A DNA stretch of 64,000 bases, from contig JAPLGN010000054.1 of NCBI GenBank assembly GCA_026390135.1, positions 52,539 to 116,538 of the forward strand, in the 5' to 3' direction. A program made the position numbers and the translations under genes. The notes under the pieces were generated by a model that saw only the letters and a program-made list of their open reading frames with translations, was not told the origin of the DNA and ran no database searches. How positions within the stretch are numbered: position 1 is the stretch's first letter; each line of letters starts with the position of its first letter. The stretch is from Campylobacterales bacterium. Its GTDB lineage: Bacteria; Campylobacterota; Campylobacteria; Campylobacterales; Sulfurimonadaceae. Positions 1 to 64,000 of this stretch are shown piece after piece.

Positions 1-474
1 ATTAGTGACGATGAGCTCATTATAAATGTCCAAGCCGATGAGCCCTTTATCGAAACCGAAGTTTTGGTTCAGCTCATCGAACGACTTAACGCCCTTAAGT
101 CAGAAAATATTCCCTTCATTATGGCTAGTTGCTACAACGCTATCAATACCGAATCTGCAAATGACCCGAATATGGTAAAAGTCATTACCGATGATGCCCA
201 CAATGCTATCTATTTTTCCCGTTCCCCTATCCCGTTTAACCGTAGCGGCGAAGCATCATATTTCGGACACATCGGGATTTATGGATTTACAAAAAAAAGT
301 CTACATGATTTTTGTACCCTCGGTGAAGCACCGTTGGAAGATATCGAAAAACTCGAACAGCTCCGCGCCCTCTATCATGGTAAGAAAATTTCTATGGTGA
401 AAGTGGCAAGCGCAGGGTTTGGGATCGATACAGTGGAAGATTTGGAACGGGCAAAAAAGATTTTTGGGATTTAA
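1..474 (+). CDS. kdsB: 3-deoxy-manno-octulosonate cytidylyltransferase (5' truncated by window)
   Basis: CMP-KDO synthetase activates KDO with CTP for lipopolysaccharide inner-core assembly in the cytoplasm. The reading frame is open from base 1, so the N-terminus with the nucleotide-binding start lies outside the window. The first visible residues include the family motif NVQADEPFI. Further on, YFSRSPIPF and HIGIYGF match the conserved KDO/CTP-site segments of KdsB, and the C-terminus GIDTVEDLERAKKIF is typical of the family. The track's start at base 64 is an internal TTG and is not the true start. The gene ends in a strong inverted repeat shared with the convergent gene. Confidence 0.93.
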   Translation: MSDDELIINVQADEPFIETEVLVQLIERLNALKSENIPFIMASCYNAINTESANDPNMVKVITDDAHNAIYFSRSPIPFNRSGEASYFGHIGIYGFTKKSLHDFCTLGEAPLEDIEKLEQLRALYHGKKISMVKVASAGFGIDTVEDLERAKKIFGI

Positions 475-491
475 ACCCAAAAAATCTTTTT
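453..491. terminator. bidirectional intrinsic terminator between kdsB and the NifX-like gene
   Basis: A near-perfect inverted repeat, AAAAAGATTTTTGGG / CCCAAAAAATCTTTTT, has a short TTTAAA centre. It overlaps the kdsB stop and lies just past the stop of the convergent gene. A-tract and T-tract flank both arms, so it can stop transcription from both sides. Confidence 0.8.
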
Positions 492-493
492 AA

Positions 494-889
494 TTATGCA
501 AACTGTGGAGCTAATTCCATCAAAATCTTTTGAGCCTGAGCCTCTGTTCCGTTGTACTTTTTAATTTTTATTCCTAAATTACTCATACTTTTAGCCGTAT
601 TTTTACACGCCATTTTAACCACGAGATAATCACAATCATGAATTGCATCCGCCATCGTATCATGCGCTTTAAGATGCTCAACATCATTTTCATCGTGATC
701 GCAGGTATGACCTTCATCATGATCATGATGATCCTCTTCTCCGGCAACTTTTGGATTTGCACGCAACCCTTCCAACTCAAAGCTTCGGAACATTCCACCT
801 TTGAGATTAAAAACAGCAAAATAAGGAGTATGACCAGCATTCCCCGCCATTTTTAACGAATCGTCCATAACAGGTACAGCAATTTTCAT
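494..889 (-). CDS. NifX/NifB-like dinitrogenase Fe-Mo cofactor-type protein with His/Asp-rich insert
   Basis: The 131-residue protein has the fold signature of the Di-Nitro_FeMoCo family (NifX, NafY, C-terminal part of NifB, MTH1175). It starts MKIAVPVMDD, as family members do, and later has DTMADAIHDCDYLVV followed by the GIKIKKYNG strand typical of the family. Between about residues 52 and 72 lies a low-complexity insert rich in His, Asp and Glu (EEDHHDHDEGHTCDHDEND) that looks like a metal-binding loop. No nif genes are nearby, so a role in nitrogenase cofactor handling is not supported; small stand-alone members are usually of unknown function. An ATG with an AT-rich leader is used. Metal binding is inferred from composition. 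Confidence 0.75.
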   Translation of the reverse strand: MKIAVPVMDDSLKMAGNAGHTPYFAVFNLKGGMFRSFELEGLRANPKVAGEEDHHDHDEGHTCDHDENDVEHLKAHDTMADAIHDCDYLVVKMACKNTAKSMSNLGIKIKKYNGTEAQAQKILMELAPQFA

Positions 890-1053
890 AATAATTTCTC
901 CATATATTTTTGATTATTATGCCTTATTATGCTTAAAAATCAAATAGCTTGTTATGTATAAATTCTATACAACTAATCTTATATAACTGCTATACTGTTG
1001 CTATGTTTGAGGCGTACAATGGCTGTATATGGATACTTACTTAAGGAGATATA

Positions 1054-1395
1054 ATGTTATTAATAGAGGCTTTTACCGATCATATACTCAACAAAAAAAG
1101 TCTTAAAGACTATGTACAATATCGTAAAACTACCACTGAACGTGGAGAATTTAATGATACTAAATTACTCCAAGCGCAAGAAAATCTTCAACGACTGAAA
1201 GATGAAGCGCCAGAGGTTTATGAAGAGATGTACAAGACACTAACTGAGATATATAAGCGTAACCGAGGATTATCTGTGGAGTATCCTCTTGATTTTGTTC
1301 GCCAAATTTTGCGTATGTACAAAAACTCATTATCAGTGGAAGAAATTTGTGAAGAGTATAAACGCATACTAGACCATTATCATCACGATGCTTAA
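1054..1395 (+). CDS. conserved hypothetical protein, 113 aa
   Basis: I do not recognise a family. A good Shine-Dalgarno sequence (AAGGAGAT) lies six bases before the ATG, and the codon use looks normal for the window, so the gene is likely real. The protein is soluble, helical and highly charged (Lys/Glu-rich). It has a likely coiled-coil or helix-rich stretch at about residues 35-75 and no signal peptide or membrane segment. The C-terminus ends in a small His cluster, HYHHDA. It stands alone, downstream of the divergent NifX-like gene and convergent with rpsO. No function can be assigned. Confidence 0.6.
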   Translation: MLLIEAFTDHILNKKSLKDYVQYRKTTTERGEFNDTKLLQAQENLQRLKDEAPEVYEEMYKTLTEIYKRNRGLSVEYPLDFVRQILRMYKNSLSVEEICEEYKRILDHYHHDA

Positions 1396-1440
1396 TTAAA
1401 TAGTTTTGTGGAAATAAGGGAAAATGTAGGAAGAAAATTC

Positions 1441-1457
1441 TGCCTCGAAAGAGGCTG
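1441..1457 (-). terminator. likely rpsO terminator
   Basis: A GCCTC-gaaa-GAGGC hairpin lies about 20 bases past the rpsO stop. On the minus strand it is followed by a T-rich run (AGAATTTTC). A second inverted repeat, ATCTAAAT / ATTTAGAT, overlaps the stop codon itself. Either or both could end rpsO transcription. Confidence 0.5.
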
Positions 1458-1476
1458 AAGATCTAAATCGTAAGAT

Positions 1477-1674
1477 TTAGATGTTGTCGCGGATACCAAG
1501 TTCAGCAATAAGCTTGTTGTAGCTTGCGCGATTTGTACGTTTCAAGTAACGCATCAAACGACGACGTTGACCAACCAATTTCAAAAGACCAAGACGTGAT
1601 GAATGGTCTTTTTTGAAAATTTTAAGGTGTTCAGTAAGATCACTGATACGCTTTGAAAGCAATGCAATTTGCAC
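1477..1674 (-). CDS. rpsO: 30S ribosomal protein S15, N-terminus missing in frame
   Basis: S15 binds the central domain of 16S rRNA early in 30S assembly. The 65-residue frame carries the diagnostic S15 core: the [19 protein letters not shown] helix and the [12 protein letters not shown] segment. S15 is normally about 90 residues, so the start is missing here. The track begins at an internal GTG that is really the Val of SSEVQIALL. Reading further upstream, the same frame continues as [11 protein letters not shown], which is conserved S15 sequence, and then hits TAG without any usual start codon. The rest of the N-terminus is found in another frame (next entry). The rpsO | rrf2-flhA order is as in Campylobacter, so this is the native locus. 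See the finding on this disruption. Confidence 0.8.
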
Positions 1675-1735
1675 TTCACTTGAACCGGTATCGCCTTCTG
1701 TCTCTCTAATGATATTTAGCTATAATATCTTTTCT
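1675..1735 (-). pseudogene. displaced 5' part of rpsO (frameshift plus lost start)
   Basis: On the minus strand bases 1735-1709 read RKDIIAKYH, which matches the S15 N-terminal helix (family pattern KKxEIIxKYxRxEGDTGS). This frame ends in TAG at once. Bases 1707 downward continue the protein as [12 protein letters not shown] in a different frame. One base (1708) separates the two frames. Beyond 1735 the expected start, M-A-L-D-S-A, is replaced by a run of eight T and AT-rich DNA. Confidence 0.65.
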
Positions 1736-1770
1736 ATAAAAAAAATATAATAAATTATGGGGGTATCGTG

Positions 1771-2175
1771 ATGCTGATGACCAAAGCGAGTGAATACGCT
1801 CTATTGTCACTCATCATTTTAGCCAAAGCATCACATCCTCTTGACGTTGACTCTCTCTCTCGAGAACTCGATATTTCTAAAAGTTTTTTGGCCAAAATTC
1901 TCCAATCGCTTGCACGTAAAGGGATTTTAAAATCCTTTAAAGGAGTAAATGGTGGATTTGAGCTGGCACGTCCCAGTTCAGAAATCACCATGCTTGAGGT
2001 AATGGAAGCAGCTGAGGGAAAAAGTCCTGCTGTCTTTAATTGTTCTCCTTCAAAAGAGGAATGTCCATCTAATAAAGCGACTACCTGTTCTTTATGGCCA
2101 TTTCTCAATCGATTGCAGGGAAAAGTGGATGCCTTTTTAGGTGTTTTAACCCTCGAAGCCATTTTAGAAGAGTAA
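1771..2175 (+). CDS. Rrf2 family transcriptional regulator
   Basis: This is a small winged-helix regulator. The N-terminal helix-turn-helix spans about residues 1-60: the family opening LMTKASEYALLSL, then recognition region SRELDISKSFLAKILQSLARKG and wing GGFELARP. Three cysteines in the C-terminal part (FNCSPSKEEC...TTC) match the spacing type of Fe-S- or redox-sensing Rrf2 proteins such as IscR and NsrR, so an Fe-S cofactor is possible. The track starts at a GTG at 1768; I prefer the ATG at 1771, since the family begins M-L-x-T-K. It sits three bases before flhA, as in Campylobacter (Cj0883c-flhA), where the link to flagella is unexplained. Confidence 0.88.
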   Translation: MLMTKASEYALLSLIILAKASHPLDVDSLSRELDISKSFLAKILQSLARKGILKSFKGVNGGFELARPSSEITMLEVMEAAEGKSPAVFNCSPSKEECPSNKATTCSLWPFLNRLQGKVDAFLGVLTLEAILEE

Positions 2176-2178
2176 TTT

Positions 2179-4368
2179 TTGGCAAAAGTAAAAAATAAAA
2201 CCCCAAGCACACAAAGTATTATCTCACTAATTTTTGCATCACGAGATTTGAGCGTTGTTGTTTTTGTTATGACAATTTTGGCCATTATCATCATTCCGCT
2301 TCCCAGTGGAATGCTCGATTTTTTCCTCGCTATTGTCATTTCAATATCCGTTTTGATTTTACTTATTTCACTTTATATTCCTAAGCCTACCGATCTTACT
2401 ACGTTTCCTACTCTCTTGTTAATTATCACCCTCTTTAGACTTTCTCTCAATATTGCTACTACACGTATGATTTTGAGCAAAGGCCACGAAGGACCGGGAG
2501 CAGTGAGTGACATCATTACCAGTTTTGGAAATTTTGTCGTCGGCGGAAATATGGTCATCGGGGTGATTGTCTTTACTATCTTGGTATTAATCAATTTCAT
2601 GGTTATCACTAAAGGCTCAGGACGCGTTGCCGAAGTTGCAGCCCGTTTTACACTGGATGCAATGCCTGGAAAACAGATGGCGATTGATGCAGATTTAAAC
2701 AGCGGTTTAATAGAAGAAGCTGAAGCCAAGCAACGTCGTGCAGCCATTTTGCAAGATGCAAATTTCTACGGTGCAATGGATGGTTCGAGCAAGTTTATCA
2801 AAGGGGATGCCATTGCCGGAATCATCATTACGATGATTAATATCATTGGCGGATTTTTAATCGGAGTCTTTCAATTTAATCTCGACGTTTCTACCAGTGC
2901 TCAAACCTATACTATCCTCACAATTGGAGACGGTCTAGTCTCTCAAATTCCCGCACTTATCATCTCCACTGCAACCGGTATTATGATTACCCGTGGATCC
3001 AATGACGATCAAAGCAACTTTGCTGAGGGCAGTATCAAGCAACTTATGGGTAATGCGAAAGTGATGATTATTGTCGGAGTAATCATGATGATGTTTGCTC
3101 TCACCCCTGGTTTACCAACGCTTTCAATGGGATTTGTCGGTTTGGTTTTTCTTGGACTTGGCTATGCACTCTACAAATATGAGAAAGGCGATCTTGTCCT
3201 CACTTCCGCCCCTGCTGTTGCAAAAAGCGGTGCAGCAGCTTCAGGAGATTTATCTTCCGGTGATGGCACATCTTCAACCGTTCCCCGCCGAAAGAGCAAT
3301 GAAGAAATTGCTAAAGACGAAGAAGCAGCACTTGAAGATATTTTAAAGATTGAGATGCTCGAACTCACTCTTGGGTATCAACTCATTCGTCTTGCTGACA
3401 GCAATCAAGGGGGAGATTTACTCGAGCGTATCCGATCTATGCGCCGTAAAATTGCCTCCGATTTTGGATTTTTAATGCCTCAAGTACGTATACGTGATAA
3501 CCTTCATCTTAAACCGACACAATATTCCATCCTTCTCAAAGGGGTGATGATCGGAGATGGTCTTATCCAGCCTGACAAGTTTTTAGCCATGGACAGCGGT
3601 ATGGCAATCGGTGAGATAGAAGGGGAAGCGACCAAAGAACCTGCATTTGGTCTGGATGCATTTTGGATTGCTCCAGAACTTAAAGAAGACGCTATTATCA
3701 ACGGATATACCGTGGTTGACCCTTCAACGGTTATCTCTACACATATGAGTGAACTGGTCAAAAAATACGCGGAAGAGCTCCTGACACGTCAAGAGACGCA
3801 ATCCCTTATTGATAAAATCAAAAACGATTATCCTGTTCTCATTGACGATTTGCTCAAAGTCGCTAATATTGGCTTGATTCAACGAGTCTTCAGAGCGTTA
3901 TTGCACGAACGTATTCCCCTCAAAGATATGATAACTATTTTAGAAACCATTGCCGATGTCAGTGAATACACCAAAAATATAGATACCATCACCGAACACG
4001 TTCGTGCTAAGCTTTCTCGAATCATCACCCAAAGCTACACTGGTCCTGACGGGGTTATAAAATTGCTAACATTTGAAACTATGAGTGAGCAACGTCTTCT
4101 TGAAAAATCACAAGATCGTGACGGTACTCGCCAGCTTCAACTCAATGTAGGGGAAATCAATGGTCTGATTCAAGCTACTAGTGCAAAAGCCAGTGAACTT
4201 CTTCAACGCGGGGTCTCTCCCATTATCATTATAGTTGACCCGAAACTTCGTCGTCCATTGGCAGAGATTTTTGAGCGCTTTAATCTCGATATTGTTGTTC
4301 TTTCTCATGCTGAGATTGATTCAAGTGCCAAATTCGAAGTACTAGGTTCCATCACTTTAGACAAATAG
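2179..4368 (+). CDS. flhA: flagellar type III export apparatus protein FlhA
   Basis: FlhA is the large inner-membrane subunit of the flagellar export gate and takes substrate-chaperone complexes from the cytoplasm. The 729-residue length is normal. The N-terminal half (about 1-350) contains eight or so hydrophobic segments. The FHIPEP-family signature FRLSLNIATTRMIL follows the first of them, and the FHIPEP loop DAMPGKQMAIDADLNSG carries the conserved acidic residues. The cytoplasmic domain runs from about residue 380 to the end. The start is TTG, three bases after the rrf2 stop, so the two are probably co-transcribed. A Thr/Ser/Gly/Ala-rich linker (about 340-370) joins the membrane and cytoplasmic halves. 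Confidence 0.97.
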   Translation: MAKVKNKTPSTQSIISLIFASRDLSVVVFVMTILAIIIIPLPSGMLDFFLAIVISISVLILLISLYIPKPTDLTTFPTLLLIITLFRLSLNIATTRMILSKGHEGPGAVSDIITSFGNFVVGGNMVIGVIVFTILVLINFMVITKGSGRVAEVAARFTLDAMPGKQMAIDADLNSGLIEEAEAKQRRAAILQDANFYGAMDGSSKFIKGDAIAGIIITMINIIGGFLIGVFQFNLDVSTSAQTYTILTIGDGLVSQIPALIISTATGIMITRGSNDDQSNFAEGSIKQLMGNAKVMIIVGVIMMMFALTPGLPTLSMGFVGLVFLGLGYALYKYEKGDLVLTSAPAVAKSGAAASGDLSSGDGTSSTVPRRKSNEEIAKDEEAALEDILKIEMLELTLGYQLIRLADSNQGGDLLERIRSMRRKIASDFGFLMPQVRIRDNLHLKPTQYSILLKGVMIGDGLIQPDKFLAMDSGMAIGEIEGEATKEPAFGLDAFWIAPELKEDAIINGYTVVDPSTVISTHMSELVKKYAEELLTRQETQSLIDKIKNDYPVLIDDLLKVANIGLIQRVFRALLHERIPLKDMITILETIADVSEYTKNIDTITEHVRAKLSRIITQSYTGPDGVIKLLTFETMSEQRLLEKSQDRDGTRQLQLNVGEINGLIQATSAKASELLQRGVSPIIIIVDPKLRRPLAEIFERFNLDIVVLSHAEIDSSAKFEVLGSITLDK

Positions 4369-4375
4369 GATATAT

Positions 4376-5452
4376 ATGAATACAACATTTTACCACCTCT
4401 CCCACATCGATCTCGATGGTTACAGTTGCCAACTGGTTATGGCTCAAACCTCTAACACTATGATTAGCTATAACGCCAACTATGGTGCAGAAGTAATGGA
4501 TCGTCTTGAAGAAATTCTCGATACTCTCAAAAAAACAAAACAAGAAGCAACTATTCTCATCAGTGATCTCAACCTCACTCCCGATGAGGCAAAATGGCTT
4601 CACTATGAGGTCAAAAAACTCAATGAGAATGGCTGGAATATCACCATTACCCTTCTTGACCACCATGGAAGCGGAAAAGATACAGCATCGCAATACGAGT
4701 GGTACATTCTCGACACTGAACGTTGTGCAACAAAAATCGTCTATGAGTATGCCATTGAAAACTATGGATTAAAAGCAGGCGGATGGCTCGAAGCATTTGT
4801 AAAAGTGGTCAATGCAGTCGATTTATGGAAGCAAGAAGAAGTAGAAGATTTTGAATACGGCAAAGTATGTATGCGTCTAATCAGTGATGCGCGTGAACTT
4901 AGCCGTGTCATGTTTGCGAACGAAGATCGCGCCTATAAGCTTGCTCTTTTAGAAGAAGCGGCTCTCATGCGTTTTCATGAAAATGCTAATATTGCTCTCG
5001 ATGAGGCACTGCACAAAATGAAAAAAGAATTTTTTAAACTGGAAGAAGACAACACCCTCGATAATCTCTCCACCAAACACATTGTAGGACTACTGGGGAC
5101 GAAACGCTCAACCATGACCGTTTACTACAAAGGCTGGCGCGGGTTCTTGAGCTACGGATTAGGAAATACCTCGATTATCGGTAATGGCTTTTTAACCGCA
5201 AATCAAGATTTTGATTTTATCGTTGATGTAAGTACGCGAGGGACTATGAGTCTTCGCGGTCATGATAAAGTTGACGTTGCAATGATGGCAGGTGAGTGGG
5301 CAGGCGGAGGCGGACATCCTAACGCTGCAGGAGGACGTATAAATGGATTTAAAGAGCAATTTCGCTACGACAAAGTTAAACGTCAAATCGAAGATCTCCT
5401 TGCCAATAAAGAGGCAGTACACGGAAAACTTCCTCACAAAATTGAAGAATAA
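4376..5452 (+). CDS. DHH family phosphoesterase
   Basis: This 358-residue cytoplasmic protein has the two-domain DHH/DHHA1 architecture of RecJ/NrnA-type phosphoesterases. The N-terminal metal-site motifs are HIDLDGY (motif I), ISDLNLT (motif II) and LLDHHGSGKD (the DHH motif). The C-terminal DHHA1 substrate-binding motif appears as GGGGHPNAAGG. Likely substrates are nanoRNA, cyclic dinucleotide breakdown products or similar phosphodiesters; the sequence alone does not decide. It follows flhA by seven bases, a neighbourhood also seen in relatives, so it may be expressed with the flagellar gene. I see no missing catalytic residue. Confidence 0.85.
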   Translation: MNTTFYHLSHIDLDGYSCQLVMAQTSNTMISYNANYGAEVMDRLEEILDTLKKTKQEATILISDLNLTPDEAKWLHYEVKKLNENGWNITITLLDHHGSGKDTASQYEWYILDTERCATKIVYEYAIENYGLKAGGWLEAFVKVVNAVDLWKQEEVEDFEYGKVCMRLISDARELSRVMFANEDRAYKLALLEEAALMRFHENANIALDEALHKMKKEFFKLEEDNTLDNLSTKHIVGLLGTKRSTMTVYYKGWRGFLSYGLGNTSIIGNGFLTANQDFDFIVDVSTRGTMSLRGHDKVDVAMMAGEWAGGGGHPNAAGGRINGFKEQFRYDKVKRQIEDLLANKEAVHGKLPHKIEE

Positions 5453-5458
5453 TCTATC

Positions 5459-5528
5459 GTCATCCTCGGGCTTGACCCGGGGATCCATCCCCAAGCGAAA
5501 GCTGGATTCCCACCTTCGCGGGAATGAC
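5459..5528. repeat. dispersed palindromic repeat, copy 1
   Basis: This 70-bp intergenic element begins GTCATCCTCGGGCTTGACCC and ends CGCGGGAATGAC. The same element occurs in the opposite orientation at 24595-24651. Copy 1 has about 14 extra bases in its centre. The track's start for the next ORF (5524) lies inside this repeat, which argues for the downstream ATG. Confidence 0.8.
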
Positions 5529-5553
5529 AAAGAAAATAAACAAAAGAACCATA

Positions 5554-7386
5554 ATGATTCAAATTAATAACCTTACCAAAAGTTATGGCACTCGGATTCT
5601 TTTTGAGAATCTAAACCTCAAGCTCTCCCAGGGGCAAAAAATCGGTTTTGTCGGGCGTAACGGCTCCGGAAAATCGACCCTCTTTAAAATCATTTTAGGC
5701 GAAGAGTCTTACGATGATGGTGAGGTACTGATTCCTAAAAATTACCGTATCGGAACATTGCGCCAACATCTGCACTTCACCCATAAAACAGTACGTGAAG
5801 AGTGTGCTTCAGTCTTGATGGGAGATGCCCAACATGATGTCTATAAGGTTGAAAAAATCCTTTTCGGTTTGGGATTTACCCAAGAAGATTTGGATAAAGA
5901 TCCTCTGAGCTTTTCAGGCGGATATCAGATACGGATGAACCTCGTCAAACTTCTCGTTACCGAACCCAATTTATTACTGCTCGATGAACCGACGAACTAC
6001 CTTGATATCGTCTCACTTCGCTGGCTTGCCTCATTTATCCGTGCATTTGAAGGAGAAGTGATTCTCATCACACATGATCGTGATTTTATGGATTCTGTTT
6101 CAACGCATACCATGGGGTTACGTCGCCGTAATGTATCGATCATCAAAGGCGGAAGTGCTAAATATTATGAAATGATGGCTCAAGAAGATGAGCTGTACGT
6201 CAAGACCAAAATCAATCATGATAAAAAACGGGAAGAACTTATCGACTTTGTCGCTCGAAATAAGGCCCGTGCTTCCACCGCAGTCATGGCACAGTCCAAA
6301 GCCAAAGAGCTGGAAAAAATGGGCATTATGGAATCCTTGGAGGGCGAAAAAGATTTGTCCTTCTCTTTTTCCTATCGCCCTACTCCCGCCAAAGTTATTA
6401 TGGAAATCAAAAACCTCTCATTTGGCTACACTGCGGATGAACTGCTTTTTCAAAATCTCTCGTTTAGTTTGGAAAAGAACAAATGCCTCGCTATTATCGG
6501 GAAAAATGGGAAAGGAAAATCAACGCTTCTCAATACAATGGCAGGTGTTTTAAAACCTACCGGAGAAATCATTTCTCATCCCTCCACAGCTATCGCCCAC
6601 TTCGGTCAAACCAACATCGATCGGTTAGATAAAAATAATACAATAGCAGATGAAATTCAAAGTGCTGACAATACCCTCCAAAATGTCCGTGTCCGATCCA
6701 TTTGCGGAACGATGATGTTTAGCGGCGACGATGCCGATAAAAAAATCTCTATCCTCTCAGGAGGTGAACGCTCGCGCGTGATGCTGGGTAAAATCATCGC
6801 CACCCCCGCCAATCTCCTCTTTTTAGATGAACCGACCAATCACCTCGATATGCAATCCATTGACTCCCTATGCGATGCGCTTAAACGCTTTGACGGCTCT
6901 GTTGTCATCGTCACCCACTCTGAGATGCTGTTGCGTGAACTCGCCGATCAGCTGATTATCTTCCGTGAAGGCGGAGCTGAATTTTTTGATGGCAACTACG
7001 ATCAATTTTTAGAAAAAATTGGATGGGATGAAGAAATATCTGAGGCACCAAAACCTGCCAAAGCAACCCAAAACAGCAATAAAAAAGAGCAAAAACAGCA
7101 ACGTGCCGAACTAATCCAAGAGCGTTCACGACTCCTTAATCCTCTCAAAAGAGAGATTGACACTTGCGAGAATACAATTATGAAACTCGAAGATAAGCTC
7201 AAAATATCGCATGAAAAACTGATCGAATATTCCAATCAAGGTGATAGTGGTAAACTCCAAGAACTTTCGAAAAGTATTTCCGTGGATGAGAAAGAAATTG
7301 AACACTTGTTTGAAAGATTAGAAACAGCCAGTAATGAATTCGACCGAATCACTAAAGAGACCGATGAAAAACTCCAAACCCTCTAA
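5554..7386 (+). CDS. ABC-F family ATP-binding protein (Uup/YdiF-like)
   Basis: This soluble protein carries two ABC domains and no membrane segment. Domain 1 has Walker A GRNGSGKST, signature FSGGYQIRMNL and Walker B LLLLDEPTNYLDI. Domain 2 has GKNGKGKST, LSGGERSRVML and LLFLDEPTNHLDM. An interdomain linker lies at about residues 225-280. The C-terminal 90 residues are charged and predicted coiled coil, as in Uup and EttA relatives that act on ribosomes or DNA intermediates. I start at the ATG opening MIQINNLTKSYGT; the track start ten codons earlier lies in a repeat. The end overlaps the next gene by 23 bases. Confidence 0.93.
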   Translation: MIQINNLTKSYGTRILFENLNLKLSQGQKIGFVGRNGSGKSTLFKIILGEESYDDGEVLIPKNYRIGTLRQHLHFTHKTVREECASVLMGDAQHDVYKVEKILFGLGFTQEDLDKDPLSFSGGYQIRMNLVKLLVTEPNLLLLDEPTNYLDIVSLRWLASFIRAFEGEVILITHDRDFMDSVSTHTMGLRRRNVSIIKGGSAKYYEMMAQEDELYVKTKINHDKKREELIDFVARNKARASTAVMAQSKAKELEKMGIMESLEGEKDLSFSFSYRPTPAKVIMEIKNLSFGYTADELLFQNLSFSLEKNKCLAIIGKNGKGKSTLLNTMAGVLKPTGEIISHPSTAIAHFGQTNIDRLDKNNTIADEIQSADNTLQNVRVRSICGTMMFSGDDADKKISILSGGERSRVMLGKIIATPANLLFLDEPTNHLDMQSIDSLCDALKRFDGSVVIVTHSEMLLRELADQLIIFREGGAEFFDGNYDQFLEKIGWDEEISEAPKPAKATQNSNKKEQKQQRAELIQERSRLLNPLKREIDTCENTIMKLEDKLKISHEKLIEYSNQGDSGKLQELSKSISVDEKEIEHLFERLETASNEFDRITKETDEKLQTL

Positions 7387-8074
7387 ACAACGACTCGATC
7401 AACTTCTCACCAGTCTAGGATACGCAAGTCGCAGTGAGTCCAAAAAACTCATTGCGGCAGGTCTTGTTACCGTGGCAGGAGAAATCATAAAAAAAACCGA
7501 TTTCAAAGCATATCATCACGATGTAGCATTTCAGGGTGAACCACTCGACGCGCGTGAGCGGATGGTTATTATGATGAACAAACCGCTTGATTTTGTTTGT
7601 TCCCATGATGACGGCGAAGGAAAACTCGTTTATTCCCTGCTTCCCTCAAGATGGCAGAAACGTGATCCTAAGATTTCCACCATCGGACGACTCGACAAAG
7701 AAACGAGCGGATTACTTTTGCTTACGGATGATGGGCAACTCCTTCATCGCCTTACGTCCCCTAAATATCATGTCCCTAAACTCTACGAAGTAACACTGGA
7801 TCGACCATTAAACGGTAATGAAACGGATATTTTCGCAACAGGTACATTGATGCTCAACGGTGAAAAATCTCCGTGTCTTCCTGCCAAACTCACCATAATC
7901 GATGAAACACATGTGACATTAGAAATTACCGAAGGACGATACCATCAAGTTCGACGAATGTTTGCGGCAGTGGGGAATCATGTCACCGCATTGCACCGCT
8001 CCCGTATTGGAGATTTAACGCTTGGGGATTTAAAAGAGGGGGAGTATCGGATACTTGATATAAAAATAGTCTAA
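7364..8074 (+). CDS. rsuA: RsuA-family rRNA pseudouridine synthase
   Basis: The protein isomerises uridine in rRNA. An N-terminal S4-like RNA-binding domain spans about residues 8-60 (RLDQLLTSLGYASRSESKKL). The catalytic domain carries the RsuA/RluB/E/F aspartate motif GRLDKETSGLLLLTDDG and the late motif RYHQVRRMFAAVGN. The short form with the S4 domain fits RsuA (16S U516) best, but RluB or RluE cannot be excluded from sequence. The ATG at 7364 gives a start right before the S4 domain, and the gene overlaps the ABC-F gene, which implies coupled translation. The track's earlier start adds ten residues without family support. Confidence 0.85.
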   Translation: MKNSKPSKQRLDQLLTSLGYASRSESKKLIAAGLVTVAGEIIKKTDFKAYHHDVAFQGEPLDARERMVIMMNKPLDFVCSHDDGEGKLVYSLLPSRWQKRDPKISTIGRLDKETSGLLLLTDDGQLLHRLTSPKYHVPKLYEVTLDRPLNGNETDIFATGTLMLNGEKSPCLPAKLTIIDETHVTLEITEGRYHQVRRMFAAVGNHVTALHRSRIGDLTLGDLKEGEYRILDIKIV

Positions 8075-8075
8075 T

Positions 8076-8543
8076 TTAATAACAGCGCATTAAATTATCT
8101 TCAGCTTTAACAAAATCCCTCTTCTCAAAACTCCAATAATACCTTTGGTTTTTAATTTCAATATCTGCATGAGTGCATCCAAGAAAAGAATCACCAAAAA
8201 TATTAAAATCTGTCCACTTACCTAAATTAATCTGTAACCATTTCGGTGTAGTTTGATATTTATCTTCTGCAACCTTTTTTATATAAAGAGTAGCTTCAAA
8301 GTATGCTGAACATCCTAAAAAGATGATTCCAGACACTATTAATGAAGCTATCGATATGCGATTTAAGCGATAGTATTTTTTCAAAATATAAAAACTAACA
8401 ATCATAAAAACAAAAAATGCAATGATCGACAAATAGACAATATCAGCGTAAACGATTATCCAATAAAACGGATAGATAATCAATTGTGAAAAACATCCTA
8501 TAAAAAACAATACAACAAATAGAATGAGAGTAATTTGTGTCAT
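8076..8543 (-). CDS. hypothetical membrane protein, 155 aa
   Basis: I do not recognise a family. The first 90 residues hold three hydrophobic segments (about 4-26, 31-53 and 65-83), and the remaining 70 residues are polar and rich in aromatic residues. Low GC compared with the neighbours suggests acquired DNA. It is convergent with rsuA, with only one base between the stops, and upstream of it on the same strand lie the BrnA/BrnT genes. A cysteine near the end of the first segment (FFIGCFS) might suggest a lipobox, but hydrophobic residues continue after it, so an integral membrane protein is more likely. Confidence 0.5.
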   Translation of the reverse strand: MTQITLILFVVLFFIGCFSQLIIYPFYWIIVYADIVYLSIIAFFVFMIVSFYILKKYYRLNRISIASLIVSGIIFLGCSAYFEATLYIKKVAEDKYQTTPKWLQINLGKWTDFNIFGDSFLGCTHADIEIKNQRYYWSFEKRDFVKAEDNLMRCY

Positions 8544-8555
8544 ATTTATTTTTCC

Positions 8556-8813
8556 TTACCCATGCGCCCTCAAACCATCCGCAATCAACATCTTTAGATA
8601 CGACTGATAGGGAATGTCGTTTTTGTTCGCTTGAATTTTTAGTGTTTCGATCATATCGACAGGCATACGGATTGAAATCGTTTTCGCACTCTTTTGTAGA
8701 TTTGCCAAACGCATCGGTTTGGCTTTGTCCCAGTCAATATATTCCGTCGAATCATGTTCGTCCCAAAATGTCGCAATCTCATCTTCGGTTTTCAGTTCAG
8801 GTATTTTTTTCAT
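8556..8813 (-). CDS. brnA: BrnA-type antitoxin
   Basis: This is the ribbon-helix-helix antitoxin of a type II toxin-antitoxin pair. It should bind and neutralise BrnT and repress its own promoter. The family features are the N-terminal EYIDWDKAKPMR segment, then a C-terminal CopG-like RHH region (ISIRMPVDMIETLKIQANKN, followed by YQSYLKMLI). The start overlaps the toxin gene's end by 17 bases, so the two are translated together, toxin first. The order BrnT-BrnA is the standard one. Confidence 0.85.
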   Translation of the reverse strand: MKKIPELKTEDEIATFWDEHDSTEYIDWDKAKPMRLANLQKSAKTISIRMPVDMIETLKIQANKNDIPYQSYLKMLIADGLRAHG

Positions 8814-9105
8814 AGTAGCTTCTCTCCTTTTTGCTCATCGGACGTGCCGAAATCACTCTAATTCTTTGCCCCCGCACGGTAAAAGCGACAAAGAGCAATT
8901 GCCCATCATCGGTTTTTCCCAATGCGTAGCATCGGCACTCTTGTTCTGAGTGGGCATTATCTTCGTAGATGAGTAACGGTTCGTTGAAAAATATCTCTTC
9001 GATCAGCCAAAAATCGAGGTTGTGTTTGAGTTTGTTTTTTTGGATATTGCCATCATTCCAATCAAACCCGCACAATCGTTCGACATCGAGACAATCAAAC
9101 ATCAC
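8797..9105 (-). CDS. brnT: BrnT-type toxin
   Basis: BrnT toxins have a RelE-like fold and act as ribonucleases that slow translation. Family features visible are FDWNDGNIQKNKLKHNL near residues 14-30 (normally WDxxKxxxNxxKHG), the aromatic/acidic middle ending in CRCYALGKTDDGQLLFVAF, and the C-terminal RIRVISARPMSKKERSYYE. The catalytic Arg/His-type residues of the C-terminal segment are present. The protein is about ten residues longer at the N-terminus than the usual 90-93, so the real start may be a little downstream. It is followed by BrnA with overlap. Confidence 0.85.
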   Translation of the reverse strand: MMFDCLDVERLCGFDWNDGNIQKNKLKHNLDFWLIEEIFFNEPLLIYEDNAHSEQECRCYALGKTDDGQLLFVAFTVRGQRIRVISARPMSKKERSYYEKNT

Positions 9106-9199
9106 TCACCTTTTACTAAATGTATGTAATGATTATATACATTATATTCTAGCATGTCAAGTTTCAGTAACTATCTTTTTACTATATATGTGAAGAGCT

Positions 9200-11503
9200 T
9201 TACAACTTTTCCCCTCTCAATCTCAATGCATTCGTAATCACTGATACCGAGCTGAAACTCATTGCTGCCGCCGCAATCATCGGAGAGAGCAGTACTCCGA
9301 AAAACGGATAAAGGACTCCCGCCGCAATCGGTATCCCGGCACTGTTGTAAATAAAGGCAAAAAAGAGGTTCTGTCGGATATTGCGCATCGTGGCGCGGCT
9401 GAGACGGCGTGCGCGGACGATCCCGCGAAGGTCTCCTTTGACGAGGGTGATTCCTGCACTCTCCATCGCGACATCGGTTCCGCTCCCCATCGCGATCCCC
9501 ACATGCGCTTGAGCCAGTGCGGGTGCGTCATTGATCCCGTCCCCTGCCATCGCGACGATATGCCCCTCCTCTTGGAGCTGTTTTATTACGTCAGCTTTCT
9601 GCTGAGGAAGCACCTCTGCCTCAACTCTATCGATCCCTAACGCCGCTCCGACCGCTTCAGCGGTGATGCGGCTGTCTCCGCTGAGCATCACAACAGTTAT
9701 CCCCTCCTCGTGCAAATCACAGATCGCTTGTGCGGTGGTTGCTTTGATCGGATCGGCAACCCCGAGTATCCCCGCTAGCACATTATCGATAGCGAGGAAC
9801 ATCACGCTCTCCCCGTTTCGGCGCAAATCGTCCGCCTTTGCAGAGAGTCCTGCCGTTTCGATTCCCAGTTCTTCCATCAGTTTGATATTTCCCAAGGCGA
9901 TTTCCAACCCCTCGACTTTTCCGATAACCCCTTTGCCCGTTACCGATCGGAACTGATCCGTTTCACTCAGTGGCACTCCTCTCTCCTGCGCGGCATTCAC
10001 TACCGCTGACGCAAGAGGATGTTCACTGGAACGCTCCAATGAGGCTGCCAAAGTAATAATCCTGTTTTCATCCCATCCCTCTTGAACGATAACGGAGACC
10101 AGTTTCGGTTTTCCCTCCGTCAACGTTCCCGTTTTATCGACGACGAGGGTATCGATTTTTTCCATCATCTCCAGTGCTTCGGCATTTTTGATCAAAACAC
10201 CCTCCATTGCCCCTTTGCCGGTACCGACCATAATCGATATGGGTGTGGCCAATCCAAGCGCACACGGACAAGCGATAATCAACACTGCGACGGCGTTGAC
10301 GAGAGCATAACCTAACGAGGGTTCAGGGCCAAAAAGATACCAAACGATAAACGTCGCCACGGCGATAAAAATAACTACAGGGACAAAATAGCCCGACACC
10401 CGATCAGCACTCTTCTGAATCGGCGCACGGGAGCGCTGTGCTTGCGAAACCATTGAGACAATCTGAGAGAGGAGCGTATCGGCTCCCACTTTCTGCGCCA
10501 GCATAATGAGACTTCCCGTCGTATTGATGGTCGCACCGATCAGATGCTCTCCGTTTTTTTTGGAGACGGGAATCGGTTCTCCGGTCACCATCGACTCATC
10601 CACATGACTCTCCCCTTCGACGACGATACCATCTACCGGAATTTTCTCACCCGGACGGATACGGAGCCGATCCCCCGGCTGAACGAGTTTGAGGGATATC
10701 TCCTCTTCGCTTCCATCAGAACGGATAATACGCGCATTCTTCGCTGAGAGTCCCAGCAACAGCCGGATCGCATCGTTGGTTCGACTGCGAGCCCGAAGCT
10801 CCAATACCTGCCCCAGTAAGACAAGGGTGGTGATGACCGCTGCTGCTTCGAAATAAACCGGAATAATCCCCATATGCATCGATAGATTTTCGGGGAAAAT
10901 AGCAGGAAAAAGGACGGCAACGGCACTGTATATCCATGAGGTCGAAGTACCCAGTGCGATAAGTGTAAACATATTAAGGCTACGGTTACGAATCGATTCC
11001 CATGCCCTTACATAAAAAATCGATCCGCCCCACCATACGACCGGAGCGGATAAAAACATTTCAAGCCACTGTCGTTTTTCAGGATCTATCACTGCATCAA
11101 ATTGTCTTGGAAAAATCTCTGCCCCCATCGCACTGATCAATACCACAACTGAGAACAGTATGCTGATCCAAAAACGACGCTTCATCGCATCGTATTCTGT
11201 CGTATCGTCTTCAAGTTGCAGTGTTTTTGGTTCAAGTGCCATACCGCATTTTGGACAGCTTCCCGGTCCTTTTTGCTCCACTTCAGGATGCATGGGACAA
11301 GTATAGAGAACACTCTCAGCTGTATCAAGTGAACAGCTATAATTGGGACAAGATGCGCTTTCAGAGGTGAGAAAGTTTTCAGGGTGCTCTAAAAATTTGT
11401 GCTGACAATGTTCGGAGCAAAAAAGGTAATGTTGATTTTTATAATCGCTTTGGTAGGGCGTAGAAGGGGAAACTTCCATTCCGCAGACAATATCTTTTGC
11501 CAT
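9200..11503 (-). CDS. copA: Cu(I)-translocating P1B-type ATPase with N-terminal YHS and metal-binding domains
   Basis: This inner-membrane pump exports Cu(I) at the cost of ATP. In order: a YHS domain at 1-45 (DIVCGMEV...[12 protein letters not shown]), a heavy-metal-binding motif at about 67-92 ([20 protein letters not shown]), membrane helices, the TGEP actuator motif (about 308), CPC in [11 protein letters not shown] (about 412), the phosphorylated aspartate in [10 protein letters not shown] (about 456), the SEHP ATP-site histidine and [10 protein letters not shown]. In the last helices FIYN and MSFSS fit the Cu(I)/Ag(I) subgroup. There is no N-terminal HMA (CxxC) domain. It is a single-gene unit with a good ribosome site (GGAGATCTG), divergent from the next gene. 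Confidence 0.92.
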
Positions 11504-11617
11504 CAGATCTCCTTTATTTAGGTTTGAGAACTAGATAGATTGTACACCATTACATGCAATAAATGGGAACAAGGTTTACTCTTGGTACAATCACGTATCT
11601 ATTATGAAAGAGACTGC

Positions 11618-12304
11618 TTGACTGAGCTTCCTAAAAATTCAACTGTTTTGTATCAAAACGACCATTTTGCCATTACCGTTAAACATGCAGGAGTCAACTT
11701 CCACTCCGAAGGAGAAGCGGGGTTTGTTGTGCAGGTCAGCGAACAGCTTGGAATCCCCCTCTTTCCCGTCCACCGTCTCGATAAAATGACTTCAGGGCTC
11801 GTCATCCTCGCCAAAGATTCGCAAACCGCTGCACAGTTTGGAAAAATGTTCGAAAGCCGTGAGATCGAAAAATACTATCTCGCTATTAGTATGCGTAAAC
11901 CGAAGAAAAAAATGGGGTGGGTCAAGGCAGATATGGGAAGCGCCAGACGCGGTGATTATAAGCTTCTGCCTACAATGGAGAATCCGGCTATCACTCAGTT
12001 TATCAGCTGCGCACTGCGTACACACGAGCGATTTTTTCTCATCAAGCCTCACACCGGAAAAACCCATCAAATCCGCGTTGCCCTCAAAAGCCTAGGTTCC
12101 CCTATCGCGGGTGATGAGCGATACGCGCAAGCGGATGAAGCACGTAAGGAGGAACGCGGCTATCTGCACGCCTACGCACTGCGGTTTCGACTCAATGATG
12201 AAGAATTCAGTTTTGATTCACCGCCCGATGATGGGGAACGGTTTATAAGTGCAGAGTGTAAAAGTCAGCTTGAAATATGGAATAAACCGTGGGAACAATT
12301 TTGA
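11618..12304 (+). CDS. RluA-family pseudouridine synthase (TIGR01621-like)
   Basis: The catalytic motif HRLDKMTSGLVILAKD contains the essential aspartate of RluA-type synthases. KPHTGKTHQIRVALKSLG is the second conserved motif, and LYQNDHFAITVKHAGVNFHSE is the family's N-terminal strand. There is no S4 domain. Short proteins of this kind modify rRNA or tRNA, but the target cannot be read from sequence. The track starts at a TTG at 11540 and adds 26 residues unlike the family; a TTG at 11618 or 11582 fits better, and no ATG is available. The end overlaps the next gene. Confidence 0.8.
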   Translation: MTELPKNSTVLYQNDHFAITVKHAGVNFHSEGEAGFVVQVSEQLGIPLFPVHRLDKMTSGLVILAKDSQTAAQFGKMFESREIEKYYLAISMRKPKKKMGWVKADMGSARRGDYKLLPTMENPAITQFISCALRTHERFFLIKPHTGKTHQIRVALKSLGSPIAGDERYAQADEARKEERGYLHAYALRFRLNDEEFSFDSPPDDGERFISAECKSQLEIWNKPWEQF

Positions 12305-13233
12305 AGACTTTCACCTCCGAATCCATGAACACCATCCTCGCATGGGCAAATGAAACCCTAAAAGAGTCCGACACCATAGCCTTCAAAGTTCTCAATCCCG
12401 ACATTGGTCGAGGACGCTACGCAGGCGAGATCGTAATGATCAGCGACATTACTTATCTTCACCGTAGTTATAAAGCATGGAGTGATTTAGGGGAACTGCT
12501 GGTTTGCCGTATGCTGACCCCAAAAGCTGTTTCGGAACATACCATACAGATCACCTACGAAAAACTCGACCTCAACGACTCATTTCATCACAGTGACGAC
12601 AAAGAAGAAAAATACGGAACGGAGTCCCGTTTCGCAGCGATCCATAAAAATGAAGAACCCGCTTTTCTCTCTCCTTATCTGCGTGCTCTGCGAAGTGTCA
12701 AAGTCGGAGAAAAAAAACGGATTCTCAATCTGGGGATAAATACGGGGGATGAATTTGATCTTATTCGTCAAATTTTGCCCCATGATGAGTATCTCAATCT
12801 CGAACTTGTTGGAATCGATCATTCTCAAACGGCTATTTCTCACGCACGAGAACGTTTTTCAGAAGGAAATGCAACCTTTTATGTTCATGATATTAATGAT
12901 CTGGCTTCTCTGGAATTAGGAAAGTTTGACCTCATCATCACCATTGGTACACTTCAAAGTCCCGGAATTGATTTCAAACTGCTTTTTATGCAGCTTGTCC
13001 AAGAATATCTAATACGAGACGGAGCGATAATTTTAGGGTTTCCCAACTGTCGCTGGATGGGCGGAGAGATGATCTACGGCGCCAAAGCGCCGAATTATTC
13101 GTATTCGGAGATGACATTACTCTATAAGGATGTCTATTACTGCAAAAAATATTTACAACAAAAGAAATTTAGAGTAACCCTGACAGGTAAAAATTATATA
13201 TTTTTAACTGGGACAAGCATTAGAAAAGACTAG
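12301..13233 (+). CDS. class I SAM-dependent methyltransferase
   Basis: The C-terminal half is a Rossmann-type methyltransferase: motif I KKRILNLGINTGDEFDLI (about 137-155), acidic motif II VGIDHSQTAISHARERF, and post-motif region KFDLIITIGTLQSPG. Gly residues in motif I are fewer than usual but the pattern is clear. The N-terminal 120 residues are a family-specific domain with no motif I know. The substrate is unknown. Possible starts are GTG at 12289 or TTG at 12301; the latter overlaps the stop of the pseudouridine synthase, so coupling to an RNA-modification gene is suggestive of an RNA substrate but not proof. Confidence 0.75.
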   Translation: MKTFTSESMNTILAWANETLKESDTIAFKVLNPDIGRGRYAGEIVMISDITYLHRSYKAWSDLGELLVCRMLTPKAVSEHTIQITYEKLDLNDSFHHSDDKEEKYGTESRFAAIHKNEEPAFLSPYLRALRSVKVGEKKRILNLGINTGDEFDLIRQILPHDEYLNLELVGIDHSQTAISHARERFSEGNATFYVHDINDLASLELGKFDLIITIGTLQSPGIDFKLLFMQLVQEYLIRDGAIILGFPNCRWMGGEMIYGAKAPNYSYSEMTLLYKDVYYCKKYLQQKKFRVTLTGKNYIFLTGTSIRKD

Positions 13234-13237
13234 TACT

Positions 13238-13492
13238 TTATCTCAAATGGTAAATACTATCATCTTTAATGACACAATAAATTTCGTATTGTGCTGTGTC
13301 GAGTTTTTCTTTTATAACCACTTCTTTAATTTCTAAAAAAAGAGCATGTTTTCGAATTTCTAAAACATCATTTTTATTTCTGGTAAGAATTTTAACGATC
13401 AAATCACCTTTATATCCCGAATACGTATTAATGCTATCAATCTGAAAATCAAGAGCAAAACGAATAACCTGTTTTTGAATTTCTTGTATCAT
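13238..13492 (-). CDS. hypothetical protein, 84 aa
   Basis: I do not recognise a family. This is a small soluble alpha/beta protein, Lys/Ile-rich, without membrane segments, cysteines in pairs or known motifs. It is convergent with the methyltransferase (four bases between the stops) and divergent from the MFS transporter. An ATG with a weak purine-rich leader is used. The composition is AT-rich as in the other small accessory genes of this window. Confidence 0.5.
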   Translation of the reverse strand: MIQEIQKQVIRFALDFQIDSINTYSGYKGDLIVKILTRNKNDVLEIRKHALFLEIKEVVIKEKLDTAQYEIYCVIKDDSIYHLR

Positions 13493-13602
13493 TGTTGCAT
13501 ACCACCATCATTGTGTTTATTAATATTAAAAGATGATTATAGTCTATTTCTTCATCTAAGTCAAAATAGATTATAATAAAATACTATATTTTTGGAGCTT
13601 TA

Positions 13603-14835
13603 ATGCCAACTTTAACTTTTATAACTTTGCGTCAAGTATTAACACTTCCTGTTATCGTCATCGCCATGGGGTATTTTGTCGATATTTATGACCTCATTTT
13701 ATTCGGTGTTGTCCGTGTGTCAAGTCTAACTGAACTTGGTCTTAATAGCGATGAAATTACTTCATGGGGGTCAACCATTCTCAATATGCAAATGAGCGGA
13801 ATGCTTATCGGTGGTATTTTATGGGGAATATTAGGAGATAAAAAAGGCCGTCTTTCCGTTCTTTTTGCTTCTATTATTCTTTATTCTGTTGCTAATTTTC
13901 TGAATGCTTTTGTCACTAATGTTGAACAATATGCACTGCTGCGCTTTATCGCAGGTATCGGTCTCGCTGGAGAATTGGGAGCAGGTGTTACACTGGTAGC
14001 TGAAATCCTTCCTAAGCATCTTCGTGGGTATGGTGTCATGAGCATTGCAAGTTTTGGTGTCTTGGGTGTTGTTGCAGCCAAACTTGTTGCACAATATTTC
14101 GACTGGCGCAATGCTTATATCTTTGGCGCACTGCTTGGATTTTCACTTCTTATTTTACGTCTACGAGTACGAGAATCGGGAATGTTTGAACATAATCTTA
14201 GCGAACATATCAAACGAGGCGATTTTTTCTCTCTCTTTAAAAATCGGATTCTTTTGGCTAAATACCTCAAAACCATTGCCATTGGAATTCCTCTGTGGTT
14301 TGTCGTCGGTGTCTTAGTGATGTTTTCCCCTGAGTTTGCAAAAGCTCTCCAAATTACGGGAGAAGTGAGTGCGGGGACTGCATTAATGTATTGTTATATC
14401 GGTTTAGCCATCGGTGATTTTAGCAGCGGCTATCTCTCTCAAAAACTCAAAAGCCGTAAAAAAGCGTTTGCCCTTTTCTTAACCCTATCTGCGGTGAGTG
14501 TTCTATGGTACTACACGCTCACAGGAGCAACTCCAGATGCCTTTTATTGGAGTTGCTTTGCCTTGGGTATTTTTTGTGGCTATTGGGCTCTCTTTATCAC
14601 GATGGCAGCCGAACAATTCGGAACCAATATCCGAGCTACTGTGGCAACGACCGCACCAAATTTTGTTCGCGGTGCCGTTGTACCCATCACCCTCTCATTT
14701 ATTGCGTTAAAAGAACATTATGGAATATTGAGTGCTGGTGCAATCGTTGGAGCTGTATGCTTTGGTTTAGGAGCCATTGCCCTTTATTATACCCACGAGA
14801 CGTTTCATAAAGATTTGGATTACATCGAAGCATGA
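13603..14835 (+). CDS. MFS transporter
   Basis: This is an inner-membrane secondary transporter of the major facilitator superfamily with about 12 hydrophobic segments over 410 residues. The conserved loop 2-3 motif is present as WGILGDKKGRLSVLF, and a second motif, IAGIGLAGELGAGVTLVAEI with LRGYGV after it, is like the metabolite/sugar:proton symporter subgroup. A loop-8/9 repeat of the motif is visible as GYLSQKLKSRKKAF. The substrate cannot be told. The start ATG has GGAGC upstream. The stop overlaps the next gene by four bases (ATGA), so the transporter and the transglycosylase are co-expressed. Confidence 0.88.
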   Translation: MPTLTFITLRQVLTLPVIVIAMGYFVDIYDLILFGVVRVSSLTELGLNSDEITSWGSTILNMQMSGMLIGGILWGILGDKKGRLSVLFASIILYSVANFLNAFVTNVEQYALLRFIAGIGLAGELGAGVTLVAEILPKHLRGYGVMSIASFGVLGVVAAKLVAQYFDWRNAYIFGALLGFSLLILRLRVRESGMFEHNLSEHIKRGDFFSLFKNRILLAKYLKTIAIGIPLWFVVGVLVMFSPEFAKALQITGEVSAGTALMYCYIGLAIGDFSSGYLSQKLKSRKKAFALFLTLSAVSVLWYYTLTGATPDAFYWSCFALGIFCGYWALFITMAAEQFGTNIRATVATTAPNFVRGAVVPITLSFIALKEHYGILSAGAIVGAVCFGLGAIALYYTHETFHKDLDYIEA

Positions 14836-15470
14836 TAAAACTTCTTTTAGCCCTTGTCATAACCTTTACTTTAGCGCATGCTCAGCCCTCTGCAGAAGCA
14901 ATAAATGCCTCATTACAATCCATAGGCTCAGAGGAATCATACGAAGACATTAATGCCCTTAATGGAGTGCGTGATAAATATGCTACAAGCTATGAAAGTC
15001 ATATGAATCGGTATAAGATAACTAAAGAAGATCATGCTACGATTGCCAAAAAATTTGAAGAAGCCAATATTCCTCTCTTCTTCTCCCTGATTCCCTATTG
15101 TGAATCAAATTTCAGAAGTAATATTCACGGACATGGAACAGCAGGATTGTGGCAATTTATGGCGCAATCAGGGCGTACCTATGGGTTGACAATCAAAAAA
15201 GGAAATGATGAACGCACTAATATCTGCCGCTCAACCGATGCTGCTATTCTCTATATCAAAGATTTGAAAAAAGAATTCGGAAGTTGGTACTTAGTTGATT
15301 TTGCATACGGAATGGGAGAGATAAAACTCAAACGTCTTATCAAAAAAAATGGAAGCAGTAAAATCTCTGTCCTATTAAAAGACCCTGCATTTCCAAGGGG
15401 GACAAAAGATCATTTTAGTAAAACACTCTTACTTGATGCAACGATCCATCAGAGTAAAAGTGAAGAATAG
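14832..15470 (+). CDS. lytic transglycosylase SLT-domain protein (MltD-like)
   Basis: This is a secreted cell-wall enzyme. Signal peptide MIKLLLALVITFTLAHA has a likely cleavage after AHA. The catalytic Glu is in SLIPYCESNF, followed by HGTAGLWQFMAQSGRTYGL, the SLT motifs II-III that bind the muramic acid end. Residue count (212) is short compared with MltD because the LysM repeats are absent. ICRSTDAAILYIKDLKKEFG is the usual C-terminal part of the catalytic fold. It overlaps the MFS gene, which may point to peptidoglycan turnover linked to uptake of its products; that is inference. Confidence 0.88.
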   Translation: MIKLLLALVITFTLAHAQPSAEAINASLQSIGSEESYEDINALNGVRDKYATSYESHMNRYKITKEDHATIAKKFEEANIPLFFSLIPYCESNFRSNIHGHGTAGLWQFMAQSGRTYGLTIKKGNDERTNICRSTDAAILYIKDLKKEFGSWYLVDFAYGMGEIKLKRLIKKNGSSKISVLLKDPAFPRGTKDHFSKTLLLDATIHQSKSEE

Positions 15471-15473
15471 CTT

Positions 15474-16181
15474 TTAGCCAATATTGGTATAAACAGCCTG
15501 AACATCTTCGTCATCTTCGAGCTTATCAATCAGTTTTTCAATGTCAATCATTTGCTCATCCGTAAATTCAACGGGAGAGTTAGCAATACGCTCTAAAGCC
15601 GCTTTGGTAAGCTCAAATCCCATTTCATCAAGAGCATGAGAAAGTGCACCGAACGATGTATAATCGCCGTATATAGTTACTTCACCCTCATCAACTTCCA
15701 GCGATTCTAATCCTGCATCAATCAACTCAAGCTCAAGTTCTTCAAGATCCATAGCCGGAGTGGCAAAACTAAAAACAGCTTTACGACTGAACATAAATTC
15801 TAGCGCACCGTTGTTTAGTGTCTCGCCTTTGGCTCTTCCAAAACATGTACGAATATTGGACACAGTACGAGCATTGTTATCCGTAGCGCACTCAACGAAA
15901 ATAAGAGCACCATGTGGAGCTTTCCCTTCGATATTCATCTCAAACATCGTCGTGACATCTTTTCCACTAGCACGCTTGATGGCAGCTTCTATATTGTCTT
16001 TAGGCATATTTTGCGCTTTTGCACTTAAAATTGCAGAACGAAGCTTCGGATTCATATCCGGATCGTCCCCGCCCTCTTTTGCCGCCATAGTAATCATTTT
16101 GCCTAATTTAGGAAATACTCTGGACATATTTCCCCATCGTTTCATTTTTGCCGCTTTACGATATTCGAACGCTCTTCCCAT
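15474..16181 (-). CDS. yebC: YebC/PmpR family protein
   Basis: The 235-residue protein matches the YebC/PmpR/TACO1 family across its length. It begins with [20 protein letters not shown], the family's N-terminal stretch, and has [31 protein letters not shown], and C-terminal [20 protein letters not shown]. YebC proteins are described both as DNA-binding regulators and as translation factors that help ribosomes at difficult proline motifs; the sequence does not decide between them. It is convergent with the transglycosylase gene (three bases between stops) and 20 bases downstream of the P-loop gene on the same strand. Confidence 0.93.
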
Positions 16182-16201
16182 ATTTCATGTCTCCTTTAAA
16201 A

Positions 16202-16921
16202 TTAATCAATAATTGCAATATCGCTTTTAATCTGGTTAAAAAGCAATGAGCGGTTATCCATACGATATTGATAGTAAAATGTATTCGTGGCTAAACTTCG
16301 TAATACCGAGGTATTGTAATAATGCGCATTCGAACATCGTCCCAAATACAAGAAAGTAAAGAGAAGTTTAATACGCGGATCTTCAAACGTTTCATGAGGT
16401 TGCGTTAAAAAGGTAAATCCGAATTTTTTCAGATTCACAAGATCGAAAATATAATAAAGGAAATCCTCAAATTTTGTATAAAAACCGTCAAGATTTGCAA
16501 TCTCATGGAAAAAATAATAATACTTTTCTAAAAGTTCAGGCTTTTGAATCATTTGAGAAAGTTTACTTTTTATATTACGCTTTGACGCAAAATAACTCGG
16601 ATTTGCTGCCATATAAATATTTTTACCCTCTGCAATTGCCTTATTCAGTGCCGCATCAAACTCTTCACTTTCATCAAAACGGAGATAAAAAAATGCTTCA
16701 TCTGTTTTGAATTTTTCTTCGATTTGATCGACTGAAGGATCCGAAAAATCGAGATAAAGAGTAGGTATGCCGCATTCCATCACGAAATGACGAATCTTGT
16801 TCGCCAAATGGGTTTTACCCGAACCCTCTTCACCTAAAATCAGGGTATTTTGGTAAAGTGTTCTATCTGTGAGTTCCAAGGTTGCAATACTATTTTTGAA
16901 TATTCCTATTTTTGTACGCAT
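16202..16921 (-). CDS. P-loop ATP-binding protein of unknown role
   Basis: The protein has a Walker A motif (LILGEEGSGKTHLANKI, about residues 28-44) and a plausible Walker B-like strand, IPTLYLDFSDPS. The rest resembles the HerA/VirB4-like or AAA-type loader fold in outline only. Residues 95-150 are rich in aromatic and charged residues (YYYFFHEIANLDGFYTKFED). There is no membrane segment. It may be co-transcribed with yebC. I know no gene name for it; an ATPase acting on DNA or on a protein target is inference. Confidence 0.6.
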   Translation of the reverse strand: MRTKIGIFKNSIATLELTDRTLYQNTLILGEEGSGKTHLANKIRHFVMECGIPTLYLDFSDPSVDQIEEKFKTDEAFFYLRFDESEEFDAALNKAIAEGKNIYMAANPSYFASKRNIKSKLSQMIQKPELLEKYYYFFHEIANLDGFYTKFEDFLYYIFDLVNLKKFGFTFLTQPHETFEDPRIKLLFTFLYLGRCSNAHYYNTSVLRSLATNTFYYQYRMDNRSLLFNQIKSDIAIID

Positions 16922-17004
16922 GAGTAATCCATTATTTTAAAATTGATATGTCAGTATAACCAATGGTTCTAAAACTTTAGATATAAAATTTAAAAAAATC
17001 TGCT

Positions 17005-18114
17005 TTAACTCAGCGTATCCATCGCATGTAATAAGTCTTCCATTTTGCCGTCAACGGTTCCGACATATTTTGTTAAATCCATCATTTCATCCATATTTTT
17101 ATTCAGTGCTTCGCTATTATCATTGATAGCTTGAATCAAAATGTTAATCGTAGCCGATGTTTCTGTAAGGCTTTTTTGGGTTCGCTCTGCGAGCTTACGA
17201 ACCTCGTCAGCAACAACCGCAAACCCTCGTCCATGTTCACCTGCACGGGCTGCTTCGATAGCTGCATTAAGAGCCAGCAGATTGGTCTGATCTGCAATAT
17301 CTCCAATAGTTGCTAATATTTGCTTGGTCTCCTGAGCGTTACCTGCTAATGATTGTAAATTTTCAGATAGTTCATGCTCTTTATTTGCAACCGATTGTAT
17401 TCGATCTACTGTTGAATTAATCATCCCATTCAACTCTACGAATTGGTTTGTGCGAAGACTTTCAATGGTATTTCTAAGTTGTTGTGTGTTGTTATTCAAA
17501 ACTTCTCTGGCTTCAGAATTTTGGTACTCCATCGATTGTAATGCTGCACCTAAATCATTTACTTTTTCTAGCAGTTGTCCCATTTTACCTTCAACATCTA
17601 TACTGGCACGAGTGGTAAACTTTCCTTCGCTTAGAGACAGTAAGACATTAATTGCTTTATCAAGATTACCCTCTGTTGCGTCAAGCATCTGATTCATCGT
17701 TTTACGTAACAGATGAACATGTGGTGTTTTTGAATCGCTGGCAACGCGACACGTAAAGTGTCCTTGACGCACTTTATCCGCCAATAAAACCATTTCTCCT
17801 GCAACTTTTGTATCCTGTTGTAGAATTTCTTCATGCGTTTTAGCAATATGATTCAGTTTTTCTTCATTACTTTGTGGATCAGCAGATATAGGATCAAATC
17901 TATTACGTTTAAATTGTAATAACTCTTCAAAATCCTCCAATTTCTGTGAAAATAATATAGCCCCCGAGGAAGGAGTTACACTTGTCCATATAGCGGTACC
18001 CATAAGAACACTAATAATACTCACCGTAATCCAAACAGAATTGATTACAACAGCCAACACTAAACCAAGAACACCTAATATGATTAAAATTACTACTTTT
18101 GTGCTATTTTTCAT
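17005..18114 (-). CDS. methyl-accepting chemotaxis protein lacking a periplasmic domain (CetA-like)
   Basis: Two closely spaced hydrophobic segments at about residues 7-48 place the protein in the inner membrane with almost no periplasmic loop. A linker/HAMP-like region follows, then the signalling domain with the highly conserved hairpin tip [20 protein letters not shown] and [14 protein letters not shown]. There is no ligand-binding domain of its own. The gene directly upstream encodes a lone PAS protein, so the pair has the arrangement of Campylobacter CetA (receptor) and CetB (PAS sensor), which together mediate energy taxis. That assignment rests on architecture and context. Confidence 0.85.
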
Positions 18115-18132
18115 TATTCTATTATCCTTTTT

Positions 18133-18513
18133 CTATCGCATTGTTTTATAAAGTGCTTCAGCTGCTTTAATCTCACCAGATGAAGCTTTTCGACGGCAAG
18201 ACATATACCCATGCTCATTTTGTCCACATGCCATGTTAGGATAAACAGTTGCATAAACCCAATAAAAACCGCCATTTTTGGTCGAATTTTTGACGTAGCC
18301 TGTCCAAATTTTTCCATTTTTGACTGTATCCCATAAATCTTTAAATGCGGCATGGGGCATATTTGCGTGACGAACAATACTATGAGGCTTTCCAATAAGC
18401 TCTTCGAGTGTATATCCTGCTATCTTACAAAAATCTTCATTCGCAAAAAGAATTTTTCCTTTTGAATCCGTTTGTGATACCAAAAAATCGTTATCATTGA
18501 GTATTTGCTCCAT
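18133..18513 (-). CDS. single PAS-domain protein (CetB/Aer-like sensor)
   Basis: This 126-residue cytoplasmic protein is essentially one PAS domain with a short C-terminal tail. It has the Aer-type sequence: TDSKGKILFANEDFCKIAGY, then IGKPHSIVRHANMPHAAFKD and a WTGYVKNSTKNGGFYWV segment. Aer and CetB bind FAD through this type of PAS, and the RHxxMP stretch is the usual hallmark. The gene sits 18 bases before the membrane receptor gene and is probably co-transcribed with it. A frameshifted small gene lies just upstream. Confidence 0.85.
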   Translation of the reverse strand: MEQILNDNDFLVSQTDSKGKILFANEDFCKIAGYTLEELIGKPHSIVRHANMPHAAFKDLWDTVKNGKIWTGYVKNSTKNGGFYWVYATVYPNMACGQNEHGYMSCRRKASSGEIKAAEALYKTMR

Positions 18514-18537
18514 ATCATTTCCCTTTTTGTTTTATTT

Positions 18538-18812
18538 TTATTTTTTTGGAAAAACACTCTTCATAATCTCTTCAGTCCCTCCATAAGTCACGAATAAACA
18601 AAATTGATCTAAATAATCAAAAAATAAATCCGCTAAATGTGGATCGAAATACTTTTCACACTCTTTCCTAAATAAATCAAATATATTTTCAAATTCATCA
18701 TATTAACTTCACATGCAATTAATGTTCTATTGAGAATATCATCAAGAATTCCAGCGTACTGAAGAAATATAGTAACTAAATTATTATTTTTTATTATAGC
18801 TATATTAGGCAT
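18538..18812 (-). pseudogene. frameshifted small gene, about 91 codons
   Basis: On the minus strand an ATG at 18812 opens MPNIAIIKNNNLVTIFLQYA, continuing to IACEVN. After a frame change near 18711 the protein goes on as YDEFENIFDLFRKECEKYF, with DPHLADLFFDYLDQF after it, and ends GGTEEIMKSVFPKK. The total length (275 bases) is not a multiple of three, which fits one indel. KYFDPHLADLFFDYLDQF resembles the tail of HD-GYP domains, but the protein is too short for one, so I do not name it. Its ATG overlaps the stop of the upstream fragment (TAATG). Confidence 0.5.
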
Positions 18813-18928
18813 TAAATTACGCCAGCTTCATCGAAGTAAATACTATACTTATCTTGATTCACAGTTTTATTATTACTGTCATATTCAAATTTTATACCAT
18901 ATGGTAGACCAAATAATAAAATAAAATT
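18812..18928 (-). pseudogene. C-terminal remnant of a second gene
   Basis: The frame reads LFGLPYGIKFEYDSNNKTVN and ends IYFDEAGVI at TAA. An in-frame stop lies just upstream and no start codon with a ribosome site is present. The TAATG overlap with the next gene suggests it was once the upstream member of an operon. The family is not recognised. Confidence 0.35.
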
Positions 18929-19281
18929 TTTACAGAGGAGAAAGCGTCAGCTAGAAGAATATCCAGCCAAAGAGGGAATGATAAAAGAGCAAAAAATAAG
19001 CTGTACTTTATAAATCGTCGAACCTGCCGCCATGTGAACTCTCTTGTAAGTGTGGGATTATGCTATAAGGGGGCTTAGTTAATGGGAAATTCGTCATTCC
19101 GTACTTAATACGGAATTCAGTTTTCAATAACTTGAGGGATAGATTCTGTGTCGTAGTACGGAATGACGGGAGAGAGGGTAAAACCTATTCTTCAACACAC
19201 TTTGAGTGAATGAAATGGTAGAGTTATCTTATTTTTATACAAAAAATAATATAATTAATTATCATAAATCCAAGGAAAAAT
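18929..19281. other. non-coding AT-rich gap with repeat
   Basis: I find no credible gene here. The stretch holds the remains upstream of the decayed pair, a palindromic repeat (19093-19167), and the leader of the next gene. I saw no tRNA or other RNA gene. Confidence 0.5.
19093..19167. repeat. 75-bp inverted-repeat element, second family
   Basis: The ends are a perfect 12-bp inverted repeat, GTCATTCCGTAC / GTACGGAATGAC, around about 50 bases. A partial copy (GTAGCACGGAATGACGAG) lies at 20093-20110. Both flank the outer-membrane gene at 19282. Confidence 0.7.
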
Positions 19282-20064
19282 ATGAATCAACTTCGTTCCC
19301 TTATCTCTTCCATTATCATCCTAGGAGCTTGTACCGCCCAAGCCGACAACACTTCATCTAGAGATGATCTTTTGTCATTATCCCTAACACACTATTCACA
19401 CGATATCAGCGATAACAACCAAAATTCTTATGCACTCTCTTATAATACGGAGAGTTTAAAGTTCTCAGTTGGTGGTGCTTCTAATTTATTCGGTACAAAT
19501 ATTTTGTATAAAGTTGACCCCTTGCACGATAGAAAATGGTTTATTAAAACAGGAGCTGGCTATACTTATCAACAGTTTTTCACGGCAAAATACACAGCAC
19601 TTTTTGGCTCTTTGGCCTCTGGATACATGGTTCAAGATGATTTATATGTTGAAGTAGGTGGTGGAGCCACAAAACTTGGTAGTGACAATGGTATTACGGA
19701 TGAAACGACCAAAAACGTAGGAGCACACGCAACTAAACGGTGGGAAAGCTCCATCGGGACACTGGATACTTCTGTAGGTATCAATCGAATTTATCAGAAT
19801 ATTTCAGATGAAAATCATTATATTGGTGTGATAAATTATTATCCGGTTGATAATGCCCGCTTAGGTTTTAGTTATTCCTATTCGGATCAAAGTATTTCTA
19901 ACAGTTTTGCTTTTGCATACGGATATTTATACTCCAACTATAACAATAACATTACTTACGATACTAGAAATCTAACGGTCGGAATCCAATGTGCATTTTC
20001 TAATGTAACCGACTTTTCAAGCTACAGAATGCCGACCAATATTAAGCTACATATTTCTGAGTAA
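19282..20064 (+). CDS. probable outer-membrane beta-barrel protein, 260 aa
   Basis: I do not recognise a family. The protein has an N-terminal signal sequence (MNQLRSLISSIIILGACTAQ) with a likely cleavage after AQA; the Cys at 17 could alternatively be a weak lipobox (LGAC). The mature part shows alternating hydrophobic and polar residues, frequent aromatic residues, Gly-rich turns (YLYSNYNNN) and a length of about 235 residues, all as in small beta-barrels. Leading AAGGAAAA is a good ribosome site. It stands between two repeat elements and opposes the acetate operon; no partner is evident. Confidence 0.6.
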   Translation: MNQLRSLISSIIILGACTAQADNTSSRDDLLSLSLTHYSHDISDNNQNSYALSYNTESLKFSVGGASNLFGTNILYKVDPLHDRKWFIKTGAGYTYQQFFTAKYTALFGSLASGYMVQDDLYVEVGGGATKLGSDNGITDETTKNVGAHATKRWESSIGTLDTSVGINRIYQNISDENHYIGVINYYPVDNARLGFSYSYSDQSISNSFAFAYGYLYSNYNNNITYDTRNLTVGIQCAFSNVTDFSSYRMPTNIKLHISE

Positions 20065-20120
20065 TTGTAGTTTAGGGGATGAATTCGCTGACCGTAGCAC
20101 GGAATGACGAGAAAAAAAAT

Positions 20121-20151
20121 CACCCTTCGACTGGCTCAGGGTGAACGGGTG
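20121..20151. terminator. hairpin between the barrel gene and acs
   Basis: CACCCT-tcgactggctc-AGGGTG forms a hairpin in the gap where the two convergent genes end, five bases past the acs stop. The core (CTTCGACTGGCTCAGGGTGA) looks like a dispersed repeat, so it could be a repeat used as a terminator. Confidence 0.45.
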
Positions 20152-20155
20152 AAAC

Positions 20156-22114
20156 TTACCCTTTTACTTTTGCTTCAATAGTAGCAACAATACTAGGATC
20201 TTCTAGTGTAGAAATATCTTGTGTAATCACTTCACCTTTGGCAATCGAGCGCAAAATACGGCGCATAATTTTACCTGAACGGGTTTTTGGTAAACCAGGA
20301 ATGAAAACGATGTCATCACAAATCGCAATGTTACCGATCTCTTTCATGATCACTTTATTGATCTCTTTAACCATTTCCATCTCTTCACCGATGGTATCTT
20401 CGCTTTTAAGAACAATATAGGCGAAGATCCCCTCGCCTTTGATCTCATGCGGTTTACCGACAACGGCTACTTCGGCAACGTTGGGGTGTTTCTTACATGC
20501 AGCTTCAACTTCAGCCGTTCCCATACGGTGACCGGAAACATTGATAACATCATCTGTACGACCCGTAATGGTGATGTATCCTTCCTCATCATAGACAGCG
20601 CCGTCACCTGTGAAGTATACCGGCTGACCGTCTTTTTTGACGTCACCGAAATACGATTTCACGAAACGTTCAGGATCACCCCAGATTCCGCGAATCATAG
20701 AAGGCCAAGGACGTGTTACACACATATAACCAGCCTCGCCAGCTGCAACTTTTACACCTGTTTGTGGGTCTAAAATCTCAGCAATAATACCCGGAAGCGG
20801 GAATGTTGCACACGCTGGCTTGATCGGAGTGGCGCCAGGAAGAGGAGAGACGATATGTCCGCCAGTTTCCGTTTGCCAGTAGGTATCAACAATAGCGCAT
20901 TTGCTACCGCCGACTGCCTCATAGTACCATTTCCATGCCGGAGGATCGATAGGCTCACCTACCGTACCCAAGACTTTTAGAGAGGACAGATCATATTTAG
21001 CCGGCTCATCTTCACCCATTTTGTGCAATACACGAATAGCGGTAGGCGCGGTATAGAATTGGTTAATTTTGTATTCTTCAACCATCTTCCATGGACGACC
21101 AGCATCTGGATAGGTAGGTACGCCCTCAAACATTACCGTCGTAGCACCCATAGCGAGTGGCCCGTACACGATATAAGTGTGCCCGGTAATCCAGCCTACG
21201 TCTGCTGTACACCAGTATGTATCATTCTCTTTAACATCAAATACCCATTCCATCGTCATTTGTGCCCAAAGGATATATCCGGCACTGTTGTGTTGAACCC
21301 CTTTCGGTTTACCGGTAGAACCTGATGTGTAAAGAAGAAATAATGGATCTTCTGCATCCATCACTTCTGCTTCACATTTTGTGGACTGGTGTTTGATGAG
21401 TTCGTTGTACGAGTAATCACGTCCGGCTACCCAGGTTACATCTTCATTGTTTCGCTCAATAACCAAAACTTTTTCTACTGGTGTCTTTCCGCTTAACGCT
21501 TCATCTACGACAGGTTTCAACATATATGGTTTATCTTTTCGGTATGCACCATCGGCTGTAATGACCACTTTAGCCTCAGCATCTTCAATACGATCTTTTA
21601 GTGCTTCAGAAGAGAATCCTCCAAATACAATCGAGTGAATTGCACCGATACGGGCACACGCAAGCATTGCGTACGCAGCTTCAGGAATCATCGGCATATA
21701 GATAACAACGCGGTCACCTTTTTTGACACCAAATTCATTTTTAAGAAGATTTGCAAATTTATTAACATTGTAATAAAGCTCGAGATACGTAATGATTTGC
21801 TTATCACCTCTGTCACCTTCAAAAATGATCGCTGCTTTATTTTTACGAGAAGCTAGGTGACGGTCGATACATTGATACGCAACGTTCAATTTTCCATTCA
21901 CGAACCATTTGTAAAATGGTGCATCACTCTCATCGAGAACTTGTGTGTACGGTGAAAACCAGTCAATTTTTTCATTAGCGAAATGACCCCAAAATCCTTC
22001 ATAATCCTCATGTGCCCATGTTTGAAGATCGTTGTATTCACACATATTTTTAATACGGGCTTGCTTTGCAAACTCTCGGTTAGGTTGAAAAGTTGGTTTT
22101 ACGGTATCGCTCAT
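20156..22114 (-). CDS. acs: acetate-CoA ligase (acetyl-CoA synthetase)
   Basis: Acs converts acetate, ATP and CoA into acetyl-CoA through acetyl-AMP. The 652-residue length is standard. ATP motif A3 is [17 protein letters not shown] (about residues 262-278). [16 protein letters not shown] is motif A5, [18 protein letters not shown] is the hinge motif A8, and [14 protein letters not shown] holds the catalytic lysine that Pat/CobB-type systems acetylate. The gene is the last of a minus-strand run starting with a porin and containing actP, so it belongs to an acetate uptake and activation operon. Confidence 0.96.
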
Positions 22115-22126
22115 TGTTAATGCTCC

Positions 22127-22741
22127 TTAGTGTAGTTTAAGTGTGTTTTTTAATTTTATATAGACCATTGCGGTCATAATCGCATCGTTCAATGCGTTGT
22201 GTTGTCCCATCCTTGGGATGTTCAAATCATGAAGGATTGTATCAAAGCGTAAATCAATATTTCCTTGAGGAATCAAAGCAATTTTTTTATCAAAATAAAG
22301 CCCCGAAATTTCGATTTGCTTGTTGGGTAAAGTGACACCAAGCCATGGTTTAATCAGACGATTCATCATTGCCATATCGAATTCCAAATAATAACCAACA
22401 AGAGGGCGATTTCCGATAAAATCCAAAAACTTTTTTACCCCCTCTAAAGGTTCAATAGCATGTTCTAAATCACAAGGACGTATATGGTGAATTTTGATAC
22501 TCTCAACACTAATCTCTTTTGTCGGTTTCAAAAAAACCTCAAAGCTCTGCGAAGTGAGGATTCTATCGCCTTTTATCTTCACTGCTCCGATACTCAAAAC
22601 CGCATCTTTTTTGGTATTCAATCCTGTCGTTTCCGTATCAAAAACTACGACTTCATCTCCATCATACGTATCAAATAACCATTCATATTGTGCGTCAAGT
22701 AAACCTCTCCGGTTCCATCCACGCCAAAATGATTCAAACAT
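22127..22741 (-). CDS. DnaQ-like 3'-5' exonuclease in the acetate operon
   Basis: The DEDDh exonuclease fold is complete: ExoI VVFDTETTGLNTKKDAVLSI (D and E), ExoII around YYLEFDMAMMNRL, and ExoIII QHNALNDAIMTAMVY (H and D). It lacks polymerase-binding segments, so it is probably not the replicative epsilon subunit. It sits between acs and the DUF294 protein gene; the ATG overlaps the stop of the latter. This association of exonuclease, DUF294 protein, ActP and Acs is known from other bacteria, for example the acetate switch loci of Vibrio and Shewanella, but the exonuclease's role there is not clear. Confidence 0.88.
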   Translation of the reverse strand: MFESFWRGWNRRGLLDAQYEWLFDTYDGDEVVVFDTETTGLNTKKDAVLSIGAVKIKGDRILTSQSFEVFLKPTKEISVESIKIHHIRPCDLEHAIEPLEGVKKFLDFIGNRPLVGYYLEFDMAMMNRLIKPWLGVTLPNKQIEISGLYFDKKIALIPQGNIDLRFDTILHDLNIPRMGQHNALNDAIMTAMVYIKLKNTLKLH

Positions 22742-24564
22742 TACACAACCATTCCCAGATGAAAATGATAGGTGAGAAATTTTTTGAAGGTGTTGACGAT
22801 TTTAAAGGCGTCTTTGAGTAAATCTCGATCTGTTTTACTAAAGAGTTTCGGATTCACATAATTTTGTTCCTCACCCGTGTGCTTTTGTGAAAGCATCGAG
22901 CGCAAACGTATTTCCAGCAATGTATCGTATGCCTCAATCAGCTCACTGGCAAAGCGTTTATCGAACAATCCGACATTATTAAGTTCTTTAATCCGCTCGG
23001 TCGTATTCGTACTCTCAATTTTATGCTCCAATGCCAAAATACGAATACCGTGGACTATTGCAAAAATTCCCCCTTTTTTGATGTCGAGCTCACTTTGATG
23101 CTCTGCACGCCCCAAAACAAACCCTGAAAAGAGGCTCAAAGGGGTTTCAAACGCAAGTGCCGATTTTGCCAAATGAGCCAAAACGTCGCTACGACCCTCG
23201 AAATGCTCATTCAAGTAGTCTCTGCACTCGATTAATAAACTCTCATCTCCTGCTATGCATGATGCATCTAAAAAGATCGAGAGTGAGAGGAGTGTCTCTT
23301 CATTAAAAGTTTCTACCCATTGAGAAATCATGGCTTTATATCCCGCAACACTATGACGCCAGTAGGGATTACTCACCATGACATTACCGCTGCATTTTGG
23401 AAATCCTAATCTCAGTAAATACGCATTGAACGTCATCATATAAGGAGTAAATTCTTCTTCATTTTCACCGTCACGTATAATCAGGGCATTGTCTTGATCG
23501 GTGCGCAATATTTGCTCACCTCGCCCCTCACTTCCCATCACAATAAGTGCACATTTGGTTTGAAGTTCTTGAGGAATAACCAGTTCAAACACTTTACGAT
23601 ACATCTTAGAATTGAGTTCACTCACCAGTTTCGAGATATACCGAACCTTCACCCCTTTTGAGGTTAGCGAACTGACGAGATGAGTCAACGAACGCTGTGC
23701 ATTGTCAAGCTCATCAATAGTAAGAGAACGATCAATCGAGGCAGCAATCAGATGGGTATGATTAGCAAAATGACTTAACAAATCAAGCTGTTCCAAAATT
23801 CCGACAATCTTCTCATTCTCTACCACAATCAGACGTTTGACTCCGTGTTTGGTAAAAAGAAGCAGTGCATTAAAGAGAAAATCACTCCGCTCAATCGTAA
23901 CAAGACCAAATGTTGCAATCTCTCCGATGGGGTCTTGCGTGCTTTTTTCGGCTAACAATACTTTTTCACGTAAATTCGTATCGGTTACAATGCCAATTGA
24001 TGTGCCATCACGAACTAAAATAATATCCGCATTTTGATCTGCCATCTCACGCAATGCTTCTTTAATCGTGGCCGTAGCATTTACAAAACAAGGTGTATGA
24101 AGATAAATTTCATCAACACGAGAAACCATAAAAGGTGTCAATTCATTTTGGTGCTGACGCTCTTTAAGATTTTGATGTTTAGTAATAAAGTCTTGCATAA
24201 AATAGTTTTGAAAGGATTCGACGTCTTGAAGAAGATTGAGAAATGATTCTTTTGGGAGTTCGTAACAGATGAGATCTTCGGTAACGATAAAGGTACTTTG
24301 GGTATTTCCATAAATGAGAGCATTAGGATCGAAACTATCTTGCTCGCTGTACACGTTTTGAAGTTCGCCGTCGATGGTCTCATCGACGGCCCCTTTAATA
24401 ATAATGTAAAGCGATTGAGCCCGAACCCTCGGACCGATTAAAACCGTCTCCTTGGGATAATAGGCAATATCCATCTGGGTCATCAGTTGCTCAATCATCC
24501 TTTCAGTCAAAAGATCGAAAGGATGGATCGACATTAATAATGCTTTTTGGTCAAAAAGACTCAA
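22741..24564 (-). CDS. cyclic-nucleotide-binding-like/CBS/DUF294 putative nucleotidyltransferase
   Basis: Four parts can be seen: an N-terminal cNMP-binding-like beta barrel (about 15-125), a CBS pair (about 150-270; ATIKEALREM and FNALLLFTKHGVKRLIVVEN), a DUF294 nucleotidyltransferase core with GSEGRGEQILRTDQDNAL (about 342-359), and a helical DUF294 C-terminal domain. The core resembles GlnD-type transferases. The likely role is to sense an adenine nucleotide and modify a partner protein, possibly the exonuclease or ActP beside it; that is inference. A repeat copy sits between this gene and actP. Confidence 0.87.
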   Translation of the reverse strand: MSLFDQKALLMSIHPFDLLTERMIEQLMTQMDIAYYPKETVLIGPRVRAQSLYIIIKGAVDETIDGELQNVYSEQDSFDPNALIYGNTQSTFIVTEDLICYELPKESFLNLLQDVESFQNYFMQDFITKHQNLKERQHQNELTPFMVSRVDEIYLHTPCFVNATATIKEALREMADQNADIILVRDGTSIGIVTDTNLREKVLLAEKSTQDPIGEIATFGLVTIERSDFLFNALLLFTKHGVKRLIVVENEKIVGILEQLDLLSHFANHTHLIAASIDRSLTIDELDNAQRSLTHLVSSLTSKGVKVRYISKLVSELNSKMYRKVFELVIPQELQTKCALIVMGSEGRGEQILRTDQDNALIIRDGENEEEFTPYMMTFNAYLLRLGFPKCSGNVMVSNPYWRHSVAGYKAMISQWVETFNEETLLSLSIFLDASCIAGDESLLIECRDYLNEHFEGRSDVLAHLAKSALAFETPLSLFSGFVLGRAEHQSELDIKKGGIFAIVHGIRILALEHKIESTNTTERIKELNNVGLFDKRFASELIEAYDTLLEIRLRSMLSQKHTGEEQNYVNPKLFSKTDRDLLKDAFKIVNTFKKFLTYHFHLGMVV

Positions 24565-24594
24565 AGTTGACTCCTAAAATTAATACATTTATTC

Positions 24595-24651
24595 GTCATT
24601 CCCGCGAAAGCGGGAATCCAGCTGGATCCCCGGGTCAAGCCCGAGGATGAC
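24595..24651. repeat. dispersed palindromic repeat, copy 2
   Basis: Reverse-oriented relative of the element at 5459-5528: GTCATTCCCGCGAAAGCGGG at one end, CAAGCCCGAGGATGAC at the other. The internal CCCGCGAAAGCGGG is a strong hairpin. It lies between actP and the DUF294 gene inside the operon and could lower read-through. Confidence 0.8.
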
Positions 24652-24661
24652 GGGAATTGAT

Positions 24662-26323
24662 TTAGTGTTCTACTGCACCTTCAGCACCGATACCCGTTTG
24701 AGCACGGATGTACTGAGCTTCAAAGGCTTCACGCTCTTTAGCTGCCGTATCACTTTTGTCAGTAATCGAGAAGAACCAAATTCCGATAAACGCCGCACTT
24801 ACAGAGAACAAAGCCGGATATTTGTATGGGAAAATTGCTTCTGCATGTCCTAAGAAGTCAACCCACACGGTAGGACCTAGAACCACTAAAACAGCCGCTG
24901 TCAATAGACCTAATGATCCACCAAGCAATGCACCGCGAGTCGTAAGTTTAGACCAATACATAGAAAGGAACAAAATTGGGAAGTTCGCACTTGCAGCAAT
25001 AGCAAACGCCAATCCAACCATGAACGCAATGTTTTGCTCTTCAAATGCAATACCAAGATAAATTGCAACGATACCAAGAATAACTGTTGCAACTTTAGAA
25101 ACTTTCATTTCCATCATCCCGTCTGCTTTTCCTTTACGAAGTACACTCGCATAAATGTCATGTGAAATTGCTGAAGCCCCTGCAAGAGTAAGCCCTGAAA
25201 CAACCGCAAGGATTGTTGCAAACGCTACCGCTGAGATAAAGCCTAGGAAGAAGTCTCCACCCACTGCATGTGACAAGTGAATCGCTGCCATGTTGTCGCC
25301 GCCAAGAATTGGAGAACCGCCATCTACCGCTTGTTTTGCAAGATCAAGATATTGTGGATTTTGGAATACCATAACGATTGCACCAAAACCGATGATGAAT
25401 GTCAAGATATAGAAATATCCGATAAATCCTGTCGCATAAAAAACCGACTTGCGTGCTTCTTTCGCATCACTGACGGTGAAAAAACGCATCAAGATATGAG
25501 GAAGACCTGCCGTACCGAACATCAAAGCTATGCCCAGTGAAATCGCTGAAATCGGATCGCTGACAAGTTTACCTGGAGCCATAATTGATACGTCTTTCAT
25601 TTGAACCGCAGTAGCAAACAATGTCTCGAAGTTGAAGTTATAATGTGCCATAACCGCAATTGCCATAAATGTTGCACCGGATAGGAGCAAAAATGCTTTG
25701 ATAATTTGTACCCATGTAGTCGCCAGCATTCCACCAAACGTTACATAAAGAATCATCAGTACACCGACCAAAACAACCGCGATTTCATAATCAAGTCCGA
25801 AAAGAAGTTGAATTAATTTACCTGCACCCACCATTTGAGCAATTAAATACAAAATTACCGTTAAAATTGAACCAAATGCCGCTAATGTACGAATAGGTGT
25901 TTGACGCAAACGGTACGATGCAACGTCTGCAAATGTATATTTACCGAGGTTACGAAGCTGTTCAGCTACCATAAACAAAATAATCGGCCATCCAACCAAG
26001 AAACCGATAGAGTAGATCAAACCGTCATACCCTTTTCCGTATACAAGAGCTGAAATACCCAAGAATGATGCTGCAGACATATAGTCCCCTGCGATCGCCA
26101 TACCGTTTTGAAAACCGGTAATTCCACCGCCTGCTGTATAGAAATCTTTAGCTGTTTTGGTACGCTTAGCTGCCCAATACGTGATTCCCAATGTTGCCCC
26201 AACGAAAATCAAGAACATGATAATCGCCGACATATTTAACGGTTGTTTTTCTACCGCGCCACTGAGTGCTTCGCTGGCAAATATACCAGCTGATCCGAGA
26301 AGTAAAAAAAGTATTGGTTTCAT
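24662..26323 (-). CDS. actP: cation/acetate symporter ActP
   Basis: ActP belongs to the sodium:solute symporter family and takes up acetate. The 553-residue length with about 13 hydrophobic segments fits. A periplasmic N-terminal signal-like segment is followed by [20 protein letters not shown] and [17 protein letters not shown], the conserved SSS opening. The later helix pattern [15 protein letters not shown] is the family's sodium-site region. The stop of yjcH overlaps the start (ATGA-type overlap), so DUF485 and ActP are translated together, as in the E. coli acs-yjcH-actP operon. Confidence 0.95.
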
Positions 26324-26637
26324 TATTCCCCCTTCGCTTTGCTTTTAATACGACGAGTAAGCTCATCAAACTCACCATTTGCACGGCGAACATAAATTCC
26401 TGTCAAAAGAAACGCACTGATAATAACAGCAACACCCACCGGGATACCTACTGTTGTAACTGAACCTGCAGAGAGAGGAGTCCCCAAAATCGACGGATCA
26501 AACGCAATCGTCAATACAAAGCCAAAATAAATAACCAACATCACAATCGTCAATGTCCATGCGAATTTTGTTCGCACAGTGACAAGCTGTATAAAATCTG
26601 GATCGTTTTTAATACGATCAACCATTTCTTGTTTCAT
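26323..26637 (-). CDS. yjcH: DUF485 membrane protein (YjcH-like)
   Basis: The 104-residue membrane protein has two hydrophobic segments (about 27-49 and 63-86) with the DUF485 pattern: [20 protein letters not shown] and [16 protein letters not shown]. YjcH proteins are always found next to acetate symporters and are thought to assist them, but the mechanism is unknown. It follows the porin gene by 12 bases and overlaps actP. Confidence 0.9.
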
Positions 26638-26649
26638 AATAAACCTCCT

Positions 26650-28026
26650 TTAAAAGTTGTAGTTTGCAATAAAGCGATATTCATCCCAGCTAACTGAACC
26701 ATTTTGAGCAACTGTTCCGCCTGAGTACTGATAAAAATCATCAGTATAGTTGGCACGTAATCGTAATTGCAAGTTTTTGAATGTTTGAGGATTGAAAATG
26801 ATGTCAAAACCTGATTCTGTTGCAGTCCATGATTGACCTATTGCATAACCGTTTAGAGCATCCATATCGTAGCTAGCATAATATACACTCGTATTGAGGC
26901 TAATCCCAAAGTTTTTCCAATCGTACGCTGCCGCTATTTTAGAAGCATCCGTTCCCGCCATAAATTGGTGACGTGTTACCATCCCTTGAGTGTATGCAGG
27001 CATACCGCCCCATGGAGAAATTGTTCCGCCATTAGCAGTAGCAGTTGCATCTTTACTATTATGAGAAATAGCACCATAGATATCAAAATTAGCTACTTTC
27101 ACGCCAATTTTAGCAGCCATAAAATCACTGTTCACATTACCTGCATAATCACTGCCAATATTATCTTCTTTGATATATTGTGCAGCTACATACGGTGCTA
27201 CACCGCTTGCATAAGACCAGCCATAATTAGCCTCTCCGTAAATAGCATTTAAAATATCATGAGCATAATAATCCCAAAGTTGTAGTTTTAATCCTGGAAT
27301 ACCTGAATAAATTCCCGCTACAACACTGACACCAGCGGTATTTTTATTAACAGCATATTCTCCCATATCAGTAAAATCACCAGCTTGATTACGAGAATCC
27401 CAATAAGAATAACCTGAAGTTGCACTTAAAACATTATTTCCAGTAGTCGCGCTATTCGTTGATGCATCATAAACACGACCAAATGTCCCTTGAGCAAACT
27501 TCGTCACATGAGCTGCAATTAATGTTGTATCTTTAACATCCGTGTTACTCAACACATACGCTTCAAAAAGGTTTGGAAGCATACGGGCATCATCACTACC
27601 AGCTAAAGGAGTATCAAGTTTTTGACGACCAGCTTTAAATGCTGTATTCCCATTTTTGTACTGGAGGTACGCCTCACCGAGATAAAGATCATTACTATTT
27701 TGTTCACCTAGCAAAGTAGGATCAACTTGCTTTAGGTCTGTTCTATCACGTAATGCAAAACCAATAGTGCCATAAGCCGCAGCGCCTAAACTCAAACCAT
27801 TCCATGCACCCGTTTCGTATTTAAGATACCCACCGACAGCATTAGCTTTACGCATAAAATCGTTATTAACCACAGCACGTGTATCATCATACTCTCTACT
27901 GATCGTAAACTCACGGAACTGCCCGCTCACTTTTCCATCACTAAACATACTAGCCAAATCATCTGCTGCCATACTGTTGACAACAATGACTGATGCTAAA
28001 AACGATAGATGTATTACTCGTTTCAT
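26650..28026 (-). CDS. outer-membrane porin, OprD/campylobacterial major porin type
   Basis: An N-terminal signal peptide (MKRVIHLSFLASVIVVNSMA, cut after MAA) precedes a 440-residue barrel with alternating hydrophobic strands and a C-terminal aromatic residue (IANYNF), the usual BAM signal. FKAGRQKLDTPLAGSDDARM is typical of the OprD/outer-membrane porin family of Campylobacterota. As the first gene of the acetate operon it probably lets acetate or related small acids through the outer membrane. The leader of 131 bases contains a direct repeat that may be a regulator site. Confidence 0.87.
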   Translation of the reverse strand: MKRVIHLSFLASVIVVNSMAADDLASMFSDGKVSGQFREFTISREYDDTRAVVNNDFMRKANAVGGYLKYETGAWNGLSLGAAAYGTIGFALRDRTDLKQVDPTLLGEQNSNDLYLGEAYLQYKNGNTAFKAGRQKLDTPLAGSDDARMLPNLFEAYVLSNTDVKDTTLIAAHVTKFAQGTFGRVYDASTNSATTGNNVLSATSGYSYWDSRNQAGDFTDMGEYAVNKNTAGVSVVAGIYSGIPGLKLQLWDYYAHDILNAIYGEANYGWSYASGVAPYVAAQYIKEDNIGSDYAGNVNSDFMAAKIGVKVANFDIYGAISHNSKDATATANGGTISPWGGMPAYTQGMVTRHQFMAGTDASKIAAAYDWKNFGISLNTSVYYASYDMDALNGYAIGQSWTATESGFDIIFNPQTFKNLQLRLRANYTDDFYQYSGGTVAQNGSVSWDEYRFIANYNF

Positions 28027-28070
28027 TTTTGCTCCTTCTGGTTTCTTTCACTGTCATCATAAAAAGTAAT

Positions 28071-28089
28071 CGTAGCATGAACGTAGCAT
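28071..28089. promoter_or_regulatory. direct repeat, possible response-regulator site upstream of the porin/acetate operon
   Basis: CGTAGCAT occurs twice with an 11-base period (CGTAGCATGAACGTAGCAT), 45-63 bases before the porin ATG. OmpR/PhoB-type regulators bind such 11-bp-spaced direct repeats, and an OmpR-family regulator is encoded immediately upstream. Site function is inferred. Confidence 0.45.
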
Positions 28090-28157
28090 TTGTTAAATTA
28101 GAAAAAATTATCCCTAAATATCAAAATGAGACAAAAGAAATGAGTAAAAAAGTAACG

Positions 28158-28823
28158 CTATACTGAACGAGGAATATCAATCATATAGCCTAAAGCGCGA
28201 ATATTTTGGATGAAATCTTCTTTCAAAGATTTTTTCAGACGACTCACTTCTGCACGAATGGTAGCATTATCGACATACTCATCATCCCATATATAGGTAC
28301 GAAATTGATCAAAATCCACCACCCTACCCCGATTTCGCGCCAATAAATCAATGATTTGCAATTGCCGTTTCGAGAGGGGATGTGTTACATTATCACACAA
28401 CAATGTCGAGGTTGAAGCATCATACGCGTAGCTTATTGAAAGTCGGGTATGGCTTCGAGGGATTACACAACTTTGCATCACTTTATCAATGCGCAAGGAG
28501 AGTTCTTTGAGATGAAACGGTTTTTTGAGATAATCATAACACCCCAAATCATACGCCCGACTAATCCCCTCGATGTCTGCTAAGGCACTGATGTAAATAG
28601 CAGGAGGACGAATTTTTAGCACATGAAGCTGTTCGAGTAAATCCAGCCCATCGATTCCAGGGACATTGATGTCCAGTATGAGCAAATCGAAATTCTCGCC
28701 TTGGACACATACCAGCGCTTCGCTCCCGTCATAGCACCTCACGACACGATGTCCTAATGCCACCAAATATTCACTGATGGCTTCACTGAGCATTTGTTCA
28801 TCTTCAAGCAAAAGAATTTTCAA
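28158..28823 (-). CDS. OmpR-family response regulator
   Basis: The N-terminal receiver domain (about 1-115) has the acidic pocket EDEQ, phosphoacceptor Asp in LLILDINVPGIDGL, Ser/Ala switch (YISAL) and Lys in YLKKPF. The C-terminal winged-helix DNA-binding domain (about 130-220) has KRQLQIIDLLARNRGRVVDF and the recognition helix in NATIRAEVSRLKKSL. Its start overlaps the kinase gene by four bases. The regulator gene ends 131 bases before the porin-actP-acs operon, on the same strand, so control of that operon is a fair guess. Confidence 0.93.
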   Translation of the reverse strand: MKILLLEDEQMLSEAISEYLVALGHRVVRCYDGSEALVCVQGENFDLLILDINVPGIDGLDLLEQLHVLKIRPPAIYISALADIEGISRAYDLGCYDYLKKPFHLKELSLRIDKVMQSCVIPRSHTRLSISYAYDASTSTLLCDNVTHPLSKRQLQIIDLLARNRGRVVDFDQFRTYIWDDEYVDNATIRAEVSRLKKSLKEDFIQNIRALGYMIDIPRSV

Positions 28824-30079
28824 ACATCCCCCCTTTTAGGAAACTGATAGTCGAAACGGGTATATTCAACGGTTGAATCAATACGAATATCAACCCCTTC
28901 CTCATCACAAATCGCTTTCACCAGACTAAGCCCCAATCCAAATCCATCGGTTTTTTTACGCTCACGATAGTAAGCTTCAAAGATCTTATCCACATCATTA
29001 ATTTTTTGCGATTTGCTCTCAACCCAAAAAGCACACGCATCGATATTGGAACTCACTCCCACCCGAATTACTTCCCCGTTTTTAGTGTATTTGATTGCAT
29101 TGGTGAGATTATTATCAATAACACGCTGAAGTTTTGTCTCATTAAAAACAATCCATGCAGGAAATTCAGGTTTACTGTATTCGAATGATAAGTTTGAAAA
29201 TTGGGCGACCTCATCGAAAAATTCAAGCCGTTTTTCGACGTATTCGCTTAAATCCATCGCTTTTTTAGGATACTCAATCTGGTCTTTTTTCACCAAATAA
29301 CTCAAATCATCGTAAATACTAAAGATATTTTTAACCGCCGCTTCGATTTTAGCCAAATAACGATTACGCCCCTCACTCATACTAAACAACTCGATATTCG
29401 CCATAATCACCGAAAGCGGCGTATGCGTTTCATGGATGGCATAACGGATAAACTGCTTGTGCGATTCAAGCAGTCCTTGTGAAAACATTTGTTCCTCTTC
29501 AAGCGCTTCATTTTTGAGTTGCAACGCTTTTGTTTTTTGTTTTACTCGATCTTCCAAACTTGCATTGAGCATCCTAAGAGACTCTTTTTGCTCATAAATC
29601 GTTGCCCCCATCTCATTGGCATAACCCGCCATTTTTTTGAACTCATTAAAATAAAGTTCATCAGGGAGAATGGCTTCTGCTTTTTCATGCGCCGATTCAA
29701 AAAAAGTCAAAAATCGTTCCATATCACGAGCAATCATACTGTTAATGATTTTTGAGATTCCAACAATAAATCCGAACAAAATTAACGCCAGCGTCGCAAT
29801 TTCAACCATTATTTTTATCAAGCGTGTTTTGGGTAAATCTTGAAAGGCGAGAGAACTGCTCAATGGAGTATTTTTACTAATCTCAATCCCATGTGCTGCC
29901 GTTTTTAAAAAATCTTTGTATTCGTCGTAAATCAGTAATGACGAAAAAATAACCGTGAAAAAGAGGATAAAGACAATAGTATAGAAGTTAAGTTCTCGTA
30001 AAGAGATACGAGATAACCTGCGCTGTAACCACGACTCCATGCCATTCCTGTCAAATAAAATTGCTCCATTATAACTCAT
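28820..30079 (-). CDS. membrane sensor histidine kinase
   Basis: Two membrane segments (about 31-51 and 93-113) enclose a short periplasmic loop of about 40 residues. A coiled linker follows, then the DHp helix with the phosphorylated His in FIRYAIHETHTPLSVIM (about 215), and a HATPase domain with N-box NNLTNAIKYTKNGE and G-box GFGLGLSLVKAIC. The small sensor domain gives no clue to the signal. An internal ATG at 30043 (MESWLQRRL) is an equally good start. It is paired with the overlapping response regulator and is divergent from the cyclophilin gene. Confidence 0.9.
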   Translation of the reverse strand: MSYNGAILFDRNGMESWLQRRLSRISLRELNFYTIVFILFFTVIFSSLLIYDEYKDFLKTAAHGIEISKNTPLSSSLAFQDLPKTRLIKIMVEIATLALILFGFIVGISKIINSMIARDMERFLTFFESAHEKAEAILPDELYFNEFKKMAGYANEMGATIYEQKESLRMLNASLEDRVKQKTKALQLKNEALEEEQMFSQGLLESHKQFIRYAIHETHTPLSVIMANIELFSMSEGRNRYLAKIEAAVKNIFSIYDDLSYLVKKDQIEYPKKAMDLSEYVEKRLEFFDEVAQFSNLSFEYSKPEFPAWIVFNETKLQRVIDNNLTNAIKYTKNGEVIRVGVSSNIDACAFWVESKSQKINDVDKIFEAYYRERKKTDGFGLGLSLVKAICDEEGVDIRIDSTVEYTRFDYQFPKRGDV

Positions 30080-30141
30080 TACACCCGATTGGTTAAGAAA
30101 AACCGACTATAATTGCAAAAAATTCCCTCAAGGATCAACGA

Positions 30142-30648
30142 ATGTTCGGACGCAAAGAACTTAAAACTTATACTGTCACTCCAGAAGAGATGGCAAGTTA
30201 CCAATGGGCGAAAATGACCACCGCAAAAGGGGTTATGTGGATCAAACTTTATAACGATGAGACTCCAAACACAGTTGCAAACTTCGCTGCAATGGTCAAT
30301 GATGGCTATTATAACGGTCTTAACTTCCACCGTGTAATCCCAGGTTTCATGGCGCAGGGCGGTTGTCCTCATGGTTCTGGTACAGGCGGTCCAGGTTGGG
30401 CAATCCCGTGTGAAACAGCACTTAACACGCACCGTCACGTTAAGGGAACATTGTCAATGGCACATGCAGGACCAAACACGGGCGGAAGCCAGTTCTTCAT
30501 CTGTTTTGCTGCAACTCCGCACCTTGATGGTGTTCACACTGTTTTCGGCGGTATCGAAAAAGACGATGCTGACTCTATGGCTGTTCTTGACAGTATCGCT
30601 ATGCGTGATGTTATTGAAAAAGTCGAAATTTTGGCAGAAAAAAACTAA
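30142..30648 (+). CDS. cyclophilin-type peptidyl-prolyl cis-trans isomerase
   Basis: The 168-residue cytoplasmic cyclophilin (no signal peptide) speeds proline isomerisation in folding. The conserved active-site stretch is FHRVIPGFMAQGGCPHGSGT, then GTLSMAHAGPNTGGSQFFIC and LDGVHTVFGGI. It resembles the PpiB group, with an extra 20 residues at the N-terminus. An ATG with AAGGATCAACG upstream is used. It is probably transcribed together with queH, which starts three bases after its stop. Confidence 0.94.
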   Translation: MFGRKELKTYTVTPEEMASYQWAKMTTAKGVMWIKLYNDETPNTVANFAAMVNDGYYNGLNFHRVIPGFMAQGGCPHGSGTGGPGWAIPCETALNTHRHVKGTLSMAHAGPNTGGSQFFICFAATPHLDGVHTVFGGIEKDDADSMAVLDSIAMRDVIEKVEILAEKN

Positions 30649-30651
30649 ACC

Positions 30652-31731
30652 ATGCTCGTCCACATCTGTTGCAGTGTCGATTCCCATTTCTTTATGGAAA
30701 AACTGCAACAAGAATTCCCCGATGAAAAACTCATCGGGTTCTTCTATGACCCCAATATCCACCCTTACAGCGAATACCAACTCCGACTTTTAGACGTAGA
30801 AAGAAGTTGTCAAAAACTGGGAATTGAGCTCATCGAAGGCGAATACGATTATGAAAACTGGATGGAGGCCGTTCGAGGTCTGGAAAAAGAGCCCGAAAAA
30901 GGGGCACGCTGCGAAGTATGCTTTGACCGCCGTTTCGAGGTAAGTGCTCATAAAGCCTTAGAACTGGGCGAAACATCCATGACCACCACCCTCCTCGTCA
31001 GCCCCCTAAAATCGCAAGAGCAACTCAAAAAATCAGGCGATGCGTTTCACGCTTCCCATGGTGTCGAATTTATCGCGTTTGATTACCGTAAAAACGGCGG
31101 AAGCAACGACCAAGCCAGAGTAAGTAAAGAAGAACAACTGTATCGTCAAGATTATTGCGGCTGTATCTTCGGACTCACCATGCAGCGTGACCAGCAACAT
31201 CGTCTTATGGATGAGATGTTTTCTCCAATTTCGCGTCAGATTCTCCCTGCCTCGATCGAAGAGCGTTTAGAACTCTACACCCGCCGTAACGAGCTCGAAG
31301 ATCAAGGGATTTCCTATCGCATCATCAAAGAACGATTTTTAAACTACCGCTTGATTCAATCTTCGGTAAAAGTCGGTTCAGAAATCATCCCCTCTTATCC
31401 CCTCTTCTACTCCACCATCAACCGTACTACTACCGAGGGAAAAATCGATTTTGACATCGACGAACAATTCTTTCTCAACCGCGAAGAGGTACGTTTTATC
31501 ACGATTGATACATTCAATATCCTCACTGCATCTGCGTACAAAAATACCAAAGAGTTGATGTTTAAGACACCATCTGTTGAAACCGAGATGGCTTTACGCA
31601 CACAACTTACCCATAGTCCGTTTAATACCTCGGCAATTATTGTTGTGGATGAGATTCCGACTACTAAAATTTCTCTCGTTTTAGAGACAAAAACGTATGA
31701 CGATACGAGGGAAAAGCTAATTCGTTTTTAA
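30652..31731 (+). CDS. queH: epoxyqueuosine reductase QueH
   Basis: QueH (DUF208) carries out the last step of queuosine synthesis, reduction of epoxyqueuosine in tRNA, with an Fe-S cluster and an extra iron. Cysteine pairs are present at HICCSVD, CEVCFDRR and QDYCGCIFG. LLVSPLKSQEQL and FDYRKNGG complete the family core (about 1-185). A further 170 residues at the C-terminus, with no motif I know, are longer than the minimal QueH but occur in related proteins. It is co-directional with the cyclophilin gene. Confidence 0.9.
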   Translation: MLVHICCSVDSHFFMEKLQQEFPDEKLIGFFYDPNIHPYSEYQLRLLDVERSCQKLGIELIEGEYDYENWMEAVRGLEKEPEKGARCEVCFDRRFEVSAHKALELGETSMTTTLLVSPLKSQEQLKKSGDAFHASHGVEFIAFDYRKNGGSNDQARVSKEEQLYRQDYCGCIFGLTMQRDQQHRLMDEMFSPISRQILPASIEERLELYTRRNELEDQGISYRIIKERFLNYRLIQSSVKVGSEIIPSYPLFYSTINRTTTEGKIDFDIDEQFFLNREEVRFITIDTFNILTASAYKNTKELMFKTPSVETEMALRTQLTHSPFNTSAIIVVDEIPTTKISLVLETKTYDDTREKLIRF

Positions 31732-31778
31732 TTAAACAAATGTCTCTTTTATTGATCAATCATTGTATAATCATTAGT

Positions 31779-32093
31779 ATGAAACCGACACAAGAAAATA
31801 TTTTAGACTATCTTCACGAACTAAAATCCGAGTTGCATCAAGCAGGTATTGCTCAGTTGGGATTATTTGGAAGTTACGCACGCGGTGATCAAACCCTATA
31901 CAGCGATATAGACATAGCCATAAAAAAAGAAGAAAACTACCTGAAACATCGTAATGCTTATATGTATTTCGAAGACGTAGCAAAAATTAAACATCTATTA
32001 TTTGAAAAATTTCGTCGCAGTAGCGATGTGTTTGATTTGGACAGCAACTCCAGTATGAAAGACTCTATTATTAGGGACATTATCTATGTATAG
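31779..32093 (+). CDS. mntA: MntA-type nucleotidyltransferase (antitoxin of HepT-MntA)
   Basis: This is a minimal nucleotidyltransferase, the antitoxin of the HEPN/MNT toxin-antitoxin system; it AMPylates HepT near its RNase motif. The signature GSX10DXD is exact: GSYARGDQTLYSDIDIA. I begin at the ATG of MKPTQENILDYL, since the 13 residues before it in the track do not fit. The gene end overlaps hepT by eight bases, which ties the two together. Confidence 0.88.
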   Translation: MKPTQENILDYLHELKSELHQAGIAQLGLFGSYARGDQTLYSDIDIAIKKEENYLKHRNAYMYFEDVAKIKHLLFEKFRRSSDVFDLDSNSSMKDSIIRDIIYV

Positions 32094-32445
32094 TCAAAGA
32101 GCGATAGAACGTGTTCGGGTAATAGCCAAAAAAATTGGTTTTATCGAAAATATTATCCGTGCTCGCGGTTCTATTATCAACGCTTTGGAAGATGAAGAGA
32201 ACTCACGAGCCTCAATCATGATGCACCTCACATCCATTGCTGAACAGTTTGATAAACTTTTACACGCAGGCGAACTCGAAATACTCACACACTTCGAGAA
32301 ACAAGACATAAAAGGAAGCTATGAACTTCGTAATTTCATCGCACACGATTATGAGGGAATTGATCTGTATATTGTTGAAAATGTTATTGAAGAACGATTG
32401 CCCGTCATAGCGCAAGCGGTCAAGAAGATACTTTGCGAAAAGTAG
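32086..32445 (+). CDS. hepT: HepT-type HEPN ribonuclease toxin (DUF86)
   Basis: The toxin partner of MntA is a small helical HEPN protein, thought to cleave RNA. The catalytic motif RX4HXY is present as RNFIAHDY (about residues 85-92), so the toxin looks intact. The surrounding helices (MMHLTSIAEQFDKLLHAG, LYIVENVIEERLPVI) match DUF86. Gene order here is MntA then HepT with an overlap. The unit is next to an accessory patch with repeats. Confidence 0.88.
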   Translation: MYSQRAIERVRVIAKKIGFIENIIRARGSIINALEDEENSRASIMMHLTSIAEQFDKLLHAGELEILTHFEKQDIKGSYELRNFIAHDYEGIDLYIVENVIEERLPVIAQAVKKILCEK

Positions 32446-32481
32446 CCTTCTAGTTTGCATTCCCACTCAGAGAGCACAAAC

Positions 32482-32513
32482 GAGGGAAAATGAAGATTAA
32501 ATACCTGACCCCT
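32482..32513 (-). repeat. copy A of a ~40-bp repeat (inverted)
   Basis: GGGAAAATGAAGATTAAATA followed by CCTGACCCCTT is the diverged reverse complement of copies B and C. A partial further copy (AAAGTGAAGATTA) starts at 32521. It lies just after hepT and marks the left edge of the accessory patch. Confidence 0.6.
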
Positions 32514-32561
32514 TAATTTAAAAAGTGAAGATTATATGAGGAGTGTAATTTATCGATTTTA

Positions 32562-33266
32562 TTATTTTGCCACCAATACTTGACCAAATATAGTTTTGTA
32601 GACAATTACTCGTTCAAATACATCTGTTTCTATCTTTTTAAAAGCATCCACTTGAATTTCTTGGTCTTGGGCTGGATTCATGTAATCAACAACAATAAGC
32701 AACCAATAAACATCACATTTCTTATATTTTTTGGAGCGATGTTCTTTTGTTTTGACAATATCTACTAATTGTTCCACTACCAGCATTGGTACATCATGAA
32801 CTTGGACGACTCTCCACTTTGTGTCTTTGTAATTTTTATTATTCAAATAGACAAATGAGAGTTCAGGTATATGCTTGAATGTACCTCTGCATATTTCCCC
32901 TGTTTCAGAATTTTGAATTTGCGTTGCGAGATGTATTAGTTGATTAACGAGAATTTTCTGGTCTTTAATTGGGTACGATTTATCAAACCCAAAAGATATC
33001 TCAAACTTTTTGCCGTTTTGCTTCTGATATAGATTCTGAGTAGTTGAAACAACTTGCTCTCGCCGTCCACTTTGTACTTGTTCACTTTCTGAAAGAGCGC
33101 CACTTTTATGATAGAAGTTGGTTATTTCGATTCCTATTATACTTTCACCATCTATAATTACATCAGGCGCATCTCCATAAATCACAGTACCAAGTGGCAG
33201 TGGATAATCTTTGCGGAACATTTCAAAATAATATTTTTCTATATCCTGATTCGAAGGCTTTTTCAT
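32562..33266 (-). CDS. hypothetical protein with possible PD-(D/E)XK-like core
   Basis: I do not recognise a named family. The N-terminal region has YGDAPDVIIDGESIIGIEIT, which looks like the D...ExT/K strand pair of PD-(D/E)XK-type nucleases, although the expected Lys is Thr. Later, CDVYWLLIVVDYMNPA and VYKTIFGQVLVA form hydrophobic strands. The protein is soluble, AT-rich in codon use, and lies between two copies of the same repeat, so it is probably acquired. A nuclease role is a guess from one motif. Confidence 0.5.
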   Translation of the reverse strand: MKKPSNQDIEKYYFEMFRKDYPLPLGTVIYGDAPDVIIDGESIIGIEITNFYHKSGALSESEQVQSGRREQVVSTTQNLYQKQNGKKFEISFGFDKSYPIKDQKILVNQLIHLATQIQNSETGEICRGTFKHIPELSFVYLNNKNYKDTKWRVVQVHDVPMLVVEQLVDIVKTKEHRSKKYKKCDVYWLLIVVDYMNPAQDQEIQVDAFKKIETDVFERVIVYKTIFGQVLVAK

Positions 33267-33325
33267 AATAATCTTTTTGGGGTTTTGATTGGTCTCAAGT
33301 AGCTCATTAAAATATTTTTATTTAA

Positions 33326-33619
33326 TTAGACAAACCAATAAACTATCAAAATAGGAATACAAATAACACTTAAGGTTGAAAATAGCATAAAATTTGCAAA
33401 TACAAATTTCAATAACATTGACGCATTTCTTGCACTTCCTAAATTATCTGAACGCACCCAGTCGCTATTGATCAAAGAAATTATAGAACTAACAATAAAA
33501 AAAACAGGGACCCATAATAAATCTTTGTCATTTACAATCCCAATTATCAGCCCTATAGTCGATATTATAATTCCAAGATTTAGTTTCATTTTACTTCCAA
33601 CTATTTTTTGTATAGACAC
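33326..33619 (-). CDS. hypothetical membrane protein, 97 aa
   Basis: Three hydrophobic segments (about 13-29, 33-47 and 73-96) make it an integral membrane protein. I see no motif. It is AT-rich and directly downstream of repeat copy B on the opposite side from the DUF-like gene; together with that gene it forms the patch between repeats A and B. It may be a cargo gene or the remains of one. Confidence 0.4.
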   Translation of the reverse strand: MSIQKIVGSKMKLNLGIIISTIGLIIGIVNDKDLLWVPVFFIVSSIISLINSDWVRSDNLGSARNASMLLKFVFANFMLFSTLSVICIPILIVYWFV

Positions 33620-33638
33620 TATAACATGTGTAGGCTGT

Positions 33639-33678
33639 AACCAAAGGGTCAGCTATTCAATCTTCACTTTTCCCATCA
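33639..33678 (+). repeat. copy B of the ~40-bp repeat
   Basis: AACCAAAGGGTCAGCTATTC followed by AATCTTCACTTTTCCCATCA. It is identical over 40 bases to copy C, 206 bases further on. The stop codon of the yoeB remnant falls in its last three bases. Confidence 0.9.
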
Positions 33679-33846
33679 ACTATAATGAAACCTCGCCGTG
33701 ATGATCCTGATCGTCCCCTCTTCCACTTCATAAATCAGCCGATGTTCGCTGTCGATCCGTCGTGACCAACACCCTGAGAGTTCAAAACGGAGCGGTTCGG
33801 GTTTTCCGATTCCTTCAAACGGAGTACGTTGAATCGATTTTATAAA
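33676..33846 (-). pseudogene. yoeB: YoeB toxin remnant, C-terminal two-thirds
   Basis: The minus strand reads [20 protein letters not shown], then [20 protein letters not shown] and [11 protein letters not shown]. This is the C-terminal part of a YoeB-type RelE-fold mRNA interferase, including the conserved [12 protein letters not shown] motif and the C-terminal HY. The first 30 or so residues and the YefM-like antitoxin are absent. The frame enters repeat C at its start and ends inside repeat B, so the fragment exactly fills the space between the two copies. Confidence 0.8.
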
Positions 33847-33884
33847 CCAAAGGGTCAGCTATTCAATCTTCACTTTTCCCATCA
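33845..33884 (+). repeat. copy C of the ~40-bp repeat
   Basis: Identical to copy B over 40 bases and in the same orientation, so B and C are direct repeats around the yoeB remnant. Confidence 0.9.
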
Positions 33885-33940
33885 TAATTTACCCATATAA
33901 AAGTATTGCTCATTTTTAACAAATATACTACACTACTCAT

Positions 33941-34157
33941 ATGAAGAAAACCGTTAAATATTCCGATGAACCAATCGTAGATTTGAAAATCATAGCCGAT
34001 TTTTTACCGCCTCTGAATGATTTAATTTTTAAAGATGACACGGTCAAAATCACCATTTCATTGACCAAAGAGAGTGTCGAATTCTTTAAAAAAGAGGCAG
34101 AAAAACACCATACGCAATCTATTGGATGTGTATGCGACCAATCATCAGGTAAAATAG
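33941..34157 (+). pseudogene. CopG-family antitoxin, frameshifted
   Basis: The first 53 residues match the CopG/RHH antitoxin family: MKKTVKYSDEPIVDLKIIAD, then VKITISLTKESVEFFKKEAEKHHT. The family then continues with a segment like PYQKMIRNLLDxY. Here the track frame runs into unrelated residues, while IRNLLDVYATNHQVK and a stop follow in another frame (34110-34157). A deletion of some bases between HHT and IRNLL explains this. No toxin gene is adjacent, so it looks like an orphan in decay. Confidence 0.75.
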
Positions 34158-34226
34158 CTAAACAGCTCCTTCACTTTGTTTGAATAATCACATCTCCATT
34201 CCAAACGAAGACGTTGAAGAGATATA

Positions 34227-34592
34227 TTATAAAGCAAAATTATGTTTTAGCCGTGAATCGATATGTAAAGATAAAACTACTGAGATTCGATCCAAGATCA
34301 TATTAACTCTTATCAAATATTCAGACAAATGCATACTGTATTTATCAGCTCCTGCACTGTTCTCCTCCAACTCTCCAAGTATTTCCATAAGTGAGCGAAT
34401 AAAATCGCGATGTTTTAAACAGTTCTTACATAGTTGGATATTTGAACACATTCCGGAGTTCATTGTAAAATATGCCTCTTCTGTTGCTATGCTGAGTCGT
34501 GTAAAGTAGTCACTTTTTGAACTATCCGGGAAGCTAAGCAAAACTTGAATTGTCCTAAATTGTGATTGAGCCTTTTTAAATATATTTTCCAT
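34227..34592 (-). CDS. hypothetical protein, 121 aa
   Basis: I do not recognise it. The protein is soluble and helical with four cysteines, two of them in CSNIQLCKNCLKH (three spaced C-x5-C-x2-C), which could bind a metal. The leader AGGATTTAACT before the ATG is a fair ribosome site, and this strand is more convincing than the overlapping plus-strand ORF. It lies between the broken antitoxin and the Kef-type gene. The 214 bases after its start hold AT-rich DNA without features. Confidence 0.5.
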   Translation of the reverse strand: MENIFKKAQSQFRTIQVLLSFPDSSKSDYFTRLSIATEEAYFTMNSGMCSNIQLCKNCLKHRDFIRSLMEILGELEENSAGADKYSMHLSEYLIRVNMILDRISVVLSLHIDSRLKHNFAL

Positions 34593-34806
34593 AGTTAAAT
34601 CCTATTTTTTAAAATTTTATGATTATGCCATAAAAAAGTAAATTTGTGTATGTATAAATATTGTTTTATATTTTTATATATTCTTATAGTATCTAAAATT
34701 TCGTACGTTATAAGGATAAATCTTATTATGACTTAAGTAATAAGATTAAAAAAACAGCCTACTTTTTAACCACCCTAAATCGCAATAGTTCACTATAATC
34801 TCTATT

Positions 34807-36417
34807 ATGGAAAACTTACTCTTATCAATCTTTTTAACCATTGCTATCGCGACGGTGCTCAATATCATCCTAAAGCAATTCGGTATCTCGCATATCATCG
34901 GCTATATCGCTACGGGGACGATTGTTAGTACCCTTTTTGGCTTCAACGGGTCGGCAAACGATTCACTCGATTTTATCGGGGAATTTGGGATTGTATTTTT
35001 GATGTTTACCATCGGACTGGAGCTGAGTCTGGAAAAAATCAAAAAGATGAAAGAAATTCTCCTCACCAACGGGATACTCCAAGTGCTCTTCAGCGTCGTG
35101 GTGATCTTTCTACTCTCTTTTTATCTATTTAATCTCAATTTTAATACATCACTTATCATCTCGTTGGCTTTTTCGCTTTCATCCACCGCCATCGTCCTAA
35201 CCTACCTCAAAGAGTCCAAAGACATACACACACCGTATGGTCAAAAATCGATGGGAATTTTGATCTTTCAGGATCTCGCTGTTATCCCTATTTTGCTCCT
35301 CATCACCTTTTTATCCAACGATACCCTCTCTCTGGTCGAAGTCCTATGGAAAACGATATTCTCAGCTATTTTTGTTCTGGTCTTTATGTTTACCATTGGT
35401 GAAAAGATTGTTAACGCACTTTTGCAGTTTTCTGCTAAAACAGAGCTTGAAGAACTCTTTTTGGGTTCAGTATTTTCCATTCTTATCGGTGCTTCACTGC
35501 TTGCCCACAGTATGGGATTTACTTACTCGCTTGGAGCGTTTATAGCAGGGATGATTATTGCCGACACCCGTTTTAACGTCAAAGTCGAATCGGATATTGC
35601 AAGCTACAAAGATCTGCTTCTTGGAGCCTTTTTCTTCGGTGTTGGGACCAAGATAGATATGCTCTATTTTTTAGAAAATATCCACATCATCACGTTTATT
35701 TTCATCTTTGCCATGCTCTTTAAAGCGGTGGTTATTTATGGCATCATCAGACGTAACTCCGATAAAAATACTTCAGCCAAAACAGCACTCGCACTTGCGC
35801 AGATTGGGGAATTTTCGTTTGCCATTTTCGCTCTTGCAGGGTCGCAAAATCTTATTTCTCAAGAAATGTCCAGTTTTTTGATCCTTGTGAGTGTTATTTC
35901 TATGATTCTCACTCCGTTTATTATCGGAAATATTTATAAACTCTCTTCTTATTTTGAAAAAGAGTTTTACGAATCCGACGTTATTACACCTATCGAACGC
36001 CAAGATCACATTATCGTCGCAGGATTCGCAACACTTGGAAAGATTGTTGCCGCTTCTTTACAGGCAAAAGGGGCAAATTTCATCATCATCTCCGATAACT
36101 TAAAACACGTTTTACATGCCAGAAAGCTCGGCTATATGGCGTATTTCGGGCACCTAAATAAACTTCCTGTTTTGGAGTCATTGATGGTCAAAGAGGCAAA
36201 AGCTGTCATCATCACAATGAGCAGTGAGCACAATAGACGTCTCATCAGTGAAGCCATCCTCAACTACAGTAAAGAAGCCAATATCATTATCCAAATCGAC
36301 AGTGCCGAAGAGCGAAAAAGTATGAGAGACCTACCGGGATTAGAGTTTGTAGATTCAAGTTTTGAAGTGGCAGACTTACTCGTGAGACATGCACTTAAAA
36401 ATGAGTATTTAAAGTAA
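34807..36417 (+). CDS. Kef-type cation:proton antiporter with TrkA-N domain
   Basis: This is an inner-membrane CPA2 antiporter, about 380 residues with 11-12 hydrophobic segments, followed by a cytoplasmic TrkA-N (RCK) Rossmann domain from about 396 (DHIIVAGFATLGKIVAASLQ). The membrane half has the CPA2 pattern HIIGYIATGTI, GLELSLEKIKKM and the core LGAFIAGMIIADTRF. KefB/KefC and YbaL-type proteins export K+ or other ions and are gated by nucleotides or thiols through the RCK domain; the ion is not certain here. It starts the gene run that leads to fabZ, after a promoter-like AT-rich stretch. Confidence 0.88.
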   Translation: MENLLLSIFLTIAIATVLNIILKQFGISHIIGYIATGTIVSTLFGFNGSANDSLDFIGEFGIVFLMFTIGLELSLEKIKKMKEILLTNGILQVLFSVVVIFLLSFYLFNLNFNTSLIISLAFSLSSTAIVLTYLKESKDIHTPYGQKSMGILIFQDLAVIPILLLITFLSNDTLSLVEVLWKTIFSAIFVLVFMFTIGEKIVNALLQFSAKTELEELFLGSVFSILIGASLLAHSMGFTYSLGAFIAGMIIADTRFNVKVESDIASYKDLLLGAFFFGVGTKIDMLYFLENIHIITFIFIFAMLFKAVVIYGIIRRNSDKNTSAKTALALAQIGEFSFAIFALAGSQNLISQEMSSFLILVSVISMILTPFIIGNIYKLSSYFEKEFYESDVITPIERQDHIIVAGFATLGKIVAASLQAKGANFIIISDNLKHVLHARKLGYMAYFGHLNKLPVLESLMVKEAKAVIITMSSEHNRRLISEAILNYSKEANIIIQIDSAEERKSMRDLPGLEFVDSSFEVADLLVRHALKNEYLK

Positions 36418-36494
36418 ATTGAAACCTAATTATCATTAATTAACTATTTTTGCGGTAAAATTGGGAGATTTATTTACTTAAGGTGTTTACAAAT

Positions 36495-36938
36495 ATGATG
36501 GATGTCGTTCAAATACAAAAAATTTTACCCCACCGTTTTCCTTTTCTCCTCGTCGATAGAGTAACTGATATTACTCCGAACGAATCGCTTATTGGCTTTA
36601 AAAATATCACCATTGGTGAACAAATCTTCGAAGGTCATTTTCCCGGTCACCCTATCTATCCTGGTGTTATGATTTTAGAGGGAATGGCACAAGCCGGTGG
36701 AATCTTGGCATTTCAAAGCATGGATATGACAGAAGAAGAAGCAGCTAAAAAAGTAGTCTATTTCATGAGTATCGATGGTGCAAAATTTCGTGCCCCAGTC
36801 CGTCCCGGTGATCGCCTCCAATACCGCATGAAAGTCATCAAACACAAAGGTTCCATCTGGGTTTTAGAGGGTAAAGCATACGTAGATGATACTCTTGTTG
36901 CTCAAGCTGAACTCAAAGCTATGATTGTGGACAAGTAA
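36495..36938 (+). CDS. fabZ: 3-hydroxyacyl-ACP dehydratase FabZ
   Basis: FabZ dehydrates 3-hydroxyacyl-ACP in fatty-acid synthesis. The catalytic hot-dog motif is [20 protein letters not shown], with the His and the Glu for catalysis. [14 protein letters not shown] is the N-terminal family motif. Track start GTG is at 36483, four codons before the ATG I use. It lies six bases before lpxA, the classic fabZ-lpxA pair of lipid A synthesis, and belongs to the cluster that runs on to clpX and mreB. Confidence 0.95.
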
Positions 36939-36944
36939 GACATT

Positions 36945-37730
36945 ATGAGTAAAATATCTCCACTTGCAGTGATTGAAGAGGGTGCTCTTATCGCAGAAGA
37001 TGTTGAAATCGGACCTTTTTGCTTTATCTCCAGCCAATCTACGATTGGAAAAGGGACTAAAATCGCCGCCAGTACGTGTATTTATGGAAAAACCACCATT
37101 GGCGAAAACAATACTATTTTTTCTCATGCTGTTTTGGGCTCCATTCCCCAAGACTTAAAGTACGCAGGTGAAGAAGTTGAACTTATCATTGGTGACCATA
37201 ATACTATTCGTGAGTTCACACTTTTTAATCCAGGAACTGCAGGTGGCGGGAGTAAAACCGTCGTAGGTGATCACAATCTCTTTATGGGATATGTTCACTT
37301 AGGGCATGATGTTATCATCGGTGATCACTGCATCCTTGCTAATGCCGCAACCCTTGCAGGACACGTAGAGATGGGAAATCATGCTGTTGTCGGCGGTATG
37401 ACACCAATTCATCAGTTTGTAAAGATTGGGGATTATGCCATGGTAGCCGGAGCGTCGGCTCTCTCACAAGATGTACCTCCTTATTGTCTGGTAGAAGGTA
37501 ATCGAGCAGTATTGCGAGGACTTAATCTCAACGGTCTTCGCCGTCATGTCGCGCGTGAAGATATTGACGTTCTACGAGCTGCCTATCGAGAACTTTTTGA
37601 GTCAGGGAAACCTCTCCAAGAAAATGCATCCGCACTACTAGAAGCCACGTCAAGTGAGTATGTAAAAAATATATGTACCTTTATTATTAACACCAAACGG
37701 GGCATCCCCTTCGAAAGGAAAGAATCATGA
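36945..37730 (+). CDS. lpxA: UDP-N-acetylglucosamine O-acyltransferase LpxA
   Basis: LpxA adds the first 3-hydroxyacyl chain in lipid A synthesis. The protein has left-handed beta-helix hexapeptide repeats from about residue 3 to 180 ([31 protein letters not shown]). The catalytic His lies in [15 protein letters not shown]. The C-terminal helical domain is complete to residue 261. The stop overlaps clpX by four bases (ATGA). Confidence 0.96.
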
Positions 37731-38959
37731 TTCACCGTCATTGTAGCTTCTGTGAGGCACAAGAGAGCGACCAAAACCCACTTATTGCTGGTAACAATGT
37801 TTACATTTGTAAAAACTGTGTATTTTCAGCTTACAAAATTATGTTTGGAGAGAACAGCAATGATTCTTCCGCTGCACATGAGCATTTAAATACTGAATTG
37901 TTGACTCCAAAAGAACTCAATACTTTTTTAGGGCAATACATTATTGGTCAAGAGCGTGCCCGTAAACTTCTTTCTGTCGCTGTTTACAATCATTACAAAC
38001 GAATTTTTAAGCATCATAATGTAGAAGATGATACTGAAATTGCCAAATCCAATGTCTTGCTCATTGGTCCTACCGGAAGCGGTAAAACACTAATGGCGCA
38101 AACCATTGCGCGTGTTCTTAATGTCCCTATCGCCATTGCCGATGCAACCAGTCTTACGGAAGCTGGATACGTTGGTGAGGATGTTGAAAACATCCTTACT
38201 AAACTTCTCCAAGCTGCTGATGGTGATATTGAGCGCGCGCAACAGGGAATTGTCTTTATCGATGAAATTGACAAAATTTCCCGTATGAGTGAAAACCGTT
38301 CTATCACCCGTGACGTCTCGGGCGAAGGGGTTCAACAAGCACTTCTTAAAATCATCGAAGGCGCTATCGTCAACATTCCTCCAAAAGGAGGTCGTAAACA
38401 TCCAAATCAAGACTTTATCCAAATCGATACGTCTGGAATTCTCTTTATTTGTGGTGGTGCATTTGATGGATTAGGACAAATTTTAGAGCGTAAAAAAGGG
38501 AAAAACGTCATGGGCTTTGGCCATGAAAAACGTAATTCCGCTGAGGGTGATGATAGCTTTGAAAACGTTGAACCCGATGATTTGGTCAATTATGGTCTTA
38601 TTCCTGAGCTCATAGGACGTCTTCCAATTATTGCATCCTTGAATAAAATCACAGAAGAAGAAATGGTACGTATTCTCACCGAGCCAAAAAACTGTCTCGC
38701 AAAACAATACATCAAACTTTTTGCCATCGATGATGTTGAGCTTACCTTCGAAAAAGAGGCATTGAATGCTATTGCAGCCAAAGCCCTTACTCGTAAAACA
38801 GGAGCACGCGGTCTTCGTGCAATCTTAGAAGAAATCATGGGTGACATCATGTATGAACTCCCAGAATACAGCGGATACGAAGTGATCATCACCAAAGAAG
38901 TAGTTGATGAAGCATCCCTTCCAGTTTACATCAAAAAAACGTCTCAAAAAAGCGCATAG
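37727..38959 (+). CDS. clpX: ClpX ATPase subunit of the ClpXP protease
   Basis: ClpX is the AAA+ unfoldase that feeds ClpP. An N-terminal zinc-binding domain has CSFCEAQ and CKNCVF. The AAA+ core has Walker A GPTGSGKT (about 109), Walker [13 protein letters not shown], and the sensor-2 arginine in [10 protein letters not shown]. The ClpP-docking loop normally reads [LIV]-G-F; here it is MGFGHEKR. At 410 residues the length is typical. It is co-transcribed with lpxA before it and mreB after it, an order common in Campylobacterota. Confidence 0.96.
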
Positions 38960-38968
38960 GACATAATA

Positions 38969-40006
38969 ATGCTATTTAATAAACTTATCGGACTCTTTTC
39001 AAACGACCTTGCCATTGACTTAGGCACCGCAAACACCCTTGTAATTGTTAAGGGAAAAGGCATTGTTATCAATGAGCCTTCCGTTGTTGCGGTAAAAACA
39101 GAAAAGTATGGTCAACAAAGAGTCCTCGCAGTAGGGCGTGAAGCCAAAGAGATGGTTGGTAAAACACCGGGAAATATCAAGGCAATCCGCCCTATGAAAG
39201 ACGGAGTAATCGCAGATTTCGATATGACTGAAAAAATGATTCGCCGATTTATTGAAAAAGCGCATGGACGACGAAACCTTATTAGTCCGCGTATTATCAT
39301 TTGTATCCCTTATGGATTAACACAAGTTGAGCGTAAAGCAGTGCGTGAATCGGCGATGAGTGCAGGGGCTCGTGAAGTCTATCTCATCGATGAACCTATG
39401 GCTGCCGCAATCGGCGCAGGAATTGATATCCGTGAACCAAAAGGAAATGTCATCGTTGATATTGGTGGCGGAACAACAGAAATTGGTGTTGTCTCGTTGG
39501 GAGGACTGGTACTATGCCGCTCTATTCGAGTTGCTGGAGACAAAATCGACCGTGCTATCATGGATTATGTTAAACGTAAATACAATCTCCTTATCGGTGA
39601 GCGTATCGCAGAGGACATCAAAATCAATATCGGTACGGCTATGCCCTTAGCCCAAGAACTCAAAATGATTATCAACGGCCGTGACCAGGTAGAGGGGTTA
39701 TTAACCTCGATCGAGCTATCAAGCGAAGATGCGCGTGAAGCAATGCGAGATCCTCTTAAAGAAATTCTTGAAGCATTGCGCGATGTGTTAGAAAATATGC
39801 CACCCGATTTAGCGGGTGATATTGTCAACAACGGTGTTATTCTGACAGGTGGTGGAGCATTGATTCGACAACTGGATAAATACCTTTCTGAAACCATTAA
39901 AATTCCTGTTTATGTCGCTGATGAGCCATTACTTTGTGTAGCACGGGGTACTGGACGAGCGCTCGAAGAGATCGATCAACTCCACGAACTTTTCGATAAT
40001 GAATAA
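38969..40006 (+). CDS. mreB: rod-shape-determining protein MreB
   Basis: MreB is the actin-like cytoskeletal protein that guides lateral wall growth. Phosphate-1 motif DLAIDLGTANTLV is at the start, phosphate-2 VDIGGGTTEIGVVSLGG at about 156, adenosine motif ILTGGGALIRQLD near 293. A length of 345 residues is standard. The amphipathic N-terminus (LFNKLIGLFSNDL) is kept for membrane binding. Ten bases separate it from clpX, and the mreC start overlaps its end. Confidence 0.97.
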   Translation: MLFNKLIGLFSNDLAIDLGTANTLVIVKGKGIVINEPSVVAVKTEKYGQQRVLAVGREAKEMVGKTPGNIKAIRPMKDGVIADFDMTEKMIRRFIEKAHGRRNLISPRIIICIPYGLTQVERKAVRESAMSAGAREVYLIDEPMAAAIGAGIDIREPKGNVIVDIGGGTTEIGVVSLGGLVLCRSIRVAGDKIDRAIMDYVKRKYNLLIGERIAEDIKINIGTAMPLAQELKMIINGRDQVEGLLTSIELSSEDAREAMRDPLKEILEALRDVLENMPPDLAGDIVNNGVILTGGGALIRQLDKYLSETIKIPVYVADEPLLCVARGTGRALEEIDQLHELFDNE

Positions 40007-40760
40007 ACAACGTCTTTCCCTCACACTTCTTCTCCTTGCATGTGTGGGCGGGGCACTTTATTTTAGCCCTTTTTTACAGACTCCCTTCATTCATCTCTCA
40101 AAAAGCATCAAAATTGCCTATCTGGACCAAATCCAAGCTTTTCAGAACACTCTTGCAAAGCATATTTTTCAAGAAAAAACCATCACCGAACTACAACAGC
40201 GCAATCGCTATTATGAACGTGAAATTTTAACCCTTCACCAAGTAGCAAGCGAATACCAAAATCTATTGAAACTTCAAAATAGTTCCATCAAAACAGTTCC
40301 CTCGGTTGAACTTGTACGTACCATCTCTTATGTGCGTATGGATGATCCTCATAAATTATGGCTTGAGATGGAGCATTTTGATCCTGCTCGTGTTTATGGT
40401 TTGATCTATCGAGGCTATGTTGCCGGTATTGTTGTAGCTAAAAATCATTCCCCTATGGCATTACTTAACGGTGACATCAAAAGTTCCTATGCCGTTTCAA
40501 TCGGAAATTCACAAGCTCCAGGGATTGTTCGAGGTAATAATGAACGTCATCTTGTTGTTGAATTTATCCCCACATGGATACCAATTTCAGTAGGAGATGA
40601 AATCGTTACTTCTGGATTGGATCGAATTTTTTTCTCCGGACTTAAGGTAGGAAAAGTAATCTCAATATCCAAAGCAAGCGGCTACCAAAGTGCTGTAGTT
40701 GAACCCTATTTTTATGCCAAAAGCCCCTCCTATTTTCACGTCATAACGAAGGTAAAATAA
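39999..40760 (+). CDS. mreC: rod-shape-determining protein MreC
   Basis: This is the periplasmic wall-elongation scaffold. It has one N-terminal membrane segment (LSLTLLLLACVGGALYF), a coiled coil at about 55-90 (FQEKTITELQQRNRYYEREI), then the beta-rich domain with GYVAGIVVAKNHSPMALLNG and VGDEIVTSGLDRIFFSGLKV, the conserved MreC motifs. At 253 residues it is short but complete for this phylum. Its start overlaps mreB. Confidence 0.92.
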   Translation: MNKQRLSLTLLLLACVGGALYFSPFLQTPFIHLSKSIKIAYLDQIQAFQNTLAKHIFQEKTITELQQRNRYYEREILTLHQVASEYQNLLKLQNSSIKTVPSVELVRTISYVRMDDPHKLWLEMEHFDPARVYGLIYRGYVAGIVVAKNHSPMALLNGDIKSSYAVSIGNSQAPGIVRGNNERHLVVEFIPTWIPISVGDEIVTSGLDRIFFSGLKVGKVISISKASGYQSAVVEPYFYAKSPSYFHVITKVK

Positions 40761-40818
40761 TCAGGTTTTAAGTGCTTTTACCCTATAATTGACAAATTTT
40801 TCTGACAAAAGGGTAAGC

Positions 40819-43922
<3,104 letters not shown>

Positions 43923-44351
43923 ATGTCAATCATCCTCGCCCAAACTGACACTACGATTGGCTTTCTCTCACAAGACAGCGCCTCTCTCGCGCGACTCAAA
44001 GGGAGAGAAGAGGGAAAACCTTTTTTAAAAGTGTTTGCTTCGCTGAACTTACTACAATCCACCGTGAGAGTTCCTCTCAAATATCGTTCATGGATTCGAC
44101 ATGCACGACATACAACTTTTGTTATTAAGAATCAAGCCGTCCGATACGTAAACGACTCAGCGCACGCCCGTTTAATTCAAAAATACGGATGGCTCTATTC
44201 TACCTCTGCTAATGAGAGCGGTCACGAATATGATAAAAACTTTTGCCTAATCCATAGCGACCATATCATAGAAGATTCGAGAGGATTCAACTCTTCCAGT
44301 CCCTCTAAAATTTTCAGACTTACCTCCCTCCAATCCAAAAAACTACGATAG
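43923..44351 (+). CDS. short Sua5/YciO/YrdC-like protein
   Basis: A protein of 142 residues with the start MSIILAQTDTTIGFLSQD and the conserved YrdC tail motif YSTSANESGHEYD. In Sua5/TsaC the fold makes threonylcarbamoyl-AMP for tRNA t6A. This form is shorter than TsaC (about 185-210 residues) and is the small Campylobacterota version. Whether it does the t6A reaction alone cannot be told. The ATG follows the carB stop directly (TAA-ATG) and the UPF0323 gene comes eight bases later. Confidence 0.75.
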   Translation: MSIILAQTDTTIGFLSQDSASLARLKGREEGKPFLKVFASLNLLQSTVRVPLKYRSWIRHARHTTFVIKNQAVRYVNDSAHARLIQKYGWLYSTSANESGHEYDKNFCLIHSDHIIEDSRGFNSSSPSKIFRLTSLQSKKLR

Positions 44352-44359
44352 GAAATAAA

Positions 44360-44938
44360 ATGAAACACGTTGTTAGTGCAAAAAACATTATGCTTGGAGC
44401 CACAGGACTTGCCGTTTTAAGTGCCCTCTCTGGATGCCAAAGTCATCAAGAAGAACAAAAACCAGAAGGTGCAAATAAATTTCTTGTTGTTGAGCAACAA
44501 ACTAGCGGGAAATACGTCATTATTGAAGAGATGCCAACCACAGGTCCTAGTCGTGCCATTATTCGTGAAACAGATCAGAATGGAACGGTACGTGAACGTG
44601 TATTAACCGAAGCAGAGATGAAAACCCTCGCAGATCAAGAGTACAAAAAAATGCAAGAGGGTAAATCAGAACTCAACGCTGAGCCTCACGGAGAGGGGAT
44701 GGGATTAGCAGGTACTATCCTCGCTGCTGCAGGCGGTGCATTGCTCGGAAATATGATCGGAAATGCTCTTATGAACAACAAAAATGTTCAAAGACACCAA
44801 GATGTCTCTAATCGCTCAGCGTATCATCAATCAGCAGGTGCAGGTGGCGCGTCATCCACGGCTAACTCAGGTAAAAAAAGCTTTTTTGGAAACAAAAGTG
44901 CAAGCAGTACCTCATCTTCTAGCAGTTACGGAGGATAA
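44360..44938 (+). CDS. UPF0323 family lipoprotein
   Basis: A lipoprotein signal (TGLAVLSALSGC, cysteine at about residue 26) is followed by a Glu/Gln-rich start and conserved YVIIEEMPTTGPSRAIIRE. A Gly-rich hydrophobic stretch (LAGTILAAAGGALLGNMIGN) lies at 114-133. The tail is Ser-, Ala- and Gly-rich. It matches the UPF0323 lipoproteins of Campylobacter and Helicobacter (Cj0371 type) and keeps its neighbour, the glutathionylspermidine-synthase-like gene (Cj0372 type). Cj0371 has been tied to motility and virulence; a role here is not clear. Confidence 0.85.
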   Translation: MKHVVSAKNIMLGATGLAVLSALSGCQSHQEEQKPEGANKFLVVEQQTSGKYVIIEEMPTTGPSRAIIRETDQNGTVRERVLTEAEMKTLADQEYKKMQEGKSELNAEPHGEGMGLAGTILAAAGGALLGNMIGNALMNNKNVQRHQDVSNRSAYHQSAGAGGASSTANSGKKSFFGNKSASSTSSSSSYGG

Positions 44939-46119
44939 TGATGATAACTCTACAAACTATTAATCCTATAAATGACAACACACTCGAAGAAATCGGCTTT
45001 GCATGGCACACCGACAGTGATGAGAGTAAATATGTGGCGAATGAACTCGTTATCGTCACGGATGATGAAGCCGAAGCCTATTATGAGGCTGTTAATGAAC
45101 TGTATGATATGTATGCCACGGCAGCACAGCACGTCATAGACAATAATCTCTTCTTTGAACTTGGAATTCCATTCAACCTCATAGACTCTATCAAAAAAAG
45201 CTGGGACAATGATGTTCACTGGCATCTCTATGGGCGCTTTGATTTAGCAGGGGGAATCGATGGCAAGCCCATCAAGCTTATCGAGTTCAACGCCGATACC
45301 CCAACCTCTCTTTTTGAAACCGCCATACTTCAATGGGCGATTCTTAAACACAACAACATGGATGAAGAGCGTCAATTTAACAACATCTATGAAGCCATCA
45401 GTGAAAATTTTCGCCGTCTTGTCACCCTCTTTGATGACCCAAGCGAGTTTGAAAAACACTACGATGGATGGAAAATTCTCTTTAGTTCCGTGAGTGGAAA
45501 TAGTGAAGAGGAACAAACGGTCAGATTATTACAGCAAATGGCAATCGATGCAGGGTTTGAGACAGGATTTGAACCGCTTGGTGGAGTGAAATTTGACGAA
45601 GAGGGAATTTACGATAGCAACGAAATTCCGTACGAATACTGGTTTAAACTTTTCCCATGGGAAGACATCGCTATCGATGAGAATGAACTTGCAGTACTTC
45701 TTACGACCATCATGAACAACCAAAAAGCAATTATTCTCAATCCAGCCTACACCCTCCTCTTCCAATCCAAAGGGATGATGAAGATATTGTGCGATCTCTT
45801 CCCCGATTCACCGTATCTCCTTAAAACCTCGTATGAGCCACTCAAGGGCATCCAATGCGTTGAAAAGCGTATGTTCGGACGTGAAGGGGCAAATGTGAAG
45901 ATTTTGGATGCATCAGGCAACGTTCTCGAAGCCAATGACGGTCCGTATGGTAATTTTAAACCTATCTACCAAGAATACGTCGAGTTCCCTAAAGATTTAA
46001 AAGGAAACAGCTACCAAGCGGGTGTATTTTTCGCCTACGAAGCGTGCGGATTAGGATTTCGTCGCGGTGGTAAGATTTTGAACAATATGTCAAAATTCGT
46101 AGGACATGTCCTACGATAA
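44938..46119 (+). CDS. glutathionylspermidine synthase-like ATP-grasp protein (Cj0372 type)
   Basis: This protein matches the C-terminal synthetase domain of GspS. It has IKLIEFNADTPTSLFETAIL and later LLKTSYEPLKG, FGREGANVKIL and YQAGVFFAYEACGLGFRRGG, the substrate and ATP-grasp motifs. The family ligates glutathione-type peptides to amines, but the Cj0372 group probably has another substrate; the sequence does not show which. Its start overlaps the UPF0323 gene stop (TAATG), so the pair is one unit as in Campylobacter. Confidence 0.85.
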   Translation: MMITLQTINPINDNTLEEIGFAWHTDSDESKYVANELVIVTDDEAEAYYEAVNELYDMYATAAQHVIDNNLFFELGIPFNLIDSIKKSWDNDVHWHLYGRFDLAGGIDGKPIKLIEFNADTPTSLFETAILQWAILKHNNMDEERQFNNIYEAISENFRRLVTLFDDPSEFEKHYDGWKILFSSVSGNSEEEQTVRLLQQMAIDAGFETGFEPLGGVKFDEEGIYDSNEIPYEYWFKLFPWEDIAIDENELAVLLTTIMNNQKAIILNPAYTLLFQSKGMMKILCDLFPDSPYLLKTSYEPLKGIQCVEKRMFGREGANVKILDASGNVLEANDGPYGNFKPIYQEYVEFPKDLKGNSYQAGVFFAYEACGLGFRRGGKILNNMSKFVGHVLR

Positions 46120-46142
46120 CACTCCGTACCGTAAAAACTGTA

Positions 46143-48065
46143 TCACGAGAGTGATGTCGGTTTACCGGTAAAGTACCCTTGTGAATAATCAACACCGATT
46201 TTTTTAAGAGTATCATAGATGGCCTCATCACTGACAAACTCAGCAATCGTTTTGGCACCAATTTTCTGCGCAAAATCGATAATCGTTTCAACAATAATAT
46301 GATGGCGCGGGTTACCGGTAATCTCCCGTATCAGTGACCCGTCTATTTTAATGTAATCGACACTCAACTTTAGAATGTTCTCAAAATTAGAATACCCCGT
46401 CCCAAAATCATCGATGGCTATTTTTGCACCCAGGGCTTTGACCTGCGTAATAAACTGTATCACTTCGTCATAACTCTCGATCCCCTCTGATTCCAGAATC
46501 TCAAATACGATTCTGGATGCGGTACCCGTTTTGCTAATCGTTTTAATAATCTCGTTTACTGTATGGGGATTGCGTATGTCACTGTCGGATAGATTGATAG
46601 AAAACTCCTCTTTACGATTAGCAAAAAGGGTACAGGCTTGATAGACCACTTCAAGTGTAATTTGGGGATAAAGTTTTGTTTTTTTTGCGATGGGTAAAAA
46701 TTCCATCGGCGGAACAATATTACCCACTTCGTCTATCATTCGGACCAGCGTTTCGTATTTGTCTACAGTACCTGTTTCCAGATTGACAATCGGCTGATAA
46801 TGACAGATAATACGGTGTTCAAAAAGTGCTCTGCGAACATGGGAAGCCATTGTCAGATTAGCACGATAGTGTTCTTCAACCCCTTCGTTCTGATTGTAAA
46901 AAGCGATTTGTTTATTATTTTCTTTGGCATGATGCAGTGCAATATCAGCGCGTGTCAACATTTTTTCACTTCCCAGAGCAACACCGACAGAGACTCTAAT
47001 ATTCAGGGTCTCTTCCTTTACCATAAAGGTCTTCTCATCCAATAGTTTGATGAGCATAAGTAAACGATGTTCTACCTCGGCTTGATCAAGGATATTATAG
47101 AAAATCATAGCAAATTCATCACTCCCTAAACGATAACATGTACTTGAGAGTTCATTGAGCCATGAACCGATCTGCACCAGCATTTCATCGCCAATGGAAA
47201 TTCCAAAAAAGTCATTAACTTCCTTAAAATCATCTATATTGACAATTGCCAGAGCTGTAATTCCTCCCTTGAGCAATTTTTCTTGCAGTTTGTAACGGTT
47301 AGGCAAACCGGTCAGCCGATCAATATAATACTGGTCTTCAAGCTCACGGGTTTTTTTATTAACCGTGATCTCAAGGGAGGTATTCATTGCTTCAATTTGT
47401 TCCAGATAAATATGGGTCGTTTCTTGCATCGCATTGAATGCCGTAACGATCTGTTCAATCTCCACACTGCCGTCCTCTTCAAACAGCATACGGTCACCGG
47501 GTTTGTAATAACGGACTTTTTGAGCAATTTTAGTCAAAGGAGAGAGAAGATAGCGAACCCACCATACCGCAACGAAAAAAAGCAGCGCTATACTCACTCC
47601 AATACCATACACAATCTTACGTATTGATTGACGCGTCTCATCATAGGCCAAATCGCTGTAACGCAAGGTAATTGATCCCATCAACTTCCCGGATATAGGT
47701 TCCTTAATCGGATGAGAAACACTAATTGCTGCATGTCGAGATGCCAATATTTCTTGACTGTTAGAGTAAAGGTACAATGCCTTTCCGTTATTGTCACGAA
47801 CCGTAAGTTCCGTTACATCAGGAACTGATACTGCAGGTGAAACTTTATCTGCAATCTGATCGTAAAACTTTAAATAGAGAGTAATTTGAAGCGGTTTTTC
47901 AATGGTGCGTAATAGTAAATCAGCTTTTTGTTTTTCCGAAACTAAAATCGTATTTTCGAAAACTATACTGACAACTGTCCCAAGTGTCATAAAAATCAGT
48001 AAGAAAATCAAAACCAATGATCCAACAATTTTATAGGAAAGACGGGTTTTAGAAAGATACATCAT
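46143..48065 (-). CDS. membrane GGDEF/EAL protein with periplasmic sensor, noncanonical GSDEF
   Basis: N-terminal membrane segment (about 12-36), a periplasmic region of about 110 residues, a second segment (about 150-170), a HAMP-like linker (to about 235), GGDEF (about 250-380) and EAL (about 400-640). The A-site of the GGDEF domain reads RLGSDEFAM, so it departs from GGDEF. The EAL motif reads ETL (KYETLVRM), and the metal ligands later seem kept: NLSDSD, FEILE, DDFGTGYSN, YIKIDGS, AEFVS. Phosphodiesterase activity is possible; cyclase activity is doubtful. The layout is YfiN-like plus an EAL. It is divergent from the acyltransferase-TonB-YfiR operon 146 bases away. Confidence 0.88.
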   Translation of the reverse strand: MMYLSKTRLSYKIVGSLVLIFLLIFMTLGTVVSIVFENTILVSEKQKADLLLRTIEKPLQITLYLKFYDQIADKVSPAVSVPDVTELTVRDNNGKALYLYSNSQEILASRHAAISVSHPIKEPISGKLMGSITLRYSDLAYDETRQSIRKIVYGIGVSIALLFFVAVWWVRYLLSPLTKIAQKVRYYKPGDRMLFEEDGSVEIEQIVTAFNAMQETTHIYLEQIEAMNTSLEITVNKKTRELEDQYYIDRLTGLPNRYKLQEKLLKGGITALAIVNIDDFKEVNDFFGISIGDEMLVQIGSWLNELSSTCYRLGSDEFAMIFYNILDQAEVEHRLLMLIKLLDEKTFMVKEETLNIRVSVGVALGSEKMLTRADIALHHAKENNKQIAFYNQNEGVEEHYRANLTMASHVRRALFEHRIICHYQPIVNLETGTVDKYETLVRMIDEVGNIVPPMEFLPIAKKTKLYPQITLEVVYQACTLFANRKEEFSINLSDSDIRNPHTVNEIIKTISKTGTASRIVFEILESEGIESYDEVIQFITQVKALGAKIAIDDFGTGYSNFENILKLSVDYIKIDGSLIREITGNPRHHIIVETIIDFAQKIGAKTIAEFVSDEAIYDTLKKIGVDYSQGYFTGKPTSLS

Positions 48066-48211
48066 GGATAAACCTTAATACTATACTATTTTATTATTAT
48101 TACATAAATATTATACAAAACTAAATTTTCTTCATAAGTTATGTAATTTTATCCTATAATATATTATTCAATGTTTTTCGGAACATATTAACAAAAAAAA
48201 GGATCAAATCA

Positions 48212-48769
48212 GTGAAATGCAGTATAGCAACAACGGAAATGGAACGAACAGCTATATTGCGGCAACGATATGATATTTTTGTGGAAGAGTTCAATTTTTT
48301 TACATCTAGAGAAGATGGTAAACCAATCGAATACGATGCGTATGATGATCATGCTCTTTTATTCGGCGTTTGGGAAAAAGACACTCTGATAGCTTCGTGT
48401 CGTCTCGTTCTACCTAATGACCTATTAGGTTTACCAACACTCAACAACATGAAGATTGATTCTGAAAAGATTCAAGATGATCAGCCGACAGCCGAAATTT
48501 CAAGAATTACGGTCGCCCCAAGTTACAGAGCTTTCAAAAAAACAATAAAGATCCTTCAAACGATGCAAGAAGCAATTGATCGAACTTCTACCGATCATGG
48601 AATAACTCAGTTGATTGGAGCGGTTGAACCCAGTTTTTTACGCCTTTTGAACTGTTCTTCTCTTCCATATCGTCCAATCGGTCCGATTCAATACCTCATC
48701 GGTGCAGAGCGCTATCCTGTCATTTTAAGGGCCCAAGAGTATACAATTTCTCTGAAAGAATCCCGATAA
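48212..48769 (+). CDS. LuxI/FeeM-like N-acyltransferase (autoinducer synthase fold)
   Basis: This 185-residue protein resembles acyl-homoserine-lactone synthases and N-acyl amino acid synthases (FeeM) in outline. It shows R-x2-RY-x-IFV at about 17-25, a Y-D-x-YDDHALLFGVWE strand region, LIASCRLVLP, and the conserved acidic/arginine patch in TAEISRITVAPSYR (about 94-107). These are the positions of the LuxI conserved R, F, W, D, D, R, E and R, though the spacing is only approximate. Start is GTG with AAAAGGATC upstream. It overlaps the TonB receptor gene (TAATG). The acyl donor and acceptor are unknown. Confidence 0.7.
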   Translation: MKCSIATTEMERTAILRQRYDIFVEEFNFFTSREDGKPIEYDAYDDHALLFGVWEKDTLIASCRLVLPNDLLGLPTLNNMKIDSEKIQDDQPTAEISRITVAPSYRAFKKTIKILQTMQEAIDRTSTDHGITQLIGAVEPSFLRLLNCSSLPYRPIGPIQYLIGAERYPVILRAQEYTISLKESR

Positions 48770-50820
48770 TGAACCGTTTTTCTCTCGCTTTATTATTAGC
48801 TCCTTTTTCTCTTTTGGCTACTGAGACGGGTACTGATCTTTTTAATAATCTCACTGATGATATGAGCAGTATTGCACAAATGGCAAAAGATCAACGGGCC
48901 AATATCGATTATCTTCCCTTCATAATGACGGTATTTGACGGTGAAGAACTTTCCAGGGCCGGTGCATCCTCACTTAAAGAAGCCCTCACCCTCGTCGCAG
49001 GAGTCAATATTTCCAGCGACAACCTCTCTTTATTCAATCCTGTCATTCGAGGTTCCAATCCTGTCTCCTATGGACAAAGCAAACTGATCGTTGACGGCGT
49101 CGAAGTTAATGATCTTTTTTTCGACGGTTATACTGCCTATCTTACAATGCCGATTGACATGATCAAACGGATTGAGATCGTTCGTGGACCTGGAAGTTAC
49201 AGTGACGGACATTCCGGCTATGCCGGATCCATCGTCGTAACGACCTATAAGGGGGAAGCTCCGGCTGATGGACTCAGCCGCTGGTTTGTTTCTGCAGGAA
49301 GCTATGGAACCCGTAAAATCGGGGCCTCGTATGCAATGAAGGATCATGATTTTGCTTTTTCAGCTGATATGTACACCGTTCATGATGACCTCTCTCTCTC
49401 CTACGGACAAGACGGTCTTAGTAATGGTATCCTAAGCTATGACTCTCTTCATATTAATAACCGACCTCTTTCCCGCTCTGGCGATGCCCCCTCATCCACC
49501 GATGCAACTATGGTTTCAGCATCGATATCCAAGGGAGATTTTTTTGCCGACGGTCGTCTCTCCACCTATCGACACGGATCAGAGGGTGGAATTAATTATG
49601 CCTTAGCCTCCGATGGGGATCACTATAACGTCGATCAATGGCAAGTTCGCGCTGGCGTGCACTATAATGCCGAAGATTTTTCCGGAACGTTTCAAGCGGC
49701 TATGGTTCAAGATAGCTTCACAAGCCATCAATTATTAGGCCCTATCGGGCTGGAATTGCCAAAACCCATAACATATTTACCAGCTGTCCCTTTTGATGAC
49801 GGTTTTTACGGCATACACGAAGCATTTATCCGAACCTATAAGGTTAATAATACCCTATCAGGAAATATATACGGCGGTGCCGCTACGTTCGGAATCAGTG
49901 GTTCATGGAGCAGCGTTAACTCAGAAAAAACAATCACTACCGACCGGGACACTGGAACGGGGATGACCGATTATTCGACTACTAGGCCTTTTATCAATCC
50001 CAATGGCTCTGTCAATAATCTAACGGGATACATGACCTATGAGCTAGCAATCTCTTCTTCTTTGGTCGGCTATGCCTCGCTGACCGTCGACCGGCGTAAC
50101 GGGTTAAGCCCACAAATCGATCCAAGAATTGCTACTGTCTACGTCATCGATCCCGCTAATCAGATCAAATTTTCAATCTCACGAGCCCACAGAAATCCGT
50201 CGTGGCAGGAAATGTTTACACAAAATAATGGAGCCCGTTCGGGGAATCCCGATCTACATCCCGAAATTGTCATGGCGTACGAAACCCAATACATCCATCA
50301 GTTTGAAACTGACCATACGCTATCCGTTAACCTATTCCGTCTCAATAACGACGATCAAATCTACCTACAAAACTATAAGTATGTTAACGGATCAAAAAGT
50401 ACGATTCAGGGTATCGAAGGGGAATGGCGAAAACGGTACGATGACACTTCCTTTTACGCAGCATATACTCATATTTGGGCGGAAGACGGCAATGGTGTGA
50501 CACTGGCAAATACACCCTCCGACACAGCGCGAGGATTTATCACTCAAACATTGAATGAAAACTGGTACGGGTCCTTAGCCGGACGATGGCAAAGTACAAC
50601 ACCAAGAGCATCCACTGATCCGCGTAACGATATGAAGGCTATCGGAATTATCGATACTTCTATCGGTTATAAACTTCCATATCTTAACAGCGAGGTTCAA
50701 TTTACTGTTAAAAATATCTTTGATGAAAAAGAACTCTATCCAAGCCCATCAAACACTTATGACGGGGACTATCCATCAACCGGACGTGCAATTATAGCCA
50801 CGGTAAGAGGGACATTTTGA
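48769..50820 (+). CDS. TonB-dependent outer-membrane receptor
   Basis: A signal peptide (RFSLALLLAPFSLLA) is followed by a plug domain (about 50-165): FIMTVFDGEELSRAGASSLK, NPVIRGSNPVSYGQSKLIVDG and IKRIEIVRGPGSYSDGHSGY. The 22-strand barrel continues to a C-terminal aromatic residue (ATVRGTF). NPSWQEMFTQNNGARSGNPD is the usual late barrel motif. The TonB box is not obvious. It lacks siderophore-uptake neighbours; instead a YfiR-like gene follows and a putative signal synthase gene precedes it, so a signalling or signal-uptake role is a fair idea. It overlaps both neighbours. Confidence 0.92.
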   Translation: MNRFSLALLLAPFSLLATETGTDLFNNLTDDMSSIAQMAKDQRANIDYLPFIMTVFDGEELSRAGASSLKEALTLVAGVNISSDNLSLFNPVIRGSNPVSYGQSKLIVDGVEVNDLFFDGYTAYLTMPIDMIKRIEIVRGPGSYSDGHSGYAGSIVVTTYKGEAPADGLSRWFVSAGSYGTRKIGASYAMKDHDFAFSADMYTVHDDLSLSYGQDGLSNGILSYDSLHINNRPLSRSGDAPSSTDATMVSASISKGDFFADGRLSTYRHGSEGGINYALASDGDHYNVDQWQVRAGVHYNAEDFSGTFQAAMVQDSFTSHQLLGPIGLELPKPITYLPAVPFDDGFYGIHEAFIRTYKVNNTLSGNIYGGAATFGISGSWSSVNSEKTITTDRDTGTGMTDYSTTRPFINPNGSVNNLTGYMTYELAISSSLVGYASLTVDRRNGLSPQIDPRIATVYVIDPANQIKFSISRAHRNPSWQEMFTQNNGARSGNPDLHPEIVMAYETQYIHQFETDHTLSVNLFRLNNDDQIYLQNYKYVNGSKSTIQGIEGEWRKRYDDTSFYAAYTHIWAEDGNGVTLANTPSDTARGFITQTLNENWYGSLAGRWQSTTPRASTDPRNDMKAIGIIDTSIGYKLPYLNSEVQFTVKNIFDEKELYPSPSNTYDGDYPSTGRAIIATVRGTF

Positions 50821-51350
50821 AACGAATTATTATATTCTTTGTGCTAAGCGTAACTGGATGGTGTGCATCGTATGATCCATTTTTATTGGATACACAACTC
50901 ACATTACTGCCTAAAATTGCAATGCTCAATAAAAATATTGCCCTTCCTCACAGTAAATCTCCGATTAAAATCTTGATCGCATATGAATCCGATGATGAGG
51001 ATACCGCCCTTATATGCAGCAAAATTTTGATAAACAAATTCAATAGAACGCTAAACGGTCATCCGATTGTGGTTACAATTCTGCCCTTCGATAAACTTGA
51101 CAGCTCGACTTCATATCACCTCATTTATGCGCTCAAGGCAAGTTTATCACAGCTCAAAAAAGTTCACAATACTGTTGGTTCATCCAGTACGATTACAGCA
51201 CTTTATGATGCAGACAAACTCACTGATGCAGGTATTTTACTCTCGATCCGGATGGAACGTGTTCCCGTTATTTTAATCAATGCCAAAGCACTGAGGGAAA
51301 ACAAAATCTCATTTCCCGATAGTCTACTCGAAATTGCAAGAATTATCTAA
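50817..51350 (+). CDS. YfiR-like periplasmic protein (DUF4154)
   Basis: A signal peptide (MKRIIIFFVLSVTGWCAS) is followed by about 160 residues. The C-terminal part fits the YfiR/DUF4154 pattern: ITALYDADKLTDAGILLSIR, then VPVILINAKALRENKI and FPDSLLEIARII, which matches the usual iN..al....i..S..LL.lA ending. YfiR proteins hold back a membrane cyclase (YfiN/TpbB) in the periplasm. TonB receptor plus YfiR-like gene is a known pairing. The start is a TTG that overlaps the receptor stop (TTGA). The divergent GGDEF/EAL protein is the obvious candidate target. The family match is weak at the N-terminus. Confidence 0.65.
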   Translation: MKRIIIFFVLSVTGWCASYDPFLLDTQLTLLPKIAMLNKNIALPHSKSPIKILIAYESDDEDTALICSKILINKFNRTLNGHPIVVTILPFDKLDSSTSYHLIYALKASLSQLKKVHNTVGSSSTITALYDADKLTDAGILLSIRMERVPVILINAKALRENKISFPDSLLEIARII

Positions 51351-51354
51351 ATTC

Positions 51355-52077
51355 TCAGCGAATCTCTTTTTGATTCATACGTGCCTGTAATGCATTGGAG
51401 ATATTCATCAATGCAAAGGTAACGATAAAAATCATAAGTCCTGGAAAAAAGCTTACCCACCAAGCAATATCGATCACCTCTTTTCCACTGCTTAGGATGC
51501 TTCCCCAGCTCATCTGCGGTGCGACAATACCTAGCCCCAAAAAGGAAAGTCCTGATTCGGCTAAAATTGCGCCCCCTACTCCAAACGTAAAGCTAATTAA
51601 TACAATTGGGGCAAGTAGAGGTGCGTAATATTTCATCATGATTTTAAGAGGATGAACATTAGCAATATGCAAAATTCGTATGTAGGGTTTTGCTAACACC
51701 CACGTTGAAGCATTTACATAACTAACTAAAGTGAGAAGTAAAAAAAGAGTTGGAAACGTTAAAAAGAGATCGACAATAACAATAAAAAGCTTATCATAGC
51801 CACCACGTAATAATGCAGCACTCACACCATAGAGCAAACCAATAAAAGTGGAAAATAATGCACTTCCAAAACCAATAATCAAAGAGACTTGACCACCCTC
51901 AATAAGTCGTGCGAGCATATCACGTCCCAGTCTATCCGTTCCAAACCAATGAAGCAGTGATGGGGGGAGTAAAATGGCATTTTTATCCAAACAGCTTGGA
52001 TCAATTCCATATACAAAAGAACCAAAAAAAGAAAAAAGGATAACTCCTATAAGCAAGATACTACTTGCAATAAACAT
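51355..52077 (-). CDS. DppC/OppC-type ABC transporter permease
   Basis: The inner-membrane permease has about six segments and the DppC pattern: HWFGTDRLGRDMLARLIEGG, then QVSLIIGFGSAL, and the EAA loop region around VHPLKIMMKYYAPLLAPIVL. The last part has AESGLSFLGLGIVAPQMSWG. The family takes up di- or oligopeptides or related solutes. At 240 residues it is shorter than the usual 280-300 at the N-terminus. Its partner permease, ATPases and binding protein are not in the window. It overlaps the flgK stop (TGATG), so it may be carried by the flagellar transcript. Confidence 0.88.
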   Translation of the reverse strand: MFIASSILLIGVILFSFFGSFVYGIDPSCLDKNAILLPPSLLHWFGTDRLGRDMLARLIEGGQVSLIIGFGSALFSTFIGLLYGVSAALLRGGYDKLFIVIVDLFLTFPTLFLLLTLVSYVNASTWVLAKPYIRILHIANVHPLKIMMKYYAPLLAPIVLISFTFGVGGAILAESGLSFLGLGIVAPQMSWGSILSSGKEVIDIAWWVSFFPGLMIFIVTFALMNISNALQARMNQKEIR

Positions 52078-53942
52078 CAGGCCTTGATCCCCAATAATGT
52101 TGTCATCATCTGATCGATTGTCGTAATTACTTTTGCTGCAGCACCATAAGATGTTTGGTAGCGAATGAGATTCGCCATCTCTTCATCGATGCCAACCTTA
52201 CCTATCGAATCATATTCTTGTTTAACCGCGTTCAATTGAGCTGTGATCGAATTGTTACTCAAGATTGCAGAGTTTGTTTTTGTTCCAACTTTACTCACAA
52301 GCGAATCAAAATAACTGTAAAGAGTTTCATTGGAAGATGCTGTACCATTATTAAAAGCAACCGAAGAAAACTGTAATCCAACCATATCTAAAGCTGTTTG
52401 ATTATCGCCATTGGCTGGAGATTTAAAAGCACGAAGTTGACTCGAATCATTCTTAATATCACTATTAAGCGTAATATTTTTAGCACTATTACCATCAAAA
52501 AAACGGCTTAAACCCGTGACGCCTGCAAAATTAGTCCCATTATCTTCAATCGAAAAGGTATATCCTTGAGATGCAAATCCACTATTAAGACCAATTTGTA
52601 AAGTATTATCTATATTGAATGATGGTGTAAGAATAGAATTAATATCATTCAGTGCGTTGTTATCAGCATTATCATCTTTATGGGCCTTAAGCTGCTCGAC
52701 AATACTATTACCAGTACCATCAGACAAAACATTTGCTCCGCCAGAATTATCCATAACTGTTGAAGAATTGATTGTTATTGGTCTTCGAGCAACTACATTG
52801 CCATCAATATCATAGACAACTACATTAAATGTACCTTCCTTGAAATTTTCACCTGTACTCAAAAGAGCCTCTTTATCTGAAAATCCCAACAAATTCGACT
52901 TCATGGATGAAGTCGAACTTTGCGCATAAAGGCTATTAGTTGATTCAATAAGGCCTTTGGAAAAAGTGTCCATATTATTAACGGTTTCTTGTAAAAAACC
53001 ATTTTCAAATTCGCCATTAGCCCCGATGTTAGAGCCACGAAGTTCTAACAGGGCACCAACTTTTCCACCTGTAATATTTTGGGAAAATGGAATTTTTACC
53101 CCATCTTGACGCTCATAATAAAGATCATTATAGCCATTTTTATTACCGGTACTTTCAATACCAATCGGATGAAAATTAGAACCATCAACGATATTAAAAC
53201 CACCAATTTGAATGGTATAGCTTCCGTTTCCTTCTGCAATACTACTGTTTACACCCGTATTACTTTGAATTTGACCTATCGTTACCTTGGATCCTACAAG
53301 CTTAGACATTGTCAACTCAAGCTGATTTCGTTGATCACGCAAATCATTGGCATTGTTCAATCCACCACTTTCTGCAACATTAATTGACTTATTCAACCCT
53401 GCTATTTGTTCAGCAATACGATTGACTTCATTAATATTCACTGCAACCTGATCATTGAGAGAAGATTGCAATCCCGTAATTTGTGTGCGGGTACTATTAA
53501 TATGCTGAGTCAAATTTTGCGCTTGTTGCGCTAAATCTACTTTTAATGAACTGTTACCAGGGTTATTGGCTAATGACTGCCAAGAGTTAAAATAATTTTG
53601 AAGATCATTTTTAATTCCTACTTTATCAATCTCGGGGAAATAGGTAGAAAGCTCTTGCAAATTCTTTGTCATTGCGTCAGAATAGTCTTTTGACTGGGAA
53701 GCTGAAGTATAACGATTAAAGACAAATTGATCAAAAATACGAGCGATTTCCGTAATTTGTGTTCCATTTCCACGCTGTCCCGGATCAATACTAATGGGTG
53801 TTGCGGCTGCTGTTACGACTCGCTGGCGAGTATAGCCTTCTGTCTCAGCATTTGCAATATTATGTCCTGTAGTATCAATCCCAATTTGTGCAGCATTGAG
53901 ACCACTGTATCCGATATGTAAAGCGTTAAAAATTGATCCCAT
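52077..53942 (-). CDS. flgK: flagellar hook-associated protein FlgK (HAP1)
   Basis: FlgK joins hook to filament. It begins MGSIFNALHIGYSGLNAAQI, with the rod/hook-protein N-terminal motif GHNIANAETEGYTRQRV, and the long helical region after it (about 70-215). The C-terminus, DEEMANLIRYQTSYGAAAKV and IDQMMTTLLGI, is the matching conserved end. A length of 621 residues is normal. It follows the FlgN-like gene by one base and is the last flagellar gene of the run. Confidence 0.96.
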   Translation of the reverse strand: MGSIFNALHIGYSGLNAAQIGIDTTGHNIANAETEGYTRQRVVTAAATPISIDPGQRGNGTQITEIARIFDQFVFNRYTSASQSKDYSDAMTKNLQELSTYFPEIDKVGIKNDLQNYFNSWQSLANNPGNSSLKVDLAQQAQNLTQHINSTRTQITGLQSSLNDQVAVNINEVNRIAEQIAGLNKSINVAESGGLNNANDLRDQRNQLELTMSKLVGSKVTIGQIQSNTGVNSSIAEGNGSYTIQIGGFNIVDGSNFHPIGIESTGNKNGYNDLYYERQDGVKIPFSQNITGGKVGALLELRGSNIGANGEFENGFLQETVNNMDTFSKGLIESTNSLYAQSSTSSMKSNLLGFSDKEALLSTGENFKEGTFNVVVYDIDGNVVARRPITINSSTVMDNSGGANVLSDGTGNSIVEQLKAHKDDNADNNALNDINSILTPSFNIDNTLQIGLNSGFASQGYTFSIEDNGTNFAGVTGLSRFFDGNSAKNITLNSDIKNDSSQLRAFKSPANGDNQTALDMVGLQFSSVAFNNGTASSNETLYSYFDSLVSKVGTKTNSAILSNNSITAQLNAVKQEYDSIGKVGIDEEMANLIRYQTSYGAAAKVITTIDQMMTTLLGIKA

Positions 53943-53943
53943 C

Positions 53944-54375
53944 TTATACTCTCAATTCCAAAAATGAAGCTTTATTAGAAACAACAGATTGATACCCTTG
54001 CATTTGCGTTGGAACAACTTTTTCGAGTAGTGAATTGTAAAATGCTCCCACACTTAAAACCATTTTTGCGTATTGTTGATTAACATCACGAAGACGCGAT
54101 AAATGTATTTTAAGGTTTTCAAGTTCTTGATGCTCTTGATCATCCAATAAATCATTCAATGCTTTTTCAGGTTGAGCATTCATAAGTTTAGAAATTTCAT
54201 GGTCTATCATTGCTTTTTTTTGTTCAAAACTTGTTATTTTTTCTTGCTTAATCGAAAGACGATCAAATTGGGGATTATGTTTTGCCTCTTTTATATCGTC
54301 AATGTCTTCAAGTGAAAGCGAGATTAACTTGTCAAGATCTTTGATAGCGTTTTGCAACTGGTAGGACAACATCAT
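53944..54375 (-). CDS. flgN: FlgN-like flagellar chaperone
   Basis: FlgN-type proteins protect FlgK and FlgL in the cytoplasm and hand them to FlhA. The 143-residue protein is all-helical and charged, with heptad-like stretches (LSLEDIDDIKEAKHNPQ, ELENLKIHLSRLRDVNQQYA). Sequence identity to FlgN is low, so the call rests mostly on size, helical content and position directly before flgK and after flgM, the same as Cj1465. Confidence 0.75.
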   Translation of the reverse strand: MMLSYQLQNAIKDLDKLISLSLEDIDDIKEAKHNPQFDRLSIKQEKITSFEQKKAMIDHEISKLMNAQPEKALNDLLDDQEHQELENLKIHLSRLRDVNQQYAKMVLSVGAFYNSLLEKVVPTQMQGYQSVVSNKASFLELRV

Positions 54376-54405
54376 AAACTCCTAAATGTGCACTTAATTA
54401 GTGCG

Positions 54406-54612
54406 TTACGTTAAGTCTTGAGCAATACGCTTAGCTAACGCTTGTATGTCGACACGATATTCACCATTTTCGATAGAAGCTTTTAGCTTATCTACTCGGC
54501 TTGTGTCACCTTGTTTTGCAACCGTTTGAGCTGACTTTTCCTGCTCTTTTGGTTTTAGTGAAGAATCTTGATATGCCCCTCTAATGAGAGAGCTGTTAAG
54601 GGTTGAAATCAT
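54406..54612 (-). CDS. flgM: anti-sigma-28 factor FlgM
   Basis: FlgM binds FliA until the hook is done and is then exported. At 68 residues it is small, as in Campylobacterota. The N-terminal half is disordered and rich in Lys, Glu and Gln, and the C-terminal sigma-binding half has RVDKLKASIENGEYRVDIQA and then ALAKRIAQDL, the family motif. AAGGAATCACA upstream of the ATG is a ribosome site. Order is flgJ-flgM-flgN-flgK as in Campylobacter. Confidence 0.92.
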   Translation of the reverse strand: MISTLNSSLIRGAYQDSSLKPKEQEKSAQTVAKQGDTSRVDKLKASIENGEYRVDIQALAKRIAQDLT

Positions 54613-54684
54613 TGTGATTCCTTATTATTTTGTTTAAAATCTTTATAGTACTAATATCGACCAAAAACAAAAAATATGTAATCT

Positions 54685-54972
54685 TTAATTACTTTTTACC
54701 CCTTTTTGACTCAAGCTATCGAACAACATCTGTGAAAAACCAAATCCGCCTGCACTCGCATTTGCAAGCTCATCTCGGTACATCGATTTAAAAATTTTAT
54801 CACCAGGGTCATTCGTTTTAAAAATATTTTTTTCATCTTTCATTGCTTCATCCAACATCATTTTTACGATGATGGATTCAAACTGATCGGTTTTTTCACG
54901 AAGTGCTTTATCACTCTCTTTAGAACCGATTTTAGGAAGCTCTTTATGCGTGTTAATTCCTGCCAGCTCCAT
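54685..54972 (-). CDS. flgJ: FlgJ-like rod-binding protein
   Basis: This protein corresponds to the N-terminal rod-binding domain of FlgJ: REKTDQFESIIVKMMLDEAM, then FKSMYRDELANASAGGFG and a hydrophobic helix FSQMLFDSL. The muramidase domain of the enterobacterial protein is absent, as is usual in this phylum. A stand-alone lytic enzyme must open the wall. It overlaps the flgI stop by one base and shares its promoter. Confidence 0.9.
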   Translation of the reverse strand: MELAGINTHKELPKIGSKESDKALREKTDQFESIIVKMMLDEAMKDEKNIFKTNDPGDKIFKSMYRDELANASAGGFGFSQMLFDSLSQKGVKSN

Positions 54973-56021
54973 TAGATAACCTCCAATTCACATGAGATTG
55001 CACCCGCACTTTTCATCGCTTGAAAAATAGAAATCATGGCTTTTGGAGATGCTCCTAGCTTTTGAAGAGAACGCGCAATGTTGGCAACTGTTGTGGTGCC
55101 ATTCTTAGTATACACTTCATTTTCATTCAAACCGATAGCCAAATTTTTATCCATAACCACGCTGCCATTTGGTTTACTGATGGTATCTTGTGAAAGAATT
55201 TTCACCGTAATATCACCTTGAGTGATGACAACCGGCTTGATTTCGATATCAACGCCCGCAATAATAGTTCCGGTACGCTCATTAATAATGATTTTTTGTT
55301 CTTGTGCATAATCAAGAGAAAGGCTCTCAACCTCTGCGATAAAAGCGACCATACTAATATCTTTAGGTCGCTTGAGCAAAATAGTACGTGAATCAATGGC
55401 ATTCGCAATTTCATTTTTAAATCGAGAATTAATACTTTTTTGAATGGAAAGTGAATTGGCAAAATTGGAAGTTTTTAGTGATAAAGTCACATTTTCTTGA
55501 TGCGCTAAATCTTGCGCAATCTCACGTTCAACTAAACCGCCAGCATACACCAGACCTGCTGTTGGATGAGATTCTGCTCCTGCACCTTTTTCATTTTTTC
55601 CGCCAATACTTACCGGCCCTTGAGCTAGAGCATAAATTTTTCCATCCACACCCTTAAGCGGCGTCATTAGAAGCGTCCCGCCTTCAAGCGATTTGGCATC
55701 ACCGATGGAGGATACCGTCACATCAAATGAATCACCTTGTCGTGCGAATGGGGCAAATTTGGCAGTTACAACAACGGCTGCAACGTTTTTGGATTTAATA
55801 TCAATAGGATTCATATCGATGTTCATGGCTTTAAGCATATTGGCAATGGATTGAAGGGTAAATTTTGAAGTGGTGCCATCACCTGTTTTTTTCAAACCGA
55901 CGACGAGAGAGTATCCAATGATTTGATTGTCACGAACTCCCACAACATTGGCTACTTCCCCAATGCGTGTTGCGTGCAGTGTGCTAAGTAATACTAAAAA
56001 AAGAGCTAATTTTTTCATCAA
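54972..56021 (-). CDS. flgI: flagellar P-ring protein FlgI
   Basis: FlgI is the periplasmic P-ring subunit. A signal peptide (MMKKLALFLVLLSTLHA) is followed by IGEVANVVGVRDNQIIGYSL and VGLKKTGDGTTSKFTLQS, the family N-terminus. Further motifs are NVAAVVVTAKFAPFARQGD, NERTGTIIAGVDIEIKPV and VANIARSLQKLGASPKAMIS near the end. Length 349 is normal. A sigma-54 promoter lies 25-41 bases upstream. Confidence 0.96.
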   Translation of the reverse strand: MMKKLALFLVLLSTLHATRIGEVANVVGVRDNQIIGYSLVVGLKKTGDGTTSKFTLQSIANMLKAMNIDMNPIDIKSKNVAAVVVTAKFAPFARQGDSFDVTVSSIGDAKSLEGGTLLMTPLKGVDGKIYALAQGPVSIGGKNEKGAGAESHPTAGLVYAGGLVEREIAQDLAHQENVTLSLKTSNFANSLSIQKSINSRFKNEIANAIDSRTILLKRPKDISMVAFIAEVESLSLDYAQEQKIIINERTGTIIAGVDIEIKPVVITQGDITVKILSQDTISKPNGSVVMDKNLAIGLNENEVYTKNGTTTVANIARSLQKLGASPKAMISIFQAMKSAGAISCELEVI

Positions 56022-56045
56022 AATCCTTTGAAACTATCAAAGAAT

Positions 56046-56062
56046 AAGCAAAAAATATTCCA
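56046..56062 (-). promoter_or_regulatory. sigma-54 (RpoN) promoter for flgI-flgJ
   Basis: On the minus strand TGGAATATTTTTTGCTTA has GG and GC with exactly ten bases between them, as in sigma-54 -24/-12 boxes. It lies about 25 bases before the flgI ATG. Hook-basal-body genes of Campylobacter and Helicobacter are RpoN-dependent. Confidence 0.75.
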
Positions 56063-56067
56063 TTTTT

Positions 56068-56655
56068 TTAAGCGTAATAGCTCAGTGTTGTTTTCCCAAA
56101 CTTTTTGACTTTAACAACCTTGAAGTCACCGATTATTTCAGGAAGTTCTAGGCCGGTCATGTGTTCAATAATAATCAAACGAACCGTATTTAAACTCAGT
56201 GAAGCAAGCATATCAAGAGTCTTATCGTAAATTGCTTCCATCCCCTCACGGATCGAAAATGGAGGGTCTACATAAATAAAGGCAGCTTCGCCAAGGGCTT
56301 CAAGCCTTTTTTTAACGCCTGAAATAGTCGCAAAACTGTTTCCTTCGACCACTTCACATGCCTTCGGATCGGTTTGCGCTATGTTTTCTCGTAATGCACG
56401 GAGTGCATCGCTGTCTTTTTCCATAAAAATAACTTTTTTAGCACCACGACTCAATGCTTCCAGTCCGATAGAACCGCTTCCTGAAAATACCTCAACAACG
56501 ATGGAATCAATAACATCAAACTGTATCGTATTAAAAAACGACTCTACTACAATCATCTTTGAACTGCGTGTGGTCTCTTTGGATGGAAGTTTTAAGGTTT
56601 TGCCTTTGTATTTTCCGGCAACTATTTTTTTGGTTAGACTTGTGTTATTTTTCAT
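56068..56655 (-). CDS. rsmD: 16S rRNA (guanine(966)-N2)-methyltransferase RsmD
   Basis: The methyltransferase acts on assembled 30S. VAGKYKGKTLKLPS is the N-terminal family motif. SAM motif I is VVEVFSGSGSIGLEALSRG, motif II VIFMEKDSDAL, and the catalytic motif IV appears as IYVDPPFSI (DPPF). Length 195 is standard. The gene overlaps the preceding hypothetical gene by 11 bases and ends 47 bases before flgI, as in Campylobacter. Confidence 0.94.
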   Translation of the reverse strand: MKNNTSLTKKIVAGKYKGKTLKLPSKETTRSSKMIVVESFFNTIQFDVIDSIVVEVFSGSGSIGLEALSRGAKKVIFMEKDSDALRALRENIAQTDPKACEVVEGNSFATISGVKKRLEALGEAAFIYVDPPFSIREGMEAIYDKTLDMLASLSLNTVRLIIIEHMTGLELPEIIGDFKVVKVKKFGKTTLSYYA

Positions 56656-57031
56656 AAAATGCCCGTACTGCTTTCAGAATATTTGCTTGATATTCACGTG
56701 TTAATTTTTCGATATGATGCTCAAGTATCTCAAATCCAACACGATCATCGATGGGTGCCTCCATCTCGGCCAAAGAAGCTTGAAGCGCATTTGGTATTCG
56801 AACTGCTTCGAGCTTGGTATGCAATGAGTCGAGTAATTGCGCTTTGGAAAAAGGCTTTATTAAATCGGTGTTAGCATCGGATGAAATAATAAACGTAGGA
56901 TATTCATCATCGCTGATATTTTTATCCCGTATGAGAATATCACAGTGACGTCTGGAACTCAGATGCCCGTCTAAAAAAAGTTCCAGTGAGCGTTGCATTA
57001 ATGGTGAATCACACTGTACCGCTACTTTCAT
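56645..57031 (-). CDS. conserved hypothetical protein next to rsmD (Cj1460 type position)
   Basis: I know no function. The protein begins MKVAVQCDSPLMQRSLELFL at an ATG with GGAAG upstream; the eight residues before it in the track are not supported. The middle has YPTFIISSDANTDLIKPFSK, which resembles a receiver-like or GAF-like beta-alpha unit, and the C-terminal 60 residues are a long charged helix (FEILEHHIEKLTREYQANI). It overlaps rsmD and is held at this place in relatives. DNA- or signal-related function is possible but not shown. Confidence 0.65.
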   Translation of the reverse strand: MKVAVQCDSPLMQRSLELFLDGHLSSRRHCDILIRDKNISDDEYPTFIISSDANTDLIKPFSKAQLLDSLHTKLEAVRIPNALQASLAEMEAPIDDRVGFEILEHHIEKLTREYQANILKAVRAFYEK

Positions 57032-57255
57032 TTGATAACTTCCTTCTAAAAACATTGATTATTCTCTATATTTTCGCATTTTAACATAGATTTGTTGTCA
57101 ACAAAGGTATCTTGCCTTTGACGAAAAATTTGATTGCTCCGTTTTGAGTCAAACCAAACTTGACTCATATCCATCAAAAACGTTGGGATTGAGATTTTTT
57201 TTGATAAACTAGCTCTGTAATAATTCTTTTAAAATTGTTATTCAAAAGAGACTTT

Positions 57256-58203
57256 ATGAAAATTGCCGTATCCGGTTGCCTTTTAGGGGAACAAATACGC
57301 TTTGATGCAGGACATAAACGAGAGCGTTTTATCACTGATGAGTTGGGAAAGTTTGCAGAATTTTTCTCTTTTTGTCCTGAACATTTGGCATTTGGAACAC
57401 CACGTCCTACTGTGCGGCTGGTTAGTGTCGATGGAGCTGTTCGGGTACACTCTAACAAAACAGGGGATGATCTCACCGATGCGCTGATGCAAACGAGCCG
57501 GGATGAACTGGATAAACTTGAGCACGAACCGCTGTGCGGAATCATTTTTAAATCAAAATCTCCAAGCTGTGGAATGAACAGTGCCAAACTTTATCTCGAG
57601 AATGGGATGAGTGACGGGAAAGAGGATGGGATGTTTATGGCACTGTGTCGTGATCGTTATCCACTATTACCCATGGAAGAAGAAGGACGGCTTCAAGATG
57701 CGTGGCTGAGAGAAAATTTCGTGATGCAGCTTTTTGCTTACGATGAATTTGAGCAGTTTAAAGCTAGTAATCCAAAACTAAACGATCTCGTCCGTTTTCA
57801 TACTGTCCATAAGTTTATGCTCCAGTCTAAAGACGACACCCTCTATCGGGAACTCGGCAACATTGTCGGTAACCGTGAAAAATTTTCTCTTGAGGTTTTG
57901 ATGGGGATGTATGAGCTTGGGTTTAAAACTGCCATCAGCCGTAAAAGCTCCATCAAAAAAACGTGCAATGTACTCGATCATCTCTCAGGGTTTTTCAAAA
58001 AAGAACTGACAAAAAGCGAAAAAGAGACCCTGCATGAACAAATAGACGATTACGCGCACAAGCTCATTCCCCTCATTGTTCCTCTCTCGACGATTCATTT
58101 GTATGCCAAAAAATACGACACCCACTATTTGCTCGATCAAACATTTTTAAGCCCATATCCCAAAACACTGGCGTTGCGTTCGCACATTGATGGCGGTAAA
58201 TAA
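57256..58203 (+). CDS. DUF523-DUF1722 fusion (YbgA-like)
   Basis: The first 150 residues are DUF523: MKIAVSGCLLGEQIRFDAGH, CPEHLAFGTPRPTVRL and FKSKSPSCGMNSA, with conserved cysteines that may hold a metal. The second half (about 180-305) is DUF1722 (YbgA): LVRFHTVHKFMLQSKDDTLY and later RKSSIKKTCNVLDHLSGFFK. The function is unknown, but the pair ybgA-phr is conserved in many bacteria, and here a photolyase gene follows after three bases. The ATG at 57256 fits the family; the track's TTG at 57235 adds seven residues. Confidence 0.88.
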   Translation: MKIAVSGCLLGEQIRFDAGHKRERFITDELGKFAEFFSFCPEHLAFGTPRPTVRLVSVDGAVRVHSNKTGDDLTDALMQTSRDELDKLEHEPLCGIIFKSKSPSCGMNSAKLYLENGMSDGKEDGMFMALCRDRYPLLPMEEEGRLQDAWLRENFVMQLFAYDEFEQFKASNPKLNDLVRFHTVHKFMLQSKDDTLYRELGNIVGNREKFSLEVLMGMYELGFKTAISRKSSIKKTCNVLDHLSGFFKKELTKSEKETLHEQIDDYAHKLIPLIVPLSTIHLYAKKYDTHYLLDQTFLSPYPKTLALRSHIDGGK

Positions 58204-58206
58204 ATC

Positions 58207-59577
58207 ATGCGACGAATTTTGTGGTTTCGTCGTGATTTACGAGTAGAAGACAATCCCCTCCTCTCTTTGGAAGGGGAAGTTCTCCCCCTATTTATTTTTG
58301 ATCCTGCGATATTAGACTCTCTCCCAAAAAATGATCGGCGTGTCACCTTTATCTTTACCGCGTTGATACGTCTTAAAAAAGATTTAGCTCTTCGTGGATT
58401 GGATTTAGCACTTTTTTACGGAAAACCTACCGATGTTTTTGCATGGCTTTTAACCCAAAACTCATTTAGCGAAGTGTGTGCTTCAGGTGATTATGACTCG
58501 TATGCCCTGATGCGAGATCGTGATGTGTCCCACATACTCGAATTTAACCCTGTTCAAGATACCTATATCTTCGCACCCGATGAAGTACTCAAAAATGACG
58601 GAACTCCCTATCTCGTCTTTACAGCATTTTATAATAAAGCCAAAACAGTATTTGTGTCTGAACATATGGCAGAATATCTTCCAGCGCATAAGCAATTAAT
58701 AAACTTCGATTACACTTATATCCACACTATCAACGAACATAGACACGTAAAACTTCCTATTTCTCTAGAATCCATCGGTTTTGAACCACAGACTCTTACA
58801 GCGCACCAACAAAAAACTCCCAAAGAAAAATTAAATGACTTTGCTTCAAAACTCGCCTCTTATTCTCACAATCGTGATTTCATGGCACTTGAAGGGACAT
58901 CTGGACTTGGGGCAGATTTGCGTTTTGGAACGATAAGCGTTCGCAGTGTTTTGCGATGGCTGGTGGAACAGAAGAAACAAGGAATCGATACCGAACCGTT
59001 TTTTCGCCAACTGATCTTTCGGGATTTTTATGCGATGCTGCTGTACCACTTTCCTCGTCTTTCCACACGAAACTTTCGATATCCTTTCAAGGGAGTCGAA
59101 AACCAAGACTATTTTGATGCCTTTTGCACCGCGAAAACGGGCGTACCCATCGTAGATGCAGGTGTAAGAGAATTATTAGAAAGCGGAGAGATGCATAACC
59201 GTGTTCGTATGATTTGTGCCTCATTTTTCACCAAAAATCTGCTGTTACCCTGGCAGTGGGGAGAATCATTTTTTGCACAGCATCTTATGGATTACGATGC
59301 GAGTTCCAATATCCTCTCATGGCAATGGAGCGCCGGAACGGGTGTCGATCCGCAACCGTATTTTCGGATTTTTAACCCCTATGTTCAAACGCTTAAATTT
59401 GATAAAGAAGGACGATATATTAAAAAATATCTCCCTGAACTTGCTGATGTTCCTGCTAGATTTTTGGGAGATGAGTCACTGTTTATCCAATATTCGTATG
59501 TGAATTATCCCAAACCCATCGTCAATCACAAACTAAGTTCCAAAAAAGCATTGGATCATTTTTCCAAAGAAATGTAA
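58207..59577 (+). CDS. phr: deoxyribodipyrimidine photolyase
   Basis: Photolyase repairs cyclobutane pyrimidine dimers with blue light. The N-terminal antenna domain starts RRILWFRRDLRVEDNPLL. The FAD domain has GTSGLGADLRFGTISVRSVL, RQLIFRDFYAML, and the signature WQWSAGTGVDPQPYFRIFNP with a Trp of the electron chain. RMICASFFTKNLLLPWQWG is the matching stretch before it. At 456 residues it fits class I photolyases. It forms an operon with the YbgA-like gene. Confidence 0.95.
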   Translation: MRRILWFRRDLRVEDNPLLSLEGEVLPLFIFDPAILDSLPKNDRRVTFIFTALIRLKKDLALRGLDLALFYGKPTDVFAWLLTQNSFSEVCASGDYDSYALMRDRDVSHILEFNPVQDTYIFAPDEVLKNDGTPYLVFTAFYNKAKTVFVSEHMAEYLPAHKQLINFDYTYIHTINEHRHVKLPISLESIGFEPQTLTAHQQKTPKEKLNDFASKLASYSHNRDFMALEGTSGLGADLRFGTISVRSVLRWLVEQKKQGIDTEPFFRQLIFRDFYAMLLYHFPRLSTRNFRYPFKGVENQDYFDAFCTAKTGVPIVDAGVRELLESGEMHNRVRMICASFFTKNLLLPWQWGESFFAQHLMDYDASSNILSWQWSAGTGVDPQPYFRIFNPYVQTLKFDKEGRYIKKYLPELADVPARFLGDESLFIQYSYVNYPKPIVNHKLSSKKALDHFSKEM

Positions 59578-59661
59578 ATTTTATATCACTAATTTAATCC
59601 ATAAGTGCTACAATATATAATTGTTGAATACTTTTTTTTATGAAAAATAAAAGGTAATTGT

Positions 59662-61764
59662 GTGGATATAAATTTTTTACAAACTCAATCCATTCCGCTT
59701 GATGTCAAATGTCAGCATGACATTGAGTCTCTTGCATTTGCAATCAGTTCATCTGAAGATGGTATTTGGGAATATGACATACAAGCCAATACCACTTTCG
59801 TATCCAAATGATGGCTAGAGATCATCGGATATCATGAAGAAGAATATCACAGTTCTATCGAGTCTTGGAAAAAGCTTTTGCATCCCGATGATCTGGAAGA
59901 GGCCCTTGGTGTATTGTATGGTTCCATTGTCAATAAAGTTGAAAGTGCTCATGTGCGCTATCGTGTTCGACACAAGCAAGGACACTGGCTGTGGATCTAT
60001 GACCGAGCTAAAATTCTTTTTGATTCACAGGGTGAACCTCTGATTATTGCCGGTTTTCGCACCGATATTACCAAACAAATCGAACTTGAACTTCATTATG
60101 AAGAACTCGCCGCCATCGTCCAAAATACCACGGTTGAAGTCTATATCCTCGATAGTGTAACGCTAAGATATCTGTATGCCAACAACGGTGCTCTTAAAAG
60201 TCTGGGTTACACTCTCGAAGAACTCAAAAATCTCACCATCATCGACATCAATCCTGATATCACACCTATAGAGATAGAGATGTTTCGGCAATATCTCGAA
60301 AATATCAATCCTGAACTCACTAATCTCTCAAACCATCGACGTAAAGACGGTTCTAACTATCCCGTGCAAGCAAGTGTCCATAAACTCATGTATCAAGGCA
60401 ATCCCGCAGTCGTCATTTTCGACACCGATATTACTGAGCTCTCAAGCACCCAAAACAAACTTCGTCACTTAGCGACACATGACCCGCTTACTGGATTGCC
60501 CAATCGAATTCTATTCTACGATCGCCTTCAAATGGCGATTAAACAAAACCATCGAAATGATGGAAAAATTGCCATCTTATTTTTAGATTTAGATCACTTT
60601 AAACAAGTCAATGATTCTTTAGGGCACTCTGTTGGTGACGAACTGTTGATTGAGGTTTCCAAACGGTTGCAGTCACTTTTACGCAGAAGTGATACCATCG
60701 CACGAATGGGAGGAGATGAGTTTAATATTTTGCTGGATGGATTTAACACGACAGAGAGCATTATCGACATTGTCCAAAAATTCAATGCTGCATTTAAAGA
60801 TCCTTTCACCGTCCACGGACGAGAGTTGCATACCACTATTAGTATCGGAATTGCGGTTTGTCCTGATGATGGTATCACAGCTGAGATTCTCCTCAAAAAT
60901 GCGGATGTTGCTATGTATAAAGCCAAAACAGAAGGGCGTAATACCTACTCGTTTTATGCCCATGAAATGAGTGAAAAAGCGTACGAACGGGTCATTATGG
61001 AAAACAGCCTTCGAATCGCACTCAAAGAAAATCAATTCAGAGTCTTCTATCAGCCTCAAATCGACCTTATTAGCGGTCAGCTAGCGGGGATGGAAGCTTT
61101 AGTACGCTGGCAACATCCGACACTTGGAATCGTATCACCGGATAAATTTATCCCTTTTTGTGAAGAGACCGGTTTTATACAAGAGATTGATTTTTTTGTA
61201 TTCGAGAGTGTCATAAAACAACAAATCGCATGGAACCTAGAGGGGCTAGCTATTCCTAAAATCGCCGTCAATTTTTCCGCTAAAACGCTAAACAGTCGTT
61301 CTATCAGCGACGAGGTACGTACTATCATAAACTTTTACCGGTGTCCGTCGAACTGCATTGCTATTGAGGTAACAGAGTCGCATATTATGCAAAGTCCGGA
61401 TGAAGTGATAAAAATTCTAGGAGAATTTCAAGCTTTAGGACTGGAAATTTCGATTGATGATTTCGGAACCGGATATTCGTCTCTTTCCTATCTCAAAAAA
61501 CTTCCGATCAATAAACTCAAAATCGATCAAAGCTTTATTCGCGATATACCCTACGATGAGGATGACATGGCGATTACCAAAACCATCATTTCCCTTGCCC
61601 AAAACTTGAAACTCGATGTTATTGCCGAGGGAGTAGAGACACTGGAACAGCAGGAGTTTTTACTCGACAGCGGATGCCCCCTCGCTCAAGGCTATCTGTA
61701 CTCCAAACCCATCGATACCGAAACTATTACATTGCTGATGAAAACCAAAAAACGATGGATCTAA
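59662..61764 (+). pseudogene. PAS-PAS-GGDEF-EAL protein interrupted by an in-frame TGA
   Basis: From a GTG at 59662 the frame reads MDINFLQTQSIPLDVKC, then SSSEDGIWEYDIQANTTFVS, with K-TGA-WLEIIGYHEEEYHSS at codon 50 (59809-59811). The residues around the TGA are normal PAS sequence (F-V-S-x-R-W-x-E-I-I-G-Y), where Arg is expected, so CGA to TGA is the simplest explanation. Beyond it: PAS 1 with a PAC segment, PAS 2, GGDEF (IARMGGDEFNILL; canonical) and EAL (MEALVRWQHP; canonical). The track ORF (59878, TTG) is the downstream remainder. A shortened but active protein is possible. Confidence 0.8.
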
Positions 61765-61776
61765 AAACCCGTCACT

Positions 61777-63309
61777 TTATCGGTACCACAACCGCATCAT
61801 CGCAGCACCTAATAATACATAAGCTACCTCGTTCACTCCGCCCATCCATGCACCCATCGCACCCAATGCCAACATCAATGCCAGCACGATCGGTCGAAGT
61901 GCATTTTGAGTATTATGAGCGATACTCTCCAGCTGCATGGGTGAAAGTTCCACCACCAGTTCTCCACGGCTCGCACGTCGAAGCGTTTCACGAAGGGCAT
62001 GCAAATCATCGGGAAGATGTTTAATCTCATCTATAATATTCTCTAGTATCGACTCTTTCATCCCCAATGCTCGCGGGATATTACGCTGTAAAATAGGAAG
62101 AATGTCTTTGATCCCGTTAAAATTTTCGATGTAGGTCGTCCCTAATCCTTCGATGATCGCACTGACACGTAAAATATAAATTGCCTCTTGCGGAAGCTTG
62201 AACGGAAGATTTCTGGTTTGCTCCAACACTTGAAATGCAAGCTCTTGCATGCTGCTGCTATCCAACGAATCATTGGCAAATATTTCAAACATTCGTTCGG
62301 TAAATTCCGCAAGTTCAGCGACTGGTGCATCATAGGCTACCGTTCCTAAACGCTTGGATGCACTCACATACGCTTCATAATCCTGTTCATTGGCCGCACG
62401 TAAAAGCTCGATAATCGCGATACGCGTTGGATTTGACACCCGTTTTACCATCCCAAAATCGAGTAATATCAGCTGACCTTGAGGAGATACGAGAAGATTG
62501 CCAGGATGCGGATCGGCATGAAAATATCCCTGTACGAGCATCTGATCGGTATAAAAGCGTACCAGCTTGTCGATAAGCGGGATGATGTCGATACCGCTGT
62601 TATTAATACTCTCACGATCATCAAATCGCCACCCTTCTTCATAACTCATCACCAATGCGTCATCGCAACTGTATTTAGGATATGCTTTCGGGAAAATCAC
62701 CCCTGAAGAAGCATACAGGTGTGAAAATTTCTCCAAATTGGCACGTTCTTGATTCATACTGCACTCTTGCACAATCATCACCGAAAACTCAACGATAACA
62801 GATTCAACCGAATGACGGGTCGTGTGGGAAAAAAGCGGTCTAAAAATACGATTAAAGAAAGAAACGATTCGTATATCTGCGCGAACCCTTTTTTCTATCC
62901 CCTCTCGTCGGAGTTTCACAGCGACTTTGGTCTCCTCATCCAGCCATACCTCATGCACTTGACCAATGGAAGCAGAGGCTATGGGAGTGGGATTAAAACG
63001 GATAAAAGGAAGGGGATCAAAAGCTCGATGCATCACCTTCTCATACTCTTTTTTCGACATAGGTGGGAGATCATCATGGAGTGTTTTGAGCGCACTGAGA
63101 TACTCGGCATCAAAAAAATCGTTGCGTGTGGCAAGTACTTGAGCCAGTTTAATAAAACTCGCACCCAACTGGCTAATCGTACTCGCAAGCTCTTGTGGAG
63201 GTAGCGGTTTTACCCCAAAAAATCGGTTCTTTTTCTTGATCAGGAGATAAAAAGAGAGGAGCAGTCGAAAGACACTCCAAAGCCGATAGGGGGAATAAAG
63301 AGAATTCAT
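61777..63309 (-). CDS. ABC1/UbiB-family atypical kinase (AarF-like)
   Basis: The 510-residue protein has the UbiB kinase-like fold: FIKLAQVLATRNDFFDAEYL (the KxGQ loop, here KLAQ), the Ala-rich nucleotide loop PIASASIGQVHEVWL, HADPHPGNLLVSP as catalytic loop and LLDFGMVKRVS as metal DFG. Two hydrophobic segments at the C-terminus (IVLALMLALGAMGAWMG and following) anchor it. UbiB-like proteins help coenzyme Q/menaquinone lipid handling; no quinone genes are near. The start overlaps the phasin-like gene by four bases. Confidence 0.85.
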   Translation of the reverse strand: MNSLYSPYRLWSVFRLLLSFYLLIKKKNRFFGVKPLPPQELASTISQLGASFIKLAQVLATRNDFFDAEYLSALKTLHDDLPPMSKKEYEKVMHRAFDPLPFIRFNPTPIASASIGQVHEVWLDEETKVAVKLRREGIEKRVRADIRIVSFFNRIFRPLFSHTTRHSVESVIVEFSVMIVQECSMNQERANLEKFSHLYASSGVIFPKAYPKYSCDDALVMSYEEGWRFDDRESINNSGIDIIPLIDKLVRFYTDQMLVQGYFHADPHPGNLLVSPQGQLILLDFGMVKRVSNPTRIAIIELLRAANEQDYEAYVSASKRLGTVAYDAPVAELAEFTERMFEIFANDSLDSSSMQELAFQVLEQTRNLPFKLPQEAIYILRVSAIIEGLGTTYIENFNGIKDILPILQRNIPRALGMKESILENIIDEIKHLPDDLHALRETLRRASRGELVVELSPMQLESIAHNTQNALRPIVLALMLALGAMGAWMGGVNEVAYVLLGAAMMRLWYR

Positions 63310-63560
63310 TTTTTGAGTGCTTCGATGTCCTTTTTGGTCGCAAGACCTAGTTCCTCGATCACCTCTCTAATCGCTGTTTTCATTTCTTCTTTAAGACGTG
63401 TTTCTTCATTTTCACCCTTCGTCTTGAGACTCTCTAGAAAACTCTTGGTATCGGTGGTGTTGATTTTCCCTTTTTCTTCGAGTTTTTTTAGCTCTTCTTC
63501 CACTTTCTCTTTAATCAATAATGCCCCACCCATTCCGGTGTAAAATAATTCTTTTAACAT
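63306..63560 (-). CDS. phasin/PhaF-like small helical protein
   Basis: The track ORF runs to 63722, but an ATG at 63560 with AGGAGCG six bases upstream is the likely start. The 84-residue product is MLKELFYTGMGGALLIKEKV, followed by a charged helical stretch and VIEELGLATKKDIEALKK at the end. That end and the size fit the PhaF/PhaI-like phasin family (poly(3-hydroxyalkanoate) granule-associated or regulator type) that is often found before UbiB-like genes. No PHA genes are visible, so the name gives resemblance only. The stop overlaps the kinase gene. Confidence 0.7.
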   Translation of the reverse strand: MLKELFYTGMGGALLIKEKVEEELKKLEEKGKINTTDTKSFLESLKTKGENEETRLKEEMKTAIREVIEELGLATKKDIEALKK

Positions 63561-63690
63561 AATACGCTCCTCTAAACAATATAGTGTATTATAAGTCTCA
63601 AAAGGACAATATCGGTAGGATATTTTTGTCGATTCATCAAATGCTATATCAGACATAGTAGCAAATACCATTAACGACGATTTCTCCGTA

Positions 63691-64000
63691 TTATTCCCCG
63701 ACCAGTAGCAATAATTTTTCATTCATCGTATCTCTAAGAATATGCAGTTTCGGTATACCCGCTAGCGCTTCTACCTCATGTGCGTAGTTTTTTAGACCAC
63801 ACAATTGGGCTGCTAATTCATGAATCTCATTGTGCATGGTTTTAATACTCAAGAAAGTGGGATCATTACTAAACTTTTGACTCTTTTTAGAATTGAGCCA
63901 TTCACCAAAACGGCACTCATCGGGATGAAGATCAGGTGGAATAGTATAACCGTCTTTTAGAAACATCTCCACTTCATTGACCCAGGCACTGTGCTCGACG
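63691..64000 (-). CDS. CZB (chemoreceptor zinc-binding) domain protein, 5' truncated by window
   Basis: The frame is open to the window edge (VEHSAWVNEVEMF) and then reads LHPDECRFGEWLNSKKSQKF and later IKTMHNEIHELAAQL. This is the CZB pattern: H-S-x-W, CRFGEWL, and H-x-x-I/V-H, with three His and one Cys that bind zinc. The domain is near the end of chemoreceptors or cyclases, or stands alone. Which protein it belongs to cannot be seen. The track start (GTG at 63972) is internal. Confidence 0.85.
   Translation of the reverse strand, partial: VEHSAWVNEVEMFLKDGYTIPPDLHPDECRFGEWLNSKKSQKFSNDPTFLSIKTMHNEIHELAAQLCGLKNYAHEVEALAGIPKLHILRDTMNEKLLLLVGE

Follow-up and report, generated by a model that had tools for sequence, protein, structure and literature searches.

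Judged by their sequences, four linked genes carried by many sulfur-oxidising Campylobacterota have the look of a complete circuit for chemical signalling that has not been described before. In the reading that we favour, to which we assign a probability of about 55%, a small acyltransferase would make an N-acyl compound, a TonB-dependent receptor would detect it, and a YfiR-like protein would relay the signal to a GGDEF/EAL enzyme. The genes are arranged as follows in the window, by which we mean the whole 64,000-nucleotide stretch of DNA analysed here:

46143-48065, minus strand: membrane GGDEF/EAL protein, 640 aa, predicted to consist of a TM, a PAS/sCache-like periplasmic domain, a second TM, HAMP, GGDEF and EAL (Pfam, motifs and model)
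48066-48211, no strand: intergenic region of 146 bases between the divergent genes (sequence)
48212-48769, plus strand: synthase, a LuxI/FeeM-superfamily acyltransferase and putative N-acyl signal synthase, 185 aa, with a GTG start after AAGGATCAAATCA
48769-50820, plus strand: TonB-dependent outer-membrane receptor with plug and barrel, 683 aa (Pfam)
50817-51350, plus strand: YfiR-like periplasmic protein, 177 aa, with a TTG start and a signal peptide-like N terminus (DUF4154 and fold)

The coordinates, single-codon overlaps and 146-base gap given in a preliminary description of this DNA were all verified on the sequence, the synthase and receptor genes meeting at TAATG (48767-48771) and the receptor and YfiR genes at TTGA (50817-50820). 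A TATAAT-like box, which may be the promoter of the synthase gene, lies about 55 bases 5' of the synthase start within the intergenic region. The TCCTATAATATA block of this region is found again in some members of the window genus, and alignment of the divergent-region promoters of that genus revealed no clear operator. Elsewhere in the window, carB (40789-43922) is apparently split by a frameshift near 42430-42660 into two overlapping open reading frames, possibly through an assembly error.

That the four genes form one functional module is well supported, as they are kept together, mostly as an operon, across many Campylobacterota families. Among 299 genomes of the order, relatives of the synthase were found in 47 by single-sequence search and in 65 by profile. 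The receptor gene adjoins 37 of the 46 synthase genes surveyed, usually followed in the same direction by the YfiR and GGDEF/EAL genes. The same arrangement was seen in Sulfurimonas, Hydrogenimonas, Nitratiruptor and Arcobacter in a scan of named genomes with a 10-row alignment profile, which reaches close relatives, on a set partly overlapping the 299-genome neighbourhoods. The preliminary description had treated the genes as a single set, and the neighbourhood survey found them conserved together in other genomes, with 45 complete, non-redundant quartets in related Campylobacterota; this figure, like the other locus counts, is a lower bound, the simple ORF caller having missed the synthase under a longer spurious frame (in L049, L057 and L094). 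Most of these quartets (36/45) are a single co-directional operon in the order synthase, receptor, YfiR, GGDEF/EAL. The remaining nine, all from the window genus, have the GGDEF/EAL gene divergent, so the divergent orientation reported earlier is a peculiarity of that genus, while elsewhere this gene is the fourth of the same operon.

Counting strong matches by hand, synthase and YfiR occur together in 39 of the 299 genomes, synthase only in 6, YfiR only in 8 and neither in 246 (Fisher p ~1.6e-34, shared ancestry ignored). Between the four proteins, pairwise distances are correlated, with r of 0.82-0.94, or 0.77-0.92 when the window genus is left out, in part through shared ancestry. The window-genus proteins are strongly diverged, being only 26-35% identical to those of the remaining module carriers. 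The genes 5' of the module, recognised by eye, vary by lineage (rsmH, an RND pump, cytochrome c, trpB, leucine aminopeptidase), and the linkage is therefore not merely frozen gene order. Chance clustering is ruled out by the recurrence of 45 non-redundant quartets in varied surroundings. The upstream genes were also considered as members of the pathway and set aside, being housekeeping or unrelated in most lineages, with the exception of a methyltransferase in Arcobacter.

Judged by its profile matches, the 185-aa protein is an acyltransferase of the LuxI/FeeM superfamily, as previously proposed. In Pfam it matches Acetyltransf_5 above cut-off (4.7e-11), FeeM just under cut-off (2.6e-4) and Autoind_synth at 3.3e-4 (20.7 bits against a gathering cut-off of 24); in NCBIfam it matches the exosort_acyl model TIGR03694 at 9e-18 (64.6 bits against a curated cut-off of 111.95). 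The family is thus not confined to general GNAT or transferase models: 34 relatives matched Acetyltransf_5 in all cases, Autoind_synth in 29 and FeeM in 21, some above curated cut-offs, with one relative (L051) exceeding the cut-offs of both Autoind_synth (32.2 bits) and FeeM. Among NCBIfam models, TIGR03694 was the best for every one of the 34 relatives, the top score again being that of L051 (107.6 bits against 111.95). An exosortase/PEP-CTERM link of the synthase was considered and dropped, since no match to exosortase (PF09721) was found in the window's genome, which is ~82% complete.

The charged signature R-E-D-D-R-E-R, including E-x-S-R, is present in the N-terminal half of the family. 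Residues R19, E40, D42, D45, R64, E95, S97 and R98 are invariant in all 11 window-genus copies, and R21, E42, D44, D47, R67, E99, S101 and R102 (L051 numbering) are invariant or nearly so in an alignment of 34 module-linked copies; we take these to be the charged set of LuxI and FeeM, a correspondence drawn in part from an alignment with LasI. A family profile searched against the PDB found LasI at 1.3e-5, together with other AHL synthases. A tblastn search with L051 recovered, at 6e-8, genes on Agrobacterium-type plasmids that are annotated as acyl-homoserine-lactone synthases, the plasmid relatives counting annotated AHL synthases and an exosortase-type acyltransferase among them; around a relative on an Alteromonas plasmid, no annotated receptor or YfiR was seen. 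Within the window genus the synthase has a dN/dS of 0.16-0.25 and is under purifying selection. Family membership and selection are therefore supported jointly by the profile matches, the LasI match, the invariant signature and a dN/dS of ~0.2. The product may belong to the AHLs, to the N-acyl amino acids or to another class of compound. Of the 'LuxI-like quorum synthase' first suggested, the superfamily assignment stands and the quorum role is not established, as the protein is closest both to the exosortase-associated (TIGR03694)/N-acyl amino acid synthase branch and to AHL synthases.

The second gene encodes a TonB-dependent receptor, in agreement with its initial assignment, with Plug (5.8e-16) and barrel (9.5e-24) both above the Pfam cut-offs and with plug and barrel residues conserved across the 34 receptor homologues from the survey. 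The NCBIfam models for the TOL_0244 receptor and its TOL_0243 YfiR-like partner match the receptor and YfiR weakly, far under their cut-offs; against the Arcobacter receptor the TOL_0244 model reaches 1e-29, also far under cut-off. TOL_0244 is up sevenfold on a C28 alkane and is related to Alcanivorax OmpS, which is needed for alkane detection; these receptor families are implicated in the sensing of long hydrophobic molecules (PMC6304351).

The third protein is, on the strength of a structural model, YfiR-like in fold. Its DUF4154/YfiR match (2.7e-4, 21.5 bits) falls slightly under the Pfam cut-off of 24.9, and DUF4154 is matched in 4 of 29 relatives at E up to 1. A search of the YfiR-like alignment against PDB sequences found nothing, and its structure was therefore predicted. 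The AlphaFold2 model (pLDDT 90.6) retrieved YfiR or YfiB-YfiR entries from P. aeruginosa as its top 13 Foldseek matches in the PDB, with TM-scores of 0.61-0.78 and E of 5.8e-7 to 1.8e-5, which bears out the original identification.

HAMP, GGDEF and EAL domains were found by Pfam in the 640-aa protein, and a model of its N terminus (pLDDT 81) shows a TM, a PAS/sCache-like domain, a TM and HAMP, with fold matches to periplasmic domains of sensor kinases and of LapD type. All 28 homologues surveyed have the complete EAL catalytic set; their GGDEF motif is in most cases SGDEF, that of the window protein GSDEF, and it is therefore possible that the enzyme makes c-di-GMP or breaks it. CHASE8 was looked for in this protein and gave no match, and we consequently describe it as YfiN-like in layout, without claiming that it is an orthologue of YfiN. 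The earlier label 'YfiN-like' is thus apt for the HAMP and PAS-like fold and cannot be extended to orthology, given the complete EAL set and the missing CHASE8 match. That c-di-GMP signalling is present in the window's genome is shown by 40 matches to GGDEF together with a PilZ protein.

We can now propose how such a circuit might operate. The acyltransferase would join an acyl group from acyl-ACP or acyl-CoA to an amine. The resulting molecule, AHL-like or an N-acyl amino acid, would leave the cell and bind the receptor at the outer membrane. The occupied receptor might then alter its plug on the periplasmic side, causing YfiR to be captured or released, and free YfiR would control the GGDEF/EAL protein through its periplasmic domain, and hence the net making or breaking of c-di-GMP. 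The choice between an attached and a free-swimming state would in this way depend on cell density or on neighbours, without a LuxR-type receptor. TonB receptors usually import nutrients or metals, which counts against a signalling role. The LuxR autoinducer-binding domain (Autoind_bind) was found in none of 14 module genomes, making the linked receptor the natural candidate reader of the signal. In P. aeruginosa the YfiN cyclase is repressed by YfiR, which YfiB in turn sequesters at the outer membrane (PMC2837407, PMC4655355); by analogy, the receptor may take the part of YfiB, gated by an acyl ligand. We infer both the identity of the signal and the direction of signalling, as well as the sensing of an acyl compound at the outer membrane and its relay by YfiR.

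Losses and additions around the module are informative. The synthase is present in 11 of 41 window-genus genomes and lies at the module in all 11, even where gene order is rearranged (L153). In G305 it has moved past the GGDEF/EAL gene to the far side, in G311 it is cleanly absent, and in G319 a 22-residue remnant survives and a sensor histidine kinase occupies its place; G300 has gained a kinase of the same type. Such kinase genes (L143:5443-6903 and L145:6371-7831) adjoin the receptor where the synthase is lost, L145 keeping the 22-residue remnant, and YfiR may be paired with differing output proteins. In G239 and G126 the receptor, YfiR and GGDEF/EAL genes are retained and the synthase is broken or residual; the decayed genes lie 5' of the intact set (L110:3874-4083 and L111, G126:C1:372163-372300), and their carriers are possibly 'listener' strains. 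Receptor-YfiR-GGDEF sets without a synthase recur in the same order, more distant ones being seen at L120, L122, L123 and L124. Together with the synthase-only losses in G239, G126, G319 and G311, these sets indicate that the receptor side can work alone; since they exist, the novelty of the module lies in its built-in synthase. A few synthase homologues of one family (f4) stand outside any module, by recD2 or near a different GGDEF gene; recD2 is just 5' of two such genes (L040:8589-9179 and L052:9009-9725), with dapD 3' in L040.

In Arcobacter-type genomes an LCM-type carboxyl methyltransferase gene abuts the synthase gene (L106:5106-6630, L107:5106-6570, L109:5105-6630). The full operon, in L106, runs methyltransferase (PF04072, 3e-29), synthase, receptor, YfiR, GGDEF/EAL. 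In G226 the synthase and methyltransferase lie on one contig and the receptor, YfiR and GGDEF/EAL genes on another, both being retained. A methyltransferase acting on carboxyl groups would suit a product that bears a free carboxylate, for instance an N-acyl amino acid, which is suggestive only; it is possible that it performs a tailoring step yielding an N-acyl amino acid methyl ester.

Other explanations have to be weighed against this reading. The receptor, YfiR and GGDEF/EAL proteins might sense an external hydrophobic nutrient or signal (a fatty acid, an alkane or an acyl compound of another species), with a secreted acyl-amino acid acting as a surfactant or carrier that aids ligand capture and conveys no signal. 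The weak matches of the TOL_0244 and TOL_0243 models to receptor and YfiR, and the alkane induction and OmpS relationship of TOL_0244 (PMC6304351), lend this some weight. N-acyl amino acids are moreover surfactants, and some genomes dispense with the synthase. The module hosts are mostly chemolithoautotrophs, however, in which a need for alkanes is not obvious, and synthase and receptor are tightly co-conserved and diverge together, so we regard this explanation as unlikely. Import by the receptor of an acylated siderophore-like or metallophore molecule built by the acyltransferase, with YfiR and the GGDEF/EAL protein reporting metal status, appears improbable: TonB receptors of this shape do match the siderophore receptor model TIGR01783, but at scores far under its cut-off, and no further siderophore-biosynthesis gene was recognised beside the module in the loci examined.

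Equally improbable, in our judgement, is the synthesis of a membrane lipid (an OlsB-like ornithine lipid or other amino-lipid), the receptor and YfiR being linked to it as monitors of outer-membrane composition. Weak OlsB-model matches do occur in 13-16 of the 34 relatives, but far better scores are reached by TIGR03694 and by the LuxI/FeeM models. OlsB also works together with OlsA, and no partner of that kind was seen beside the module. As Autoind_synth is matched above cut-off in some relatives, a standard AHL synthase might also be supposed, served by an intracellular LuxR encoded elsewhere and lying only by coincidence beside a receptor operon unrelated to it; the conservation of 45 quartets in differing surroundings and the absence of LuxR from the 14 module genomes mostly refute this, leaving it very improbable.

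Returning to the self-made N-acyl signal, we propose more tentatively, at rather less than even odds, that the module represents quorum sensing of a new layout, combining such a signal with a TonB-dependent surface receptor, a YfiR relay and a c-di-GMP enzyme, with neither LuxR nor a two-component receptor. Free-living Campylobacterota would carry it widely, some strains being synthase-less 'listeners', and in Arcobacter the signal would be tailored by the methyltransferase. No LuxI-type system described for Campylobacterota was found in the open-access literature searched. These bacteria are dominant in many sulfidic habitats and grow as biofilms. If the proposal is true, acyl-signal quorum sensing with an extracytoplasmic receptor directly controlling c-di-GMP would join two large fields, and orphan outer-membrane receptor-YfiR pairs would gain a class of ligand to test. 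The four-gene unit is compact enough for testing in a laboratory strain.

Finally, the module shares features with several known systems. The synthase resembles LuxI-type AHL synthases (Autoind_synth; LasI, TraI) in superfamily, size and charged signature, and plasmid genes of TraI type are among the tblastn matches of its relative; it differs in that the window protein itself scores under the Pfam cut-off, phenylalanine occurs at the LasI-type GW motif, and the module lacks the LuxR partner of LuxI/LuxR quorum sensing in the 14 module genomes. The FeeM and TIGR03694 group (N-acyl amino acid synthases and the PEP-CTERM-exosortase acyltransferase) supplies the best model for all 34 relatives, whereas the synthase is tied to receptor, YfiR and GGDEF/EAL genes instead of sorting genes. 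With YfiBNR (TpbB) of P. aeruginosa the module has in common the YfiR fold, an outer-membrane partner, and a membrane c-di-GMP protein that bears HAMP and a PAS-like domain in the periplasm; it differs in having a TonB receptor where YfiBNR has the lipoprotein YfiB, a target protein with intact EAL and without a CHASE8 match, and a synthase gene in its operon. TOL_0244/TOL_0243 of Thalassolituus and OmpS of Alcanivorax offer receptor and YfiR-like families to which the module's proteins are weakly matched, with hydrophobic-ligand sensing proposed (PMC6304351); the TOL_0244/TOL_0243 model scores are far under cut-offs, and no synthase is reported to accompany that pair (PMC6304351), whereas in the Campylobacterota module the synthase is built in.
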